DNA from: Metaphire vulgaris
Lineage: Eukaryota; Annelida; Clitellata; Crassiclitellata; Megascolecidae
Assembly: GCA_018105865.1 (NCBI GenBank)
Contig: CM030832.1
Coordinates: 14,674,919-14,738,918, forward strand
Direction of reading: 5' to 3'
DNA length: 64,000 bases
In this document: piece by piece, positions 1-64,000 of the stretch
Layout of the letters: every line of letters starts with the position of its first letter
How positions within the stretch are numbered: the first letter of the stretch is position 1
The notes under the pieces: generated by a model
Seen by the model: the letters and a program-made list of their open reading frames with translations, nothing else
Database searches by the model: none
Told to the model about the DNA's origin: nothing
Position numbers and translations under genes: made by a program

Positions 1-133
1 AGACAACTTAATCTGAGTACAGAAAAGGCAAATTAAACCTAAGGAATGAATTTTTTTCAATGTAAAACTTATTGATGAAAGAATGCTATAATGTCTTTGG
101 ATAAGTTGCTATGAATACACACAAAACTTGTCA

Positions 134-1422
134 TCACATGTAAAGGATGTCGTAATGACCTGGTCTGTACAGTAAATAGAGCTGTGGATTTGAGCCATCT
201 GGAAAGTCATGATGGTTGATGGAAGATGCAGTTCCTCGATCCATGTACTCAATACGTACTGGTACTTGAGTTGTAGAGGTCAGTGAGATAATGTGAACAT
301 GATCGCTTTCTTTGCCCATTGGCTCTACCTCCTACAAATTAGAATGTAAAATGTAATTGATTCCTATAAATATATAGTTTCACATTTATTCATTTGGACC
401 GCTGTGATAAAAGGCAACATTTTCCCACAAGCTTGACAGTGCAACTACCAGTAAATATAGCCAAAGTGAAATATATTATAAGCTTTCAAGATGAAAGGTT
501 TAAGAAGAATACTCTGGATGCCTTGGGTAGTGAAAAAAAAGGGTGAAGTAAGAAACATGATATCAGAAAAAACTATTGAACAATGTTAAAAAGAAGCTGA
601 CATACTTTGGCTGTGCGTTTAGAAAGAGAAGGGGATTATCTGGAGAAGGAGATCATGCAAAGCACAACTCCAGGACCTAGAGTTCAAGGAAGGGTGAGGA
701 TCACACAGCTCGACAACATTCAAACCTGAAATGGGCTTTCAACATATCAAGCTGCGAGAGCAACTAATGATAGACAGCGATGGAATGACATAGTCCACAG
801 TGCGACCAACCCTCGGATGGTATTAAAGATGAAGAAGAAATATATATTAATATTGAACACTTCTTTTAAGCAGTGGCACTGCCACAGTATCTGATCCTAT
901 TGTAGGACAATACAAACAAAATTACCAGATGTTTTATTATGACTTAAAAATCAAGCTTAGATTCAAATGAAACTTGTATTAAATAATATAACAAATAATT
1001 TGTCCCATTAACAATTTTTTTCAGCTGAATCACAAATCAATGAGACCTGACTGCAGAAATCTTTGATTGTCCTATTTCCTTCCACAAAATTAGAGTAGAA
1101 TTCATTCTCCTTTTGAAGATGCCCAGAGACTAAAAGTCTGTTTAAGAACATAATGGCAATTAATATTGAATTATTACTATTCAATCATTGAATTCGACAA
1201 ATAATTTATTTTGACTAAAATTTCATTGACATTATACTTAAATGATGAAGTTAAATCACAGTGAGATAAATACTTGTTTATGACTAAAATTAGATGCATT
1301 GTTATTAGAAAACTAAAACACAAAACTTATAATATACAAAAAATAGCAATGTTCAGTCAATGAATGACAACTAATAACCATTGATTTGAAAGCCTTGTAA
1401 TTAAACTGCATCAAAGTGTCTG

Positions 1423-1509
<87 letters not shown>

Positions 1510-4500
1510 TACACACACAAACACATACACACACAGAGAAAATACCAAAGAAATTTGAACTCCACCAGTGTCAGACAGCATGTAATTTCTGACCCAGTCC
1601 AGCCCAAACCTTTGTCATTTACAAAATTGACAATTGATTCATTGTCCTACATGATTCATTTTTATATAGTCTAACAGCAAATAGAGCACTGCTTAAAAAT
1701 GTCAAACACTCTGCTTGGGTAAACCTCAAAAACAACCCAACACATAATATCATTAAATCCCTTAATGGGTTTCACAATTAAATCATTGGTAACTACATGA
1801 TATTTATAGTTTTATTTCAGAGTTTTTCCGTTGATGGCTCACCTGAGATAAACAACAATGTAGTCAGAATAACCTTGGTCATTGAAGGCATTAGACAGAT
1901 CTTCCACTGAGCACCCATCACCAACTTTATCCAAAACTTCCATAAACTTTGACAACAGAAAACAATGCAATATAAGAATTAGCAAATAGTGAACATGCTC
2001 ATAAATTGTACTACTGCTAAACGTGGGCATTTATAAATATAGTTAATTATTAAAATTAATCTGGAATAAAGACAAATTAATTTAGTGCCACACTGAAGCA
2101 ACCATTCAAATTTCAGACACTAACTATATTTCAGAAAAAATTACCTCCATTAAATAGAATAATATATTCAACTATTTACCGGTAATAAAGGTTTTGCTCT
2201 AGGCTAAATTTAACATACAGGATGCAATAAAAGTCTTTGTCAATTGTCAAACCCAATCATCTGATGAAAATTTCATAACAAAACTAAGACTAAATTATGA
2301 CTTAAATGTTCTGAGATTTCATTTGATAACTCTTCATCATAATCTTTATTGGAAGCCCTTTCTCAAATATTTTCTTGCATTCAATCAATCATAGATGGAC
2401 TCCAGCAAATTCCTTCTAAGCCCAGTTAAATTCGAATTTCTACATTCAGGAACCAAGCCTCAATCCAAGAAATTTGAACCTATCACCTCTATTGAACTTG
2501 GCTATCTATCTCTGTAGATACTTCTGTATGGGATCTTGGAGTAGGCCTAATGTTTGATTCTATCCTTTCTTTTGCCATTCATAAAAATAATATCTGCAAA
2601 TTAGCATATTGCCATCTTCATGACTTATATCACATTAGAACATTTCTTGATGAACCTGTGCCAATGCTCTTGGCCAAAGCCCTAGAGTCTAGTTGTCTCG
2701 ACTGTTGCAACTTGCTTCTTTTTGGCATATCCAAATCCAAATTTGATAAACTCCAAAGAGTTCAAAATTCACTGTCACAGGTAGTCTCAAAAACCCTAAA
2801 ATTGGAGCACATAACAGTAGTTTGTATGAGTTTCCACTGGCTTCCCACTAAAGAGAGAATATACAGTACTTCAAAATCTGCCTCTTTATATATAAAGCTC
2901 TTTATTGATCCTAGCTATCTTTCAACACCCTCTGCACAAACAAATACTCAACTCAATTCTCAACGGCAGCAACTCTTACACTACTGTATCTCAAACATTT
3001 CTTGGTGCCTGTGCTTTCTCAGTTTATACCCCATGCTCTGAAACTTGTGACGTAAGCAAACGAGTTCTGCAACTGCAAATTCAATACCAAAATTACAACA
3101 GAACTGAAATTCCGTCTTTTTACTTGGCCTGGATTCGACTCAGATCTTGTGTTATTAAGATTTTGTGTGATAGATAGCCTGGGGTGGAGCCCGTACTGGG
3201 CCAGGTGCCTTGGTATGGGCCTCGAGGTATGGGCTATGGGCGCAAAATGTATGGGCTGCGGGCCTTGTAAAGGCCGGGTGCTAACAATATTTATTTAACA
3301 AAATATCAATGTTTTATTAACAATTACACAATAGCTATGCAAATGTCAGGAGCATGAGCTGTTACCCATGTTATAAAAGTAGAGGATCGAAAATATTCAT
3401 CCTTAGCAACTCTTGCTCAAAAACCTCTGCGCACCATATTTCTTACCCATGTACTAAAAGGTATAAATAGAGGCGAGTTGATACACCTATCCTCAGTGTG
3501 TTAACTCCTATCCCAAACCTAAATTCAAGTCGAGAGTTAACATAATAAATTCAAGTTTATATTTCTTTAGTCTTGCCTTTTCCCTCCTTTTCCTAACAGC
3601 AACAAAATATTAAAGTTTTATTGAAAATTATACAATAGCTACAACTCAGCTGTAATAAAAATTGTAATTAGGGAACAGTTAAGAAAATAATTTTTAAAAA
3701 TGTAATTAATGAAAATATTTGAGTTTGAGTTTACAGATGAACATTGTATTCAATATCGTGTTAGCAGATTATACTTTTATGAAACTAGTTTTCGTTCGCC
3801 CATATCTCGGGCCGGCCTGCAAGGTACGGGCTTCGGGCGGGCCTCAAAGTACGGGCAACGGTCTCGGCCTCCACCCCAGAAGATAGCACAAGAAATTTCT
3901 GCACTGAATTGACACAGATCTCTCACTAATAGAACTTTGCAAACTGACCACAGAGTGGAAGTCTTCAATTGTAAACTGTGGAAAGCCAAGAGTCACCAGT
4001 TCATCTTTGCTCTTCTCTGCCAATGGCCTGAACCTAAGAATAGAATGCACTTAACAATCAAAATCCTATCTTTGTAAATAGCTTAATGCCTTTCGTCATA
4101 TCCAAAGCTGGTTCACCTGGACCCAGGCTTAATTCATTGAGAAAAAAATCTTCTGGCCAGAAAGCAAATGTTTCACTTGTCTAAACATTTCTTCATTCAC
4201 AAACCAATTAAAAGAAAAGTTTTCCCATGCCCGGATTCGAGCATCAGGGCTTGTGCTGATCTCTAGTCACTTTGGCATACAGCGACACAGGTGGCATAAA
4301 TCTTAACTTAGAGTAGGTTGCCAGCCAAATGTCTAGGACTCTAGGCCCACACTTTACTCCTCAGCAAATGCCGCTCCTCAATTTTATGTTATAACCGCAC
4401 TCTAGTGAGTATGGCTGAGTCGACCTTAGAGGCTCCTATGGGAGTTGAATCCATTGTCAGTGTGTAGGCCCAACGTGCAACCATTTCTGCCATCTTCCCG

Positions 4501-7500
4501 CCCCAATTAAAAATACTATAAAGCATTTAAAGTAAAGTATATATATAAATATACATACATTTTTATAATTTTATATATAAGCAAATAATTATGAAATTGA
4601 ACACAAGCCAACAGATAGCATGGTGCAGTTCAAATACCTATTGAATTCATTTTTATCGTGAAGAAGTCGTTCCATGTAGGCAAACCCAAATGCACGATAG
4701 AAGCAATTTCCATCTCCACGCGTTCGTCGTTGAAAGGAATAATTTTCTTGCAGCTTCTAATTATGAACACCAGCAACAGAATTATTGAGTTTTCACACAC
4801 ACACAAAACAGACCTTTATTTTTCACAACAGCCCATGTCTACAGCAGGTGAATACCAATCAAAGCCTGTTTGACTCTAGATATCCATCTTATAATGCTAC
4901 AAAAAACCTGAACTCAAAATCAACAGTCCAAAGGAAATCTGTGCATTAGAGCGCAATGAACAGCACCGGCAGCCGGTCCTAGACATCACTGGAGTGAAGG
5001 ACAGCACGTGAACTTCAAATTTCCTGACGGCTGATGATAGGCAAAGAATTTGTAAAAGGAGTAGAATGTGGAACACTTTTAAACATAGGGAAAACTGAAG
5101 CTTTGCAATCACATTATACATCTATGCCAACTGCATTTTGAAAGGCAGTGTCTCTCTGTCTTATTTATCTATATTTAAGTGGTTGATGAACATTGTTAGT
5201 TTCTTTTATATTCATTCAAGTCAAAAAACAAAAAGGAAAAATAACATTACCTTGATTTTTTCCTGATAAACAACATCTCCATCAAATTCCTTCATTAAAA
5301 CACTTAAACCTTCTTTGTTTCCAATCAAAGGTTGAGATTCAATAATCTAGCAAAATTGTAGCAACAATTGCATGATAGATCTCTGCATAAATGAAATATA
5401 TTCAAGTCAAACACATCTAAGTAAACAACCAAACAGTTTCATCATTGCACCAACTTACCTACCTGCCCTGAAATGAATCCAATTTCACATGCAATCATAA
5501 TTTACTTTGGGTAAAAGAGACACATTGAGACAATTTTTGCAGATCAGATCATCAGTGTAACTCATGCACAAATGACTTGAAAAACCTCACTCATCAGTGC
5601 AAACAACACACTCAGTCAGCTAATCCAAAGGTGTAAGAAAAAACCTTGTACAAATATTCACTAATGTCATCTCAATTCATAAGAAAATTTATTATTGATA
5701 ACACTTTAAAGTTTTTTTTAAACTTGAAAATTGTCAAAACTCACTTCATTTTCAATCTGTCGCTGTTGCTGCATGATTGCTTCATCATAATTCACATCTG
5801 AAAAATCACAAAGTTTCAGTATGATAAGCAATGTCAATAAGGTTGTTGGCAATATATAAAAAGTCATTACAATAGCAATATTTTCATTCCAATTCAACTT
5901 ACAGTAACACCTTCAGAAAAACCCTAATGCCTCAGTGTTCTGCTATGTATATTTGTATAAAGCAAAGTACCGGTAATCATATCCACATCACTTCCCATTA
6001 ATTTATAATTAATTTGGCTATTGTTAGTTTGCTCCAACTTCTATAGCACCACTACCATAATGAACATGTATTGTAGCAAACTAACTGCAACAACACAGTT
6101 CAGTAACAATGACCTCTAAAATATATTGAATTTCAAATCTTAAACCTCAAAGATCATTGTGGCTTAAACTATAAGAATATGTAAATCAGTTTTTAGTGAC
6201 AATGTAAACATGTAAAATGATGAGGCTTTTGACAAGAAGTCTTGCCAGGCAAAGCTTTGGAAATTTGATTGACTGACCAGAAATGCACTTCACTTTAAGC
6301 ATAGGATCAATTTTATGACAGATAATAAATGTTAATAATAGCATTTAGCAGGGGTTCTTAACCAGTGGTACCAGCACCAATTAGGGGTGTGCGAAGGCAT
6401 TCTTGGTGGCGTGAGGAACAGCATAACAATTACAGTTCTTTTTGTATTCACTGCACCTTTGTTAAACATTTGGATTTCTATGAAATAACAAAATGATGAC
6501 TCGCATGAATCATATGGCTGCCATCATGGCAGGGTTCCTGCTCAGGCAGACAGGGGCGCAAACATGGCTTTGTCCCTTGTGTCCTGACACGGGTGTTTTT
6601 GGGATGCTCGTGTCCCTATGGGCGTGGACACGGGTGTTTTTTGGCTATGAAATAACAAAAACCATGGTTTATTTTATTGCCAAAAGTCAAAAAAGGTCAT
6701 CACTACTCTTAAGCAATGCTAAGTCAAAAAAGCAAAAATGCCAACATTACACTTAAGTAATTTTAAGTTTAAAAAAGTCAAAAAAGCAAAGAAAGGGCAT
6801 CACCTGAGAAAAAATTAGGTTACGGCCGTTTTTATGACCAGGTTTGCGCCCATGCTTGCAGAATGAACTATCTTCTCACGAATATCATTACCAGCATCTG
6901 AAGCATTTTGTGGATGGCCAGGTGTAAGATGCACTTTGAAGTCTGAAGGTTTAAGATAAAATATGATGAGCAGTGGTCAGTGGCGTCATTTCACACTTTT
7001 CTTGGGGGGGGGGACGAGAAATTTTGTAAAATTTAAAATTTTCTTTTCAATTTTTTTAAATTTTTCGACTTGACGAGTTTCCAAAAAAGTTGACGACCTT
7101 TTTTTTTGCTCGTCAGTCCTTTTTTACGATTAGTTACTTCAGGTTGCTCGACATCAAGCACTCCTTTAGGGCTTTAGGGGCTGCTGACCTTTTTTGCCCC
7201 CCCCAACGCATACGATGTCCCTGTTTTTGTTTTTTGTTGCACATTAATACATTATAAATTAATATTTTCATTTCCTTGGGGGCCACGGCCCCCCTCCAGC
7301 CACCCCCCCCCAAATGACGCCTCTGGCAGTGGTAGGATTCTTGCCTTCCAACTGGAGGGTAGTGGGTTCGAAACTGACCTTAACAACTGTATAGTGACTT
7401 TGGGCAAGTTGTTCACTCATCATCTGCTCCGCACCTACGATTCTCACTATCAACAATGTAGTAATAATAATAGCAATATGGATTTACATACATAAGAATG

Positions 7501-10500
7501 ATAAGAGAAAGAAAAGGTGGTCAGAAGTCTCAGTGCGTCTGTAATGAGAAACTTAAACCCTCAAATTTCAAAGACAACTTTGGACTTTTCATCATCATCA
7601 TCCCTCAGCTCATTTCAAAGACACAAAACTTTTCCATTTATCTTTTTCCGTTGTTAATCTCATTCCATCTATTAATTTGATATCTTTCAAAGTCTTCTTT
7701 GATGTTATCCATCCACTTTTTCCTGGTCTTCCTCTTCCCTCTTTTTCCTTCTTTGTATGTGTAGTGCTTTATACAAAACTGTTCATTCTATTTACATGTC
7801 CATACCATCTAAGTCTTCTTCTTCTGATTTTATCTATTATTGTCTCTTTCATTCCCAGTCTTTCCTGATGTCTTCATTTCTTATTCTTTGTAATTTACTT
7901 ACTCCCAATATCTTTCTCAAACAACTCATTTCTGCCACCAATAGTCTGTTTTCATCTGCTCTTTTAAAAACGTTTCTGATCCATAAAGCATTTGTGGAAC
8001 AATGATAGTGTTGTATATTTGAATTTTTGTGTTGATCTTTATTTCTTTAGCTGTCAAGTCTTCCCATTGTCTGTAATCCTTTTGCTGCTCTCTTTTTAAT
8101 ATCTTGTTTGTCTTCCATCGCTTGATATTTCTCCTCCCACATATGAAATTCTTTACTTGTTCGATGTTATTTCCTTCTACTGATATGTGTATCATTTTCT
8201 CTCTTTTTGTTTTTCTTTAGTTTTTGCTGGATTAAAGAGTCCAAAAGCCTTTCTAAACCTCTAGCACTCTCCGCTAGTAAGCTTACATCGTCTGCAAATT
8301 AAGGTTTGATATATTTTCTCCACTACAATTCACTCCAATGTTTAGATTCTCAGTTGCTATTTTAAAGATTACTTCTAGAATTATTATAAAGAGAGATGGA
8401 GATAGCACGCATCCCTGTCTATTCCCGGACTTTGGACTTTTACATCCACAAAATGCTTCAGATATTGGCGATTATATAAATCAGACAAAACCTTGGTTGG
8501 AAGCTACTTACAAAGTTGCACACTCGTAAATAAAAACATAGGAAGCCCCTCATGATTGGAGAGACTGCAATCAAGCCTTGTATAGTTGGAATGACTCAGA
8601 ATTGTTAGGTTTTTCTGTTGTAAAGAACACTGAAGGAAATTAAATATGCTTCACTTATTTTGCAATATAGGTCAAACACAGTGCCACCTATGTGACCTAC
8701 AACTGGTCATTTGACAATATGTTAAACTTAGATATAAACAAATAAACTTTTAAAAATCAATAATGTGGTAATTGGTCGATTGCTTGGGGCCGATAATTGG
8801 CCGGAGATACAATCGGTGCACCTCTACTAAATTGTTGCCAGAATGGGTGATATATAATATAGTGTGATATCCATGAGTTATTGCAGCTGATTAATCAATA
8901 TTATGTTGCCTATGGTAATTTTCAATGTGTCTATTTTTAGACTGGCTGCCAACAATGTTCCCTCTAAATTTTGTTGAGTGTGCGCGGAAAAGTATAGTGC
9001 CTGAGCGGCACACTTTCATGCCTGAGCACCTGAATTGTTTCACAGATGTCAGCCAAGACAAAACACAACAAAACCAGTGTTTTTTGAAACTCAAAATCAC
9101 TGCGCGGTGGCTGGAAATTGCTGCGCTGCGTTTTCCTGTCATGTGCGCGGCCGCGCAGGCGCGCAGCTTAGAGGGAACATTGGCTGCCAAGGCGACGTCT
9201 CCATAAAAGTCCAGAAGGTCTAAAATTCTAAATGCTCAGCAACCTTTGAAGTTTATTTGGCCAAGATCAATATTTCAGTGTCACAAACTTTGCGGGTAGA
9301 CTCTGAGATGGGCGCCTCCGAAAGTAGTCTGTAAAAGCCGAAAAAGTTCCAATGATAGCTGTACAAAGACATTGAGATAAAGTGTATCTGGTCAAAACTA
9401 AAAAAATTATGTAGTACCCTTCTGTAGTTGATTAAAAATCAGAGTTGTAATAGAGGTTTTAAAGACTTTACAAAGCCCCACATGTTAGGAGGCCCATACT
9501 GATAATAAATAATAAGTGATAATAAATGAGAATCTCTCAAATCCCACTGATCTGTCTTGTGGTGGAATTCATTACCAATATCACTTTGTATAACTAAGAA
9601 TTTATCATCCTTCAGATCTGGTCTTAAAACATACCTGTTTGACTTGGCTTATCACCCTTAGATTGCTTCCCCACTGTTCTGACTGATCTTCCACACTGAC
9701 CTGGCTCTAATTCTATTTGGATTTGGTGCGTCATCGGCTGATGCCCTGGGCATTATGATAGTGGCATCATAGAAGTTTATTGATTGATTGATATTTGACT
9801 GCAGTAGATCAAAAATTAGAGTTATAGTAGTGTCAGAGTTATAGTAGTGGTTTTAAAGGTTTTACAAAGCCCCACATTTAAAGGTTTTACAAAGCCCCAC
9901 ATGCTAGGAGGCGTTCTACTACAGTTGATTAAAATCAGATTTATATTAGAAGTTTTGAAGGTGTTACATCTCATTTAATTTATTCAAATGTAGGAGGTCG
10001 CTCCAACAAATGTGTTTGTATGCGCATGTTTGGGTGAGGGCCAGCTTCATATATATCTACAGGGTGTAAAAGTGAAAAGGGCACCCCTTTATGATATTTA
10101 ATATCTCGGCTGCGTGTATAGCGATTTCAATGAAATTTATAGGCCATATACCTGAGAATGTTTCTGATGTAATTGCCAAATTTCATGCTGATATCTTTAG
10201 TGTTTGCTGAAATATGGCCAAAAAACTAAAGAGACCCACATTTTGAAATTTTTTTTGACAACAGAACAGAATATAACGTCATAAGAAAATGTATCATTTT
10301 TACTCTAAAAATAGCGTTGTTTTCAGGGAGAGTCTTACAGTCGCGACGTTATATTCCAATGTCAATTTCAAAATGTGCTGGTCATTTAACTTTTTTTGGC
10401 CATATTTCAGACCAAGCACTAAAGATATCAGCATGACATTTGGCAACTACATCAGAAGTTGTTGGGAAATCTAGCAGTGGGGATATTGTCACGTGCGCCT

Positions 10501-11249
10501 ATCATGATTGGCCGCGCCAGCCAATGGCGCTCTGCACGTTACAGCAGCGGGAGGGATGCACGGTCATCGACAGACGTTGAACCAGCGACACGCCTGAGGG
10601 TACTGTTGATTCCAAACATTCCTTGGGAAATGTAGCAGTGGGGGGATATTGTCGTGCGCCTATCATGATTGACATATGGGCCTATAAAATTCATTGAAAT
10701 CGCTCTTTTAAAGTATAAAGCTATACTTTACACTCACCCCAGATACCCAGCCAGGAGAATGGAAGCGTTTCCGGTCCCAAGATATTAAATATCATAAACT
10801 GCTTGCGTGGGTCGGGACAGACCTACGAACTTTTCACTTTTTTACACCCTGTATGGCTCCATATCCATTTCGATAGCTCTGGGCACGCGCGGACTGATAC
10901 TCGGGTGAGGCATGCGCGGACTGATACACGGGACGGATTGATACATTGTTTTCATTACATGAGGCGCCCGTCTCAGGGACCACCACTTCGCGAAATTAAC
11001 AATAAACAACAGGGTCAACAGGCCCTGTGTATTTGACAAATTCAGTTGTGCTGGTGAGAATAGTGTTAAACAGTATAACAATTATATAAAAGTGAGTGAG
11101 CTAAGTAAACCTTCAGCTGATTTCCTTTGCGCAAGAAGCCTCGGTCAAACACAAATAAATCAACTGATTTCAGACTTTACATTTCTTTCAATTAAATCAG
11201 TCAAATTACCTGGATTATAGCGAAATTCTTCGTTCTTGTCATTTTCCAT
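134..11249 (-). CDS. OTUB1: Otubain (OTUB1-type ubiquitin thioesterase), complete, 8 coding exons
   Basis: Cytosolic OTU-family cysteine protease that cleaves (mostly Lys48-linked) ubiquitin chains and, in the OTUB1 family, inhibits some E2 enzymes. Coding exons in transcript order: 11210-11249, 5745-5797, 5251-5346, 4638-4756, 3949-4033, 1843-1946, 1047-1137, 134-331. All seven introns are GT-AG and every phase fits, giving 261 residues (human OTUB1 is 271). The start is the only ATG before the YDEAIM block; TGA or other stops close other frames. Catalytic residues are visible: Asp78 and Cys81 in GDGNCFYRAFGF and His255 in RPGHYDILY. EYMDRG and KESDHVHI are also conserved. A Gly precedes the DGNC motif where human has Pro. 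The first intron is about 5.4 kb and packed with repeats. OTUB2 is less likely because of the N-terminal YDEAIM segment. Similarity is judged by eye; the exon model is read directly from the sequence. Confidence 0.95.
1426..1507. repeat. (TA)n microsatellite
   Basis: Pure TA run of about 80 bp in an otubain intron. Confidence 0.97.
2440..3130 (+). mobile_element. Degenerate non-LTR retrotransposon, reverse transcriptase C-terminal part
   Basis: The plus-strand translation contains LDCCNLLLFGIS, KLQRVQNSLSQVVSKT and SFHWLPTKERI, the classic block following the RT domain of CR1/Rex-like LINEs (usual form: LDYCNSLLYG, LQRVQNSAARL, LHWLPV.ERI). Several stops and frameshifts show it is dead. It lies in an otubain intron, opposite in orientation to the gene. 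The exact clade cannot be decided from this fragment. Confidence 0.8.
3179..3879. mobile_element. hAT-like non-autonomous element (701 bp) with 8-bp duplication
   Basis: Ends CTGGGGTGGAG... and ...CTCCACCCCAG form imperfect terminal inverted repeats. Flanks are TAGATAGC (left) and AAGATAGC (right), an 8-bp duplication matching at 7 of 8. Both ends carry GGGC-rich stretches (TACGGGC, TATGGGC). It sits 69 bp downstream, in transcript direction, of the otubain exon at 3949-4033. No transposase is visible. Confidence 0.75.
6349..6430. mobile_element. End of a hAT-like element (CAGGGGTTCTTAACC)
   Basis: The word CAGGGGTTCTTAACCAGTGG is a typical hAT terminal inverted repeat of the Charlie type. 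The matching second end was not found nearby, so only a fragment is claimed. Confidence 0.5.
6551..6854. mobile_element. hAT-like MITE, 304 bp
   Basis: Terminal repeats CAGGGGCGCAAAC at the left and GTTTGCGCCCATG at the right. Flanks CAGGCAGA and CTTGCAGA agree at 6 of 8 positions. The inside carries several copies of AAGTCAAAAAAGCAAA and AAAAAAGGTCATCAC, variants of an internal motif seen in many other elements of this window. Confidence 0.6.
6955..7480 (+). mobile_element. tRNA-Gly-like SINE, interrupted by a hAT MITE
   Basis: After 7325 the sequence reads like the tRNA-Gly promoter half: A-box GCAGTGGTAGGATTC, anticodon-like TCC near 7350 and B-box GGGTTCGAAAC. It continues with TGACTTTGGGCAAGTTG, like the CORE-SINE/L2-type tail, and ends in GTAGTAATAATAATAG. 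The head was split by the MITE at 6978-7325, which duplicated GCAGTGGT. Confidence 0.7.
6978..7325. mobile_element. hAT MITE (348 bp) with perfect 8-bp duplication GCAGTGGT
   Basis: Terminal repeats CAGTGGCGTCATTT at the left and AAATGACGCCTCTG at the right, flanked on both sides by GCAGTGGT. The duplicated bases are the A-box of a tRNA-Gly-like SINE. Inside are poly-T stretches and GACGACCTTTTTTTTTGC followed by TCGTCAG. Another left end of this family, without a right end, is at about 21023. Confidence 0.9.
7520..8420 (-). mobile_element. Degenerate LINE, reverse transcriptase fragment
   Basis: On the minus strand the region near 8340-8410 gives QGCVLSPSLF...EVIF, the RT block that precedes the catalytic motif, and 7926-8195 gives IYNTIIVPQMLYGSET, the block that follows it (usual form YNTLVVPTLLYGSETW). 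Frameshifts and stops are frequent. It lies in the first otubain intron. Confidence 0.7.
8953..9182. mobile_element. hAT MITE (230 bp), CAATGTTCCCTCTAA ends, perfect duplication GCTGCCAA
   Basis: Left end CAATGTTCCCTCTAA, right end TTAGAGGGAACATTG, and an exact 8-bp direct repeat GCTGCCAA on both sides. The interior is rich in CGCG. A fragment with the same left end is at 24111 in a heparanase intron. Confidence 0.9.
9530..9800 (+). mobile_element. LINE 3' end with (TTGA)n tail
   Basis: Plus strand encodes a WNSLP-like end (GTGGAATTCATTACC, then SSFRSGLKTYLFDLAYH), followed by a short untranslated tail ending in TTATTGATTGATTGAT. This is the usual 3' end of CR1/L2-type LINEs with a microsatellite tail. 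Confidence 0.65.
10060..10851. mobile_element. Fold-back DNA element with TA target duplication (Tc1/mariner-like)
   Basis: Left end CAGGGTGTAAAAGTGAAAAG; right end CTTTTCACTTTTTTACACCCTG; both flanked by TA. The inverted arms run inward for well over 100 bp: near 10080 and 10785 (GATATTTAATATC / GATATTAAATATC) and near 10200 and 10410 (GAAATATGGCCAAAAAA / TTTTTTTGGCCATATTTC). A roughly 160-bp insert with direct repeats (10461-10512 and 10622-10672) interrupts the right arm. Confidence 0.7.
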
Positions 11250-11840
11250 TGTTGCAACCTAATAGTTGTTTAGTCTTAATTTTTTTATCACAACAGAACA
11301 GATATTGTAAGAGGATTTTACTTCCAACCACTGATCTATGAACACTGACCGATAAACGGCAGTTACCGCACAGCCACATTTCTGGCCATCTGTCTTTTGG
11401 ATAGTGCTGTTACGGTTAACCGAACAGAAACTGCGGTTTTTTGGTTAAAACCGAACCTACAGTAACTATAGCCAGGGAGGGAGTCTTACAGACTCCCTGC
11501 TACAGCTTATGCGGTGTAATTATTTTATAAAGTTATTAATTTTCTCAAAAATTTCTATGTTTATTCACTTATTGTGCTGATCATATAACTAATGTTAATA
11601 AACTTGATATAAGTGCAACTAATCAACTGAGTGACTGAATTATATCAGCCCAAGGGCCACCCAAATTTAATGTACACACTAGTCATATTTTCAGACCACT
11701 TCCCATGTTGACCCGTACATTTTTTGACTTACTCTCGTATGTGTACAAACAAATTGGCTTCTCTGCCTGCCACCACCTGTTTGAAAATTTAATTTTTAGC
11801 CATGGTCACAAGGATACAGTGGACTAAAGTTGTCATAACT

Positions 11841-12150
11841 AAGAAATGTGGGAAATGTGTTTCGAGTGCAAATGTGTGAACAATTCTCGTGACCCATTGC
11901 CTACCCGTGAGAATGTACCGGTAATTGTGTCCAGGGTGCGATTTGTGACCTGGAGCAGTGGGAGCGGGGGGATATGTCGAACTTGGGGGAATGTAGTTGT
12001 TGGGAAATGTAAGCAGTGGGGATCCAACTTCCTCTTAGTGGTGGAGGATGATAGCAGTAGCCACCAGGGGATGCAGTTGGGCAGTCAGGGGGAAGATTCC
12101 CCATTCCCCGTACAAATCGCACCTGATTGTGTTCAAATCTAATGCGTGTG
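11841..12150. other. Unassigned repeat-like segment
   Basis: Contains TTGTTGGGAAATGTAAGCAGTGGG at about 11998, similar to the direct repeats inside the element at 10461-10672. The openness of two reading frames here looks accidental. No family assigned. Confidence 0.3.
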
Positions 12151-12211
12151 ATTTCAACCAGTCTTGTGCCAGCTAGAGTGCTTGTTTTTACTTGTTGCTA
12201 GGCAACTAAAG

Positions 12212-12212
<1 letters not shown>

Positions 12213-12291
<79 letters not shown>
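12213..12291. repeat. (TA)n microsatellite
   Basis: Pure TA run between the otubain and kelch genes. Confidence 0.97.
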
Positions 12292-12294
<3 letters not shown>

Positions 12295-12493
12295 TGCATA
12301 TGTACCCATTCAGTCATTCAGTCAAGGCCCCTCCCCATATGCAAATTCTCACAAATCCAATGGCCCCTTCCCCTCAATGCATGTGCATAATATATGGATG
12401 GCCCTAAACTTAAGAAATTAAGTCAAAAGACAGTATATTAAAACAAGTACAATATTTTGTATATTGTAGTTCTACCTAGGGCTTAATAGCTAA

Positions 12494-12887
12494 GGGGCTG
12501 TCAATTAATTATGTCAACAAGTTTTGACCCCTTCCCCCTTGTCAACAACTGCCAACTTTCAGTGACCCCTATAATTATGGTAAAAACTTGTGACCCCCCA
12601 TTAAGACCAGTGATGGGTCCCCTAAAAAGTTTATTTTTGCAGCGATGTGACCTTTTTCCCTTTCTTTTGTTCATCAAGTGTCATAATGTGGTGGTGGTGA
12701 CTTTTTTGCTTGTCAGGCTTTTTTCCATTGTAATAAATAGTATTCCATGACATTTCCTATTTTTTATCATTTGTAAAAAAATGAAATTATTGATGTCAAC
12801 TTCTCTTGACCCCTTCCCCTGTGAACAACTGTCAAACTTTTTCAAGCCCCCCCATAATTTGTGCTGACGTAATTAATGGACAGCCCC
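12494..12887. mobile_element. PIF/Harbinger-like MITE (394 bp) with TAA duplication
   Basis: Imperfect terminal repeats of about 25 bp begin GGGGCTGTCAATTAATTA at the left and end TAATTAATGGACAGCCCC at the right. Three-base flanks TAA on both sides fit the TWA preference of PIF/Harbinger. Inside is GACTTTTTTGCTTGTCAG, the motif shared with hAT elements here. Related ends occur at about 39661 and 44455. Confidence 0.7.
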
Positions 12888-13373
12888 TAAAGAATATCAA
12901 ATTTGTGAAAGAATTGAACCAGAGCACAAGTTCATCCAAGATATTCTCATCTTGGCAAGCCTTCAAAGTGACTAGAAGCAAGTTTATAGTGCATATATAT
13001 ATGCACAAAACTGTACAGACTAGAATAGAATGTTTCTGAGCACAAAACATGCCTATGAATGTCATGCATGCACTGCAAATGTCTATATAGTTCCATATCC
13101 ATAGTGATAAAGTGTGGTACACAAAACCACACAATATGTAAGTGAGAAAATGAAATTTGTTAAAATACAGTAAAATAATGTGCAAAACGAAGTCTTACAT
13201 TTATGACTAAAATAATCAAAGAATTCTTCATAATAGACAACATAAATGAAATGCATTAAACATAAGTATATGCAAGAAAAAATGCGATTTGGTGGACACC
13301 TGAATAAAATTTTAACATGAATAGAAATGACAACAAATGATGAAAGGTGCAAAAAAGTATCAAAAAGTATCAT

Positions 13374-14797
13374 TCACTCAAATACTGTTTCATTATTAAG
13401 AGGCGAATAATTTATATCAATCCCCTTATGCTTTCCTCTTCTACGTCTTCTGCAGTTTATCCTTCGCAGGCAAAATGTAGATCCAAATAAAAATGCAATT
13501 CCTCCAACAGCACCTAATACTACCAAAAAAACTTTTGCAGCCGAAGCATTCACTCGAAGAGTGTTCGCATGTCCAAACGGAAGCAGCATTTTGGCAGTAT
13601 CCTGCTGCCAGAGCCAAAGATCATTTAAAAATGCAATGCTTCCTCGACCATCGTAACCAATTCCTCCAAATATGTAAACTACTCCATTATGTTGCCAGGA
13701 TGCCATTCCTGCTCGTATCGAAGGTGTCGATCGAACAGAAAAATGTTCTGTGGTGACATTGTGCTTTGTAATTGGTTTACTTCTGCAAGTGGAAGAATTA
13801 TAGTTCAATACAAACAAATCAGAAAGCAGTGAATTACCATATGGTTCCATGCGAGTGCCAGCACTTTGTCCACCAAATATGAGCAAATTATCTTCAGATA
13901 ATAACAAGGTCATCGACTGATGTCTACTCAAAGGACATCGATCAACACTGTCCATGCATCCAAACAAGCAATTCACTTTAGCTCTGCTTTTCATCAACCA
14001 CATTCCAGTATTCATTGAGAACTCCCAGACTTCAAGCGTATTATTGAAGTGCAATGGTTTCATTGGCAAAACATTTATTTTGTGATGCTTATCAATCCAC
14101 ATTGCTGCTCCTCCCACAGTAGGTGGAAAGAGTTTCTGACTATTGTTTTGAGATGTCTTTTGTAAAAGAAAGCTGTCTAAGCAACTCCATTCAAGTGTTT
14201 TAAACGAGAAACTCCACATATCATCTAGCACTGTGTCTTGACCATGACCCCCGAAAACAATCATCTGGTCATCAAGACACCAGTTTGCCATGTCATATCG
14301 TGCCAAAGGATGTAATGACATTTGTACATTATGATGTTTGTGATGTGATGAAAGTGGCAACCACTTTGAAATTGGAATGTCATACAACCATGTGTCTGAA
14401 AGAGCAATTCCATTGTTGTCAATGCCTCCAAAAATTAAAAAAACCAAGTCCGTAACCCCACAAGCAGCTGCTTGCCTCCGTCTGCTTGGAAATCTTGTAT
14501 GGTTACTCATTGCCAAGGCTTTGTCACATTTTGGTTCAACTAATTTCCACTGGTGACTGGTAACATTAAACATCCAAAGATCTTGCAAAAGTCTTGGTGT
14601 TTCATTTGGGAGATCATCAAATCCAACACCTCCATACATCCAAAGATTACCGTTGAGGTCACACCATGCAGCCATTCCGGCTCTGCCACCAGGAGAAGAT
14701 CTCTCATTGGCACTTTCTTCTGAAGAAACTGTGGCATGCATGTTGCAGAGGACAGAATGCTGATTTCCAACATCTGAACCTTGTGTCCATTTGAAAA
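13374..14797 (-). CDS. Kelch-repeat single-pass membrane protein, 3' terminal exon (5' exons not found)
   Basis: The exon begins at an acceptor (TTTGATAG, AG at 14799-14798) in phase 1 and runs 473 codons to TGA at 13374-13376. The open frame upstream of 14797 lacks an ATG, so N-terminal exons are missing. Six kelch blades can be read with their signatures: NLWMYGGVG, LVFLIFGGI, QMIVFGGHG, a weak blade around WIDKHHKINVLPM, NLLIFGGQS and VVYIFGGIG, each followed by a D-LW or similar strand. Near the C-terminus a 22-residue hydrophobic segment (VFLVVLGAVGGIAFLFG) precedes a basic RRINCRRRRRGKHK stop-transfer and a short acidic tail ending NNETVFE. The topology is therefore kelch propeller outside and a short tail inside. 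N-glycosylation sequons such as NVT and NHT fit this. The function is unknown. Cytoplasmic kelch adaptors are excluded by the membrane segment. Confidence 0.85.
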
Positions 14798-14905
14798 CTA
14801 TCAAATTCAAACACACAAATGTGAATAATTCAAATTAATGCAATAATAAAATGTGACTATCAACAACTAGAATGTATATATAAACACCAAATGGATAAGT
14901 GTAGG

Positions 14906-15233
14906 CAGGCCTGTTGAGAGGAGCAAATGCCCAGGTGACAGGCAATCTGTAGGAGGTCCGGGCGGGTCCGCAAAATGCTATCTCATGCAATACTATTTAT
15001 TATTACGAACACACTGAAGGTGGTTGGGGGGGGTCTGTCAAAGGCATTGCTTGTCCTTTAACTTCCTGAAGTCTGACAAGAAAAAAGGTCTTTACCATTT
15101 TTTTAAACATTAGATCTGTATATTTTTTGAAAACTTTAGAGCTTTTTTGAGGACAAGCTTTCTTTAAAAATATAAATTTTTGGGACCCGTGACTACTCTG
15201 CCCAGAGGCCCAGAATTTCTCTCGACGTGCCTG
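14906..15233. mobile_element. hAT MITE (328 bp) with perfect duplication AGTGTAGG
   Basis: Ends CAGGCCTGTTGAGAG and CTCTCGACGTGCCTG are inverted repeats; both flanks read AGTGTAGG. It contains TCTGACAAGAAAAAAGGTC, a form of the shared internal motif. An 81-codon open frame inside is an accident of the repeat. The element lies just upstream of the kelch exon. Confidence 0.9.
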
Positions 15234-15254
15234 AGTGTAGGCATCCAAAATGTA

Positions 15255-15445
15255 ATGCTTACCTGCTGGGCATCATAATTTGCTGTATTAGTGACTCTAT
15301 GAACAAGGTCAATAGCTGTTAGACTGGCTGACATCTTGCCACTGCCCTCTAAGCAAGTGAAGGCTGAGTCAATTTTCGGGCATTTGTAGGTATTGAACCC
15401 ACATACTTCTGCTCTCTAGTCCAATGTTGTTACCACTCTGCTAAT
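15255..15445 (-). mobile_element. tRNA-derived SINE, same family as 35180-35460
   Basis: Read on the minus strand it starts with an A-box TAGCAGAGTGGTAAC, has the B-box TGGGTTCAATACC, and continues GACTCAGCCTTCACTTGC. The copy at 35180 has TAGAAGAGTGGTAAT, GGGTTCAATAGC and GATTCAGCCTTCACTCG at matching spacing. Confidence 0.65.
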
Positions 15446-15739
15446 TTTCCTTCCAATTGCAATAACATTAAACTTAAAATTACAATTATATTATACTTTG
15501 CCATCATATATTACCAGCAAGAAACTTTGTAGACCACAGCATTAAGCATTATAAATCATACCCAATTGCAATTATATTCATATTTCTCTATCTATCTCTA
15601 TATATTGTCAATATAATTGCTGACCTTCTGATTTTAAAAATATGGTGCTAAAACTTCCACTCACAATCACATAAAACCAATAATTGAGTTTACAAACATC
15701 ACACAATAATTGAGTTTACAAACATCACAGTCTGAAAAC

Positions 15740-16673
15740 CAGTGTTAGGAAAGATCACTTGTAAAATGATCTTGATCAAAGATCAAGATCACTAGAGAGA
15801 AATTGATCTAAGATCAAGATCAAAGACCACTAGAGTATAAATGATCTAAGATCAAGATCACTTTAAAAGTGATCTAAGATCAAAGATCATACAAATATAG
15901 TTATTATATCATGTATGACGTGTCACGTATGATAACGATACAAATGTCCACTGTACGATGCATGTAAACTTTTGTAATACTAAGTTACTAACACAACTGA
16001 AAACAGTTCATGACAATTTTAGTAACTAACTGTCAGTTCACAAGTCAGTGTTGAACACGGCAGTTCATTTTCAGCATGAGCAGACGCTCAAACGTTGCGT
16101 CAGACAACCTGTTTCTTCGCGGTGTAGCTATCAAACCTCCAATACTAAAAAGTCTTTCGACAGGTGCAGAAGATGGCAGGGTTGTGTTATATTTCACAAG
16201 TGCTGCCTTGACATGTGGGTATGCCAACAAGCTAGAAAGTTCCTTATTTGGGTTATTCAGGTAGTGCATGACCTCTATCTTGACTGCATTTTCACGACCA
16301 GTTGCAACTAAGCAAACCTCCCCACTGAGTCCCAGTGGCAGTGCCAGTACTAATGTCAGGGCCATACCAATAATCCTCATCATCTGCACCGGCTGCACTA
16401 ACATGATCATTGAGGTCCGAATGCTTGATTTGTCCGCCATTTTACTCAATACACATAGAAGTTCGTTGATTGATTGACTTAGTTGGGAGAATACGTATAA
16501 TTTGATCTTTGATCTTCTGTTGATAATAAAGATCAAGATCACCGAAAAAGTGATTTAAAATCAGAGTCAAAGATCACTAGTAAAAAGTGATCTAGATCAA
16601 AGATCAAAGATCATGAATTGTGATCTTAGATCGTGATCTTTGATCTTTTGATCTAAGATCACTCCTAACACTG
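15740..16673 (-). mobile_element. hAT transposon derivative (934 bp) with perfect 8-bp duplication CTGAAAAC
   Basis: Ends CAGTGTTAGGAAAGATC and GATCACTCCTAACACTG, both flanked by CTGAAAAC. Subterminal regions of about 150 bp at each side are crowded with GATCTAAGATCAAGATC-type words, likely transposase binding sites by analogy with other hAT elements. Minus-strand codons (about 16045-16310) encode the hAT C-terminal dimerisation region: YPHVKAALVKYNTTLPSSAP, ERLFSIGG and NRLSDATFERLLMLKMN. The catalytic core is absent, so this is an internally deleted, non-autonomous copy. An acidic stretch (ADDEDYWYGPD) in another minus frame suggests a frameshift inside the remnant. Confidence 0.92.
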
Positions 16674-16839
16674 CTGAAAACAGTATTGATGCTCCTCATC
16701 AGAGTAAGAAGACATGACCATATATGTGACTACTTAATTGACTTCCCCATGCTGGCTCCTTTGCCCTTGGAAACCCGGACTTTACAGAAAAAGAGCATAT
16801 AAGAGCAGAGAGAAGGGTATATAAGAGCAGAGAGAAGGA

Positions 16840-17395
16840 TGCAATAATGAGACTTTACAAGACATTGGTATGCCCACATTTAGAGTATTGTGTTCAAGCA
16901 TGGTGTCCATTCCTGAAGAAAGGCATAGAGACCTTAGAAAGAGTGCAACACAGAGCAACAAAGATGATCAAGGGATATCATAAACTAACCTATGAGGAAA
17001 GACTAAATCACTGCGGATTGACAACCCTGGAAAAAAGAAGAGAGAGGGGATTTGATCGAGACGTACAAAATACTAACAAAGTGGAAATGCCAAGAGAAAG
17101 ATTTTTACAATGAAGCAGTATGATCAAACCAGTGGACACAGCATGAAACTGTTCAAGAAACGGGTTGGGAGACATAAACAGCATTTTTTTAGTGCAAGAG
17201 TGGTGGACAGATGGAATGAACTGGATGAGAGGATAGTAATGGCCACAACTGTGAACGAGTTCAAAATAAACCTCAGTAGTTTAGAATATTAGATTGGGCG
17301 GGAACAACAGTGGTTCTCACACAGAGCAGTCCCTACTGAACCACTTTAAACCTTGTTACATTATTATTATTATATTATATTATATATAAAAGCTA
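16840..17395 (+). mobile_element. LINE 3' part: reverse transcriptase C-terminal region
   Basis: Plus-strand translation contains LYKTLVCPHLEYCVQAWCPF, LERVQHRATKMIKGYH and LTYEERLNHCGLTTLEKRRE, then after a frameshift near 17110 SMKLFKKRVGRHKQHFFSAR and VVDRWNELDE. This is the canonical tail of a CR1-related ORF2 and stops at a TAG near 17290, followed by a (TTA)n/(TA)n tail. A related copy is on the minus strand at 41040-41405. Confidence 0.85.
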
Positions 17396-17422
17396 TATAA
17401 GACACACACACATACATATACA

Positions 17423-17431
<9 letters not shown>

Positions 17432-17485
<54 letters not shown>
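17432..17485. repeat. (TA)n microsatellite
   Basis: A pure TA tract directly abutting the left end of the hAT element that begins at 17486. It resumes after the element's right end at 18376, so the element landed in a TA array. Confidence 0.95.
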
Positions 17486-17488
<3 letters not shown>

Positions 17489-18372
17489 TGATGGGCACTA
17501 GTTGGAAAAAAAAGTAGTTAAACTAAACTTTATTTTTAACTAAATATTTGTAGTTAAACTATTATTTTAACTATTAGTTAAAATTTTCCAAAAAAAGTTT
17601 AACTAAACTTTTTTAAGGTAGTTAAACTATTTCCAACTATTTTGCAACTTTTTTAAAATTTTTATTATTCGATTCCTTTCAATGTAACAAAAAAGAACTC
17701 GTAATCTATGAAGGCTTTCAGTGTAGCGGTTGCAAGAACTCTCGGTGGGGATGCAATGAATTTCTAGGAAAGATCCTCCAATTGTCAAAGGAATTATATG
17801 TAAATGGTTTAGAAGAAATCTGTAGATCTGATTTATAAAATATAATGCTGAGAATTGGCAATGCATAAAAGCGATTTTAGTCTGGTTTTACAGAGTCATA
17901 GTGCAAAATGAACTGTAGTTAGTCAGTAAGTATACTGTTAGACCAAAGTACTACCAAGAAATAAATACCAAAGTTTTTTCTCAGAAATTCATCAATGCCA
18001 CACATGCATTTTTGGTGGGCTGAGAGATGCATCCCCAGTCATCCCCAACGTGGAACTGCCCCTGAAGACTAATGCAGGCAGTAGGGCCTACTTGCATCAA
18101 ATAATGTGATTAACTATCACGATCAGAAGGGTCAACAACAATGTCAGCAAGACTTGTGTAGTTCATTTTCATGTTTCAGTATAAAGAGAAACAAGAAAGC
18201 AGTATAATAAAAAGTTGGCAAAAAGTAGTTAAATTTTTAGTTGTAACTATTTTAAAAAGCAGTTAAACTATTTTGTAACTAGTTAAGAAAAAAGTAGTTA
18301 AACTATTGCCTCAACTAAATTTTTCCAGTTAAACTAATAGTTATAACTATTTTAGTTAACTAGTGCCCATCA

Positions 18373-18375
<3 letters not shown>
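17486..18375. mobile_element. Composite hAT element (890 bp) carrying a nested MITE
   Basis: Ends CAGTGATGGGCACTAGTT and AACTAGTGCCCATCACTG are perfect inverted repeats. Subterminal DNA is full of TAGTTAAACTA words. About 17733-18066 is a second element, related to those at 46116 and 53385 (GGTTGCAAGAACTC ... CCCCAACGTGGAACTGCC). The same arrangement is found at 28123-28982. Flanks are TATATATA and TGTATATA in a TA microsatellite. Confidence 0.85.
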
Positions 18376-18430
<55 letters not shown>

Positions 18431-18437
18431 TATATAA
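18376..18437. repeat. (TA)n microsatellite
   Basis: Continuation of the TA array interrupted by the hAT element ending at 18375. Confidence 0.9.
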
Positions 18438-18667
18438 GACATAAAAGCTGGAAGTTCTAAATGTGGCTATGGAAAAAGATGGAATAGATCAATTGAACAG
18501 ACAAGAAATCAAACACAGAGGTACTACAGATGGCATGAGAAGAGAGATAGCTGATTAGCACCACCAGAAGATAGAAGAGTAAGATTGGGCAGGTTTTGAG
18601 AGGACAGTCATGTCAGTCATTGTTTAGATCATTATAACATCAATAGAGGGAGGTATACAATAAACGT

Positions 18668-19245
18668 AGTGGATATAGTCACGGTAACCGTGACTCTAGC
18701 TATATAGCTAAAGTCCCGGAAGCCGTGACTCGGGCTGAGGATGACGACCCAGGTGTTGGCCGGGCCTTGAGCGGCTACAGGTGTAGTTTTCTTTACAGGA
18801 CTGCTGCGTTTCTAAGAAATAGGTTGAGGATGAAGGAGGTGCTGAGCTGGAATCTGTATAGGGATGACTGAGTGAGTCAGCGACAAGTCCCTGTAACACG
18901 TATGCATAGATACTTTTGTACCTTTGAATGTGCATGTGGCAATGTCTGTTCATTGTAATTGATCACTCAAAAGGAGGATCACCATGGAAACCCTAATTAT
19001 AATAGGTACTCTAACCCGATAACTCTGCTCCCGGGAGCCAGGACACTACCCATATAGCTAGAGTGACGGCTCTCGAGACTTTAGCTATATAGCACCCGGC
19101 TCCTGAGACTCTAGCCATATGGATAGAGTCCGGCACTGTCACGTGGCCCACGTGACGCAAACTGGGTGAATCAGAAAACTCACAGGACTTTAGCTTCATG
19201 GATAAAGTCACGGTTACCGTGACTCTATCCATGACCGACAATAAA
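18668..19245. repeat. Cluster of palindromes around GACTCTAGC-TATA-type cores
   Basis: GTCACGGTAACCGTGAC at 18677 and GTCACGGTTACCGTGAC at 19207 are near-perfect palindromes. Between them are further symmetric blocks: GACTCTAGCTATATAGC, TTTAGCTATATAGC, GACTCTAGCCATATGGATAG and GCCCACGTGACG. The two outer palindromes are inverted relative to each other, as the ends of a DNA transposon would be, but no clear target duplication was found. Confidence 0.55.
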
Positions 19246-19477
19246 AACAACAAAAGGCAGACTAAGGAGGATGCTATTGGACTGGATGATGAAAATAGAT
19301 GTACGGTCACAAATGATGAAGACAGATGCACGATCACACAAAATCTATACAGAACTCAAAGAAGAGGCAAGTGACTGAGAGGAATGGAGACAGTGGAGCT
19401 CTGAACCTGTCTCAGGACAGAGAACCTGATGATTATGATGAGACACATTTAATAGATCTTAAACTTAGCATGATTTA

Positions 19478-19615
19478 AAGTGGCTTAGGAGGCATTACCG
19501 CCTGTGTGAAAGCCAATAGGGGCACTAACGGGGTTTGAACCCGCTCCGTCAGCCTGACGCTCTAGCACGTAACCAACTCTGCCATCAGATCGGTATATAT
19601 AATCCAATATTGAGA
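19478..19615 (-). mobile_element. tRNA-derived SINE (family S1)
   Basis: Minus strand reads A-box TGGCAGAGTTGGTTACG, then GCGTCAGGCTGACGGAGCG, B-box GGGTTCAAACCCC and the tail word GGCTTTCACACAGGCGG. Other copies are at 20783, 39490, 49622 and 56115. Confidence 0.75.
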
Positions 19616-19819
19616 ATCAGTGACGGTTCATGCAAATGCAAGCCCTCTGCCGATGGTCTTCGGTCTCGTCCTGATGGTAGGATTCTCGACATGAATAGAA
19701 GAGTCTATCCGCGTGGTGTATAATCTGCTAGGTGGTGGAAGTATTGAAGCTGCTGATCCGAGTCTCAAGCCATTATGTCATTAGGGTGAAGAGAAGTGGT
19801 GATATCCATTAAAGTGGGT

Positions 19820-19860
19820 TAGGGTTAGGTTAGTAACCCTAACCCTAACCCTGGATATGT
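19820..19860. repeat. Interstitial telomere-like repeat, inverted
   Basis: GGGTTAGGGTTAGG is followed within a few bases by AACCCTAACCCTAACCCTGG, so TTAGGG units face their complement and could form a hairpin. Confidence 0.8.
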
Positions 19861-20470
19861 ATTTGGCATTCATACCATTACTTATTTCCACATATCAATT
19901 TACTCAATTAAACAGACCAATCTCTTCTTCCAGAATTTCGCTCAAAGCAGACGCAGTAAGAATCGGAACGCATATTAAAAGTGCAAACAGCTGAAGACAA
20001 TAAGTTATACAAGAAATCCTTGGCATGTTTCTGCAATAACACCATAGAAATTAACGCTGATAGCCTGATAACGACATTCTATGCTCTTGTCATGCAACTG
20101 ATGCAAGTTGCAAACTTGCAAGTTGTAAATTGCAACCACCCTAATATCTGCACTCTGCACTCATATTCATATGTTGCCAATATAGCAAACATGGATTTTA
20201 TATAATCTAATTTTTGTTGCTATTAATAAGCTGTGACTTTCCCATAGATTATGTAGTGCTTTGTTGATCGCCTCGTCTTTATTTATTATGCTTCAGATTT
20301 CCGCTTCACATTCTGCATCTTCTTCTATATTTGACTCTAAGTAGGCCTACATAAGCAATATTTATTTGAATTCTGTAGATGCCGTGCAAATATTAATGCA
20401 GCAATATTACTAACACAAGATTAAACGAATGCTGCTTCTAGTTTGCTGGAAATTGGCCATTACTCTAATA

Positions 20471-20575
<105 letters not shown>

Positions 20576-20782
20576 ACACGAGTCATGTGTTTTCTTCGTT
20601 TAAATATTTGATCGTTTGACCGCATTTAAAATCACATCAAATCGTTGCAAAGCAATTAAAACGCCCCATTGTCGATGTCACTTGCTGCGATCGTCGTTGG
20701 AGGTTTAACATTTGTATGTTTAGTAGGGCCTACTCGGTAAGTTAGTTGATCTAAAATATTCTTGCGAAGTCTAACGACCTAA

Positions 20783-20930
20783 GGAGGCGGAAGATGACAG
20801 AGTGGGTTCCTCGCTGGAGCGGCAGGCTGACGGAGCGGGTTCAAGCCCCGTTAGCGCCCCCAGTGGCTTTCACACAGGCAGTAATGTCTCCCAAGCCACT
20901 TAAAATCATGCTAAATTAATGTGCTTATCG
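20783..20930 (+). mobile_element. tRNA-derived SINE (family S1), fullest copy
   Basis: A-box GGCAGAGTGGGTTCC, then GAGCGGCAGGCTGACGGAGC, B-box GGGTTCAAGCCCC, then TTAGCGCCCCCAGTGGC and TCACACAGGCAGTAATG. The spacing between boxes is long, like a tRNA with an extended variable arm (Ser/Leu type). The tail ends CCACTTAAAATCATGC. Confidence 0.8.
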
Positions 20931-21559
20931 GAAATCCGACACTGATTTGATGTGAGGCCAGAATTTTCTGGTTATCTTGTGTAGCTTGGGAAGTCAGACA
21001 GACTCACTTAAAGCCAGTGGCGTCATTTTTGGGGGAATGCCCTTCCAGACGCCCTAATATAAATTTTACTGATGTTTGAGAGTTTGGTCTCAAAGTATCT
21101 TTTGACACTTTAAAAAGTTAGGACATTTAAAAACTATTATAGCTTTCTCATTAACCAAAGCAATTAACAATTATGAACGATAATTATTCTCCTTATCATG
21201 CAATGCTGTCACTTGCTGTGAAACTTTTTAGACACAAGATTTTTTTGGGATACCTGGGCATATCCTTGCTTCCATTGCGCAACGCCTCTGCATAAAGCGT
21301 GACAAGCGACTTTACTTCTGTATGAGTGGTTATCAGCAGATTTTTATTTTAAAGAGGGGTGAACGGTTCAGAAAGACAAGAGCGGTCAAAGATGTAATTG
21401 GGTTTTCTTGAATTAGTCATTCATTGGCAGCAGTTGTTTGTTTAAAAAAGCAGTGGTGGATCAGACTACTTGGCTATAGCTATTTCATATTAAGATTAAG
21501 TGCCTAGGTATAATGAGCTATAGAAATTCACAAGATTTTACCTACTTACTTCCGCCTCA

Positions 21560-21745
21560 AAGTTTCTGACATTTAGTGTGGAATGATGAAGATAAATCTA
21601 AATGTTTTCAAATGTGTGCTAAGAATGGCAGTGGCTTCTTCTCTGCAACAGAATTGAGACATGTTATGGTGAAGCTTGGTAAAAAGCTAGCTGATGAGAA
21701 AGTTGATGAGATGATCATGAGGCTGACATCAACTTAACATTGACT
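21560..21745 (+). pseudogene. Calmodulin-derived pseudogene fragment (EF-hand 3 region)
   Basis: From 21585 the plus strand reads DEDKSKCFQMCAKNGSGFF, then SATELRHVMVKLGKKLADE and KVDEMI. This aligns with the calmodulin stretch around the third EF-hand and its following helix. A KFLTF block just upstream and an EADIN block just downstream match calmodulin only after shifts of reading frame, and a stop follows. Calcium ligands are lost (Asp to Ala and to Ser in the loop). Processed-copy hallmarks such as poly(A) were not seen, so a decayed duplicate exon is also possible. Confidence 0.75.
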
Positions 21746-22094
21746 TAACTTCCAACATGTGTAGGTCAGTTGGAGGTTTAGCCCCCTCTTCTCAGCAAAT
21801 CACACACTGCTAATTAATTAGCTCCTCATTCTGTATTTTAAAATTGGTCAATTGCTAAAATTATCTTCTGAACTGGTCATTTGGTGACAACTTTGTTAGA
21901 ATATTAGCTTTATATGTCAAAAATAGTACAGTTTTGGTCTGAAGACAGAATCAGATAACTTTTTTCAGAATGTTTCAAAGCAGTTTCCATATTTGATATG
22001 TGTATTATTATTACTTTGCTGTGACTTAACCTTATTTTAAAACTATTTTTCAGCAATCTGAGGAAATTATTGTGATTTGGATATTTCTACTCTG

Positions 22095-23299
22095 ATGAAA
22101 ATGAATACAGCTCTGGAAATGACAATGGTGATTGTTGGCCTACAAGTATTAGCGACTCCATTTCCTTATGTAAGTGGTGAAGTACCAGTAATAGTCTTTA
22201 ATGACAATGATCTTCAGAACCAGGAACTGGTGAATGAAAACAAAGCCATTTCAAATGTTGGTCCAGACAGACTGCATTATTTGAAACAAGGTAGTGATGA
22301 TGCTCATCTGTTGAAAGACTACAAACGAATGAGTCAATTTGATCTTCATGAAGAAATTGGTTCTAACCGCATGTCCAGAAATGTAGAGGTAGTCAAAGTT
22401 TCGTTAGATACCCGTCGTATAATCAACGTTGTTGATGACTGTTTCCTCAGTTTTGCACTTGATTCGTACTTAATGGAGCCCAGTGTTCACTGGTTGAAAT
22501 TCAATTTCAGGTTTGTTTTCAGATTGTGTGCAGAATCATTTATGGTACAGCTGCATTCAAGGCTGCTTTGAATGCATTGTTAGCCTCACCGGCTCAGTTT
22601 TGTTTAATGTTAACTTGGCAGTGCTGATATTTGATCTTGTTTATAATTTTGATCTGGAATTTGAAAATCTATTTATCTTGAGAAATATCATGTCCACTGG
22701 TATGGTATGGAAATTGATATGGACTGTATCAAATGTCCATAGCACAGTGATATTTGATACAGTCCATATCAATTTCCATACCTTAGGGAGATAAGAAGTG
22801 AAGCTGATAAAAGCAGCTGCCTGTTGAAAAATGATACTGTAATGAGTACCTGACAAAGCCCAAGAGTCATTTATTAGAGCCAATTAAAAGCTGATCCCGC
22901 CTGCGTGACATTGTGTGACTGATTCTCGCCAAAACACCGAAGTGAAGCAACATCAAGCGCGGTTAGTACTTGGATGGGTAACCATTCTGGGACCTAATCG
23001 TGGTGCCGGTGGCCAACCAAGCCATTCATCGCTTAGGTGTTGATAAATTAGTAGCAGCGCTAAGCTGTGAAGGTAAAAACGTAGGTCTAGAGAAAGTAAT
23101 GGCAACCTACTCTAGATTAATGGCGCAAGCCACCGGCACTGCTGCTTGCCTAGTACCAGAGTTCAGCGCTGGAAACCCTACGCTTGTTCGAGTACAAGAC
23201 TAGTACTGCCTTTACCTTTTATTAAAAGCTGGTTGGTGACTGGAACACATGATTGACACTTCTTTAGGCTGATGCCCCAATACATTGCATGTGTGTGTG

Positions 23300-23330
<31 letters not shown>

Positions 23331-26300
23331 CTTATGTACTGTATATGTATGTGTAATTGAAGTGAATAAAGGATGCCTAATAGACCTAAGTGCAAAAATG
23401 AATAAGGAATGCATAATATACCTAAGTGCAAAGCAACCCTTTGAAACATTTATGATTTTTTTTAGATAATTCAGTTATTACTTAAGAGATAATTATTTTG
23501 ATATTCAACGTTGTTGATTATTTAAGTTCTCCAAAGATTTACACCCTGCTGTCTGCCATTTCACCTGCGATGCTCCGAGTTGGAGGAAGTCCAGCAGACT
23601 GGCTTTTCTTCAACAAGCCATTTGACGTCATTGGCAACCTTGACCTTAAGCCTTCTGCAATTGTCATGACTAGTAGGTGCATATTATGAAACATTTCTTT
23701 TTAATTTTTTCTATTTCAGTTTTCAGCTAGTAACTTATTGCATATTGGAGAAACAGGTACCTGTAGCATTCAGGCTTAACCTCTTATATATGTGTTTTAC
23801 AGCAGGCATCAACAGCCTTCTAGGAATATTGGGATAGGTGCTTAGACACACGAACGAAATTGCTGGGCGTAACTGCTTAAGTGACTTATTATATGCGATC
23901 AAGATGTAGTTTTGTGCATGTGAATAGAAATGGATATTACTAATTTGGTTGGCTTAACAAAGTCAACTGGCAACAGACTTCTTTTTGACCTGAATCTTCA
24001 GCTTCGTTTTGGTCTGCAGTGGAATCCAACAAATGCCATCGAACTGCTCGAATTCTGTTCGGAAATGGGATTTGGTGACAATATGGACTGGGAGTTGGGC
24101 AATGGTATGGTGCAATGTTCCCTCTAATTTTTGTAGTCTGTGTACGCATGAAATTTATTGTGTGCAAAATTTTGCATGGAAAGTCAACTTTTGTGTGTGC
24201 CCTGAATCTGTTCGAAATCAACATTACTTATTTGCTAACAAGATGATACATCTCAAAACACTGTTATCGGTCAACGATCCACTTTTTACAATTTCCCTGC
24301 CAGTTTAGAATATAAACACATGCATTTGTGTAAATTTGGATGAAAAAGTGGGACCCAAACCTATACCTTCCCGTTTTCTATGGTAACTTCTCAAAAAGCG
24401 GGGGCTCAAGTCTAGAGGTCTAATAGAAGTTTACAACTATGATTAATTATACATGCAGTTTAGCAATATGAAACATTCATTAGTTTAAAAAACAAGCATA
24501 ACAAATCAAGCATTACAAATTTGCAAAGGGGGTTATGATTTTCATGCCTTTAGAGTTTCTCTTCGATCCTTACTATATGTATATTCGATCCAGGTCAGTT
24601 ACGCTTCCTCAAAGAAGATGACTCTTAATGTGCATCATCATGTCTAGATGGTTTTCTTATAATTTATTCCTTCTCTTTTGTTCTTCAGCATATTCGTTAA
24701 GCCAAATTGCTGTTCACAGTTTGTGCTGAATGTCAGACACATTCCTCCTATATTCATTGTATTTGCTAGATCGTAAACTGTTCACAATCAAGCGCAACTA
24801 TGAACTCTTAAATTTCAAATATAGGTGTAAACTTCTATTCAGCCTCTAGGTTCAAGTCCCCCATTTTTGAGAGGCTACCATATGGAATGGGGAAGGTACA
24901 GGGGTTTGGCTCCTCCACATTTTCTTCCACGTTTACATCAATGATTTTAAATCTCTATTTTAAGACATTTCTATCGCTGGCTTTATGTTCTTTTAATTTT
25001 ATCAATATTTGGAACCGCGTGCTTTGCACAGATCATTAAATAAAGACCTTTTGGCCATAGTCTAGACCAGAAGTTAGTAATTTTATGGAGCCGTTACGAG
25101 TTAACAAGAAAGTGTGAATCTTTATCAGTAAGTATGTGTATGATATGAAAGCAATGGAAAAATTTTCAAAAATTTGTGCGCTCCATTTTTTCCTTTGTGC
25201 ATGTACCTTGCGACCTCTGTTCACGTGCACATGCACACAGCTTATAGGTTTCATTGGTATGGTGTGCAATTTCTCACTGCTTTGGTCCTCGGAATCTTTG
25301 TTAGGATTGCCTTCATAAAGTTGTTGTGGCTTATTATTTATTGCTTGCAAGCCAGTCATCTGCAGCTGCTTAATGGATGTGGAATTGATTTCACAAATAA
25401 TTATAATCTGATGTCAAGTCCCTTGTTGATAATGATTACTTAGATTTCATGGGCGCCTGCACATTAGGGCAAGAGTGGGCACTTGCCCCCCTAAAAAATG
25501 CAAATACCAGTATTTCACATTAAAATTTGAAACCTTGCTAAAATATTAGCCATGACCATTGTGTTAAAATGTGTTTTGCCCCTCCTGGACAAATTTATGT
25601 GGCGTAACTGTGACCATTGTGTTTGGCCACTCGTGGAAAAATATCTGTGGGCAGTGGGCACCCATGTTAGATTGGCTTGTTAATCTCTGATAGTATGTGC
25701 AACAGTGGTGCTAACTTCCTGTGGATTTGAATTGGATTAGGAGTTTTATGTTATCAGATCAGATCCGTAACGAATTTTATGTATGGTCTCTGAATACAAT
25801 GGTTATCAGATTAAAATGTCAGATGAGATCATCAGACATAAATTTATGTAAATATGTTTTTTCTGTACAGTTTATGATACTATGACAAAGTGTTGTGTCT
25901 TTATTCAGAGCCAGATTCTTACTCTGCAGCTGCACAGATGACATTAACTCCCGAGCGCATTGGAAATGATTTTGTTTTGTTAAACTCGCTGCTTCACTTA
26001 TATCCCAATATGGCCACAAGTAGGATCATAGGGCCTGATGTTGTTGGCACTGGAGGTGCCTCCTCACCTGGGCTTAAAATAATTCAAGGGTCTGTGAAAT
26101 TTCTGTTTTTCACTTCTAATTCAGTGTTTTTAAGTATATGAACAATTTCACTGCATATGCTTTTGAGAGTTGTAAAGTGCTCTTGACTTTGACCTTCTGT
26201 CATGCTTATTGCACTATATAAGTTGTCAATTATAAATAAATAAATAAATAAAAATGCTTCTGCTGTATCAAAGTGCCTAATCATTGCTGTCATCATCATA

Positions 26301-29300
26301 ATCATCGTCATCATCATTGTCATCATCATCATAACCATCACCACTGCCATCACCATCATGCAAGCACATAGCAAAGTGCCTTCTATTCAACTGTTTTCCA
26401 ATCCACTGCAAAACACTGTAACGGTCCATTGCTGTTCAAGACAAAGTGATAAAATTGTCTAGTATAGTTCACTTATTTTAATCAGTTTGCATTCAGTTTT
26501 CAACGTCACTGCACAAATGTGACTCATTCATGCATTTTATTTTAGTTAACTGACATTGTTCTGAGTTTGTTTAAAAAAATTAAAATGAAAGTTGTTTTGC
26601 TGTTTAGAGTGGCAAATGCAACTGGCAGTTTCTTGAAAGCCATAACTTTTCATCAGTAAGTTTCTCTTATGGTTGGTCTCTCATGACTATTGTTGTAGTG
26701 TGATAAGTAGGGATCATAGTTTTCTGCTGCAAGATATTCCAAGTTTTACAGGCCAGTTTGCCTAATTCAGTGGGTCAATATGGCAAATGTTCTTAATTCC
26801 TAGGCATCCTATTTATTAAGTAAGTTGAGAATTTTTAGGAATACTGTATTATCTCTGGTATAATATGCATCCACATATTATACGCACCCTGCAGAGCTCC
26901 CATTAGCATGCATAATGAGCAATTACACAAGAACTTTAAAATATGTTTGACTGTTGTGCACAACATTTTAGATTTTGCCCCAAAAATTTACACAGGTGGG
27001 ACAAGTGATTGACATTGACAAAGTGTATGAATTTTGGAAGCGTACCAAAGATAAAAGATAATAAACTTCAAAACTTTCTAAAGCTCTTCTGTAAACACTT
27101 TTAGACATTTTCTTGATATGTTATTATTGTTTTGTGATTCATCATTGAGTAATTCTTAGCTAGGGTTACCAGACGTCCTTAAATGATAAGGGCAGTCCTT
27201 AAATTCAGTGGTCCCATCCTTAAAGGCACTTGTCCTTAATAAGGACACAAAATGTCCTTAAATTTCGTTTTAAGATAGTGATTACTGATTTTAGACATTA
27301 CGCTAGATTAAAAGTCATCACTAGTTCTTTGTGCTTTTTGCATCTTGTCCTAAAATCATAGTAGGCCTATAGTGTCCGACAAGCAAAAATGCTGTCACTA
27401 CTTTTTTGTGCTATTTTGCATCTGTAACGTTCCAAAAAGTCGGACAAGCAAAAAAAGGCATCGCTAGTTTCTTGTGATTCTTTAGCGTACTGAAAAGTCT
27501 TACAAATCAATGTGTTTTGTGTGTCCTTAAATTCTTTCCAGCTGATCTGGCATCCCTATTCTTAGCCCAACTCATTGCCAATAGCTCACAAAGCTCCTAA
27601 GGGGCAAAACGTTTGCTCACACAAGAATATTTTAATATTTTTCTGCCCACAAAAATTTGCACTGGACCCCTCCCTAGTGGGAGCACTGGCACCCTGAGTT
27701 TTGATTAGTTATTATGATGCAAAAATCTTAAAACCTACACTTGTGTACTGGTAATACACACTAAATTTTGCTTCAGAATATTTTCTTTGCGCTGTATCAA
27801 AGAACTTAGAACTTTTCGTAATCGCCATCCCCACTCAGCTCTCTACCCTGTGGTGTAAACAAGTCTTTCAGATCTTTTGTGTCAGAAAAAAGCAGAATTT
27901 ATGGACTTCTGCATATGTCAGACACTTAAGTCACTTAAAATTGAGAATTTTATCCATAATAATGTCATGCCTCCTATACTTTAAGTTTTGTAAACACTGT
28001 TGCTTACTTAGTACATGTTCATAGTTTATTGATAAAAAGTAATACTGGTATATATTTTCATCTAAAGTTAAGTTTGTGACACATAATTTCAATTTTTGCA
28101 TGATAAATCTGGACCATATTACTAGTGATGGGCACTAATTACCTAAAAAAGTTATAAATAATAATTTAACTAGAAAAAATTTAGTTGAAGCAACAGTTTA
28201 ACTACTTTTTTCTTAACTAGTTACAGCAATAATTTAACTACTGTTTAAAATAGTTACAACTAAAAGTTTAACTACATTTTCGTCAACTTTTTTATTATTC
28301 TGCTTATTTCTTATTGCACTCTGTACTGAAATATGACGATGAATTATACTAGTCTTGCTGACATTGTTGTTGAACCTTCTGATAGTGATAGTTAATCACA
28401 TTGTTTGATGCAAGTACTGCCTGCATAAACCTTCAGGGGTGGTTCCACGTTGGGGATGATTGGGGACGCATCCCCCCACCAGCCCACCAAAAATGCATGT
28501 GTGGTATTGATGAATTTCCGAGAAAACTTTTTGTATTTATTTCTTGGTATTACTTTAGTCTAATAGTATACTTACTGACTAACTACAGTTCAATTTTGCA
28601 CTATGATTTGTACAACCAGACTAAAATGGCTTTTATACATTGTCAATTCTGAACATTATATTTTATAAATCATATCTACAGATTTCTTCTAAACCATTTA
28701 CATATAATTCCTTTGACAATTGGCGGGATCTTCCTAGAAATTCATTGCATCCCCCCACCAAGAGTTCTGGGAACCGCCACTTTTTTGTTACATTGAAAGG
28801 AGTCGAGTAATAAAAATTTTACAAAAAGTTTTAAAATAGTTGGTAATAGTTTAACTACTTTAGAAAAGTTTAGTTTAGCTTTAAAAAATTTTAACTAATA
28901 GTTAAAATAATAGTTTAACTACAAATATCTAGTTTTAAAAAGTTTAGCTTAACTACTTTTTTCCAACTAGTGCACATTACTGCATACTACTAACATTTTA
29001 TGCTTGGATAAATAAATAAATTAATTTAAAAAATTATACTGCAAAATGTGGTTTTTCAGCTATTACTTCAGAGGTGATACAGCAACAATAGAAGATTACT
29101 TGAATCCGGAAAATTTTGCCAACCTTGCCAGCAGTATTCAACATGTCCAAAATGCAATTAGAAATTCAAAATTTCCACACCTTTCATTCTGGTTGGGCGA
29201 AACAAGTGATGCGTGGCATTCAGGGACAGAGAACGTCTCTGACAGATTTGTTTCTGGTTTCTTGTAAGTCACGAATTCAATTGTGAATTTAGTCAACTTG

Positions 29301-29989
29301 TATTCTTTCTCAACAGGCCATTTTGTATAGAAATTTTAATCAAAGTGGTTTTAATTTTGACTATTAAAAGCCATTTATGGTATAATTAGAGGGCACATTG
29401 TAAGGTTTCGGCACTCTGCCCCTATACTCTGTGCAGCAGCATGCAGCAACTATGTTATTATAAGTGAATTTTGTATTAATGGGTAATATAGCGAATATAA
29501 TAAAACTGGGTACTGATATTACTATATCAGCAATCCCTAACACTGGCCACGAGTACGTTTTAATTGGCCTGCAAGCTCCTCTCCCTAAAGAAGTATTTGG
29601 CAAATGCTTCTCCTAAATGCCACATTTCATGTGCATCTCATGCAAGGAAGACAGGCCTCTAAATGTGTGTGCATATGTGTGTGCCTACATACTTATTTAC
29701 CCATTCACACAAAATGATGGTTCGATGTGAGGTGTAGGGTTAAGGTAAGGTGTACACTTGTAGGTCACTGGATGGAAATTGGCAAGTTGGGTAATGAAAT
29801 TCCTTTCCTCTGTATTTTCACTGTATTAGTATACCATATCAGTAGTTTGTCTCTATGCTTCTGAAACCAGTTTTGTATACTGTAGCCACAGATATGGAGA
29901 GGAATTCCTTGATGGCAGAGGGTCAAACTCGTTAATTAGTGTAGCCACAACTTTTCCCATTTGAGCTAGGACAATCTTGTTCTTCTTGC

Positions 29990-30056
<67 letters not shown>

Positions 30057-30944
30057 TTATTATTGCTTTTATTATTGCTTTATTATTATTATTATTATTA
30101 TTATTATTGTTGTTGTTGTTGTTCATGCCCTTTTCATTTGCACCTCCTTTGATGGATATGCAATTCAAATTTATTCTGTTCTCTTTTCTTGAGCCTCTTC
30201 TAATATCTGCTGTTGTTGCAGTCATCATCATCCAGCTAAATAGCTGTACTCTTGTCCTTTCATTTGTACTTCTGATACTATTACAAGTCTATGACATGGC
30301 AGTTGAATGTGTTGTGCAGAATGAAAAGGAACATATTCATTTAATTTGCATCATTGTGAGTGCTTACGTTTGTTTGCTTTTACATTGTCATGTTAAGGTG
30401 GATGGATAAGCTTGGTTTGTCTGCCAAAATGGGTGTAAAAGTTGTAGTGAGACAAACACTCTATGGTCACTACTACTCACTTCTTGATGTCAACATGGAT
30501 CCCACCCCAGTTAGTGTTGAAGTTGTCTTCATTTTCAGCAACTAGTGAAGTGTAAAAGCTTAAGCACTTAAGCTTTCATTTCTTGCATATATTTTTTACT
30601 TATGTCTTCTTGATTTCATGACACTCTTTCAGGGCCGCCGAGAGAAATTCCGGGCTCCGAAACAAAAAAATTTGCGGGCCCTTAAGAAAAATTTATCAAG
30701 TCTCCAAAAAACCTGACAAGAAAGAAAACGTTATCAACTCTCCAAAAACAGCCTGGCAAGCAAATAAAACGTCAATTCTCAAAAAACACCCTGACAAGCA
30801 AAGAAACAAAAAAAACCTTATCGTCACCGGATCTGAGCCCCTGAAAACTCCATGGGCCCCGCAATGTACCGGCTGCACCCCCTCTCTCCTCAGGCCTGCA
30901 CTCTTTGTTGTACCAGTTACATTGAGAATGTGACAAGAGGGACA

Positions 30945-31038
<94 letters not shown>

Positions 31039-32378
31039 GATTGGTTGGAGAGAGACAGTTCTGAAAGAGGCAGAATGTTCTGGTAATTTCATTATCTGCA
31101 TGGTGAATGCTTACTTTTAAGAAAGTACAGGACAGTTTTATTAAACAATTGCTGATGAAATCTTCTGCTGATTGTGTATGGAAGAGTACTACTAGGCAGA
31201 ATAATTCATTTTGTAAAGAAATGTTGAGATTTTGGGAAGAATTGTTGAAATATTATGACTGGAATACTATAATTATGTCTTCTTCTTCATGTGCCATGTA
31301 TTTCTAGTATATACCATGGATTTATACTCTTCTCTGTTTCTGGCTTTATATATCAGTTACAGATGTTGTCTGAGTTCTTGTCGCAGAAAGAGGCAAAATG
31401 TAAACTTTATTTCTTTATCTTCCTCTTGGTCTTTTCCCCTCTATTTTTCCTGTTACAGGACAGTTTTATTAAACAATTTTTCTTATTAGATGTCCAAAGA
31501 TTGTGCTATGCTTTCTTATGGTTTTAGGCAGAATTTTCTTTTTGTAAAAAAATTTTTAGTATTTTCTCATTGTTATTCTTTCTGTCCATGAAATTTTTTT
31601 AATTATGTAGTGATTGCATTTGGCATGGACACCTATTTAAAAGTTTACCAACTGAAGTGTATCTACCTGTTAATAATTTATTTTTATTGTCTATTTTATC
31701 TTTTTGTAGGATTTCTGGCTATCATGGTTGCATCGCTTGTTAGTTGGAAATGGAGTACTATCTGTGCTTCCATCTGCTGGAGTTAATGTTTCCACACCAG
31801 ACACTTTTAGAATATATGCACACTGTACAAACACCAAGAGGCAAGGCATATCAATGTTTTTCATTTGTTCAGAACTGCTACTGGTTTTGTTATACCTGCA
31901 TAAGTACTTGATCCACTTTCTACAAATTTGTACCAAATTTTGGTTCATGTTTAATGTAAGTGTACCAGAATATGGGTGTGAATATACAATCTTACGAACT
32001 TACATAGCACCATTATAGAAGCAACTTTTTCTAAGTTCTAAGAAGAATAAATATTTAATGAATGGATTTAATGATTTCTAACTCAAAGTTCAGGAAAACA
32101 TGATGGTGTCAGATTTAAGGAGAGTTATGCTGTCTGAAGAGGAATGCATGTGTTTTAGACAGAAGGGAATTTATGAGGCAATTTTTATGACATTTCTTGC
32201 ATTTTATTGAGTTGTCTTTCAGAAGATTTTTATCACTGAATAGCACTGTATGGAAATATCTATTTTGTGAGCATGGCTTGTGACAGTTCTAAGTTGATTT
32301 GGTTTGAATGAAGTGTTGATGGCTTAATGAAAATGAAAGATTGAGATGCATTTATATTATGGCTAACTGATACAGTTT

Positions 32379-32469
<91 letters not shown>

Positions 32470-34166
32470 TTCAGCAATCTTAGCAATTGGAAGTATTTAA
32501 CCCTTTCGCCCCTATGGCTCCTTTGCGTCCGTTCCCTGTCCCCTAGGCTCCTGGGGAAAATTATGGGGTTGTTTGGGGCTCCCACATAAACTCAAATATC
32601 TTGAAGAAATGTTAACATAGAACAAAAATGTTTTCACCAGTTTCCTCAGAATTGGACTGTGTTTACTTCCAGCATAGAATATTTAATACTATGAAGAAAA
32701 TCAAAACCGGCCGTGCGGGGATTAGGAAAAGACGCAGAAACCCCAAAAGCGGCCTTACGGGGAGTGGTATTGGTAGACCATTCCATTCTGGAGTTTTAAG
32801 GCATATATTTTCCAAATTTAAGAAACAGTAATACCTTATGTGAATTTTGGATAAACCACATAATATTATTTCAGAGATCTATATTTATTATTGTTGTTGT
32901 TTTTGTTGCTGCTGCTGTTTCTGTTGTTGTCATTATCATTAGTATTAATAGAGTCTCTTAAATGTGCTACTTTCAAGTATACTGTCAACTCATTACAGAC
33001 AAAATTGAACGAAGCATCAAGCTTTGCAGTCCTAAATTTAGTGCATATGCTGTAGCTGTTGTATCTTGTGCATCTTTTCGGCACTAATAAAACGGCCCAT
33101 TTCATGATAATATTTTAGAGTTTGAAAACTTAAAATATTAATTGAAATTTTTCTGGCAAATCAGTTAAATTTAGACTTAAGCACAATGTTTTTGAGTAAT
33201 ACATGCTTAGTTTTTGTCAGTCATAATTTCAAAAATAATTATCAAAATAGGACAATAGGCAGTTTTTAAACATGCACTATTAGACTTTGCTGCTGTAAAG
33301 CTCCTCCATGCTTCATTGTTGTATTATTTTTAGCATTATGCAGTACAAAAAAGGATCTGTAACCATGTTTGGTCTAAATGTGAACCCACTTGCAGCTGTG
33401 TCAATTTCATTTACTGGAAGCTTAGTCAAAGAAGGTGTTGATGTTTATTTACTTGAGCCAGATGGACCAAAGGGTGTTCTATCCAAGTAAGATTATATAG
33501 TTTCCACAGTTAAATTTGTCTCGTTTTATTTTTACCATTCTTATTTCAAGACTTGTCTGCCTTGTGGACCACACTTCTCCATTGATCTCTTTAATTACTG
33601 TGTTAATGTTTTGCAATAGTTCATTTATTTATTTCTCTATAAAAGATGTCAATGTAAATCAATCATAAGGCACTATTACCGGTAATAAGGACAAAGGCAT
33701 CTCCTTGCTGATCCACCTTTGTTTATTATTATTAGTTCATTGAAAAAATATTTGCTCAGAACTATATTGAGCTAAAGAATGTTAATATTTCATCACAAAT
33801 GTCATTGAAAAATTTCTCCCGTAAAAATTCAGTTCATCAACATGGTGGTGGTCATTGTAAAAAGTGGACAAGTTATAGTCCATCCAACACTATAACATTC
33901 TGAAGGCATTTGGTTTGCACTCTTTGAAAACTTGGCTGCCTGTTGTTTAGTTTCAATGTGCAAAATCCATGAAAATTTATAGACAATGTTTGATGTTCCA
34001 TTTCAGATGGGTAAAGCTAAATGGTGAACGGTTGCTGATGACTTCTGACTTGTACATGCCAGACATCTATCCTAAAAAGCTACCGCCTGGCTCAAAAGTG
34101 TTGTTACCGCCACTGACATTTGCCTTTTTTGTATTTCCAGATGCTGACGTTATGATCTGCCAATAA
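22095..34166 (+). CDS. HPSE: Heparanase-like endo-beta-glucuronidase (GH79), complete, 10 coding exons
   Basis: Secreted or lysosomal enzyme family that cleaves heparan sulfate at glucuronic acid. Coding exons: 22095-22510, 23527-23672, 23928-24104, 25909-26089, 26608-26655, 29060-29263, 30398-30509, 31710-31840, 33334-33486, 34007-34166. All phases join to 575 residues (human HPSE 543). The start ATG at 22095 opens a hydrophobic, signal-like N-terminus (MTMVIVGLQVLATPFPY); an acceptor at 22053 allows an upstream untranslated exon. The acid/base Glu247 is split by an intron (WELGN, then E-PDS) and the nucleophile Glu370 is in WLGETSDAW. Other family marks are SPAMLRVGG, LLFDLN, HHYYFRGDTAT, WMDKLGLSAKMG, VVRQTLYG and a C-terminal beta domain ending FAFFVFPDADVMICQ. 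The linker excised on activation of the human enzyme is about 42 residues shorter here. The intron after 31840 starts with GC. HPSE2 cannot be fully excluded, but HPSE2 lacks activity. Confidence 0.93.
22704..22782. repeat. Perfect 31-bp inverted repeat with 17-nt loop
   Basis: Arms 22704-22734 and 22752-22782 are exact reverse complements (begin GGTATGGAAATTGATATGG). Transcribed from either strand it folds to a hairpin. It lies in the first heparanase intron. It could be a small-RNA precursor or a recent inverted duplication. Confidence 0.9.
22890..23215 (+). mobile_element. 5S rRNA-derived SINE (SINE3 type), near full length
   Basis: The head holds CGGTTAGTACTTGGATGGG, the internal promoter part of 5S rRNA, preceded by GAAGTGAAGCAACATCAAGC (5S: GGAAGCTAAGCAGGGTCGGGC). 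A non-5S body follows (GCCATTCATCGCTTAGG, AAGTAATGGCAACC) and a 3' end TACAAGACTAGTACTGCC. A 5'-truncated copy lies on the minus strand at 52257-52460. Confidence 0.8.
23306..23331. repeat. (TA)n microsatellite
   Basis: Short TA tract in the first heparanase intron. Confidence 0.9.
24111..24310. mobile_element. Fragment of CAATGTTCCCTCTAA hAT MITE
   Basis: The left end CAATGTTCCCTCTAA matches the complete element at 8953-9182. The right end was not found. It starts six bases after the exon donor at 24104, so the insertion spared the splice site. Confidence 0.6.
25448..25666. mobile_element. hAT-like MITE, 219 bp
   Basis: Ends CATGGGCGCC and GGGCACCCATG; flanks TTAGATTT and TTAGATTG agree at 7 of 8. 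It lies in the heparanase intron before exon 25909. Confidence 0.7.
26150..26255 (+). mobile_element. LINE 3' tail ending in (AAAT)n
   Basis: GCACTATATAAGTTGTC followed by AATAAATAAATAAATAAA is the usual end of CR1/L2-like LINEs in invertebrates. Confidence 0.5.
27161..27558. mobile_element. hAT MITE (398 bp) with perfect duplication TTCTTAGC
   Basis: Ends TAGGGTTACCAGACG and ATCTGGCATCCCTA; TTCTTAGC occurs on both sides. The interior repeats GTCCTTAAAT and includes CGGACAAGCAAAAAAGGC, the shared motif. It sits in the heparanase intron between exons 26608-26655 and 29060-29263. Confidence 0.9.
28123..28982. mobile_element. Composite hAT element, second copy of the 17486 family
   Basis: Ends TAGTGATGGGCACTAATT and AACTAGTGCACATTACTG; flanks CATATTAC and CATACTAC (7 of 8). 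The nested element (about 28432-28790) has the same two junctions as in the copy at 17486-18375, so the nest formed before both copies spread. It lies in the heparanase intron just before exon 29060. Confidence 0.85.
29990..30125. repeat. (ATT)n and (TTG)n microsatellites
   Basis: A pure ATT array of about 65 bp, interrupted by TTTATTGC, continues as ATT and then GTT units. Located in the heparanase intron between 29263 and 30398. Confidence 0.95.
30630..30898. mobile_element. hAT MITE (269 bp) with perfect duplication CACTCTTT
   Basis: Ends CAGGGCCGCCGAGAG and CTCTCCTCAGGCCTG; CACTCTTT flanks both ends. Three CTGACAAG or CTGGCAAGCAAA words lie inside. It is the same family as the nested copy at 53437-53739. 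It lies in the intron that separates heparanase exons 7 and 8. Confidence 0.9.
30947..31035. repeat. (TA)n microsatellite
   Basis: TA tract with one small interruption (TAATATA) in a heparanase intron. Confidence 0.95.
31838..31845 (+). other. Probable GC 5' splice site (GC-AG intron)
   Basis: Exon end GAG is followed by GCAAGG at 31841. The next exon begins at 33334 after TTTTTAG. Only a break here joins NTK to S-IMQYKKGS in the correct phase. The consensus for GC donors (AG|GCAAG) is matched. Confidence 0.75.
32382..32466. repeat. (TA)n microsatellite
   Basis: Pure TA run in the heparanase intron between exons 31710-31840 and 33334-33486. Confidence 0.95.
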
Positions 34167-34541
34167 AAATTGTGATCAAGGACTATGCATTGAAATTTGT
34201 GTGAGAAGTAAAATCTATAAAGTTTAATGCTTAGTCATGTAATGTGTCAATCCATTACTTTTAAGCATCAGCAAAACTTGAGCAATGCAAGATATGCAAT
34301 AACTAGGTCTACCATCTATTTAAGAATAATTTTGTAAGATGACAACTTCATTATAGCATAATTTTCTGTCAGTCACCTTTGTATTTTATGTTAATCATGT
34401 GGTAAATGCAGTGGTTTTCTGCATTGTCTACTTTTACATTCCTCACTTTATTGTCTTACTATAATTTATCTGTCGCTTTTATTTTTATGGCACAGGTCAA
34501 ATTGATTTCATAATTTTGGTTCATGTTGTGTTTTCCTTCAC

Positions 34542-34558
34542 AATAAATGATGAATAAA
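34542..34558 (+). terminator. Candidate poly(A) signals of the heparanase gene
   Basis: Two AATAAA hexamers (34542-34547 and 34553-34558) about 380 bp after the stop codon. They are the first canonical pair in the 3' flank. Confidence 0.5.
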
Positions 34559-35179
34559 ATGTTAGTAGCATTTCTGATGACTCTTGATGGACAAGTCCAA
34601 AATCTCCAAGTAGTTGATTTAATCTTGAATCAAAATTCTTAGACTGGATTTCCAGTAAACATAGAGCCTTGTTATAATGACAGTTCAAGCAAGCACATCA
34701 TTATAGCCATTTGTTGTAAACATCTCTGTATACTAAAGCCATAAAACAAGTATTTTCATCACTACTCCTCACTACACTAAACACCTATTATATTATCATA
34801 CTGTACTTATTCTGTGTTAATCAGCATCTACTTGCTATAAAAGTAATTCATATCAAAATAAATGTAGATAGTTGTAATCATATTTTCAGGATATTTTAAT
34901 TGAAAACAAGGAGACAATAAAAAAGTTAATCAATTATAAACTTTTACTGTATACAAAATCTTGTGGAATGTTGGTGTATATACATTTCAACACACAAAAC
35001 AGCATCACAGTGAAAGGCACAGAAAGCAGTTGTGCTGTGCCAATGTCAATAGTTATGTGTGCAGACATTTAGATCCCTCACTGTTCTTCTGGCATACAAC
35101 AGATTCCATCTCTGATTTATGCACTGAAAAATCTGCAAACAATACACAAAAGTTATAATATTCTCATTAGGTTGATGTC

Positions 35180-35460
35180 AATGGGGCGGGAAGGTAGAAG
35201 AGTGGTAATATCATTGGACCGTAGAGCCAACGGAAGCGGGTTCAATAGCTGCAGGAGCCCTGGAGTTGATTCAGCCTTCACTCGACAGCAGTGATAAAAT
35301 GCGTAGCAATGGTAACATTGAAAAGTAACCATAGATTTGGTGGAATGGCTGGCCACTGTTCCGCTGAGGAATGGCTTAGCCGCCTATGGGCTGATGGACA
35401 TGAAACCAGGGATCAGCACCGGCTCTTACAGGCATGCATTGAGCCTATGGAATAACTTCC
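35180..35460 (+). mobile_element. tRNA-derived SINE (family S2)
   Basis: A-box TAGAAGAGTGGTAAT, B-box GGGTTCAATAGC, then GATTCAGCCTTCACTCGAC and a long body. A related copy is on the minus strand at 15255-15445. The rest of 34560-36480 holds no gene I can recognise: a 21-bp tandem duplication at about 35745-35785 and a possible hAT-like segment rich in AGTAAC words at 35785-36010. Confidence 0.65.
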
Positions 35461-36482
35461 TTAAAAATAGTGAATTAAGTTTCATATTGGGTCTATGGTA
35501 ACTCAGTTACATTTAGTCATAAAACTTTCCATGAAACTTTACTTACCTAGAAATCAGATTCTTGTTCTTTACTTGAATCAAATATTTTATCTATGCTCAT
35601 CAACATTATTGCATCAGTTGCTTACAACAAAAGTAACATCCAAACTACCAGACTGATGACTACAGTGTAATTCATTTGAAGATAAAATGATGGTGAAGCT
35701 TAAGATAGAATTAAATAAAATATCTTCAAAACCAGTTATTGAGTAACTAACACAATGTGTTGAGTAACTAACACAATGTGTTAGACAGTGTTACTTTGTT
35801 TGCAAAGTAACTTTTCCAGCAACTACTGTAGTTACAATTTTATGTAACAAGGTAATGGAAATGCAAATCTGCCTTACTAATTGCATTATATGTAGCCAAC
35901 TACAGGTACTGTCCTAAGTAACTAGTAATGTAACTAGGTATTATTATCAAATAACATAATTCATTACTTTTTGTACAAAGAACAAAGTACTTTTTAAAGT
36001 AACATGCCTAGCATTGCTTAATTATTGATGAACTGACAAAAATTAGAAAGGGGACAAGTGAATTCAGTCAATAAATGTCTTTGCCACAACTATATTGTGA
36101 CAAATACATGTCAAGTTTTACAGACTCTTGCAGTATATTTCGATTACAGCCAAACAATGTGGTGTAACTCCTTAATTAATATTAACAGCAATTTGTGCTA
36201 TCAAGTCAGTATTTTATATATTCAAATTCATATTCCTCATTCACATTCCTCATATAAAAATCCTGTTAGTGTTCACTCTTTTTAATATCACACAATTTGA
36301 AGTCTCTTAAAAGTAAGAGCAGCCAGGCTTGACTATGTACAAAACAGAACTGAAATCTAGCTCAGTCCCAGATGAGAAATGGCGTAAATTCTAATCACTG
36401 GCCCCATAATTAACTGATGTTCAAATTAATCATTAAACTGAGTAAAATCATATTAAAATCTTGATTGATGGCTATGAGTCAC

Positions 36483-38858
<2,376 letters not shown>

Positions 38859-39077
38859 TATCGTCACTCGATTCTCAAGTTCTGTCGTCTAAATCATTAA
38901 ATCTTAAGACTTTTGTAAGCTTTAATATCGAAAATTATTAATAAATCAATCGACAACTCATGCAGAACGCGAAGTCGCAAAACATCAATAAACAGTAAAA
39001 CCACGGTGGTGGAATCACGTGACCTCGAGGAACCACCATAGAATCATCGTCAAATTATTTTCTATGGGAACCCAGTC

Positions 39078-40078
39078 TAGTGCTGTTAAGTTAACCGAAC
39101 CGAACCGAAACCGCGGTTTTTCGGTCAAAAGAACGAAGAAACCGCGGTTTTGACATGCAAATTGGACGACCGTTAACGCTAACCCTAACCTAGACGTTAA
39201 AGTAACCCATGATCTCTTTTTTCAATGCATTTAATGCATTTTGAATGCAGTTCAATCAATGCACAGCTTTTAAACGCTAAAATAACGAGTGTTGTTCTTC
39301 TGTCATGTCTGTGTCTCTATGATGAGTCAGAGTCTGACGTCATTATTGAAATCAGTAAAAACAATTTTTAAATGGCTGCATTAGTAGTGTCGCGCAGTGC
39401 CAGTTTAGTGTGGAATGCTAATTAGCTCCGGACACCTTCAAAATTGAGGTAGACACCCCCACCCCCAAATCCACAATCCTAGAAATATCCCTGAGGCTAA
39501 CGGAGCGGGTTCAAGCCCTGTTAGTGCCCCTAGTCACCCTAGTGGCTTTCACACGTGCAGTAATGCCTTCTAAGCCACTTTAAAATTAGTTTAAATCATG
39601 ACGAGTTTAAAATTAGGCCCATTGGCAATTTCATCAACTGAAAAGAGGTGACTTAAATAAAGGGGCCGTCCATAAATGACGTCACGCGAATTTGTCACTT
39701 TTTTACCCCCCCTTTACGTCACGCAACGTCAAGCAACGTCGGACCCCCTAAAATATGACGTCACAACGGGACGACCTCCCATTTTCAAAAATCGCGTAAC
39801 GTCATTTTATTTTTTATTTCTTATTAAAGTCCTCAAAAAGGTCATTCTTGGAAAAACCCTGACAAGCAAAAAAAGAGGTCATAATTGTATCATTTTTCCT
39901 CTCCAAAATGAAAGCAAAAAGAGGTCATAGGGTTAGGTTAACCTATCGCTAACCCTAGGTTACAAGTTAACCCTAACCCTAAAGGTTAAAAACCGAACTG
40001 AACTGAAACCGCGGTTTTTCGGTCCAAACCGAACCGAAACCGACCGAGACTGCTCGAGGTGAAACTGTAATAGCACTA
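39078..40078. mobile_element. Composite hAT-like element with nested insertions
   Basis: Left end TAGTGCTGTTAAGTTAACC, right end GTAATAGCACTA. Both ends carry GAACCGAAACCGCGG followed by TTTTTCGGT blocks. Inside are a SINE S1 fragment (39490-39600) and a GGGGCCGTCCATAAATGACG Harbinger-like end at 39661 with the CTGACAAGCAAAAAAAGAGG motif. No clear duplication of flanks was found. A fragment with the same GAAACTGCGGTTTTT block is at about 11409-11500. Confidence 0.55.
39490..39600 (+). mobile_element. tRNA-derived SINE S1, 5'-truncated
   Basis: Begins within GGCTAACGGAGCGGGTTC and keeps the B-box and the tail GTGGCTTTCACACGTGC. Confidence 0.7.
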
Positions 40079-40137
40079 CTTAATAAACAGAGACCGACGA
40101 CCGTAGACGTAAAGTACATGATAATAATGATGATAGT

Positions 40138-40331
40138 CAGTGGCGGCTCCACCGAGGGGGGCAGGGGAGGCCCGTGCCCCCTATTGAGTGCCTGCCTCCA
40201 GTGGCCTCCTGTTGGGACCCTTTACTTAATGCTACATAGATTAAACAACAAATGGACCGAATGGTTGGCCCCCATGATTAGAAGTTGCCACCCCAACGCC
40301 CCCCACTTGCCAAATCCTAGAGTCGCCACTG
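40138..40331. mobile_element. hAT MITE (194 bp)
   Basis: Ends CAGTGGCGGCTCC and GAGTCGCCACTG; flanks ATGATAGT and ATGATAAT agree at 7 of 8. It inserted at the border of a GAT-rich microsatellite. Confidence 0.75.
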
Positions 40332-40942
<611 letters not shown>

Positions 40943-41039
40943 TATTATGGTCTTGCTGTGTAGGCCTACTCTAATTCTTTGCTGTCTAGACCTATATCTC
41001 TACAGGACCAGTACCTACTAGGAATAGTATCCTATAGTG

Positions 41040-41405
41040 GGCCTGACATGTTTAGGAGGTTTAAGCCCCATTTTAAAATCATTTGCACAGTTACACTATA
41101 GTAGCCTAGCTATCACTATCTTCTTATTCAAATCGCTTCATCTATCCACCACTCTAGCACAAAAATGTTGTTTCTATCATCCAACCCATTCCTTAAACAG
41201 TTTTAGGCCTATATATGTTATGTCATCGGGTTCCATATTACGCTGTTTTTTTGCAACAAAAATGCCTTCCTGCTGGAACGTCCACTTTGCTTTTAGTATT
41301 TTGTATGTCTCAATTAAATCTCCACTCGCTATCCATTTTTCCTAAGTTGTCAAGCTACAGCGTTTTAGCCTTTCTTCATAGGTTAATCTCTGCATGATGC
41401 CATTT
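41040..41405 (-). mobile_element. LINE reverse transcriptase C-terminal fragment
   Basis: Minus strand gives MQRLTYEERLKRCSLTT, then GDLIETYKILKAKWTFQQE and an LFKEWVG...KQHF segment. It is the same family as the plus-strand copy at 16840-17395. Frameshifts and stops are present. Confidence 0.75.
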
Positions 41406-41559
41406 GATCATCTTTGTTGTTCCTGTGTTGTAGGCCTACGCTCTTTCTAAAGCTGTATTTCTTTCTTCTGGAATGGACACCATGCTTGAACGCAATATTA
41501 TATTCCAGTGGCGTCAATCTGTAGTAAAAGTTGTGAGGGTCCACCCGCGTTGTTGTGCC

Positions 41560-41605
41560 TAACCCTAACCTTAACCCTAACATTAACCATATAACCCTAA
41601 CCCTT
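41560..41605. repeat. Interstitial telomere-like repeats
   Basis: AACCCTAACCTTAACCCTAA and TAACCCTAACCC units with small errors. Similar short runs occur at about 39177 and 39935-39985. Confidence 0.7.
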
Positions 41606-41637
41606 TTAGCATAGTTTCTACAGTGTACAGAGAAAGA

Positions 41638-41790
41638 GGATGAGAAGAAGAAGAGGAGGAGGAAGAAGAAGAAGAGAAGGAGGAGGAGGAAGAAGAGAGA
41701 GGAAGATAATAAGATGATGAAGAGGAAGAGGAAGAGGAAAAGGAGGAGGAGGAAGAGGAAAAGGAGGAGGTGGAGGAGGAAGAAGAATAT
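41638..41790. repeat. Polypurine (GAA/GGA)n tract
   Basis: About 150 bp of almost only A and G on the plus strand. It creates an artificial Leu/Phe-rich frame on the minus strand. Such tracts can form triplex DNA. Confidence 0.9.
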
Positions 41791-41845
41791 AGTAGTCAAG
41801 ACTAGTACATTGTAACGTCAGGATGGAACTGTGGATACTCTAGGG

Positions 41846-43185
41846 CAGGGGTGCACAACCTTTTAAGGATGAAGGGCCACATTTTTCGGTTCCAAGACTC
41901 CGCGGGCCACATGCATTTTTTGTTATCACACAGAAGTGGTACGTTGACAGTAACCGTTAATAGCAATATTTAATATGGTTACGGATAAAATTTAATTCGA
42001 CAGGACTAATGGAATTAATAGAATTTCTGATGAATACAATCAACCCAGTAGAAACAAATGAAATTGGAATGATTGGTAATTTAAATGTAGAATTTCAGGT
42101 TAAGGTCTTGTTAATCAAAAAATACTATGACCATGTTCAATGATTAATTCATAACATTTTAAAAGTAAAGGTCAATCGCGTTTTAAAAAAATAGCCAATG
42201 GTGTTGTTAAGACTGAACGTCTTTAACAATTTTATTCATATTTTGTGGCAGTTCACTTGTTGCAACTTTCAAAACCGAGCACTCAACCCGAACCTTAGAA
42301 CATTCTTTTCAATTTCATTACAGAAAATGTTTCTTCACACAAATAAGTGTTTCCAAATTGAGAAATCTGCAACCTAAATTCTTAGGTTTTACTAATCTCT
42401 TGGGTCTTGGGGCAGAGACTTCTGTAAACTGTCAGTATCTCAGTATCCTTAAGAGCCGTTTTTAATTCGTCTGAACACTGGAGATCAAAGGCCTCAAGCA
42501 GAAACTGAGTACACATCACAAGAGAAATTGTGAGAAATCGGCTGTGAAATTAGGCTAATTAAATTCATTCAGCAATAGATCACATATACCACAGTATTCA
42601 GAAAAGTCGCATCGATGCTAAATCCGAAAAGTTAATAAGCAGACCGGAAAATGGACAAGATTTCCAGATCGTACCTGCGATTGAAACAATAGTAATTTAA
42701 ACTGAAAAGCTCGCCATTTTTGAAACATGTTGAAGATGAAGTGATTTTTTCCTTGAAGTCGTTGATTCATTGTATTCATGTGCACTATCATATCCGTGAG
42801 AAATGCAAGGTCAGTCAATAAATGCTTGCCATGAAAGAAATGCGTTTTCATACCCTTACTGTTAAGAAATTCACGAAATTCTGCTATCAGTTCAACAAAG
42901 CATTCTAAAATTCGTCCTCTGCTTAACCATCTCACAGCTGTGTAATATGGTATGTCATGGTAAGCTGCTTCAGTCTCTTCTATAAATAACTTGAATTGAT
43001 GGCGTCTTAGACCCTTGGAACGAATGACTTATTCTGTAGTGCTAATATGAAAGCAAGAAAACCTGCGGGGCCACTTTAAAGCCTTCGGGGGCCACTTTTC
43101 ATTGAAATCCTAGAAAAGTCCGCGGGCCACAAAAACTCGCCGGCGGGCCACTAGTGGCCCGCGGACCACGGGTTGTACACCCCTG
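41846..43185 (-). mobile_element. hAT transposon relic (1340 bp) with perfect duplication CTCTAGGG
   Basis: Ends CAGGGGTGCACAACC and GGTTGTACACCCCTG; CTCTAGGG on both sides. On the minus strand 42618-42935 reads RWLSRGRILECFVELIAEFR and LLTDLAFLTDMIVHMNTMNQ, typical of hAT transposases of the domesticated ZBED/FAM200-like kind (VRWLSRG..L.R...L, DLAFL.D...HLN.LN..LQG). The remainder is decayed. A shorter sibling lies at 45957-46706. Confidence 0.9.
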
Positions 43186-43202
43186 CTCTAGGGCCATACT
43201 GC

Positions 43203-43400
43203 AGTGGCGTAGCCAGGATTTCGGGAAGGAGTGTTGGTTCGATCGTGAGAATTTTTTTGTATTTTTCCTTTTTTAGGAGCTGACAAGCAAAAAAGGTCGT
43301 CACCGCACTTAGAAATTTTTCAATGGGCAGCCAGCCAGGGGGTTAACCCCAAAAATCGCGTCTGAAAATGAAAACTGTATGGAAAAGCATGTAAACATTT
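43203..43400. mobile_element. hAT-like fragment, CAGTGGCGTAGCC end
   Basis: Left end CAGTGGCGTAGCCAGGATTT and the internal motif CTGACAAGCAAAAAAGGTCG. The right end was not located. A related pair of ends is at 51023 and 51317. Confidence 0.5.
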
Positions 43401-43439
43401 TTCGTTAGCAGCCAAGGTACCTTACTAGGCCTATACCTT

Positions 43440-43610
43440 GCTCAGGGAAAACTGCGTCAGTCTTGCTCTTTTCCTCTGACTGATCTCTGGAATGGCCAGG
43501 ATCTTTTGCAGATAGATTTTTGAAGTAGGCCTACCATCGATCGATACCCTTGGATATTAGAACTGGTGCTATAGAAGTGTATAATAATTATTATTATTAT
43601 TATATACACG
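43440..43610 (+). mobile_element. LINE 3' end with (ATT)n tail
   Basis: CTGATCTCTGGAATGGCCAGG followed by GATCTTTTGCAG and an ATTATT tail. It matches the copy at 50070-50290 almost word for word. Confidence 0.65.
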
Positions 43611-43978
43611 AACACTGTCAATTTGAGTAATTTTAGACATATTTTTCAAAAATGCATAGGCGGAGAATTGGCTTGTCAAAATTAGCAGCAGTCGACGTAT
43701 CCTTAATTGCTTGATCTTGAATTGGTTCAGTCTAGAAATACTTTGAAGTTTGCATAGAAGTTTTCAAGCATCGTTTTCGACTAATTCCTTAGTTACATTC
43801 AATTTTGATCACTTTCACAACGCATGCCTGTTATAAGAATTTTAGTCTCATGCATGGTATCATGCGAACTTTTTAGGCACGTCTTCAGTCTTTGGTCAAC
43901 TAGGCCTCACCTCCTGGCTTATTGCACATTCATAAAATGATTTTCCCTCCTATGAAGTCAATAAATTAATATAACGCG

Positions 43979-44455
43979 CCCCCAAATGGGCCTGATGCCT
44001 GTTATAAATGACGGTATCGCGATTTTGTCTTCAGTCTTTTGTCCCTTAGAATAAAATCACCTTGTCGCACGTCGTCACATAAAAAAGTCAGACACGTCGT
44101 CACAAAAAGTCAGACCCCATCAAATATGACGTCAAAACACGTTAACCTCCGTCATCTTGTCTTTCCAATGTCAAAATTAATGTTTCGTTTGAAAATATTC
44201 ATTATAATAATTTATAGTTGAAACAATATTCAAAAACTTTTTCAAATTCTTTTTCAAAATGAAGTCAAATAATTATAAGTGTAAAATACGTTAAATGTTG
44301 CGGTAACATAGTATATATTGCGGTATTAATAACAATATTTAGTATTATGTGACGGGCACATTTCTGGAAACCTCCTCCCCCGTTGTCACACATCGTCACA
44401 AATGTTTGAATCCCCTCCCCCTAAATGCGTGACGTCATTTATGGATGGTCCATAA
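43979..44455. mobile_element. Decayed TIR element with GACGTCA-rich ends
   Basis: The right part CCCCTAAATGCGTGACGTC and ATTTATGGATGGTCC resembles inverted GGGGCCGTCCATAAATGACG at 39661. The left border is uncertain. Confidence 0.4.
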
Positions 44456-44901
44456 GATATTAAAAAAAGCGTTGAAGGTATCTGTATTTTTTCACAGTAG
44501 TCTTTTTATTTATTAAAATCCGCTGGATTTGGATTTTTGAGAATGTCACATTTTTAATTTCGATGAATCGGCCAACAAACACGCACAAAAGCTTCGGTAA
44601 CAGTACCAGACGACGACGTTCAAAACTCCAGTTGAAGTTGAACCGTACCCTGTAGGTAACAGGGATTTATCTAAACCCCAGCGGGGAGTTACGCCCCCCC
44701 GCGGTTTTTGACAGACACCCCTGCCCTTACACCCCCTGCCAGGGGTGGTGTTGACTATCACCCAAAAAGACATATGTTAAAAGTAGTATGAAGCTGCTGT
44801 GAAGGACAGTGGTGTTATGATGCAGCTGTTTCGTTCTGCGTATATTATATGCTCAAATCAGAAATTTCAGTTTGCAGATGACGCAAAACCACTAAAAATC
44901 A

Positions 44902-45008
<107 letters not shown>

Positions 45009-45277
45009 GGCCTATACGAAAAACAAGCCGTATAAGACTCAACACTGGACATTGACAACTCCGCAATTTTGGGACATCTCCTCCCTGAACGCAAATTCCT
45101 GGAAAAAGCTTGGTAGGGTATGTGGAAACAGACATTTCAGACACAACTCAGCGCCAGAATTTAACTTTGAAATCGAACATCTCTTCGACTGTGCAAATGT
45201 ATATAATTCAGTGTACATCTGGCAAACATTTTTCTGCCGTAGAAAGATCGAGTGTTCGTTATTTTACTCGTTTATTT

Positions 45278-48200
45278 TCAGACAACTCTGTGCTGCAGAG
45301 ACTCGTCGTAAGGTGGCGGCGGCGGGTTGCAGATGCAAGCAGTGATAGCAGAACGTGATGCGAACTCCGACTCCCTCCCTCTCCTTTCCCGTAGAGACGT
45401 CGTCGTCGTCGTCGTCGTCGTCTTCGGATTCAGTGAAATGCGTGGTACGACCGACGCACGTCGTGGTGCAGATTCCGTGGATAGGATATGACGTAATAAG
45501 AGCACCGCGATTGCGTGAGCGTGACGTCAGTGGAACGACGTCGGCGGCATCGACGGGGGAGGTGCAGACGGTTCGACGAAGGCGGTCCTGCCTCCTCCTC
45601 CTCCTCCTCCTCCTCCTCCTCCTCCTCCTCCTCCGCCGCCAGACGGGAAACACAGGAGACGGTGGGCGTAGGGGAGATGCCGGTCGACCGATTCTAAACA
45701 GGGAACGAGGGACGAATCGTATGGCAGCTGAGACACGGACAGCGGTCGGAACTGGTCGTCGTCGGCTGGTGGGCGGTGGCGGTTGACGGGCGTCGTGGTC
45801 GCCAGAGACCCCTCGTCCGTCGATCCGGTGGCACTCATTGAGCCGACGAATCTAACGTCCTCCTCGGTCGAGACGTTCCTCTGAGAAATAATTCGTTTCC
45901 TTTTCATTGACCCTGGCAGAAAGCAAATACGAATCTGCTGTCCACTCTCTATATATCAGGGATGCACAACCGGCGGCCCGCGGCCCAGATCCGGCCCGCC
46001 GACGTGTTCTCTGTCTGGCCATCGGAACAAATTAAAATAGCACAGAAAACTGGACCGAGAACAGTAATTCTGTTATAGAAATCATACATCAACTGATTGG
46101 GCTTATCAATTGGGCCAGTGGCGGTTCCAAGAACTCTTGGTGGGGGATGCAATGAATTTTTAGGAAGATCCCACCAATTGTCAAAGGAATTATACGTAAA
46201 CGGTTTAGAAGAATCTGTAGATTGAATTTATAAAATATAAACTATAATGTTCAGAATTGACAATGCACTAAAAGCCATTTTAGTCTGGCTGTACAAAGTC
46301 AGTGCAAACTGCAAAGTCGAGTCTTCTATTGCTGGAGCCTGGAAGCGAATTTGCCGATGACATTGTCTATGGATATGTCCTTGTCTTTGTGGATAGGCCT
46401 ATGCGTCAAGGCTAATCCGTTTAGACGATCTATCTTCAATTGAAGACGTATTTTGGTGGACCGGGGGGTGGGGGTGCATCCCCAGTCATCCCCAACGTGG
46501 AACCGCCCTGAATTGAAATACTACTATTCTATGTGTCAAACAGTTGTTCGTTGCAACATTTAGGCCCTATTAAAGTTAGTTTCGTTTTGAGTTGCAGATC
46601 TATGTAAAACATTGTAAATAATAGAACATCCATGTTTAGATTGTCGTCCTCGAATAATCTGAGAATGTTCAATTTGGCCCTTGGCCTAAAAGGGTTGTGC
46701 ACCCTGCTATAAACAGTATACTGTATATTGTCATAATATTGATAGTAGAAAACTCGATAGGCCTACTTCTGCATAAATAATTCGGATGGATCGATAAGGC
46801 ACGAGTTGAATGTTCTATAAGCAAACGTTTGTACATACAGTACATTTGCATAAGTTTGCACTGTATATATTATTAGTCTTCTCAGATCCGTTTTAAAGAC
46901 CCGGAGTAAATAAAATCTCGTAAATTTATATAGCGCTTTGGGAAATTGTACAGCAGTAGGCCAGTAGCTGCTTATTCTTATGCGCTTAATCTTTCTTGAA
47001 ATAGCTATAGACAAGGTGGTTTGTCGGTCGGGTAAAGGTCAGTGTATCGATGAGGCGGCGGGTCAGGCTGTTATTGCTATGGAGTAAATGCATTTTGGAA
47101 TAGGAAGGTTTCAAGTTTGATACCTAAAGGCTTGAGGAGATAGTGAGGGAATTAAAGGAAATGAGGATTCGGAGCTTGTTGTTTGAGTAAGCGATTAGAT
47201 AATTAGAGTCTAGACTAAAGAGGAATAGGCCTATAGCCTATAGGGAGGATGCAGATACATAACCAGTAGCAAATTTCTGTGTAATTATGTCTTGTAATAA
47301 ATTCATTCACTTCAATTTTTTGGTAATCAGGATTTTAATTAAGCGATACTCGTTACAATCTATCGCGTGCAAGAATGTCATATTCTGCAATACGTCGAGG
47401 AATTCGAAACCCGTTGTGATAATGGATCGGAATGAAACGGAAAGTTCGAGCTCGGTCGCATTTTACGGACTCAAGCGTCTAAACGATTCAGTATGATAAC
47501 GCTCCGATGCTATTGCTGCTTGTATTGCGCGTGGCGCAAGTGTCGTGTACCGGTCAGGACAGTGCACTAGTTCGGAGGTCACGGAGTTCGTAGAGACCGT
47601 CCGGGGAGTTCATCGTCGGTGGTCAGTCTGCCCATATTGCATGACGAGGGAAGTTATGACAGGCGTTAAATAAAACGCTGCGTTCGACCCCACACGGTCC
47701 GTCGACTTTCGATTAGAATGTCTTCTGTATTGTCAAATGGGAACAGCACGACGACGACGACGGCGGAGACCGAAACGATTCTATAGTCACACGTCTATTC
47801 TCCAATCGTGGCACTTCATGTTCGTGCTCGTCTAATTAAAACAAGCACCACACTCGGCGGAGAAAGTTTAAGTTTGCAAGTAACCGCTGGAATGCTGGAA
47901 TGCAAAGAGGTGCGGTTACCACGCCTCTTTGTTAGCATGGCGCTGATCGAGGGCGAAAGGACTTCGCGACCTCACTCTACAGTGTAATATTAGAACGGAG
48001 CCGATCGACATCTTGAGACTTATCCACCAGGAGCGTAGCGACGGGGGTATATCGGTATATATATATATATATATATAATATATATATATATACACTACCT
48101 TAAAATTAAAATTTTTCATGTGTTTTTTAAGATTTCCAAAGTTTTTAACGTAGTCCTAGTCCAGGTAGCCCTAGTTAACGTAATCCTATAGTCTGCTGTA

Positions 48201-48917
48201 TGCTGTATCGCTACTGTCTGTAACCGTCACAAAAGTATTATTAGACTTGTTGTAAGCGATATGTGGTGGTGGCTGATATATTAAATTCAGCGCCTGAGCC
48301 CTGATATGCGTTTAAGCATTCATAATATGGTAGCTTCGTTTCTACGACTACAAGTGATCATAGAGTCTACAATCAACCTACGAAACACGTGGCTTAACTA
48401 ATATTTTGATTCAGGTAACACGCGTGTCTGCGTTTATACCTGGGCAACCACACGAGAGGCATCCAGGAATGAAGCTGTTGAGACACCCTCGCCCAATGTT
48501 GCCGGCTTCGTTCATCTTTTGTTGTCGCTGACATCTCCCCCTCCTCCTCCTCTTCCGCCAGCAGCAACAGCAGACGACAGAGCAGAGGAGACAGCCGACG
48601 AAGACGATCGACAGAGGAACCAGAGTGGATGGAAGCAGAATCTCCAGCGGTGGAAGGTCGAACATCGCTCCATTCGTTCCAACTCCTCTGAACAGCGACA
48701 TTACTCGACAGTCCAATGAGTCCATTCATATAGGCCTACTGGCTCTTCAAAATGGCGTCGTGTTCAACAATCAACATAGAGACTAAGAAAGAATCTGAGA
48801 CGTTGTCTCAAAATTTGTTGTCTCAAAAATCGTTGTCTCAAAATCTGCACTTATTTCTCTTACAAATTAATGTTCGTGGTTCTGGTCAACATGATTAGTG
48901 CAAGCACTTATTATTAC

Positions 48918-49016
<99 letters not shown>

Positions 49017-49517
49017 CAGTAGTATTACATGGTTGTTAACGCACGTTAAGTCATTCACAAAGTGAAGAATCTTAAGTGCAGAGAAAGTCACGAATGAACA
49101 ATAATTTGTCCTATGTCGCTACGACAGTGGCTGTGGTAAGATTCGAACCTGCTACCACCGGTTTCGTGTCAAGAATCCTGCCACTAGGCTACTCCAAAAC
49201 GTCCCGTTAAAATTATGTAGGCTACCAAAAATCAACTTGCAGTACACGAATTCGAAATTCGACTGCTGGAGCCACTGCCACAAAACTACAAATTACGTAG
49301 GCCTATGTTCTTCAAATCTAAACTGGTGATCTGATCTGCAAATGAAATTAAAGTTTATCCAGTCTGTTAATTAATAAAGTCACAGTCCGACAATAATTGT
49401 CTGGCTGATTAGCGGTTTCACGATGCCTCCAGGCATTTATCATTTTCTCATTTTCTTATTATTTGAAGGCCCTACTCGTTTCTTCTGCACTCAAATCGCA
49501 AAATCTACTCGTTCGTC

Positions 49518-49588
<71 letters not shown>

Positions 49589-50889
49589 TAATAATAACAA
49601 ATCCTGCGTTCCTCTCTGTTCTCAGAGACAGAAGATGGCAGAGTGGATTACGCGCTGGAGCGGTAGGCTGTCGGAGCAGGTTCAAGGACTTCAAACCACG
49701 TTAGCGCTCCTAGTGGGTGGCTGTCACACAGGCAGCAATGCCTCCTATAGGCCACGATAAGTCAGTTCTTCAGCCGCCATTGAAATAATTATGTCGCTTG
49801 AATCGTTTCTTCGTCCCATTCCTTTACGACAGAATCTTCCAATGGCACCTCTTAAAGGACTTTCTTAGTCGCCAACAGCAGTAGTGATTTAGACCACTTC
49901 CTAGTTCCCTCATAAGACTGCTTAATAAATTTGATAATAATAAAATTAGCAATAACAGTTATATAATAATATAATAACTATCGATTATATAGGCATAATG
50001 CACTCGTATGACCTAGTACCAGTTCCTATATAGGCCTACCCTGATGAATCAATCGATAATAACCAAATCCATCCGCATAACATCAATCCAACACTGAAAT
50101 TGGTAACATTTCTGGGCCTAAAATCTGGAACTCTCTCCCTCCGGCTGTCAGATCTTCCAATTCATTGAGCATCTTTCAGACTTAAGAAGAAATATTCCTG
50201 ATCTCTGGAATGACCTGGATCTTTTGCGGATTGATTTTGAAGGCGATTGATACTTGGGATTAGAACTTTTTGCATAATTATTATTATCATTCCACAAGAA
50301 GAAATATTCCAAGGAAGAGATCGCAGTGGCAAGGCAACAGAATTTTTGCTATTTACAGAGGAAGCGATTTACTAACGGCAGAAGATGCGAACTGCTGTGG
50401 ACGTCCTGTTCAGAGGCGGATCTAGGGGGGAGAGTTAGTAGCCGTTTTTGTTCACATGTGGGACATTAGCTTATGTTTTGAATTTGAAACAGCAATGACT
50501 AGTTAAGATTTCTTCCCCTCTCCCAATCAAATTCCTAGCTACGCCGCTGATGATAATGTAGCTGATGATAATGATGATGGTGATTACGATGGCGATTATG
50601 ATGAGTGATGACGACGCCTAACATACCGTGTCACGATGATGTCATCTGCCTCCTGACACCGAAATCGGTTCCAGTCTTGGTGGTAGCGGCAGCACAGGAG
50701 TGTGTCCTGGATATGTCGACAGCAGCAGTATTCCACTGTCGGCAAGGTAGTTGGTGACGGAGCACAGGTGAGTAAACTCCGTGTATCGTTTTGCCAGACA
50801 TTCTCCGCTGCTTCTGAACGACTCCAAGCGACCTGCCATCGCTGCTTTGCGTCGTCAAAAGAAGACAAGATGAGACAAACGCACAACAT
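45278..50889 (-). CDS. Candidate Shisa-like cysteine-rich single-pass membrane protein (3 exons, tail uncertain)
   Basis: Three minus-strand segments join in phase: 50627-50889 (donor CACG|GTATGT), 48440-48687 (acceptor CTGTTCAG, donor CCCAG|GTATAA) and a 3' segment from 45912 (acceptor GCTTTCTGCCAG). The first holds an ATG at 50889 with a short hydrophobic start, then VWQNDTRSLLTCAPSP and EYCCCRHIQDTLLCCRYHQD followed by WNRFRC. The order C-P ... EYCC ... CC ... C resembles the Shisa domain. The second holds LVPLSIVFVGCLLCSVVCCC and WRKRRRRG, a membrane span with a cysteine and arginine border. The third is polar, enters a (GGA)n Gly run and stops at TGA 45527. The same frame, after that stop, continues to PPPPPYDESLQHRVV at 45278, a PPxY tail typical of Shisa. 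Either an indel, an unrecognised intron or an early stop separates them. N-terminal exons may be missing. Without a database match this remains a hypothesis. Confidence 0.45.
45403..45423. repeat. (CGT)n microsatellite
   Basis: GTCGTC units in GC-rich DNA within the 3' segment of the candidate Shisa-like gene. Confidence 0.9.
45592..45633. repeat. (CTC)n microsatellite
   Basis: Fourteen or so CTC units, read as poly-Gly, poly-Arg or poly-Glu on the minus strand. Length change here would shift the reading frame of the overlapping candidate exon. Confidence 0.9.
45957..46706. mobile_element. hAT-like element (750 bp) with nested MITE
   Basis: Ends CAGGGATGCACAACC and GGTTGTGCACCCTG; flanks CTATATAT and CTATAAAC agree at 6 of 8. 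It is related to 41846-43185 by its ends. It contains the nested element 46116-46510. It lies inside the second intron of the candidate Shisa-like gene. Confidence 0.7.
46116..46510. mobile_element. MITE with CAGTGGCGGTTCC ends, nested
   Basis: Ends CAGTGGCGGTTCCAAGAAC and CCAACGTGGAACCGCCCTG; flanks AATTGGGC and AATTGAAA. Same family as 53385-54066 and as the nests inside 17486-18375 and 28123-28982. Confidence 0.7.
46706..48439. other. Intron-like region without a recognised gene
   Basis: Contains a LINE-like word TTTATATAGCGCTTTGGG at about 46925, a (TA)n tract at 48057-48092, a GC-richer stretch 47500-47800, and at 47507 a short frame MLLLLVLRVAQVSC that looks like a signal peptide but leads nowhere I can follow. 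Confidence 0.5.
48907..49017. repeat. (ATT)n followed by (TAG)n microsatellite
   Basis: ATT units to about 48962 pass directly into TAG units to about 49017. The TAG part is the tail of the SINE on the minus strand. Confidence 0.95.
48975..49197 (-). mobile_element. tRNA-derived SINE with (CTA)n tail
   Basis: Minus strand reads TAGCCTAGTGGCAGGATTC (A-box region), GGTAGCAGGTTCGAATC (B-box), then a unique body and a CTA trinucleotide tail. It lies in the first intron of the candidate Shisa-like gene. Confidence 0.7.
49518..49597. repeat. (AAT)n microsatellite
   Basis: AAT array just upstream of a SINE S1 copy. Confidence 0.95.
49622..49770 (+). mobile_element. tRNA-derived SINE S1
   Basis: GATGGCAGAGTGGATTACG, then GCGCTGGAGCGGTAGGCTG, GGAGCAGGTTCAAGG and TGTCACACAGGCAGCAATG. 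A small internal duplication (TTCAAGGACTTCAA) disturbs the B-box. Confidence 0.75.
50070..50290 (+). mobile_element. LINE 3' end with (ATT)n tail
   Basis: IWNSLPPAV-like coding (ATCTGGAACTCTCTCCC), then CTGATCTCTGGAATGACC and GATCTTTTGCGGATTG and an ATTATT tail. Paralogue of 43440-43610. Confidence 0.7.
50411..50549. mobile_element. Short TIR element, CAGAGGCGGATCTAGG ends
   Basis: Left CAGAGGCGGATCTAGG, right CCTAGCTACGCCGCTG. Flanks do not match, so one end may be recombined. Confidence 0.5.
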
Positions 50890-51022
50890 TAGTGTCTGCA
50901 GCCGTCATTTGGAACACAGGTATAGGCCTACATCGGTGGTGGGTTCGACAATGGGTAAGTGTGAATGTCAAAAGTATAACACTGTAAATATTTTTAATGC
51001 CTATACAATACAATGTATACAC

Positions 51023-51317
51023 CAGTGGCGTAGCCAAGCAGGGGGGTTGAGGGTTAAAATCCCTATATTGGCCGACCCAACATATTTTTTGGCGTATTCT
51101 GTGGATGGAGGCACGCCAAAATCTGGTTTAAGGTAGGGAAAAAAGAGAAAAAGAAGCACAGAATATCAATATAGTTACATGGATTGTCCGCTCATATAGC
51201 CTAGCCATATGATATAAGTGGCGACCTTTTTCTTGCTCGTCAGAATTTCTCGAGTTGGGAAGTGTTGGGGGAATGGTCGTTCGCAGCCCCCTTCGGAAAA
51301 TCCTGCGCACGCCACTG
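51023..51317. mobile_element. hAT-like MITE, CAGTGGCGTAGCC end
   Basis: Left end CAGTGGCGTAGCCAAGCAGG, right end TGCGCACGCCACTG, inside GGCGACCTTTTTCTTGCTCG. No convincing flank duplication (4 of 8). Confidence 0.55.
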
Positions 51318-51412
51318 CTATCTAGTATACTATGCACTGTGTCCGGATAAAAGGGGTCCAACTCTGTTTTCACTATGACTTTAAGAAATCGTGGCCGATT
51401 TCTATAAAAATT

Positions 51413-51522
<110 letters not shown>

Positions 51523-51729
51523 ATGCATGTTGATGTAAAGCGCTAACTGTTAATGTAACTGCATAAATTGTTAATAGAATAGAATATATAACTGATGCAA
51601 TTACAGTATAACTGATGCAGTACAGGGTGGGACGAAGAAGTAAGATGCAGCCTAAATATTTCATGTGCTGAATGCAATATTTAAAATGTAGCAGGATTGA
51701 ATATCAGTGTGAAAGGTTCCAAATTCCTA

Positions 51730-51885
51730 CCAATGTCGGGTACGGGTACGGGTAGGGTAGGGAACACAGCTTTCGGGTACGGGTCGGGTACGGGCATAGC
51801 GCTAGCGGGTACGGGTAGGGTAGGGTAAAACGTTTTTGCACGGGTACGGGTAGGGTAGGCATTTTGCTGTACCATCTCTAATATA

Positions 51886-51940
<55 letters not shown>

Positions 51941-52160
51941 TATGTGTGTGTAGCTACATATATGCATACAAAACGAACACACACACACATATATATATAA
52001 TTTATATATACATATATATAATTATATATACACACACACATATATATAGGCCTGTATATATGTTTGTGCGCATATATATATATACACATATATATAATTA
52101 TATATATACATATATATATAATTATATATATATATATACATATATATATACAGGCCTGTA
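51730..52160. repeat. GGGTA-rich stretch and (TA)n with TAGGCCTG and CACACA words
   Basis: 51738-51860 is built from GGGTACGGGTAGGGTAGG units; 51887-51939 is TA; 51980-52160 mixes ATATATATA, CACACA and two AGGCCTGTATATATG copies. Confidence 0.8.
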
Positions 52161-52256
52161 TATATGTGTGTGCAGTATATATGGAGACCTACAGTGTACA
52201 TGTGTATCTATGCATGCATGCATGTATATGAGTCGTGAGTTAGTTGTAAGCGTGTA

Positions 52257-52460
52257 AAGGTAGTCCCGTGCCCGAACGAACCTTGGTCAGGCGCTGATCT
52301 CCGTGTCCCGGCAAGCAGCGACGCCGTTGCACGAATGGATTATTCCATTAATCTAGAGTTGGTTGCCATTACTTGTTTCATCTTCGCAGCTCAGCTCTGC
52401 TACCAGTTTATCTACGCCTAAGCGATGAACGGCTTTGTTGATCGCCGGCACCACGATACA
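52257..52460 (-). mobile_element. 5S-derived SINE, 5'-truncated copy
   Basis: On the minus strand it begins at CGTGGTGCCGGCGATCAAC, runs through AACGGCGTCGCTGCTTGCC and ends GGGACTACCTTTA, matching the body of 22890-23215 but without the 5S promoter part. Confidence 0.75.
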
Positions 52461-53384
52461 CAATACACAATGTACAATAACAACAGTTAATGACCAACCT
52501 GATTCACGACAGGCGTTTATCTGTTCTTCGTTGCAAGTGGCTTCTACAATTGAAGAACAAGCGAATCCACTTTATCCTCAAAATTATCAGAATCATGGAA
52601 TAAAATAATTTAAGTAAGATCTTCTGTAAAATGTCCTTTAGTCAAACGTTAGTCAGGTCTCAGCGCCTAAATTACACGTGGGCATAGAGAACCTCAATAA
52701 GTATGGTGCCCTTTGCTGCCGTCAGCAAAAGATTTAATTGCCCAAAAATTAATTTTGTTTGCAACAATTTAAACCAGAGTGCATTTCATAGAAATGGTCT
52801 TTTAAAACTCGAAATGCAGTATTGGCAAAATGCATGCGGCTGCTTTGGAAAGCGTCATTGCGGGCTCCAATGACCTCAATTAGTCTCGAGAAACGGGAGA
52901 CGAAGAAACTTCAAACTCGGCCTTCGTGAACCGTTCGGTATAACCGATGGGACTGGCGCTTATGAACAAATGGCATTATGGCATGTGAGCTTCCGCAGTT
53001 GTACACGAAAGACAGTCATTGAGCTGTCCTATACCGTTATCGTATCAATCAACTGAAACTGCGAATAACCTATAGAAAATGTTCATTGATAATAACAGAA
53101 CAAAGTTCGCGCTTGATAAATTCACGCGCGTAGTCACGAAAACGAATTTTGTCGCTGAATATCAATGAAATATCGTCGCTGAATATCAATGAAATAACTG
53201 ATATATGACGTCATTATTACGTTGCACTGAGCACAGATAAATCGTCGTTTAAGCTATAAAGACAATTAGATATAAACCCCCATAAGACAGTTTAGGTTTA
53301 AGGTCCTACATATTATTATGAATCTCCTAAGAGCGGTCTTTCAGATGCCTTACTATGCGTGCGCTCTTACGACTTACTCTTCGC
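52461..53384. other. No gene or repeat recognised
   Basis: Unique-looking sequence without a long open frame. A 25-bp direct repeat (GTCGCTGAATATCAATGAAAT) occurs twice at about 53151 and 53174. Confidence 0.5.
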
Positions 53385-54066
53385 CAGAGGCGGTTCCACG
53401 TTGGGGATGACTAGGGATGCATCCCTCTTCCACCGGCAGGCCCTCCGAGAGAAATTCCGGGCCCTTGTGCAGAATGGTCGACGGGCCCTTGAGAAGTAAT
53501 AATTTCCTGACGACCTTTTTTTTCGCTCGTCAGCCGTTTTTATAATAAAGTTTTTGCTCGTCAGCCGTCCCGGGCCCCCTTCTGCTCGCCGGGCCCCTCT
53601 GCTGGACTGACATTTTAACCATTCTTTAGTGTTATTATTCATTTTATTGTTAATTATACGTATTCATCATCGGCCCGGGCCCCCTCCAGGCCGCCGGGCC
53701 CCTGTGCAGTTGCCCCCCTGCCCCCTCTCGGAGGGCCTGCCCACCGGCCCACCAAAAATGCGTATTCAATGGAAGATGATTGTCTAAACGGATTAGCCTT
53801 GATGTATATCCACAGATAAATGGATATATCCATAGATAATGTCATCGACAAATTCGCTTCCAGTAATAGAAAACTCGATTTTGCACTATGACTGCACAGC
53901 CAGACTAAAATGGCTTTTATACATTGCCAATTTTGAACATTATATTTCAGAAATCAAATCTACAGCTTTCTTCTAAGCCGTTCACATATAATTCCTTCGA
54001 CAATTGGCGGGATCTTCCTAGAAATTCATTGTATCCCCCCACCAAGAGTTCTTGGAACCGCAACTC
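53385..54066. mobile_element. hAT-like element interrupted by a second MITE
   Basis: Left end CAGAGGCGGTTCCACG, right end TTGGAACCGCAACTC; flanks CTCTTCGC and CTCTTCGT (7 of 8). Nested inside at 53437-53739 is a second element with its own duplication. Confidence 0.8.
53437..53739. mobile_element. Nested hAT MITE (303 bp) with perfect 15-bp ends
   Basis: Ends CAGGCCCTCCGAGAG and CTCTCGGAGGGCCTG are exact inverted repeats; flanks TCCACCGG and CCCACCGG (7 of 8). Two GCTCGTCAGCCG motifs inside. Same family as 30630-30898. Confidence 0.88.
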
Positions 54067-56110
54067 CTCTTCGTGAGCGGCATTTTCGCTATATTTGCGA
54101 TAATCTTACGCGTTAAACATTTCTCATGAGCTTACAACAAATGACCCAACGAACAAGACAACAACAATTCAGATTATACCACTGCCAAGCAGAGGGCGAT
54201 TTGTAGGGGGACAATTTTTCTCTCCACTGTCCAACTGCACCCTTCCTTCCCTCCCCACTGAGGTGGCTACTGACATCCTAGCCAGGGAAGTCAATCTTTC
54301 CAATCGCTGTGACAGGAAAATGCATTCTCCGTCGGCAGAGGGAGAAACTTTTTCGGTGCTCCGCGCAGAGCATAAATAACAAAATGAAACTCTGATGTTC
54401 GGTGGTAACTGAGGGAGAGACAATCATCTTAACCTAAAAATTATCCGAGTTGCTGATTAAACCATTAAATTTATACATCGTCATGGCCAGACATTGAAAG
54501 TGACAGGTCATCATTATTTGGTGACAGAGCAATAATTTGCCTAGCAGAACTGTGCGAAGTAGGTCCGCCGCAAGACTTGGATCAGTTCCGACAGTACAAG
54601 AACAATGTGAGAGTAATCGGAAATGTGCTTGCTTCAGTACTCAGTGGAAATAAAATTCGATGTGTTCATACGCGTTCATCTCTTTCATGAAGTCTAATAG
54701 GCCACCACCAACACTGTTCAGTGTTCAATCCTGCCTGTGCTAAAAATGGGTATGCGACGGGCGACATGCTGCCTCAGATGCACCAACTGGCCAAAAACTG
54801 ACAAGACATCTGTGTCAATTCCTGCCATGGCAACTCTGTATTAATGTCAAATGTTCGTTGCATGCTTGAATTTAACTGCAGATTTCCAATTGTTGCAACT
54901 TGCAGACGTGCTATTACATTTATGGTTTAAATAAAATGAATGGTAGGCCCCTACGTGACAATTTATAGAAATAGCCTAATATTGAAAATCAGAGCAAAGT
55001 ACGAATGCGCATTAAACCATGCATTTTTCATGCCCTTGCCCACTGCTCGCCATGTCCCCCTCCCACCACTGCTCCAGGTCACAAATCGCACCATGCATCC
55101 AAGTATCGTCTGAATCAGTTACTGAGTTTAACTGAGAATGGTGGAATTTTAATTGCTCAAATGACGCTCTGATGCCATCAATCTTGGCATTTAATTAACT
55201 CATTTAATAAGCGAATGTCATCAATTTTACGTCAAGAAATCAAAAAAATCGACCGAATAGACATTCATGGTAGCACACTTGCGAACAGACACACAGACGG
55301 ACGGACGGACGGACGGAGAGATACAGAGACAGAGAAATGGCAGACTGTTGGTCGTGTAAACAAAGGACTTTCGAGGGTGGATTGAGCTCAGAGCTAGGTC
55401 GAGTTGCAAATAAAATAAACTCCAGAGTGACTTGAGGCGAGTGCGTTCAAATTTAGATTGCGATCAAATTTAGCTGCGACTGAAGTCAAACCTTATTCGT
55501 CTCATGGAGGTCTTTAGGAGGAACTGCGAGACGAGATGGTATATAAGCACAAAACAGTAGACAAGAACTAACAGAGGAAGAATTATTACATTGTCATACA
55601 AGTATACAGCATCACAGTCAGCCCCGAAGCCACTTTAGCTGCGACCTAAACGGAAAGAAATTGGGGCAGTTGTAGCCTTTCCTTTCCCACTGCATGGTTC
55701 TAATCTACAAAGTCCTTATATACAGCAAACACAACCGCGTTTTAATACAGTCCGAATGCAAACGAAAATACAGTTTAAGAGTTAAGTTGGCTGAAAGTGG
55801 CAAAGCGCCACAGAGAAACTACGACCTACAAAGGGTGATTGCCCACACCAATCTCCGTCCAGCTTTCCAGATTATATAATATATTGTCAAAGGTACTAAT
55901 AACTGCAAGTCTGCGATATTTGAAATGATGGCTGGATTGCCTTAGCGGGACATCGTTGTCAATCTTGATTTCGAATGGTTGCAAGGCGCTTTTAATATTT
56001 TATAAAGAGGATCTAGAACTCACATCGCGTCAATAATTATCCTGAAATGAATGAGATTCTGGGAATGGATGTCACGCCCTCCACCGCCATACCGCATTCA
56101 GGAAACTGTC
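54067..56110. other. No gene recognised
   Basis: Open frames here are short and without recognisable domains. A small GGAC tetranucleotide run lies at about 55298-55316. Confidence 0.5.
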
Positions 56111-56114
56111 GCAA

Positions 56115-56245
56115 TTGGGGCGGAATATGGTAGAGTTGGTTACGCGCTGGAGCAGCAGACTGACGGAGAGGGTTCAAGCCCCGTCAGCGCCCCTAATGGC
56201 TTTCACACCGGCAGTAATGCCTTCTACGCCACTTTAAATCACGGT
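56115..56245 (+). mobile_element. tRNA-derived SINE S1
   Basis: TGGTAGAGTTGGTTACG A-box, GGGTTCAAGCCCC B-box, then GGCTTTCACACCGGCAG and CTACGCCACTTTAAATC. Confidence 0.78.
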
Positions 56246-56683
56246 ATGGTTTTTAATTTGTTCATCATCTACTGTATTGTCCAACATCTAAATTACAAAA
56301 TTTAATAGAAAACTTTGTGGATGAGCAAAACGCATGACTGCATTTCTCAATGCCACGACAGAACCTAGGTAAAACTTCTACTTCCGAGGGCGAATCCAGG
56401 CCCCAGATGGTTTAGTAATTGTGCTGAAAGCAATTAAGCTCTATATACAGACCAAACTGAAAAGAAAATATCGATACATATTTCCTTCCAGAAATTTCTC
56501 CCAACTGGCACACAATTATTGTACGCAAAACACACATAGCAACCAACAGGACCTGTGTTCGCTGTTGATTTGTGTGACATTTTACGACATCGAACGACGA
56601 TCGTAGATTTCATCAAGACCGTGTTTCATATCCCAGAAGAATACTCATTCAATCTTGATTCCAGCTGTGGACAACATATAGAA

Positions 56684-56686
<3 letters not shown>

Positions 56687-56745
<59 letters not shown>

Positions 56746-56748
56746 GTA

Positions 56749-56780
<32 letters not shown>
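56687..56780. repeat. (TA)n then (TG)n microsatellite
   Basis: TA run to about 56740 followed by TG units to about 56780. Confidence 0.95.
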
Positions 56781-57234
56781 GGCGTATATACTGTATCAGG
56801 CGTCATGTTTTGACAGCAGCATTGAAGCACTGAAGAGACGTGTGGCCACAAGAGGTGGCGAAGAGTGGGAGGTTCGGACGCAAAAGCTTGATAGCATTTG
56901 CAGAAAGAAAGCAAGATATCGACAGTTTTGATAACGCAGGATGAAAGAAGTGGAAACGATTCGTAACATTAACAGCTGCATGACAATGCGAAACAGCGGG
57001 AGTGGCAGCTGTATTGAAAATGGCATAGCCGCCATAACGGAGTCAGAACTGCGAAAATTCGTAGGATTTTGGAACGCTCGATTCTGCATGGACCATAGAC
57101 TAGAAGTAGAAAGTACTAGGTATATAAAGTATAGTATAGACCAACTCGCTTGGCTGCTCACATCGATCGCTTCAATTCTGAAATGAATGAGATTTTGAGA
57201 TTTGATGTTGCTTTAAACTCACACTTGCCCTTCC

Positions 57235-57461
57235 CAGGCCCGTCTTTACGTCTTAAAAATTGGGCACAGTGCCCGGGGCCCCGCTCATCTTAGGGGCCCC
57301 GCGCAAAAACGCGATTAAATTTTTGTTTTTTGTTTTGCTTGCCAACATTGAAAAACGTTTGGAGATGACCTTTTTGCTTGTCAACATCTGTTCTTCAGCA
57401 AGGACCACGTAGGTCGCCAGATGCCCGGGGCCTCACACAGATATGAGACGGGCCCGGCCCG
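57235..57461. mobile_element. hAT MITE (227 bp)
   Basis: Left end CAGGCCCGTCTTTACG, right region GAGACGGGCCCGG; flanks GCCCTTCC and ACCCTTCC (7 of 8). Contains GATGACCTTTTTGCTTGTC, the shared motif. Confidence 0.65.
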
Positions 57462-57477
57462 ACCCTTCCGTCTACCG

Positions 57478-57783
57478 CAGCGGTTCTCAACGACACGGGG
57501 TCGAATGACGATTTGCCAGGGGTCGCCCGAGACCATCAGAAATATGGGGTTGTCCCTTTTCTTATTATTCTACAAACTTTCCTCAGTGGTAGTTACAACG
57601 TACTACCTATATTTGTCATTCGAGGATAGACAGAGACAATTAAATAATAACGATTTGAACATTTTGATTGTCGTGCATTATTATTTTTAGCAGTTTACCT
57701 GAAAATAATTTTACCGTTTGGTCGCCACATCATGGTTAATTGAATTAAAAGGGTCGCGGCACTATAAAGGTTGAGAACCGCTG
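57478..57783. mobile_element. hAT-like element with CAGCGGTTCTCAAC ends
   Basis: Left CAGCGGTTCTCAAC and right GTTGAGAACCGCTG are perfect inverted repeats of the Charlie kind. No matching 8-bp flanks. It follows the previous element by 16 bp. Confidence 0.75.
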
Positions 57784-59697
57784 GGCAAACGACCTCTTCA
57801 TGCCTGTTTGCTGCGTTGGCGTTGGACGTTCATATCGTTGTTAGCGTATATCATTTCGTTCATTCTTTCTGATCGCATGCTGTCGACATGTAAATGTCAA
57901 TCTCTGTCTCCCACTCTCCCTCTTGCTGTGCGTTTATTGAGTTAAATTTTCCAATCCATTTTTCTCATTGCACGGAACACATGCTGTGCAAGAGCATCTG
58001 CATATATATCCACAGATTAATTAATTATTCAGCCTCAATTCCACAGATTAATTAATTATTCAGCCTCAATTCCTTAAAAGCAAAAGCTAAAACCAGTCCG
58101 ACGATGTAATGTACAACCGAAGGCAATTATGGGGTTTCTTTTGCCGCTGTGTATTTCATGCCAGTTTGTTAAATGGCACGCGATGTACTCTGTACGAGAT
58201 CAGTTTCAAATATGTCATTTTAAGTCCGGACATAACGTCGTCTTTACTTAAGTACAACAATCAAACAATTACGACAGTCTTTGAAACAGTGGATATTATA
58301 GCCACCTAGACATTGAAGAGAGTTTTTTTTTTTTTTTTGGGGGCAGAAGACATTGGGGAGGTCATACTACTTGCCAAAATGTCAAAATTTTGGGGGTGGG
58401 AAATTTCAAACGTAGGGGGTAGGGAATTCCCCAGAGAAGGCCTAGAATAAACACTGCTTTGAAAGAACCACTAAACAGGCTTAATTCTGTGATGCATGCA
58501 TTGTCAAATTCAACTGACATCGCCGGGTTCAGAACTTAATCTGTACAGCGAGTCCTTTTACTTTTATTTTGAAAAAGTGACCTCAATGCAGTCGAGTGAA
58601 AAAGCATTATACTTATACGGGCCAAGAAGGAGAGAAGAGATAACATTCTTCAAGGCCACTACACGATTACATGAAGTTTAGAATCTTATGAAGCAAAACT
58701 TTGATCGCATAAATTTAGCATGTATTATAACCTAATTATGTTCAATATTTTGATAAATATGGCTACACAAATAAAAATATTTTAACTGCTTTTGAATGCC
58801 GAGAAGCAAAAACCGATAGTGAACAAACTGTTCCAGGAAGGCGCATCCATTAACGCCTAAATGTTTTAGGCATACTTCCACGTTATTTGTACAGTATGTT
58901 TTAAAAGCCTTTACTCTATAGATCTTCTTGGCGTTCTTCTAAATGCTTTTAACGATATTGTAATAATGCATATTTTCGTGTGGTTCTGGGATGCACCTGT
59001 ATCCAATATACCTGCCCATGAGTACACCTGTGGCTATGTTTATACACATTCAAAGCATCGACATTCTTTCAGCTTTTGAGCAATCGCTAATAGAACCTTT
59101 CACCGACGTTTCACGCACAAAAAACGATGGCCTTTCGCTTTGGGGTTTGTCGCATTTTGCAAATAATATTATTGTACGTCTTACCGTTGTTTCATTGGTG
59201 AGAAGCTACGAACATATCGAGAATCGCAATTCTGATTTTTGGAATGCCTTTGAAACAATTTTCTGTTCCTGGGAGATGGCTGCAAGGAATAGACTATATA
59301 TAGCCTACGCTCACTATTTGACGCATAAGAAATTTTCAAATTTTGACGGAAATTGACGCTATAAACTTAGAACCTTGGCGGACTAAATTAGTACTTTCAA
59401 ATAGAACTGCAAAAAATCAACACACACACACACACACACACCTACCTAAATTAGGTCCTGAAATCAAAGCGCGTTCCCGTGCAGACTTCTTAAGTTCATA
59501 GCAGCCGCACTTGCGGTTGGCTTTTAGCTTCATTTAACACAGGACACGTTGCAAACCTCTATCGAGAAAATTGCCCAACGCATTCGCTTTTCAGATTCTC
59601 TTATCTCAATGGCGATCGGCGACTGTACCGGCGAAGTTCTCAATGCATACAGACCACCAACGATGCTGATCCTAACCTGTCCATACGGTACCCTGCC
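57784..59697. other. No gene recognised
   Basis: A 34-bp tandem duplication (CACAGATTAATTAATTATTC) at 58009-58075 and a right-end fragment of the 59698 MITE family near 58456 are the only structures seen. A 121-codon frame at 58991-59356 shows no domain. Confidence 0.5.
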
Positions 59698-59895
59698 CAG
59701 GGTTTAATCTAGGCCGTTTCCGGAGGGAAATTGCCCTATTTTCCCCCCGGAAATTTCAAATTCCCCTTCCGGAAATTTTGGCATTCTGCATCAACTAACA
59801 GCAGCCTCCGAGCAGAATTCCTCCCGGCTTTGTCAGTTCCCCTCCCCAGCTTTGTCAGTTTCCTCCCGGAGTCCAGGAGTCTAGATTAAACACTG
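59698..59895. mobile_element. hAT MITE (198 bp) with perfect duplication ACCCTGCC
   Basis: Ends CAGGGTTTAATCTAG and CTAGATTAAACACTG; ACCCTGCC on both sides. The inside is rich in TTCCCC/CCGGAAATT. Confidence 0.9.
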
Positions 59896-59995
59896 ACCCT
59901 GCCTTTTCGACCATCGACACAACTCGATTTCCGATCTTAAAGCAGATTCAGAAGCTAAAACAGCTAAAACGCGTTCATTCACATTATAGATTTGA

Positions 59996-60000
<5 letters not shown>

Positions 60001-60056
<56 letters not shown>
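60001..60056. repeat. (GA)n microsatellite
   Basis: Pure GA run of 56 bp. The stretch 60057-61740 shows no gene; a CT-rich run lies at 61048-61135. Confidence 0.95.
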
Positions 60057-60058
<2 letters not shown>

Positions 60059-61739
60059 ATGCGTGCTGTGGGAATAGTTATCTCAGACGTAGGTCATGTA
60101 ATCGCACTGTATTATGACGACTTCAAACTCATAATATAATATTTTAACGATATATTCACAGAAAAGATGTCATGATGCATTCTCAGCAGTCGAATTGGAA
60201 GCTTCTTTCTACTTTTGGACGTTCTGTTGGCGAATCAGAATCCAACCATCTCTACTTTTACTTGGATTCTACTGAAAGCTGACAGTAGTCATTTTAATTA
60301 TTTTAATAATATTAGTTTCATTGTATATTTAAAGGCAAAGTGTTTTCATTTGATAATCAAAGTGAATTGGTCTTTAATATCTCTGCCAACTGTAGACGGA
60401 AGTTTCTGTAATTTGGCAGGCCTACGCATTTGCTGAGGGTGCATCTATTTGCGTCAGATAAAAGCAAACTGCGAGTGGATAACAATGCATCGCTGTTCTT
60501 CTGATGATACACCGAAGAAGACCGTAGTCACAATAAAGGCGCATTCAAAAGATCAATCATGAATTTCTCTCGAGAAATCCGTCGCTTTAGTTTAGCCATG
60601 CCTCTTCGATGGACTTTGGATTTCCTCATTCGAAACTTCCTCAGACATTATCCCCGACTTTACCTTCTGGAACTGATACAGTGTCTAAAACCGTAGAGTA
60701 AATTAATTCATTTGTATCCACTACGATTGTCCATTGTCAGTTGACCGCCTGACTCCGTGGTCAGAAGTTCGTTTGCGCAATTGCACACAATTAACAATAA
60801 TGAGAATTCACCGAATGCAAGATCCAGATCCGATCCCGGTCTAAGATCCATCATTCGGTTGGATCCGGAAGCGAACTGTGACCGAAGCTCGAGTCCGGAT
60901 CAGAATAAGCGCAAGCAATTATTACGGTATGCACGCGTCTAAGTAAACGTCTTCCCGAACCAATCTACGTTGACGGCGAATCTAACTGCTCAAAGATAAC
61001 CATTCATGGACTTAGTAAATAAAACGCCTGCGAGTCCTCCTTTGACAATGTCTCTCTCCCTTTCTCCCCCTCTTTCTCCCTGTCCTCTCTCCCTGTCTGT
61101 ATCTCCCCTGTCTGTCTCTGTCTCTCTGTCTCATTTGGAAATCCACTTAACTTCGTTCCCAAGTAGACTTATAATAAATTAGCATAGGCGATGGGTGACG
61201 TATTCGGATGGCGGTTAATAACACCCGGCAGACGACGTAAAGTTAACAACTGCAGGCGGAGAAAGGCTAAGGCAGCTGGATGAGCACGTTCGATCGTTTG
61301 TACGCGCAAGAAGTTTGCACATATTATTTTTCGTAGGCCTACATATTAAACACTGTCCGCTTAAAAAGGCCTTTCGGTATATCGTGAAACGACTTAATAA
61401 GGTGTCTTACGTTTGTCTGAAAAGTTCGCGTGAACGAAATGTTTCTTATATACGATATTGTTTGAATTCGCAAACTTTTGTCAAACTTGAAGTCTGAAAA
61501 CGAAATGTCCTCATCCGGACTCCGTAGTTGCTGCGTTAGTAAAGTCATCAGTAGACAAAAGAACCCAGGCAAAGGAACGCAAACGAGTGGAAATATCACA
61601 CAGGCTCGCTAAATTAGCCTTCTAAGCCACTGAAATCTATAATATTTAAGATCCTAAAGTACTTTCTAATAGGAGATATTAAATAAATATGTTTTAAGGT
61701 TCTGAACAGTTCAGGAGATGTCACCCTAGTCACGTCCGC

Positions 61740-62360
61740 CGGCAGGGAGTTCAAGCGTTCTGATTGGTTGACTGTTGGTACCAATTGAGAACGGGTTTAG
61801 CTGCGAGCGCCGATCGTTTAGTCGGGGGCAGAAAGGGTCATTTAACGTCGTAAACCAGATGCGTTTGGTGGGCGAGCGTTGACTACATGCTCATTCCACC
61901 TAGCGCCGAAGATCAGAGGCGGTTTACCATCTGAAGACCGTTTAGCTGGCTGACAGGAAGTCCGAGTAAGTCGCGATGCGTCGTGATAGCGAGCGTTGAC
62001 GTCCGGTAATGGCAGGTAGACGGTTTAGACCGTTTAGTGATAGTAACGTCGCGATGCGTTGTTTGGACGATGTTCGAACGACGACGTTGGAACAATGTCT
62101 ACATGGTAAAAATTATTCGAGATAGAATCGTAGTAACCAGGTAACTCAGTCTTTGCTGGACGGTTTAGTCGATTCATTGCAGCGTCAGGACCGTAGTCGG
62201 GCTGGGCGTGACCTGACGACGTTGCGTGTGGTAAGCCCACAATTGTTCGTAGAACCGGTTTAGGACGAACAGTAGTCGAGTCATTGCAGCGTCAGAGGGC
62301 TGGGCGTGCGACGACGTTGCAAACCGATTGGTATCTGGCTGTTCGCAGCCTCGAAGGTAG
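61740..62360. mobile_element. Helitron-like segment related to 37161-37683
   Basis: Shares TTCAAGCGTTCTGATTGGTT and several ATTGCAGCGTCAG words with the element at 37161. Multiple CGGTTTAG units add a second repeat type. Termini were not found. Confidence 0.45.
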
Positions 62361-62716
62361 TTGCGCAACTTTATTTAAGCCATACATTTTAACGCGACGA
62401 ACAAAAATGTCGTGGTACAGCGTATCAAATGGCAGAGAGGTCCAGTTGCGTGATTTTAACGACCATAGCGATCCATCAACAATATTATTGTAAATACGCA
62501 GAGCTGTTTTGGCTTCCGGTGGCGATCTTTAGGCATTGTTTGACGTGAATTCAAGTTGATTATTGACCATTCCAGCAGCTTTGACAAGATAGGAAGATTA
62601 GAGACTGGATTAGTATTATCTTGATTGCGACTTGGAAGCGAGGTGCGGGTATACGACCGCATGCGAGCATCTTTGGAAATTCACCCTTCTCAAAGACGTC
62701 GACAAAGAGTCGTGAG

Positions 62717-62768
62717 AATTATTATTAGCGTATTATTATTATTATTTTATTATTATTATTATTATTGG

Positions 62769-62801
<33 letters not shown>

Positions 62802-62944
62802 GATTATTATTATTATAGACGTCGGTTTCAATGTTCCAGAGGAACGACAGGACCAGGTCTAATGTCTGAAGTAAGTCTGTTATTATTATTATTACGTTCT
62901 TTATTATTATTATTATTATTTTATTATTATTATTATTATTATTC

Positions 62945-62987
<43 letters not shown>

Positions 62988-63000
62988 CATCATCGTATTT
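62717..63000. repeat. Long (TTA)n arrays, interrupted
   Basis: Several TTA blocks with short interruptions and about 65 bp of unique sequence at 62815-62880. The remainder to 64000 is AT-rich and shows no gene; a frame at 63001-63258 has no recognisable domain. Confidence 0.9.
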
Positions 63001-64000
63001 GTGACCATAAATTCCCAGTGTCTCCTCTACTGTAAGCTTAGAGCTCTGCGCCAACGGTATCGACGTCTTCCTGGCCTCAGCCCGTTCCTCCTAGACTTGG
63101 TGACCAGATTGCTGAAGAATGAGCTGACTGGTTCTCCATCCGACCCTGATCGCTCCCGGTCTTCTCTTCTGGTTTCGCGACGACTGCAATTTCGTAAAAT
63201 AACACTCAATCGATTCGTTCGTCTTTCGATCGGAGACGTCTGTTTTGCATTGAAGTAACCGAGTAACAAGCGGCACCTTGGCGCCCATAGAACATGGGTT
63301 TTCAATTATTTTTAAGCCCTGCACCCTAAATTTTTTTCATAATGTCTCAGCAGTCGACAGGGGCTTAGGCGGTGACGGCTAGTGCTTAATTTTAGACTTT
63401 TAGAAATTTAGATTTTAGAGTCTCAGGTATAAGCCTTAAGCCGGAGGAGGCCATCGGGATCGACCAATGAATAAACCTTCTTAATAAAATTAAACTGAAA
63501 TATGAATTACAGTCAATATGATTAAAACAAATGTGTATAATACATTTTTATCAATATACTATATTATACTAATATACTTGAATATAGCTACCAAAATGAA
63601 GCTTATGAAATAAATTATTACAGCTAATTACAAGTTTATAAACCCTATTATTATTAAAATGATTTTATTTCCGTGCGCGAAATGTCTTTAAAAGAAATTA
63701 ATGTTAAAGTTATTAGCCATTTTTATTATTAATTACTCATTTGTTCTTGTTTGTTTATTATTATTTTTATTATTATTACTTTGTTGCTGATTGCAATTAT
63801 TATGTCATTATTGCATCCAAGCGATTTCTGGATTTTGTTTTGATTGACAGAAGAATATTAAATCCGGACTATTATAAGTATGTTGTTGCAAATGGGGTTA
63901 TTACAGTTATTATTTTTATTATTTTTGAAAACATGTTATTTGCTGAACACCAATATTGTTCTAAACTTGTAGTATCAAACTGCATTTCAAGGACACGATT

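Follow-up and report, generated by a model that had tools for sequence, protein, structure and literature searches.

The minus strand of the window, by which we mean the whole 64,000-nucleotide stretch of the Metaphire vulgaris genome analysed here, carries what is, judging from its sequence, a genuine multi-exon animal protein-coding gene and not a set of chance open reading frames. In the reading that we put forward, with a probability of roughly 0.6 as a whole, the gene has at least four exons (A-D) and a signal-peptide exon that was not located, it is one of 13 full copies in the genome, its product would be a small cell-surface type I membrane protein of about 380 residues acting as a sorting adaptor, and the breaks in its reading frame are most likely assembly errors. 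Homologues, paralogues and purifying selection between the paralogues support a spliced gene whose predicted product crosses the membrane once, with a cysteine-rich ectodomain and a tail that holds PPxY.

Exons, splice sites and homologues

The joined protein, taken up to its TGA, was searched against 5.8 billion proteins (a set including ncbi, uniref and nr) and matched P0001 (E 1.1e-70) and P0002 (E 8.8e-34). Both are full-length relatives and unnamed predicted proteins, the only entries recovered; no named family member appeared in this search, which needs shared five-residue words and may miss distant relatives. They belong to the same family as the window protein over its whole length, with 63% (P0001) and 51% (P0002) identity when the window protein is read through its frame changes, and differ from it in that their frames are unbroken. 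By eye, their N-termini resemble signal peptides. Their contigs of 1545 and 1790 bases are too short for the introns seen here, thus they probably derive from spliced transcripts. In tblastn the two proteins land exon by exon on exons B, C and D and on an additional exon A, which encodes the first two ectodomain cysteines (Table 1), and the paralogue C5 has the same four exons in the same phases with uninterrupted frames. The possibility that noise frames have merely been joined by chance, as the shortness of the individual frames and the low-complexity stretches nearby might suggest, is practically negligible, being already refuted by the homologue search (E 1e-70 and 9e-34), by tblastn and by C5 with its identical exon phases.

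Much of the initial annotation, a three-exon model, survives this comparison. P0001 and P0002 fall on its exons by tblastn; its splice sites (50627, 48687/48440, 45912) are confirmed; both junctions match in phase, and C5 splits the same codons there; its second exon (48440-48687) is exact; and the sequence shows the EYCC...CC...FRC segment, a single hydrophobic span with CCCC and RRRR after it, and a polar tail. All three exons are real, and exon A with its two further cysteines had been overlooked. The ATG at 50889 is wrong as a start: the relatives and C5 show that exon B opens at a splice acceptor (..GCAAAGCAG/CG, slash at the boundary) at 50841, and the conserved frame at this point reads AMAGRLESFRSSGECLAKRYTEFTHLCSVTNYL (tblastn with relatives, sequence). 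The first part of the earlier exon 1 had been read in the wrong frame, so that its "C-P" element (LTCAPSP) was an artefact, and the joined product does not stay open as far as 45278 but is interrupted by a TGA.

No convincing signal-peptide exon was found in the 11.4 kb upstream of exon A, nor for the C5 gene; candidate exons of this kind are present in the paralogues L015, L020 and L021. With donors near 62567 and 56452, two weak candidates came up in the window; they are not believed, and a stricter setting left none. The non-coding block shared with C5 might, as a guess, be a promoter or 5' UTR. Scans of the 64-kb window for tRNAs and Rfam families found nothing. The octamer TAGGCCTA occurs 17 times against 0.8 expected.

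Table 1. Features of the locus, in window coordinates
Feature	Position	Strand	Evidence and remarks
Upstream non-coding block, some 2.7 kb from exon A	55285..55488	-	66% over 204 bases, E 4e-6, against the C5 upstream region
Exon A, 45 nt, EATCNEEQINACRES	52499..52543	-	tblastn with P0001/P0002 and sequence; same exon and phase in C5; boundaries ..TTCAATTGTAG/ on one side, /GTTGGT on the other
Exon B, 215 nt, eight-cysteine ectodomain core	50627..50841	-	tblastn, sequence, C5
First frame change, between ..SVTNYL and PTVEYCCC..	50742..50747	-	tblastn, sequence; unbroken in C5
Exon C, 248 nt, DLPPLEILLPSTLVPL, membrane span, CCCCWRKRRRR	48440..48687	-	sequence, tblastn, C5
Exon D, 635 nt, cytoplasmic tail and stop	45278..45912	-	sequence, tblastn
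PSAP motif within EPSAPP, of the type bound by TSG101/ESCRT-I	45560..45571	-	kept in P0001, P0002, C5
Second frame change, after EPSAPP	45553..45562	-	sequence against P0001/P0002
TGA in joined frame, between second and third frame changes	45527..45529	-	sequence
Third frame change, before PPPPY	45322..45328	-	sequence against P0001/P0002
C-terminus PPPPPYDESLQHRVV and stop; PPxY of the type bound by WW domains of NEDD4-type ligases	45278..45325	-	tblastn, sequence

Paralogues and the broken reading frames

Two queries recovered the identical 14 related places in the genome, one of them a partial duplicate. Eight ectodomain cysteines are invariant in all 13 copies with a full ectodomain, the window gene included, where the rows of the window, L020 and L021 are in-frame pieces set side by side. 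Purifying selection acts between the paralogues: pN/pS lies at 0.07-0.31 for the six pairs that are closest. P[ST]AP was seen at nine and PPxY at six of the 14 places, the absences (5/14 and 8/14) being partly due to tails that were not recovered. PSAP and a C-terminal PPxY are kept together in P0001, P0002 and C5, and both are also present in the window copy; in 20,000 residue shuffles of each of the former three tails, PSAP plus a PPxY among the 25 C-terminal residues arose in a fraction of 0.00015-0.0003. An AlphaFold model of P0001 has one long helix (132-169, block pLDDT 66-86) and is otherwise poor, and with a mean pLDDT of 45 it was judged unfit as the basis of a fold search. A search of solved structures with the family alignment gave two weak matches (best E 0.044), which are not meaningful.

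Compared with its relatives, the window copy shows one frame change in exon B and two in exon D; the latter two cancel in length and bring about the TGA between them. If real, the three changes would make this copy a pseudogene. Relative-rate counts speak against an old pseudogene: over 304 columns the window has 14 unique changes and the unbroken C5 has 22. A three-sequence count (39 changes unique to the window, 14 to P0001) had pointed to faster evolution of the window copy, which was not upheld once C5 was added. As a control, HSC70 genes of the same assembly were examined, and similar breaks occur in L026 and L027, two near-identical copies (96%) that are possibly damaged themselves; among the 12 HSC70 loci they are the only ones with such breaks, L029 (three stops, 41% identity, poor alignment) not having been looked into. 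Since HSC70 copies are broken in a similar way and C5 evolves at least as fast as the window copy, sequence error seems likelier than an old pseudogene.

A recently inactivated paralogue, with the C5 gene as the working copy, is a possibility that we regard as unlikely. In its favour, the roughly 1.1 kb of coding sequence at this locus holds three frame changes against none in C5, a kelch ORF in the same window runs unbroken over 480 codons, and 10 of the 12 HSC70 loci, with L029 not fully examined, are free of such a break. However, the window copy retains its splice sites and all its cysteines, and it has accumulated fewer unique changes than C5. Moreover, motifs or domain halves also lie out of frame in the tails of L013 and L018, where an intron may intervene, and within exon B in the case of L020 and L021; together with the breaks in two HSC70 copies, these frame differences point to the assembly as their source. 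Base-level assembly errors are thus the most likely origin of the breaks in the window copy, and recent lesions are less likely.

In both L020 and L021 a +1 frame relation, the same in each, falls within a glutamine-codon-rich linker of exon B. When each flank is read in its own frame, the two copies differ by 16 synonymous and 2 nonsynonymous changes on the 5' side and by 15 and 7 on the 3' side, so both flanks are under strong purifying selection in their own frames, and the linkers differ in length only by nine-base gaps. A mini-intron was considered and rejected by eye: the sole shared early GT is a poor donor, and in L020 an acceptor of the right phase would create a stop. It would be a very improbable reading that the window gene and its paralogues form a new animal family of membrane sorting adaptors, unrelated by descent to Shisa and wired through PSAP and PPxY to both NEDD4-type ligases and ESCRT-I, and that some of the copies need +1 ribosomal frameshifting to be completed; if so, without the shift such genes would yield a truncated ectodomain lacking the membrane span.

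Relationship to Shisa

The initial annotation had put the product forward as a candidate Shisa-like protein, a proposal of which the layout stands and the family membership is not supported. A search of the joined protein with PF13908, the check proposed there, was negative: no match at E<=10 was obtained for this protein, P0001, P0002, the P0001 ectodomain piece or two paralogue ectodomains, with HMMER filters dropping most weak matches. Over the whole genome the same profile gave 16 matches at E<=1, which indicates that it works here, and none at the 14 family places. By hhalign, the ectodomain scored 10.2 against vertebrate Shisa-4 (probability 0.3%), a value exceeded by no fewer than 10 out of 40 shuffled controls. 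It scored 14.6 (1.9%) with the genome's own Shisa and 14.2 with a mixed profile; 6 shuffled controls out of 60 surpassed 14.2, as did at least 12 out of 60 in which the cysteines were fixed. As positive controls, own Shisa against Shisa-4 gave 98% and comparison within the family 100%. Membership in Shisa is not supported by these searches.

A looser "Shisa-like/STMC6" pattern is present in the predicted protein. The order C*C*CC*CC, described for Shisa-like proteins (PMC5578492), is found before the span, its six cysteines being among the eight that never vary across the 13 full ectodomains; the cysteine-rich domain is followed by a single hydrophobic segment, encoded by exon C, with which the one long helix of the P0001 model agrees; and the tail holds PPxY in the window, P0001, P0002 and C5. 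A four-aromatic motif in the membrane span is also mentioned for Shisa-like/STMC6 proteins (PMC5578492). The family thus resembles Shisa and Shisa-like proteins (PF13908; Shisa4, FAM159/ShisaL2, CKAMP44) in its type I single span, in the cysteine order, in the cysteine-rich segment at the membrane and in the PPxY tail. It differs in spacing, with a consensus of CCC-(n)-CCxYHQxWxxFRC against CPKWG..YCCG....CC in the genome's own Shisa domains (CCC instead of CCG, no F.CP), in two extra N-terminal cysteines on a separate exon and in the PSAP of the tail.

Common descent with Shisa, as a true and highly diverged member of a Shisa/STMC6 superfamily beyond the reach of current profiles, is conceivable, although we hold it to be somewhat doubtful. 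The order of parts, the PPxY tail and the shared cysteine order (PMC5578492) speak for it, as does the best alignment with the genome's own Shisa domains, which sets the cysteines in register; against it are the lack of a PF13908 match up to E 10, hhalign probabilities within the range of shuffled controls, and the differences in spacing and cysteines given above. This possibility concerns origin and is compatible with the reading of the locus as a gene for a sorting adaptor. A Shisa-like layout in a genome with many true Shisa domains offers a test case for shared origin against convergence of a C*C*CC*CC adaptor plan. Our literature search found nothing on the subject of Shisa-like gene expansions.

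Proposed function and known adaptors

The window protein is probably an adaptor for the sorting of other membrane proteins, as its arrangement of motifs suggests. Its disulphide-rich ectodomain would bind a partner membrane protein, while in the tail the PPxY motif would recruit a NEDD4-type ubiquitin ligase and the PSAP motif TSG101/ESCRT-I; the partner could in this way receive ubiquitin and be routed to endosomes/lysosomes or vesicles. Should the motifs of the tail act like this, the family would connect an ectodomain at the cell surface, in compact form, with both ubiquitination and ESCRT sorting. With only two unnamed entries recovered from the protein set, annotation seems to have missed this conserved multigene family of receptor-like adaptors.

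ARRDC1, an arrestin-domain protein not known to have a membrane span, resembles the family by analogy in its tail motifs only. Its C-terminal PSAP binds TSG101 and it is ubiquitylated by NEDD4-type ligases (PMC3439951). A parallel in layout is with CYYR1 and WBP1/WBP1L/VOPP1, NEDD4-ligase adaptors of the STMC6 type, which likewise combine a cysteine-rich lumenal domain, one span and a PPxY tail. In CYYR1 and WBP1L the PPxY motifs function with NEDD4 ligases, CYYR1 having three of them, and the sections of this source that we drew on mention no PSAP (PMC11399591), whereas the window family carries one in its tail. A Pfam scan found no sequence relation between the window family and CYYR1, WBP1, WBP1L or VOPP1; by analogy, a mode of action shared with them is likely.

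Gene structure of the window locus

The assembly that holds the window (C1:14674919-14738918) is eukaryotic, 728 Mb in 246 contigs, and the locus is a genuine gene, belonging to a multicopy family for which the searches made gave no named protein. The initial annotation had joined three minus-strand segments into one product, and this core is right, the segments being present with the splice sites and phases claimed; its 5′ end is wrong, as the proposed start at 50889 falls 5′ of the exon B acceptor and the proposed “C-P” element is a product of the wrong frame. All four exons of the corrected model also occur, in uninterrupted frames, in a paralogue on contig C5 (about 7961.1-7968.5 kb), with identical split codons at A/B, B/C and C/D. 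Upstream of the two genes, over 11.4 kb for the window copy and 8.6 kb for C5, no convincing signal-peptide exon was seen; candidates are found in the family loci L015, L020 and L021, and those of L020 and L021 are similar at their starts.

Features of the window, with the evidence or content of each
Feature	Position	Strand	Evidence or content
Exon A	52499-52543	minus	EATCNEEQINACRES; tblastn P0001/P0002 and sequence
Exon B	50627-50841	minus	ectodomain core; tblastn P0001/P0002 and sequence
Exon C	48440-48687	minus	membrane span; tblastn P0001/P0002 and sequence
Exon D	45278-45912	minus	tail and stop; tblastn P0001/P0002 and sequence
Frame change 1	50742-50747		against P0001, P0002, C5
Frame change 2	45553-45562		against P0001, P0002, C5
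Frame change 3	45322-45328		against P0001, P0002, C5
Non-coding block, 204 bases	55285-55488		common to the C5 upstream region
Kelch-repeat ORF	13374-14816	minus	Pfam PF24681, E 7.9e-34
hAT transposase C-terminal dimerisation region, weak match	16045-16542	minus	E 1.8e-4

Against the protein set, 1772 candidates were compared with the joined product, and with E values as high as 10 allowed only two unnamed proteins matched: P0001 (382 aa) at E 1.1e-70 and P0002 (359 aa) at E 8.8e-34. A profile search, with scoring restricted to the 7994 candidates that had most words in common, again returned only these two. Both carry the source code “lgn”, which we take to denote a public set of assembled reads, and are probably spliced transcripts, since contigs of 1545 and 1790 bases leave no room for introns of the size found in the window gene. 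The window is rich in long, near-perfect di- and trinucleotide repeats and holds 17 copies of TAGGCCTA across its whole length, where base composition predicts 0.8. No second copy of the kelch ORF was found in the genome (three candidates scored).

Origin of the frame changes

The second and third frame changes cancel in length and enclose a TGA at 45527-45529. Three readings were weighed, and we moderately favour assembly errors. Two HSC70 copies of the same assembly (L026, C25:2143692-2147414, and L027, C25:2252612-2256232) hold short out-of-frame stretches within otherwise well conserved exons, the tail motifs of locus L013 and those of L018 differ in frame (an intron is also possible there), and frame differences lie inside exon B of L020 and L021. 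Against this, breaks occur in L026 and L027 only among the 12 HSC70 loci examined (some overlapping), leaving aside the poor L029 alignment, and the kelch ORF of the window is unbroken over 480 codons. The frame changes could otherwise mark a pseudogene; a recent one was weighed, and an old one is disfavoured by the count of unique changes over 304 columns, which is lower in the window copy (14) than in C5 (22).

The HSC70 copies are 96% identical and separated by about 109 kb; both have small frame breaks, at positions that differ between them. L020 (C16:826.3-826.6 kb) and L021 (C12:11210.9-11211.2 kb) have in common a +1 frame relation at the CAA/CAG-rich linker of exon B, with both flanks under strong purifying selection, each in its own frame; this relation is unexplained and is perhaps an assembly error made twice.

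A paired family in the genome

Two protein queries gave an identical set of 14 places of the family, one of which, L022 (C1:6503736), is a partial duplicate of L016 with long shared pieces 90-95% identical. Thirteen full ectodomains yield the consensus G.C....Y....H.C.V..Y.P....CCC...CC.YHQ.W..FRC....D, in which eight cysteines are invariant, and pN/pS of 0.07 to 0.31 indicates purifying selection within the six closest pairs. By loose hydrophobicity criteria, a candidate membrane-span exon follows exon B in 13 of the 14 places and none was seen in L021; an exon-A-like stretch was recognised in five (window, C5, L013, L014, L021).

Twelve of the 13 ectodomain copies form six pairs across different large contigs (C1/C5 twice, C22/C27, C8/C14, C30/C37 and C12/C16), five with fork support of 80/82 to 100/97, while the window and C5 copies stand together in an open fork. 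Together with Shisa-domain loci that look alike by eye on C16/C12 and C27/C22, and parallel runs of HSP70 matches on C7 and C19, these pairs suggest an old large-scale or whole-genome duplication.

Tail motifs and comparison with Shisa proteins

The tails of the window protein, C5, P0001 and P0002 carry two motifs: EPSAP, and a PPxY at the extreme C-terminus, after which come an acidic residue and, further on, HRVV. Of 20,000 residue shuffles per tail (P0001, P0002 and C5), a fraction of 0.00015 to 0.0003 had both a PSAP and, within the final 25 residues, a PPxY, the shuffle being a rough null. With motifs taken across frames, P[ST]AP was found in nine of the 14 places (window, C5, L012, L013, L014, L015, L016, L018, L022) and PPxY in six (window, C5, L013, L014, L015, L018), a tally leaving out PPPLY of L017, which ends an unrelated-looking frame; L013, L015 and L018 each have the two motifs in separate frames. 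PPxY motifs are reported to be ligands for the WW domains of NEDD4-type ligases, CYYR1 with WWP1 being an example, and WBP1L to be an adaptor of such ligases (PMC11399591); TSG101 is reported to be bound by the PSAP of ARRDC1 (PMC3439951). From the cysteine-rich, strongly conserved ectodomain, the tail motifs and these precedents, we infer by analogy that the window protein may be a sorting adaptor, whose ectodomain would bind a partner that the protein would pass to ubiquitination and ESCRT sorting.

The initial annotation had called the product Shisa-like, which describes the layout well; membership of that family is not demonstrated by sequence. The PF13908 search that it proposed gave no match, and the profile works here, since it has 16 matches in the genome at E<=1, none in the family's 14 places; three weak ones among the 16 have E 0.01-0.18, the others being stronger, and the matches on C192 and C2 are one and the same sequence. 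Many of these domains follow the pattern C.GY.DK.G.WNNGF.CPKWG..YCCG....CC and make up an expanded set of true Shisa-like domains. Bilaterians are reported to have Shisa proteins, and an expansion of the ShisaL2 group is described for cephalochordates and hemichordates (PMC7653359). Alignment to a Shisa-4 profile covered chiefly the membrane span, with 4.0 bits for the window protein and for P0002 and a negative score for P0001. With hhalign, the family ectodomains scored 10.2 (probability 0.3%) against 100 of 120 Shisa-4 ectodomains, 20 falling outside the cysteine pattern used; of 40 column-shuffled controls, at least 10 did better, the highest reaching 25.9. Nine Shisa domains of the same genome gave 14.6 (1.9%), and a mixed own-plus-vertebrate profile gave 14.2. 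Controls scored above 14.2 in 6 of 60 cases when shuffled and in at least 12 of 60 when cysteine-fixed; in the best alignment the cysteines are in register. Shisa-like/STMC6 proteins are described as single-span proteins with PY motifs and six cysteines arranged C*C*CC*CC (PMC5578492). The window protein does not fit Shisa by sequence; it does fit this loose pattern of cysteines, span and PY motif.
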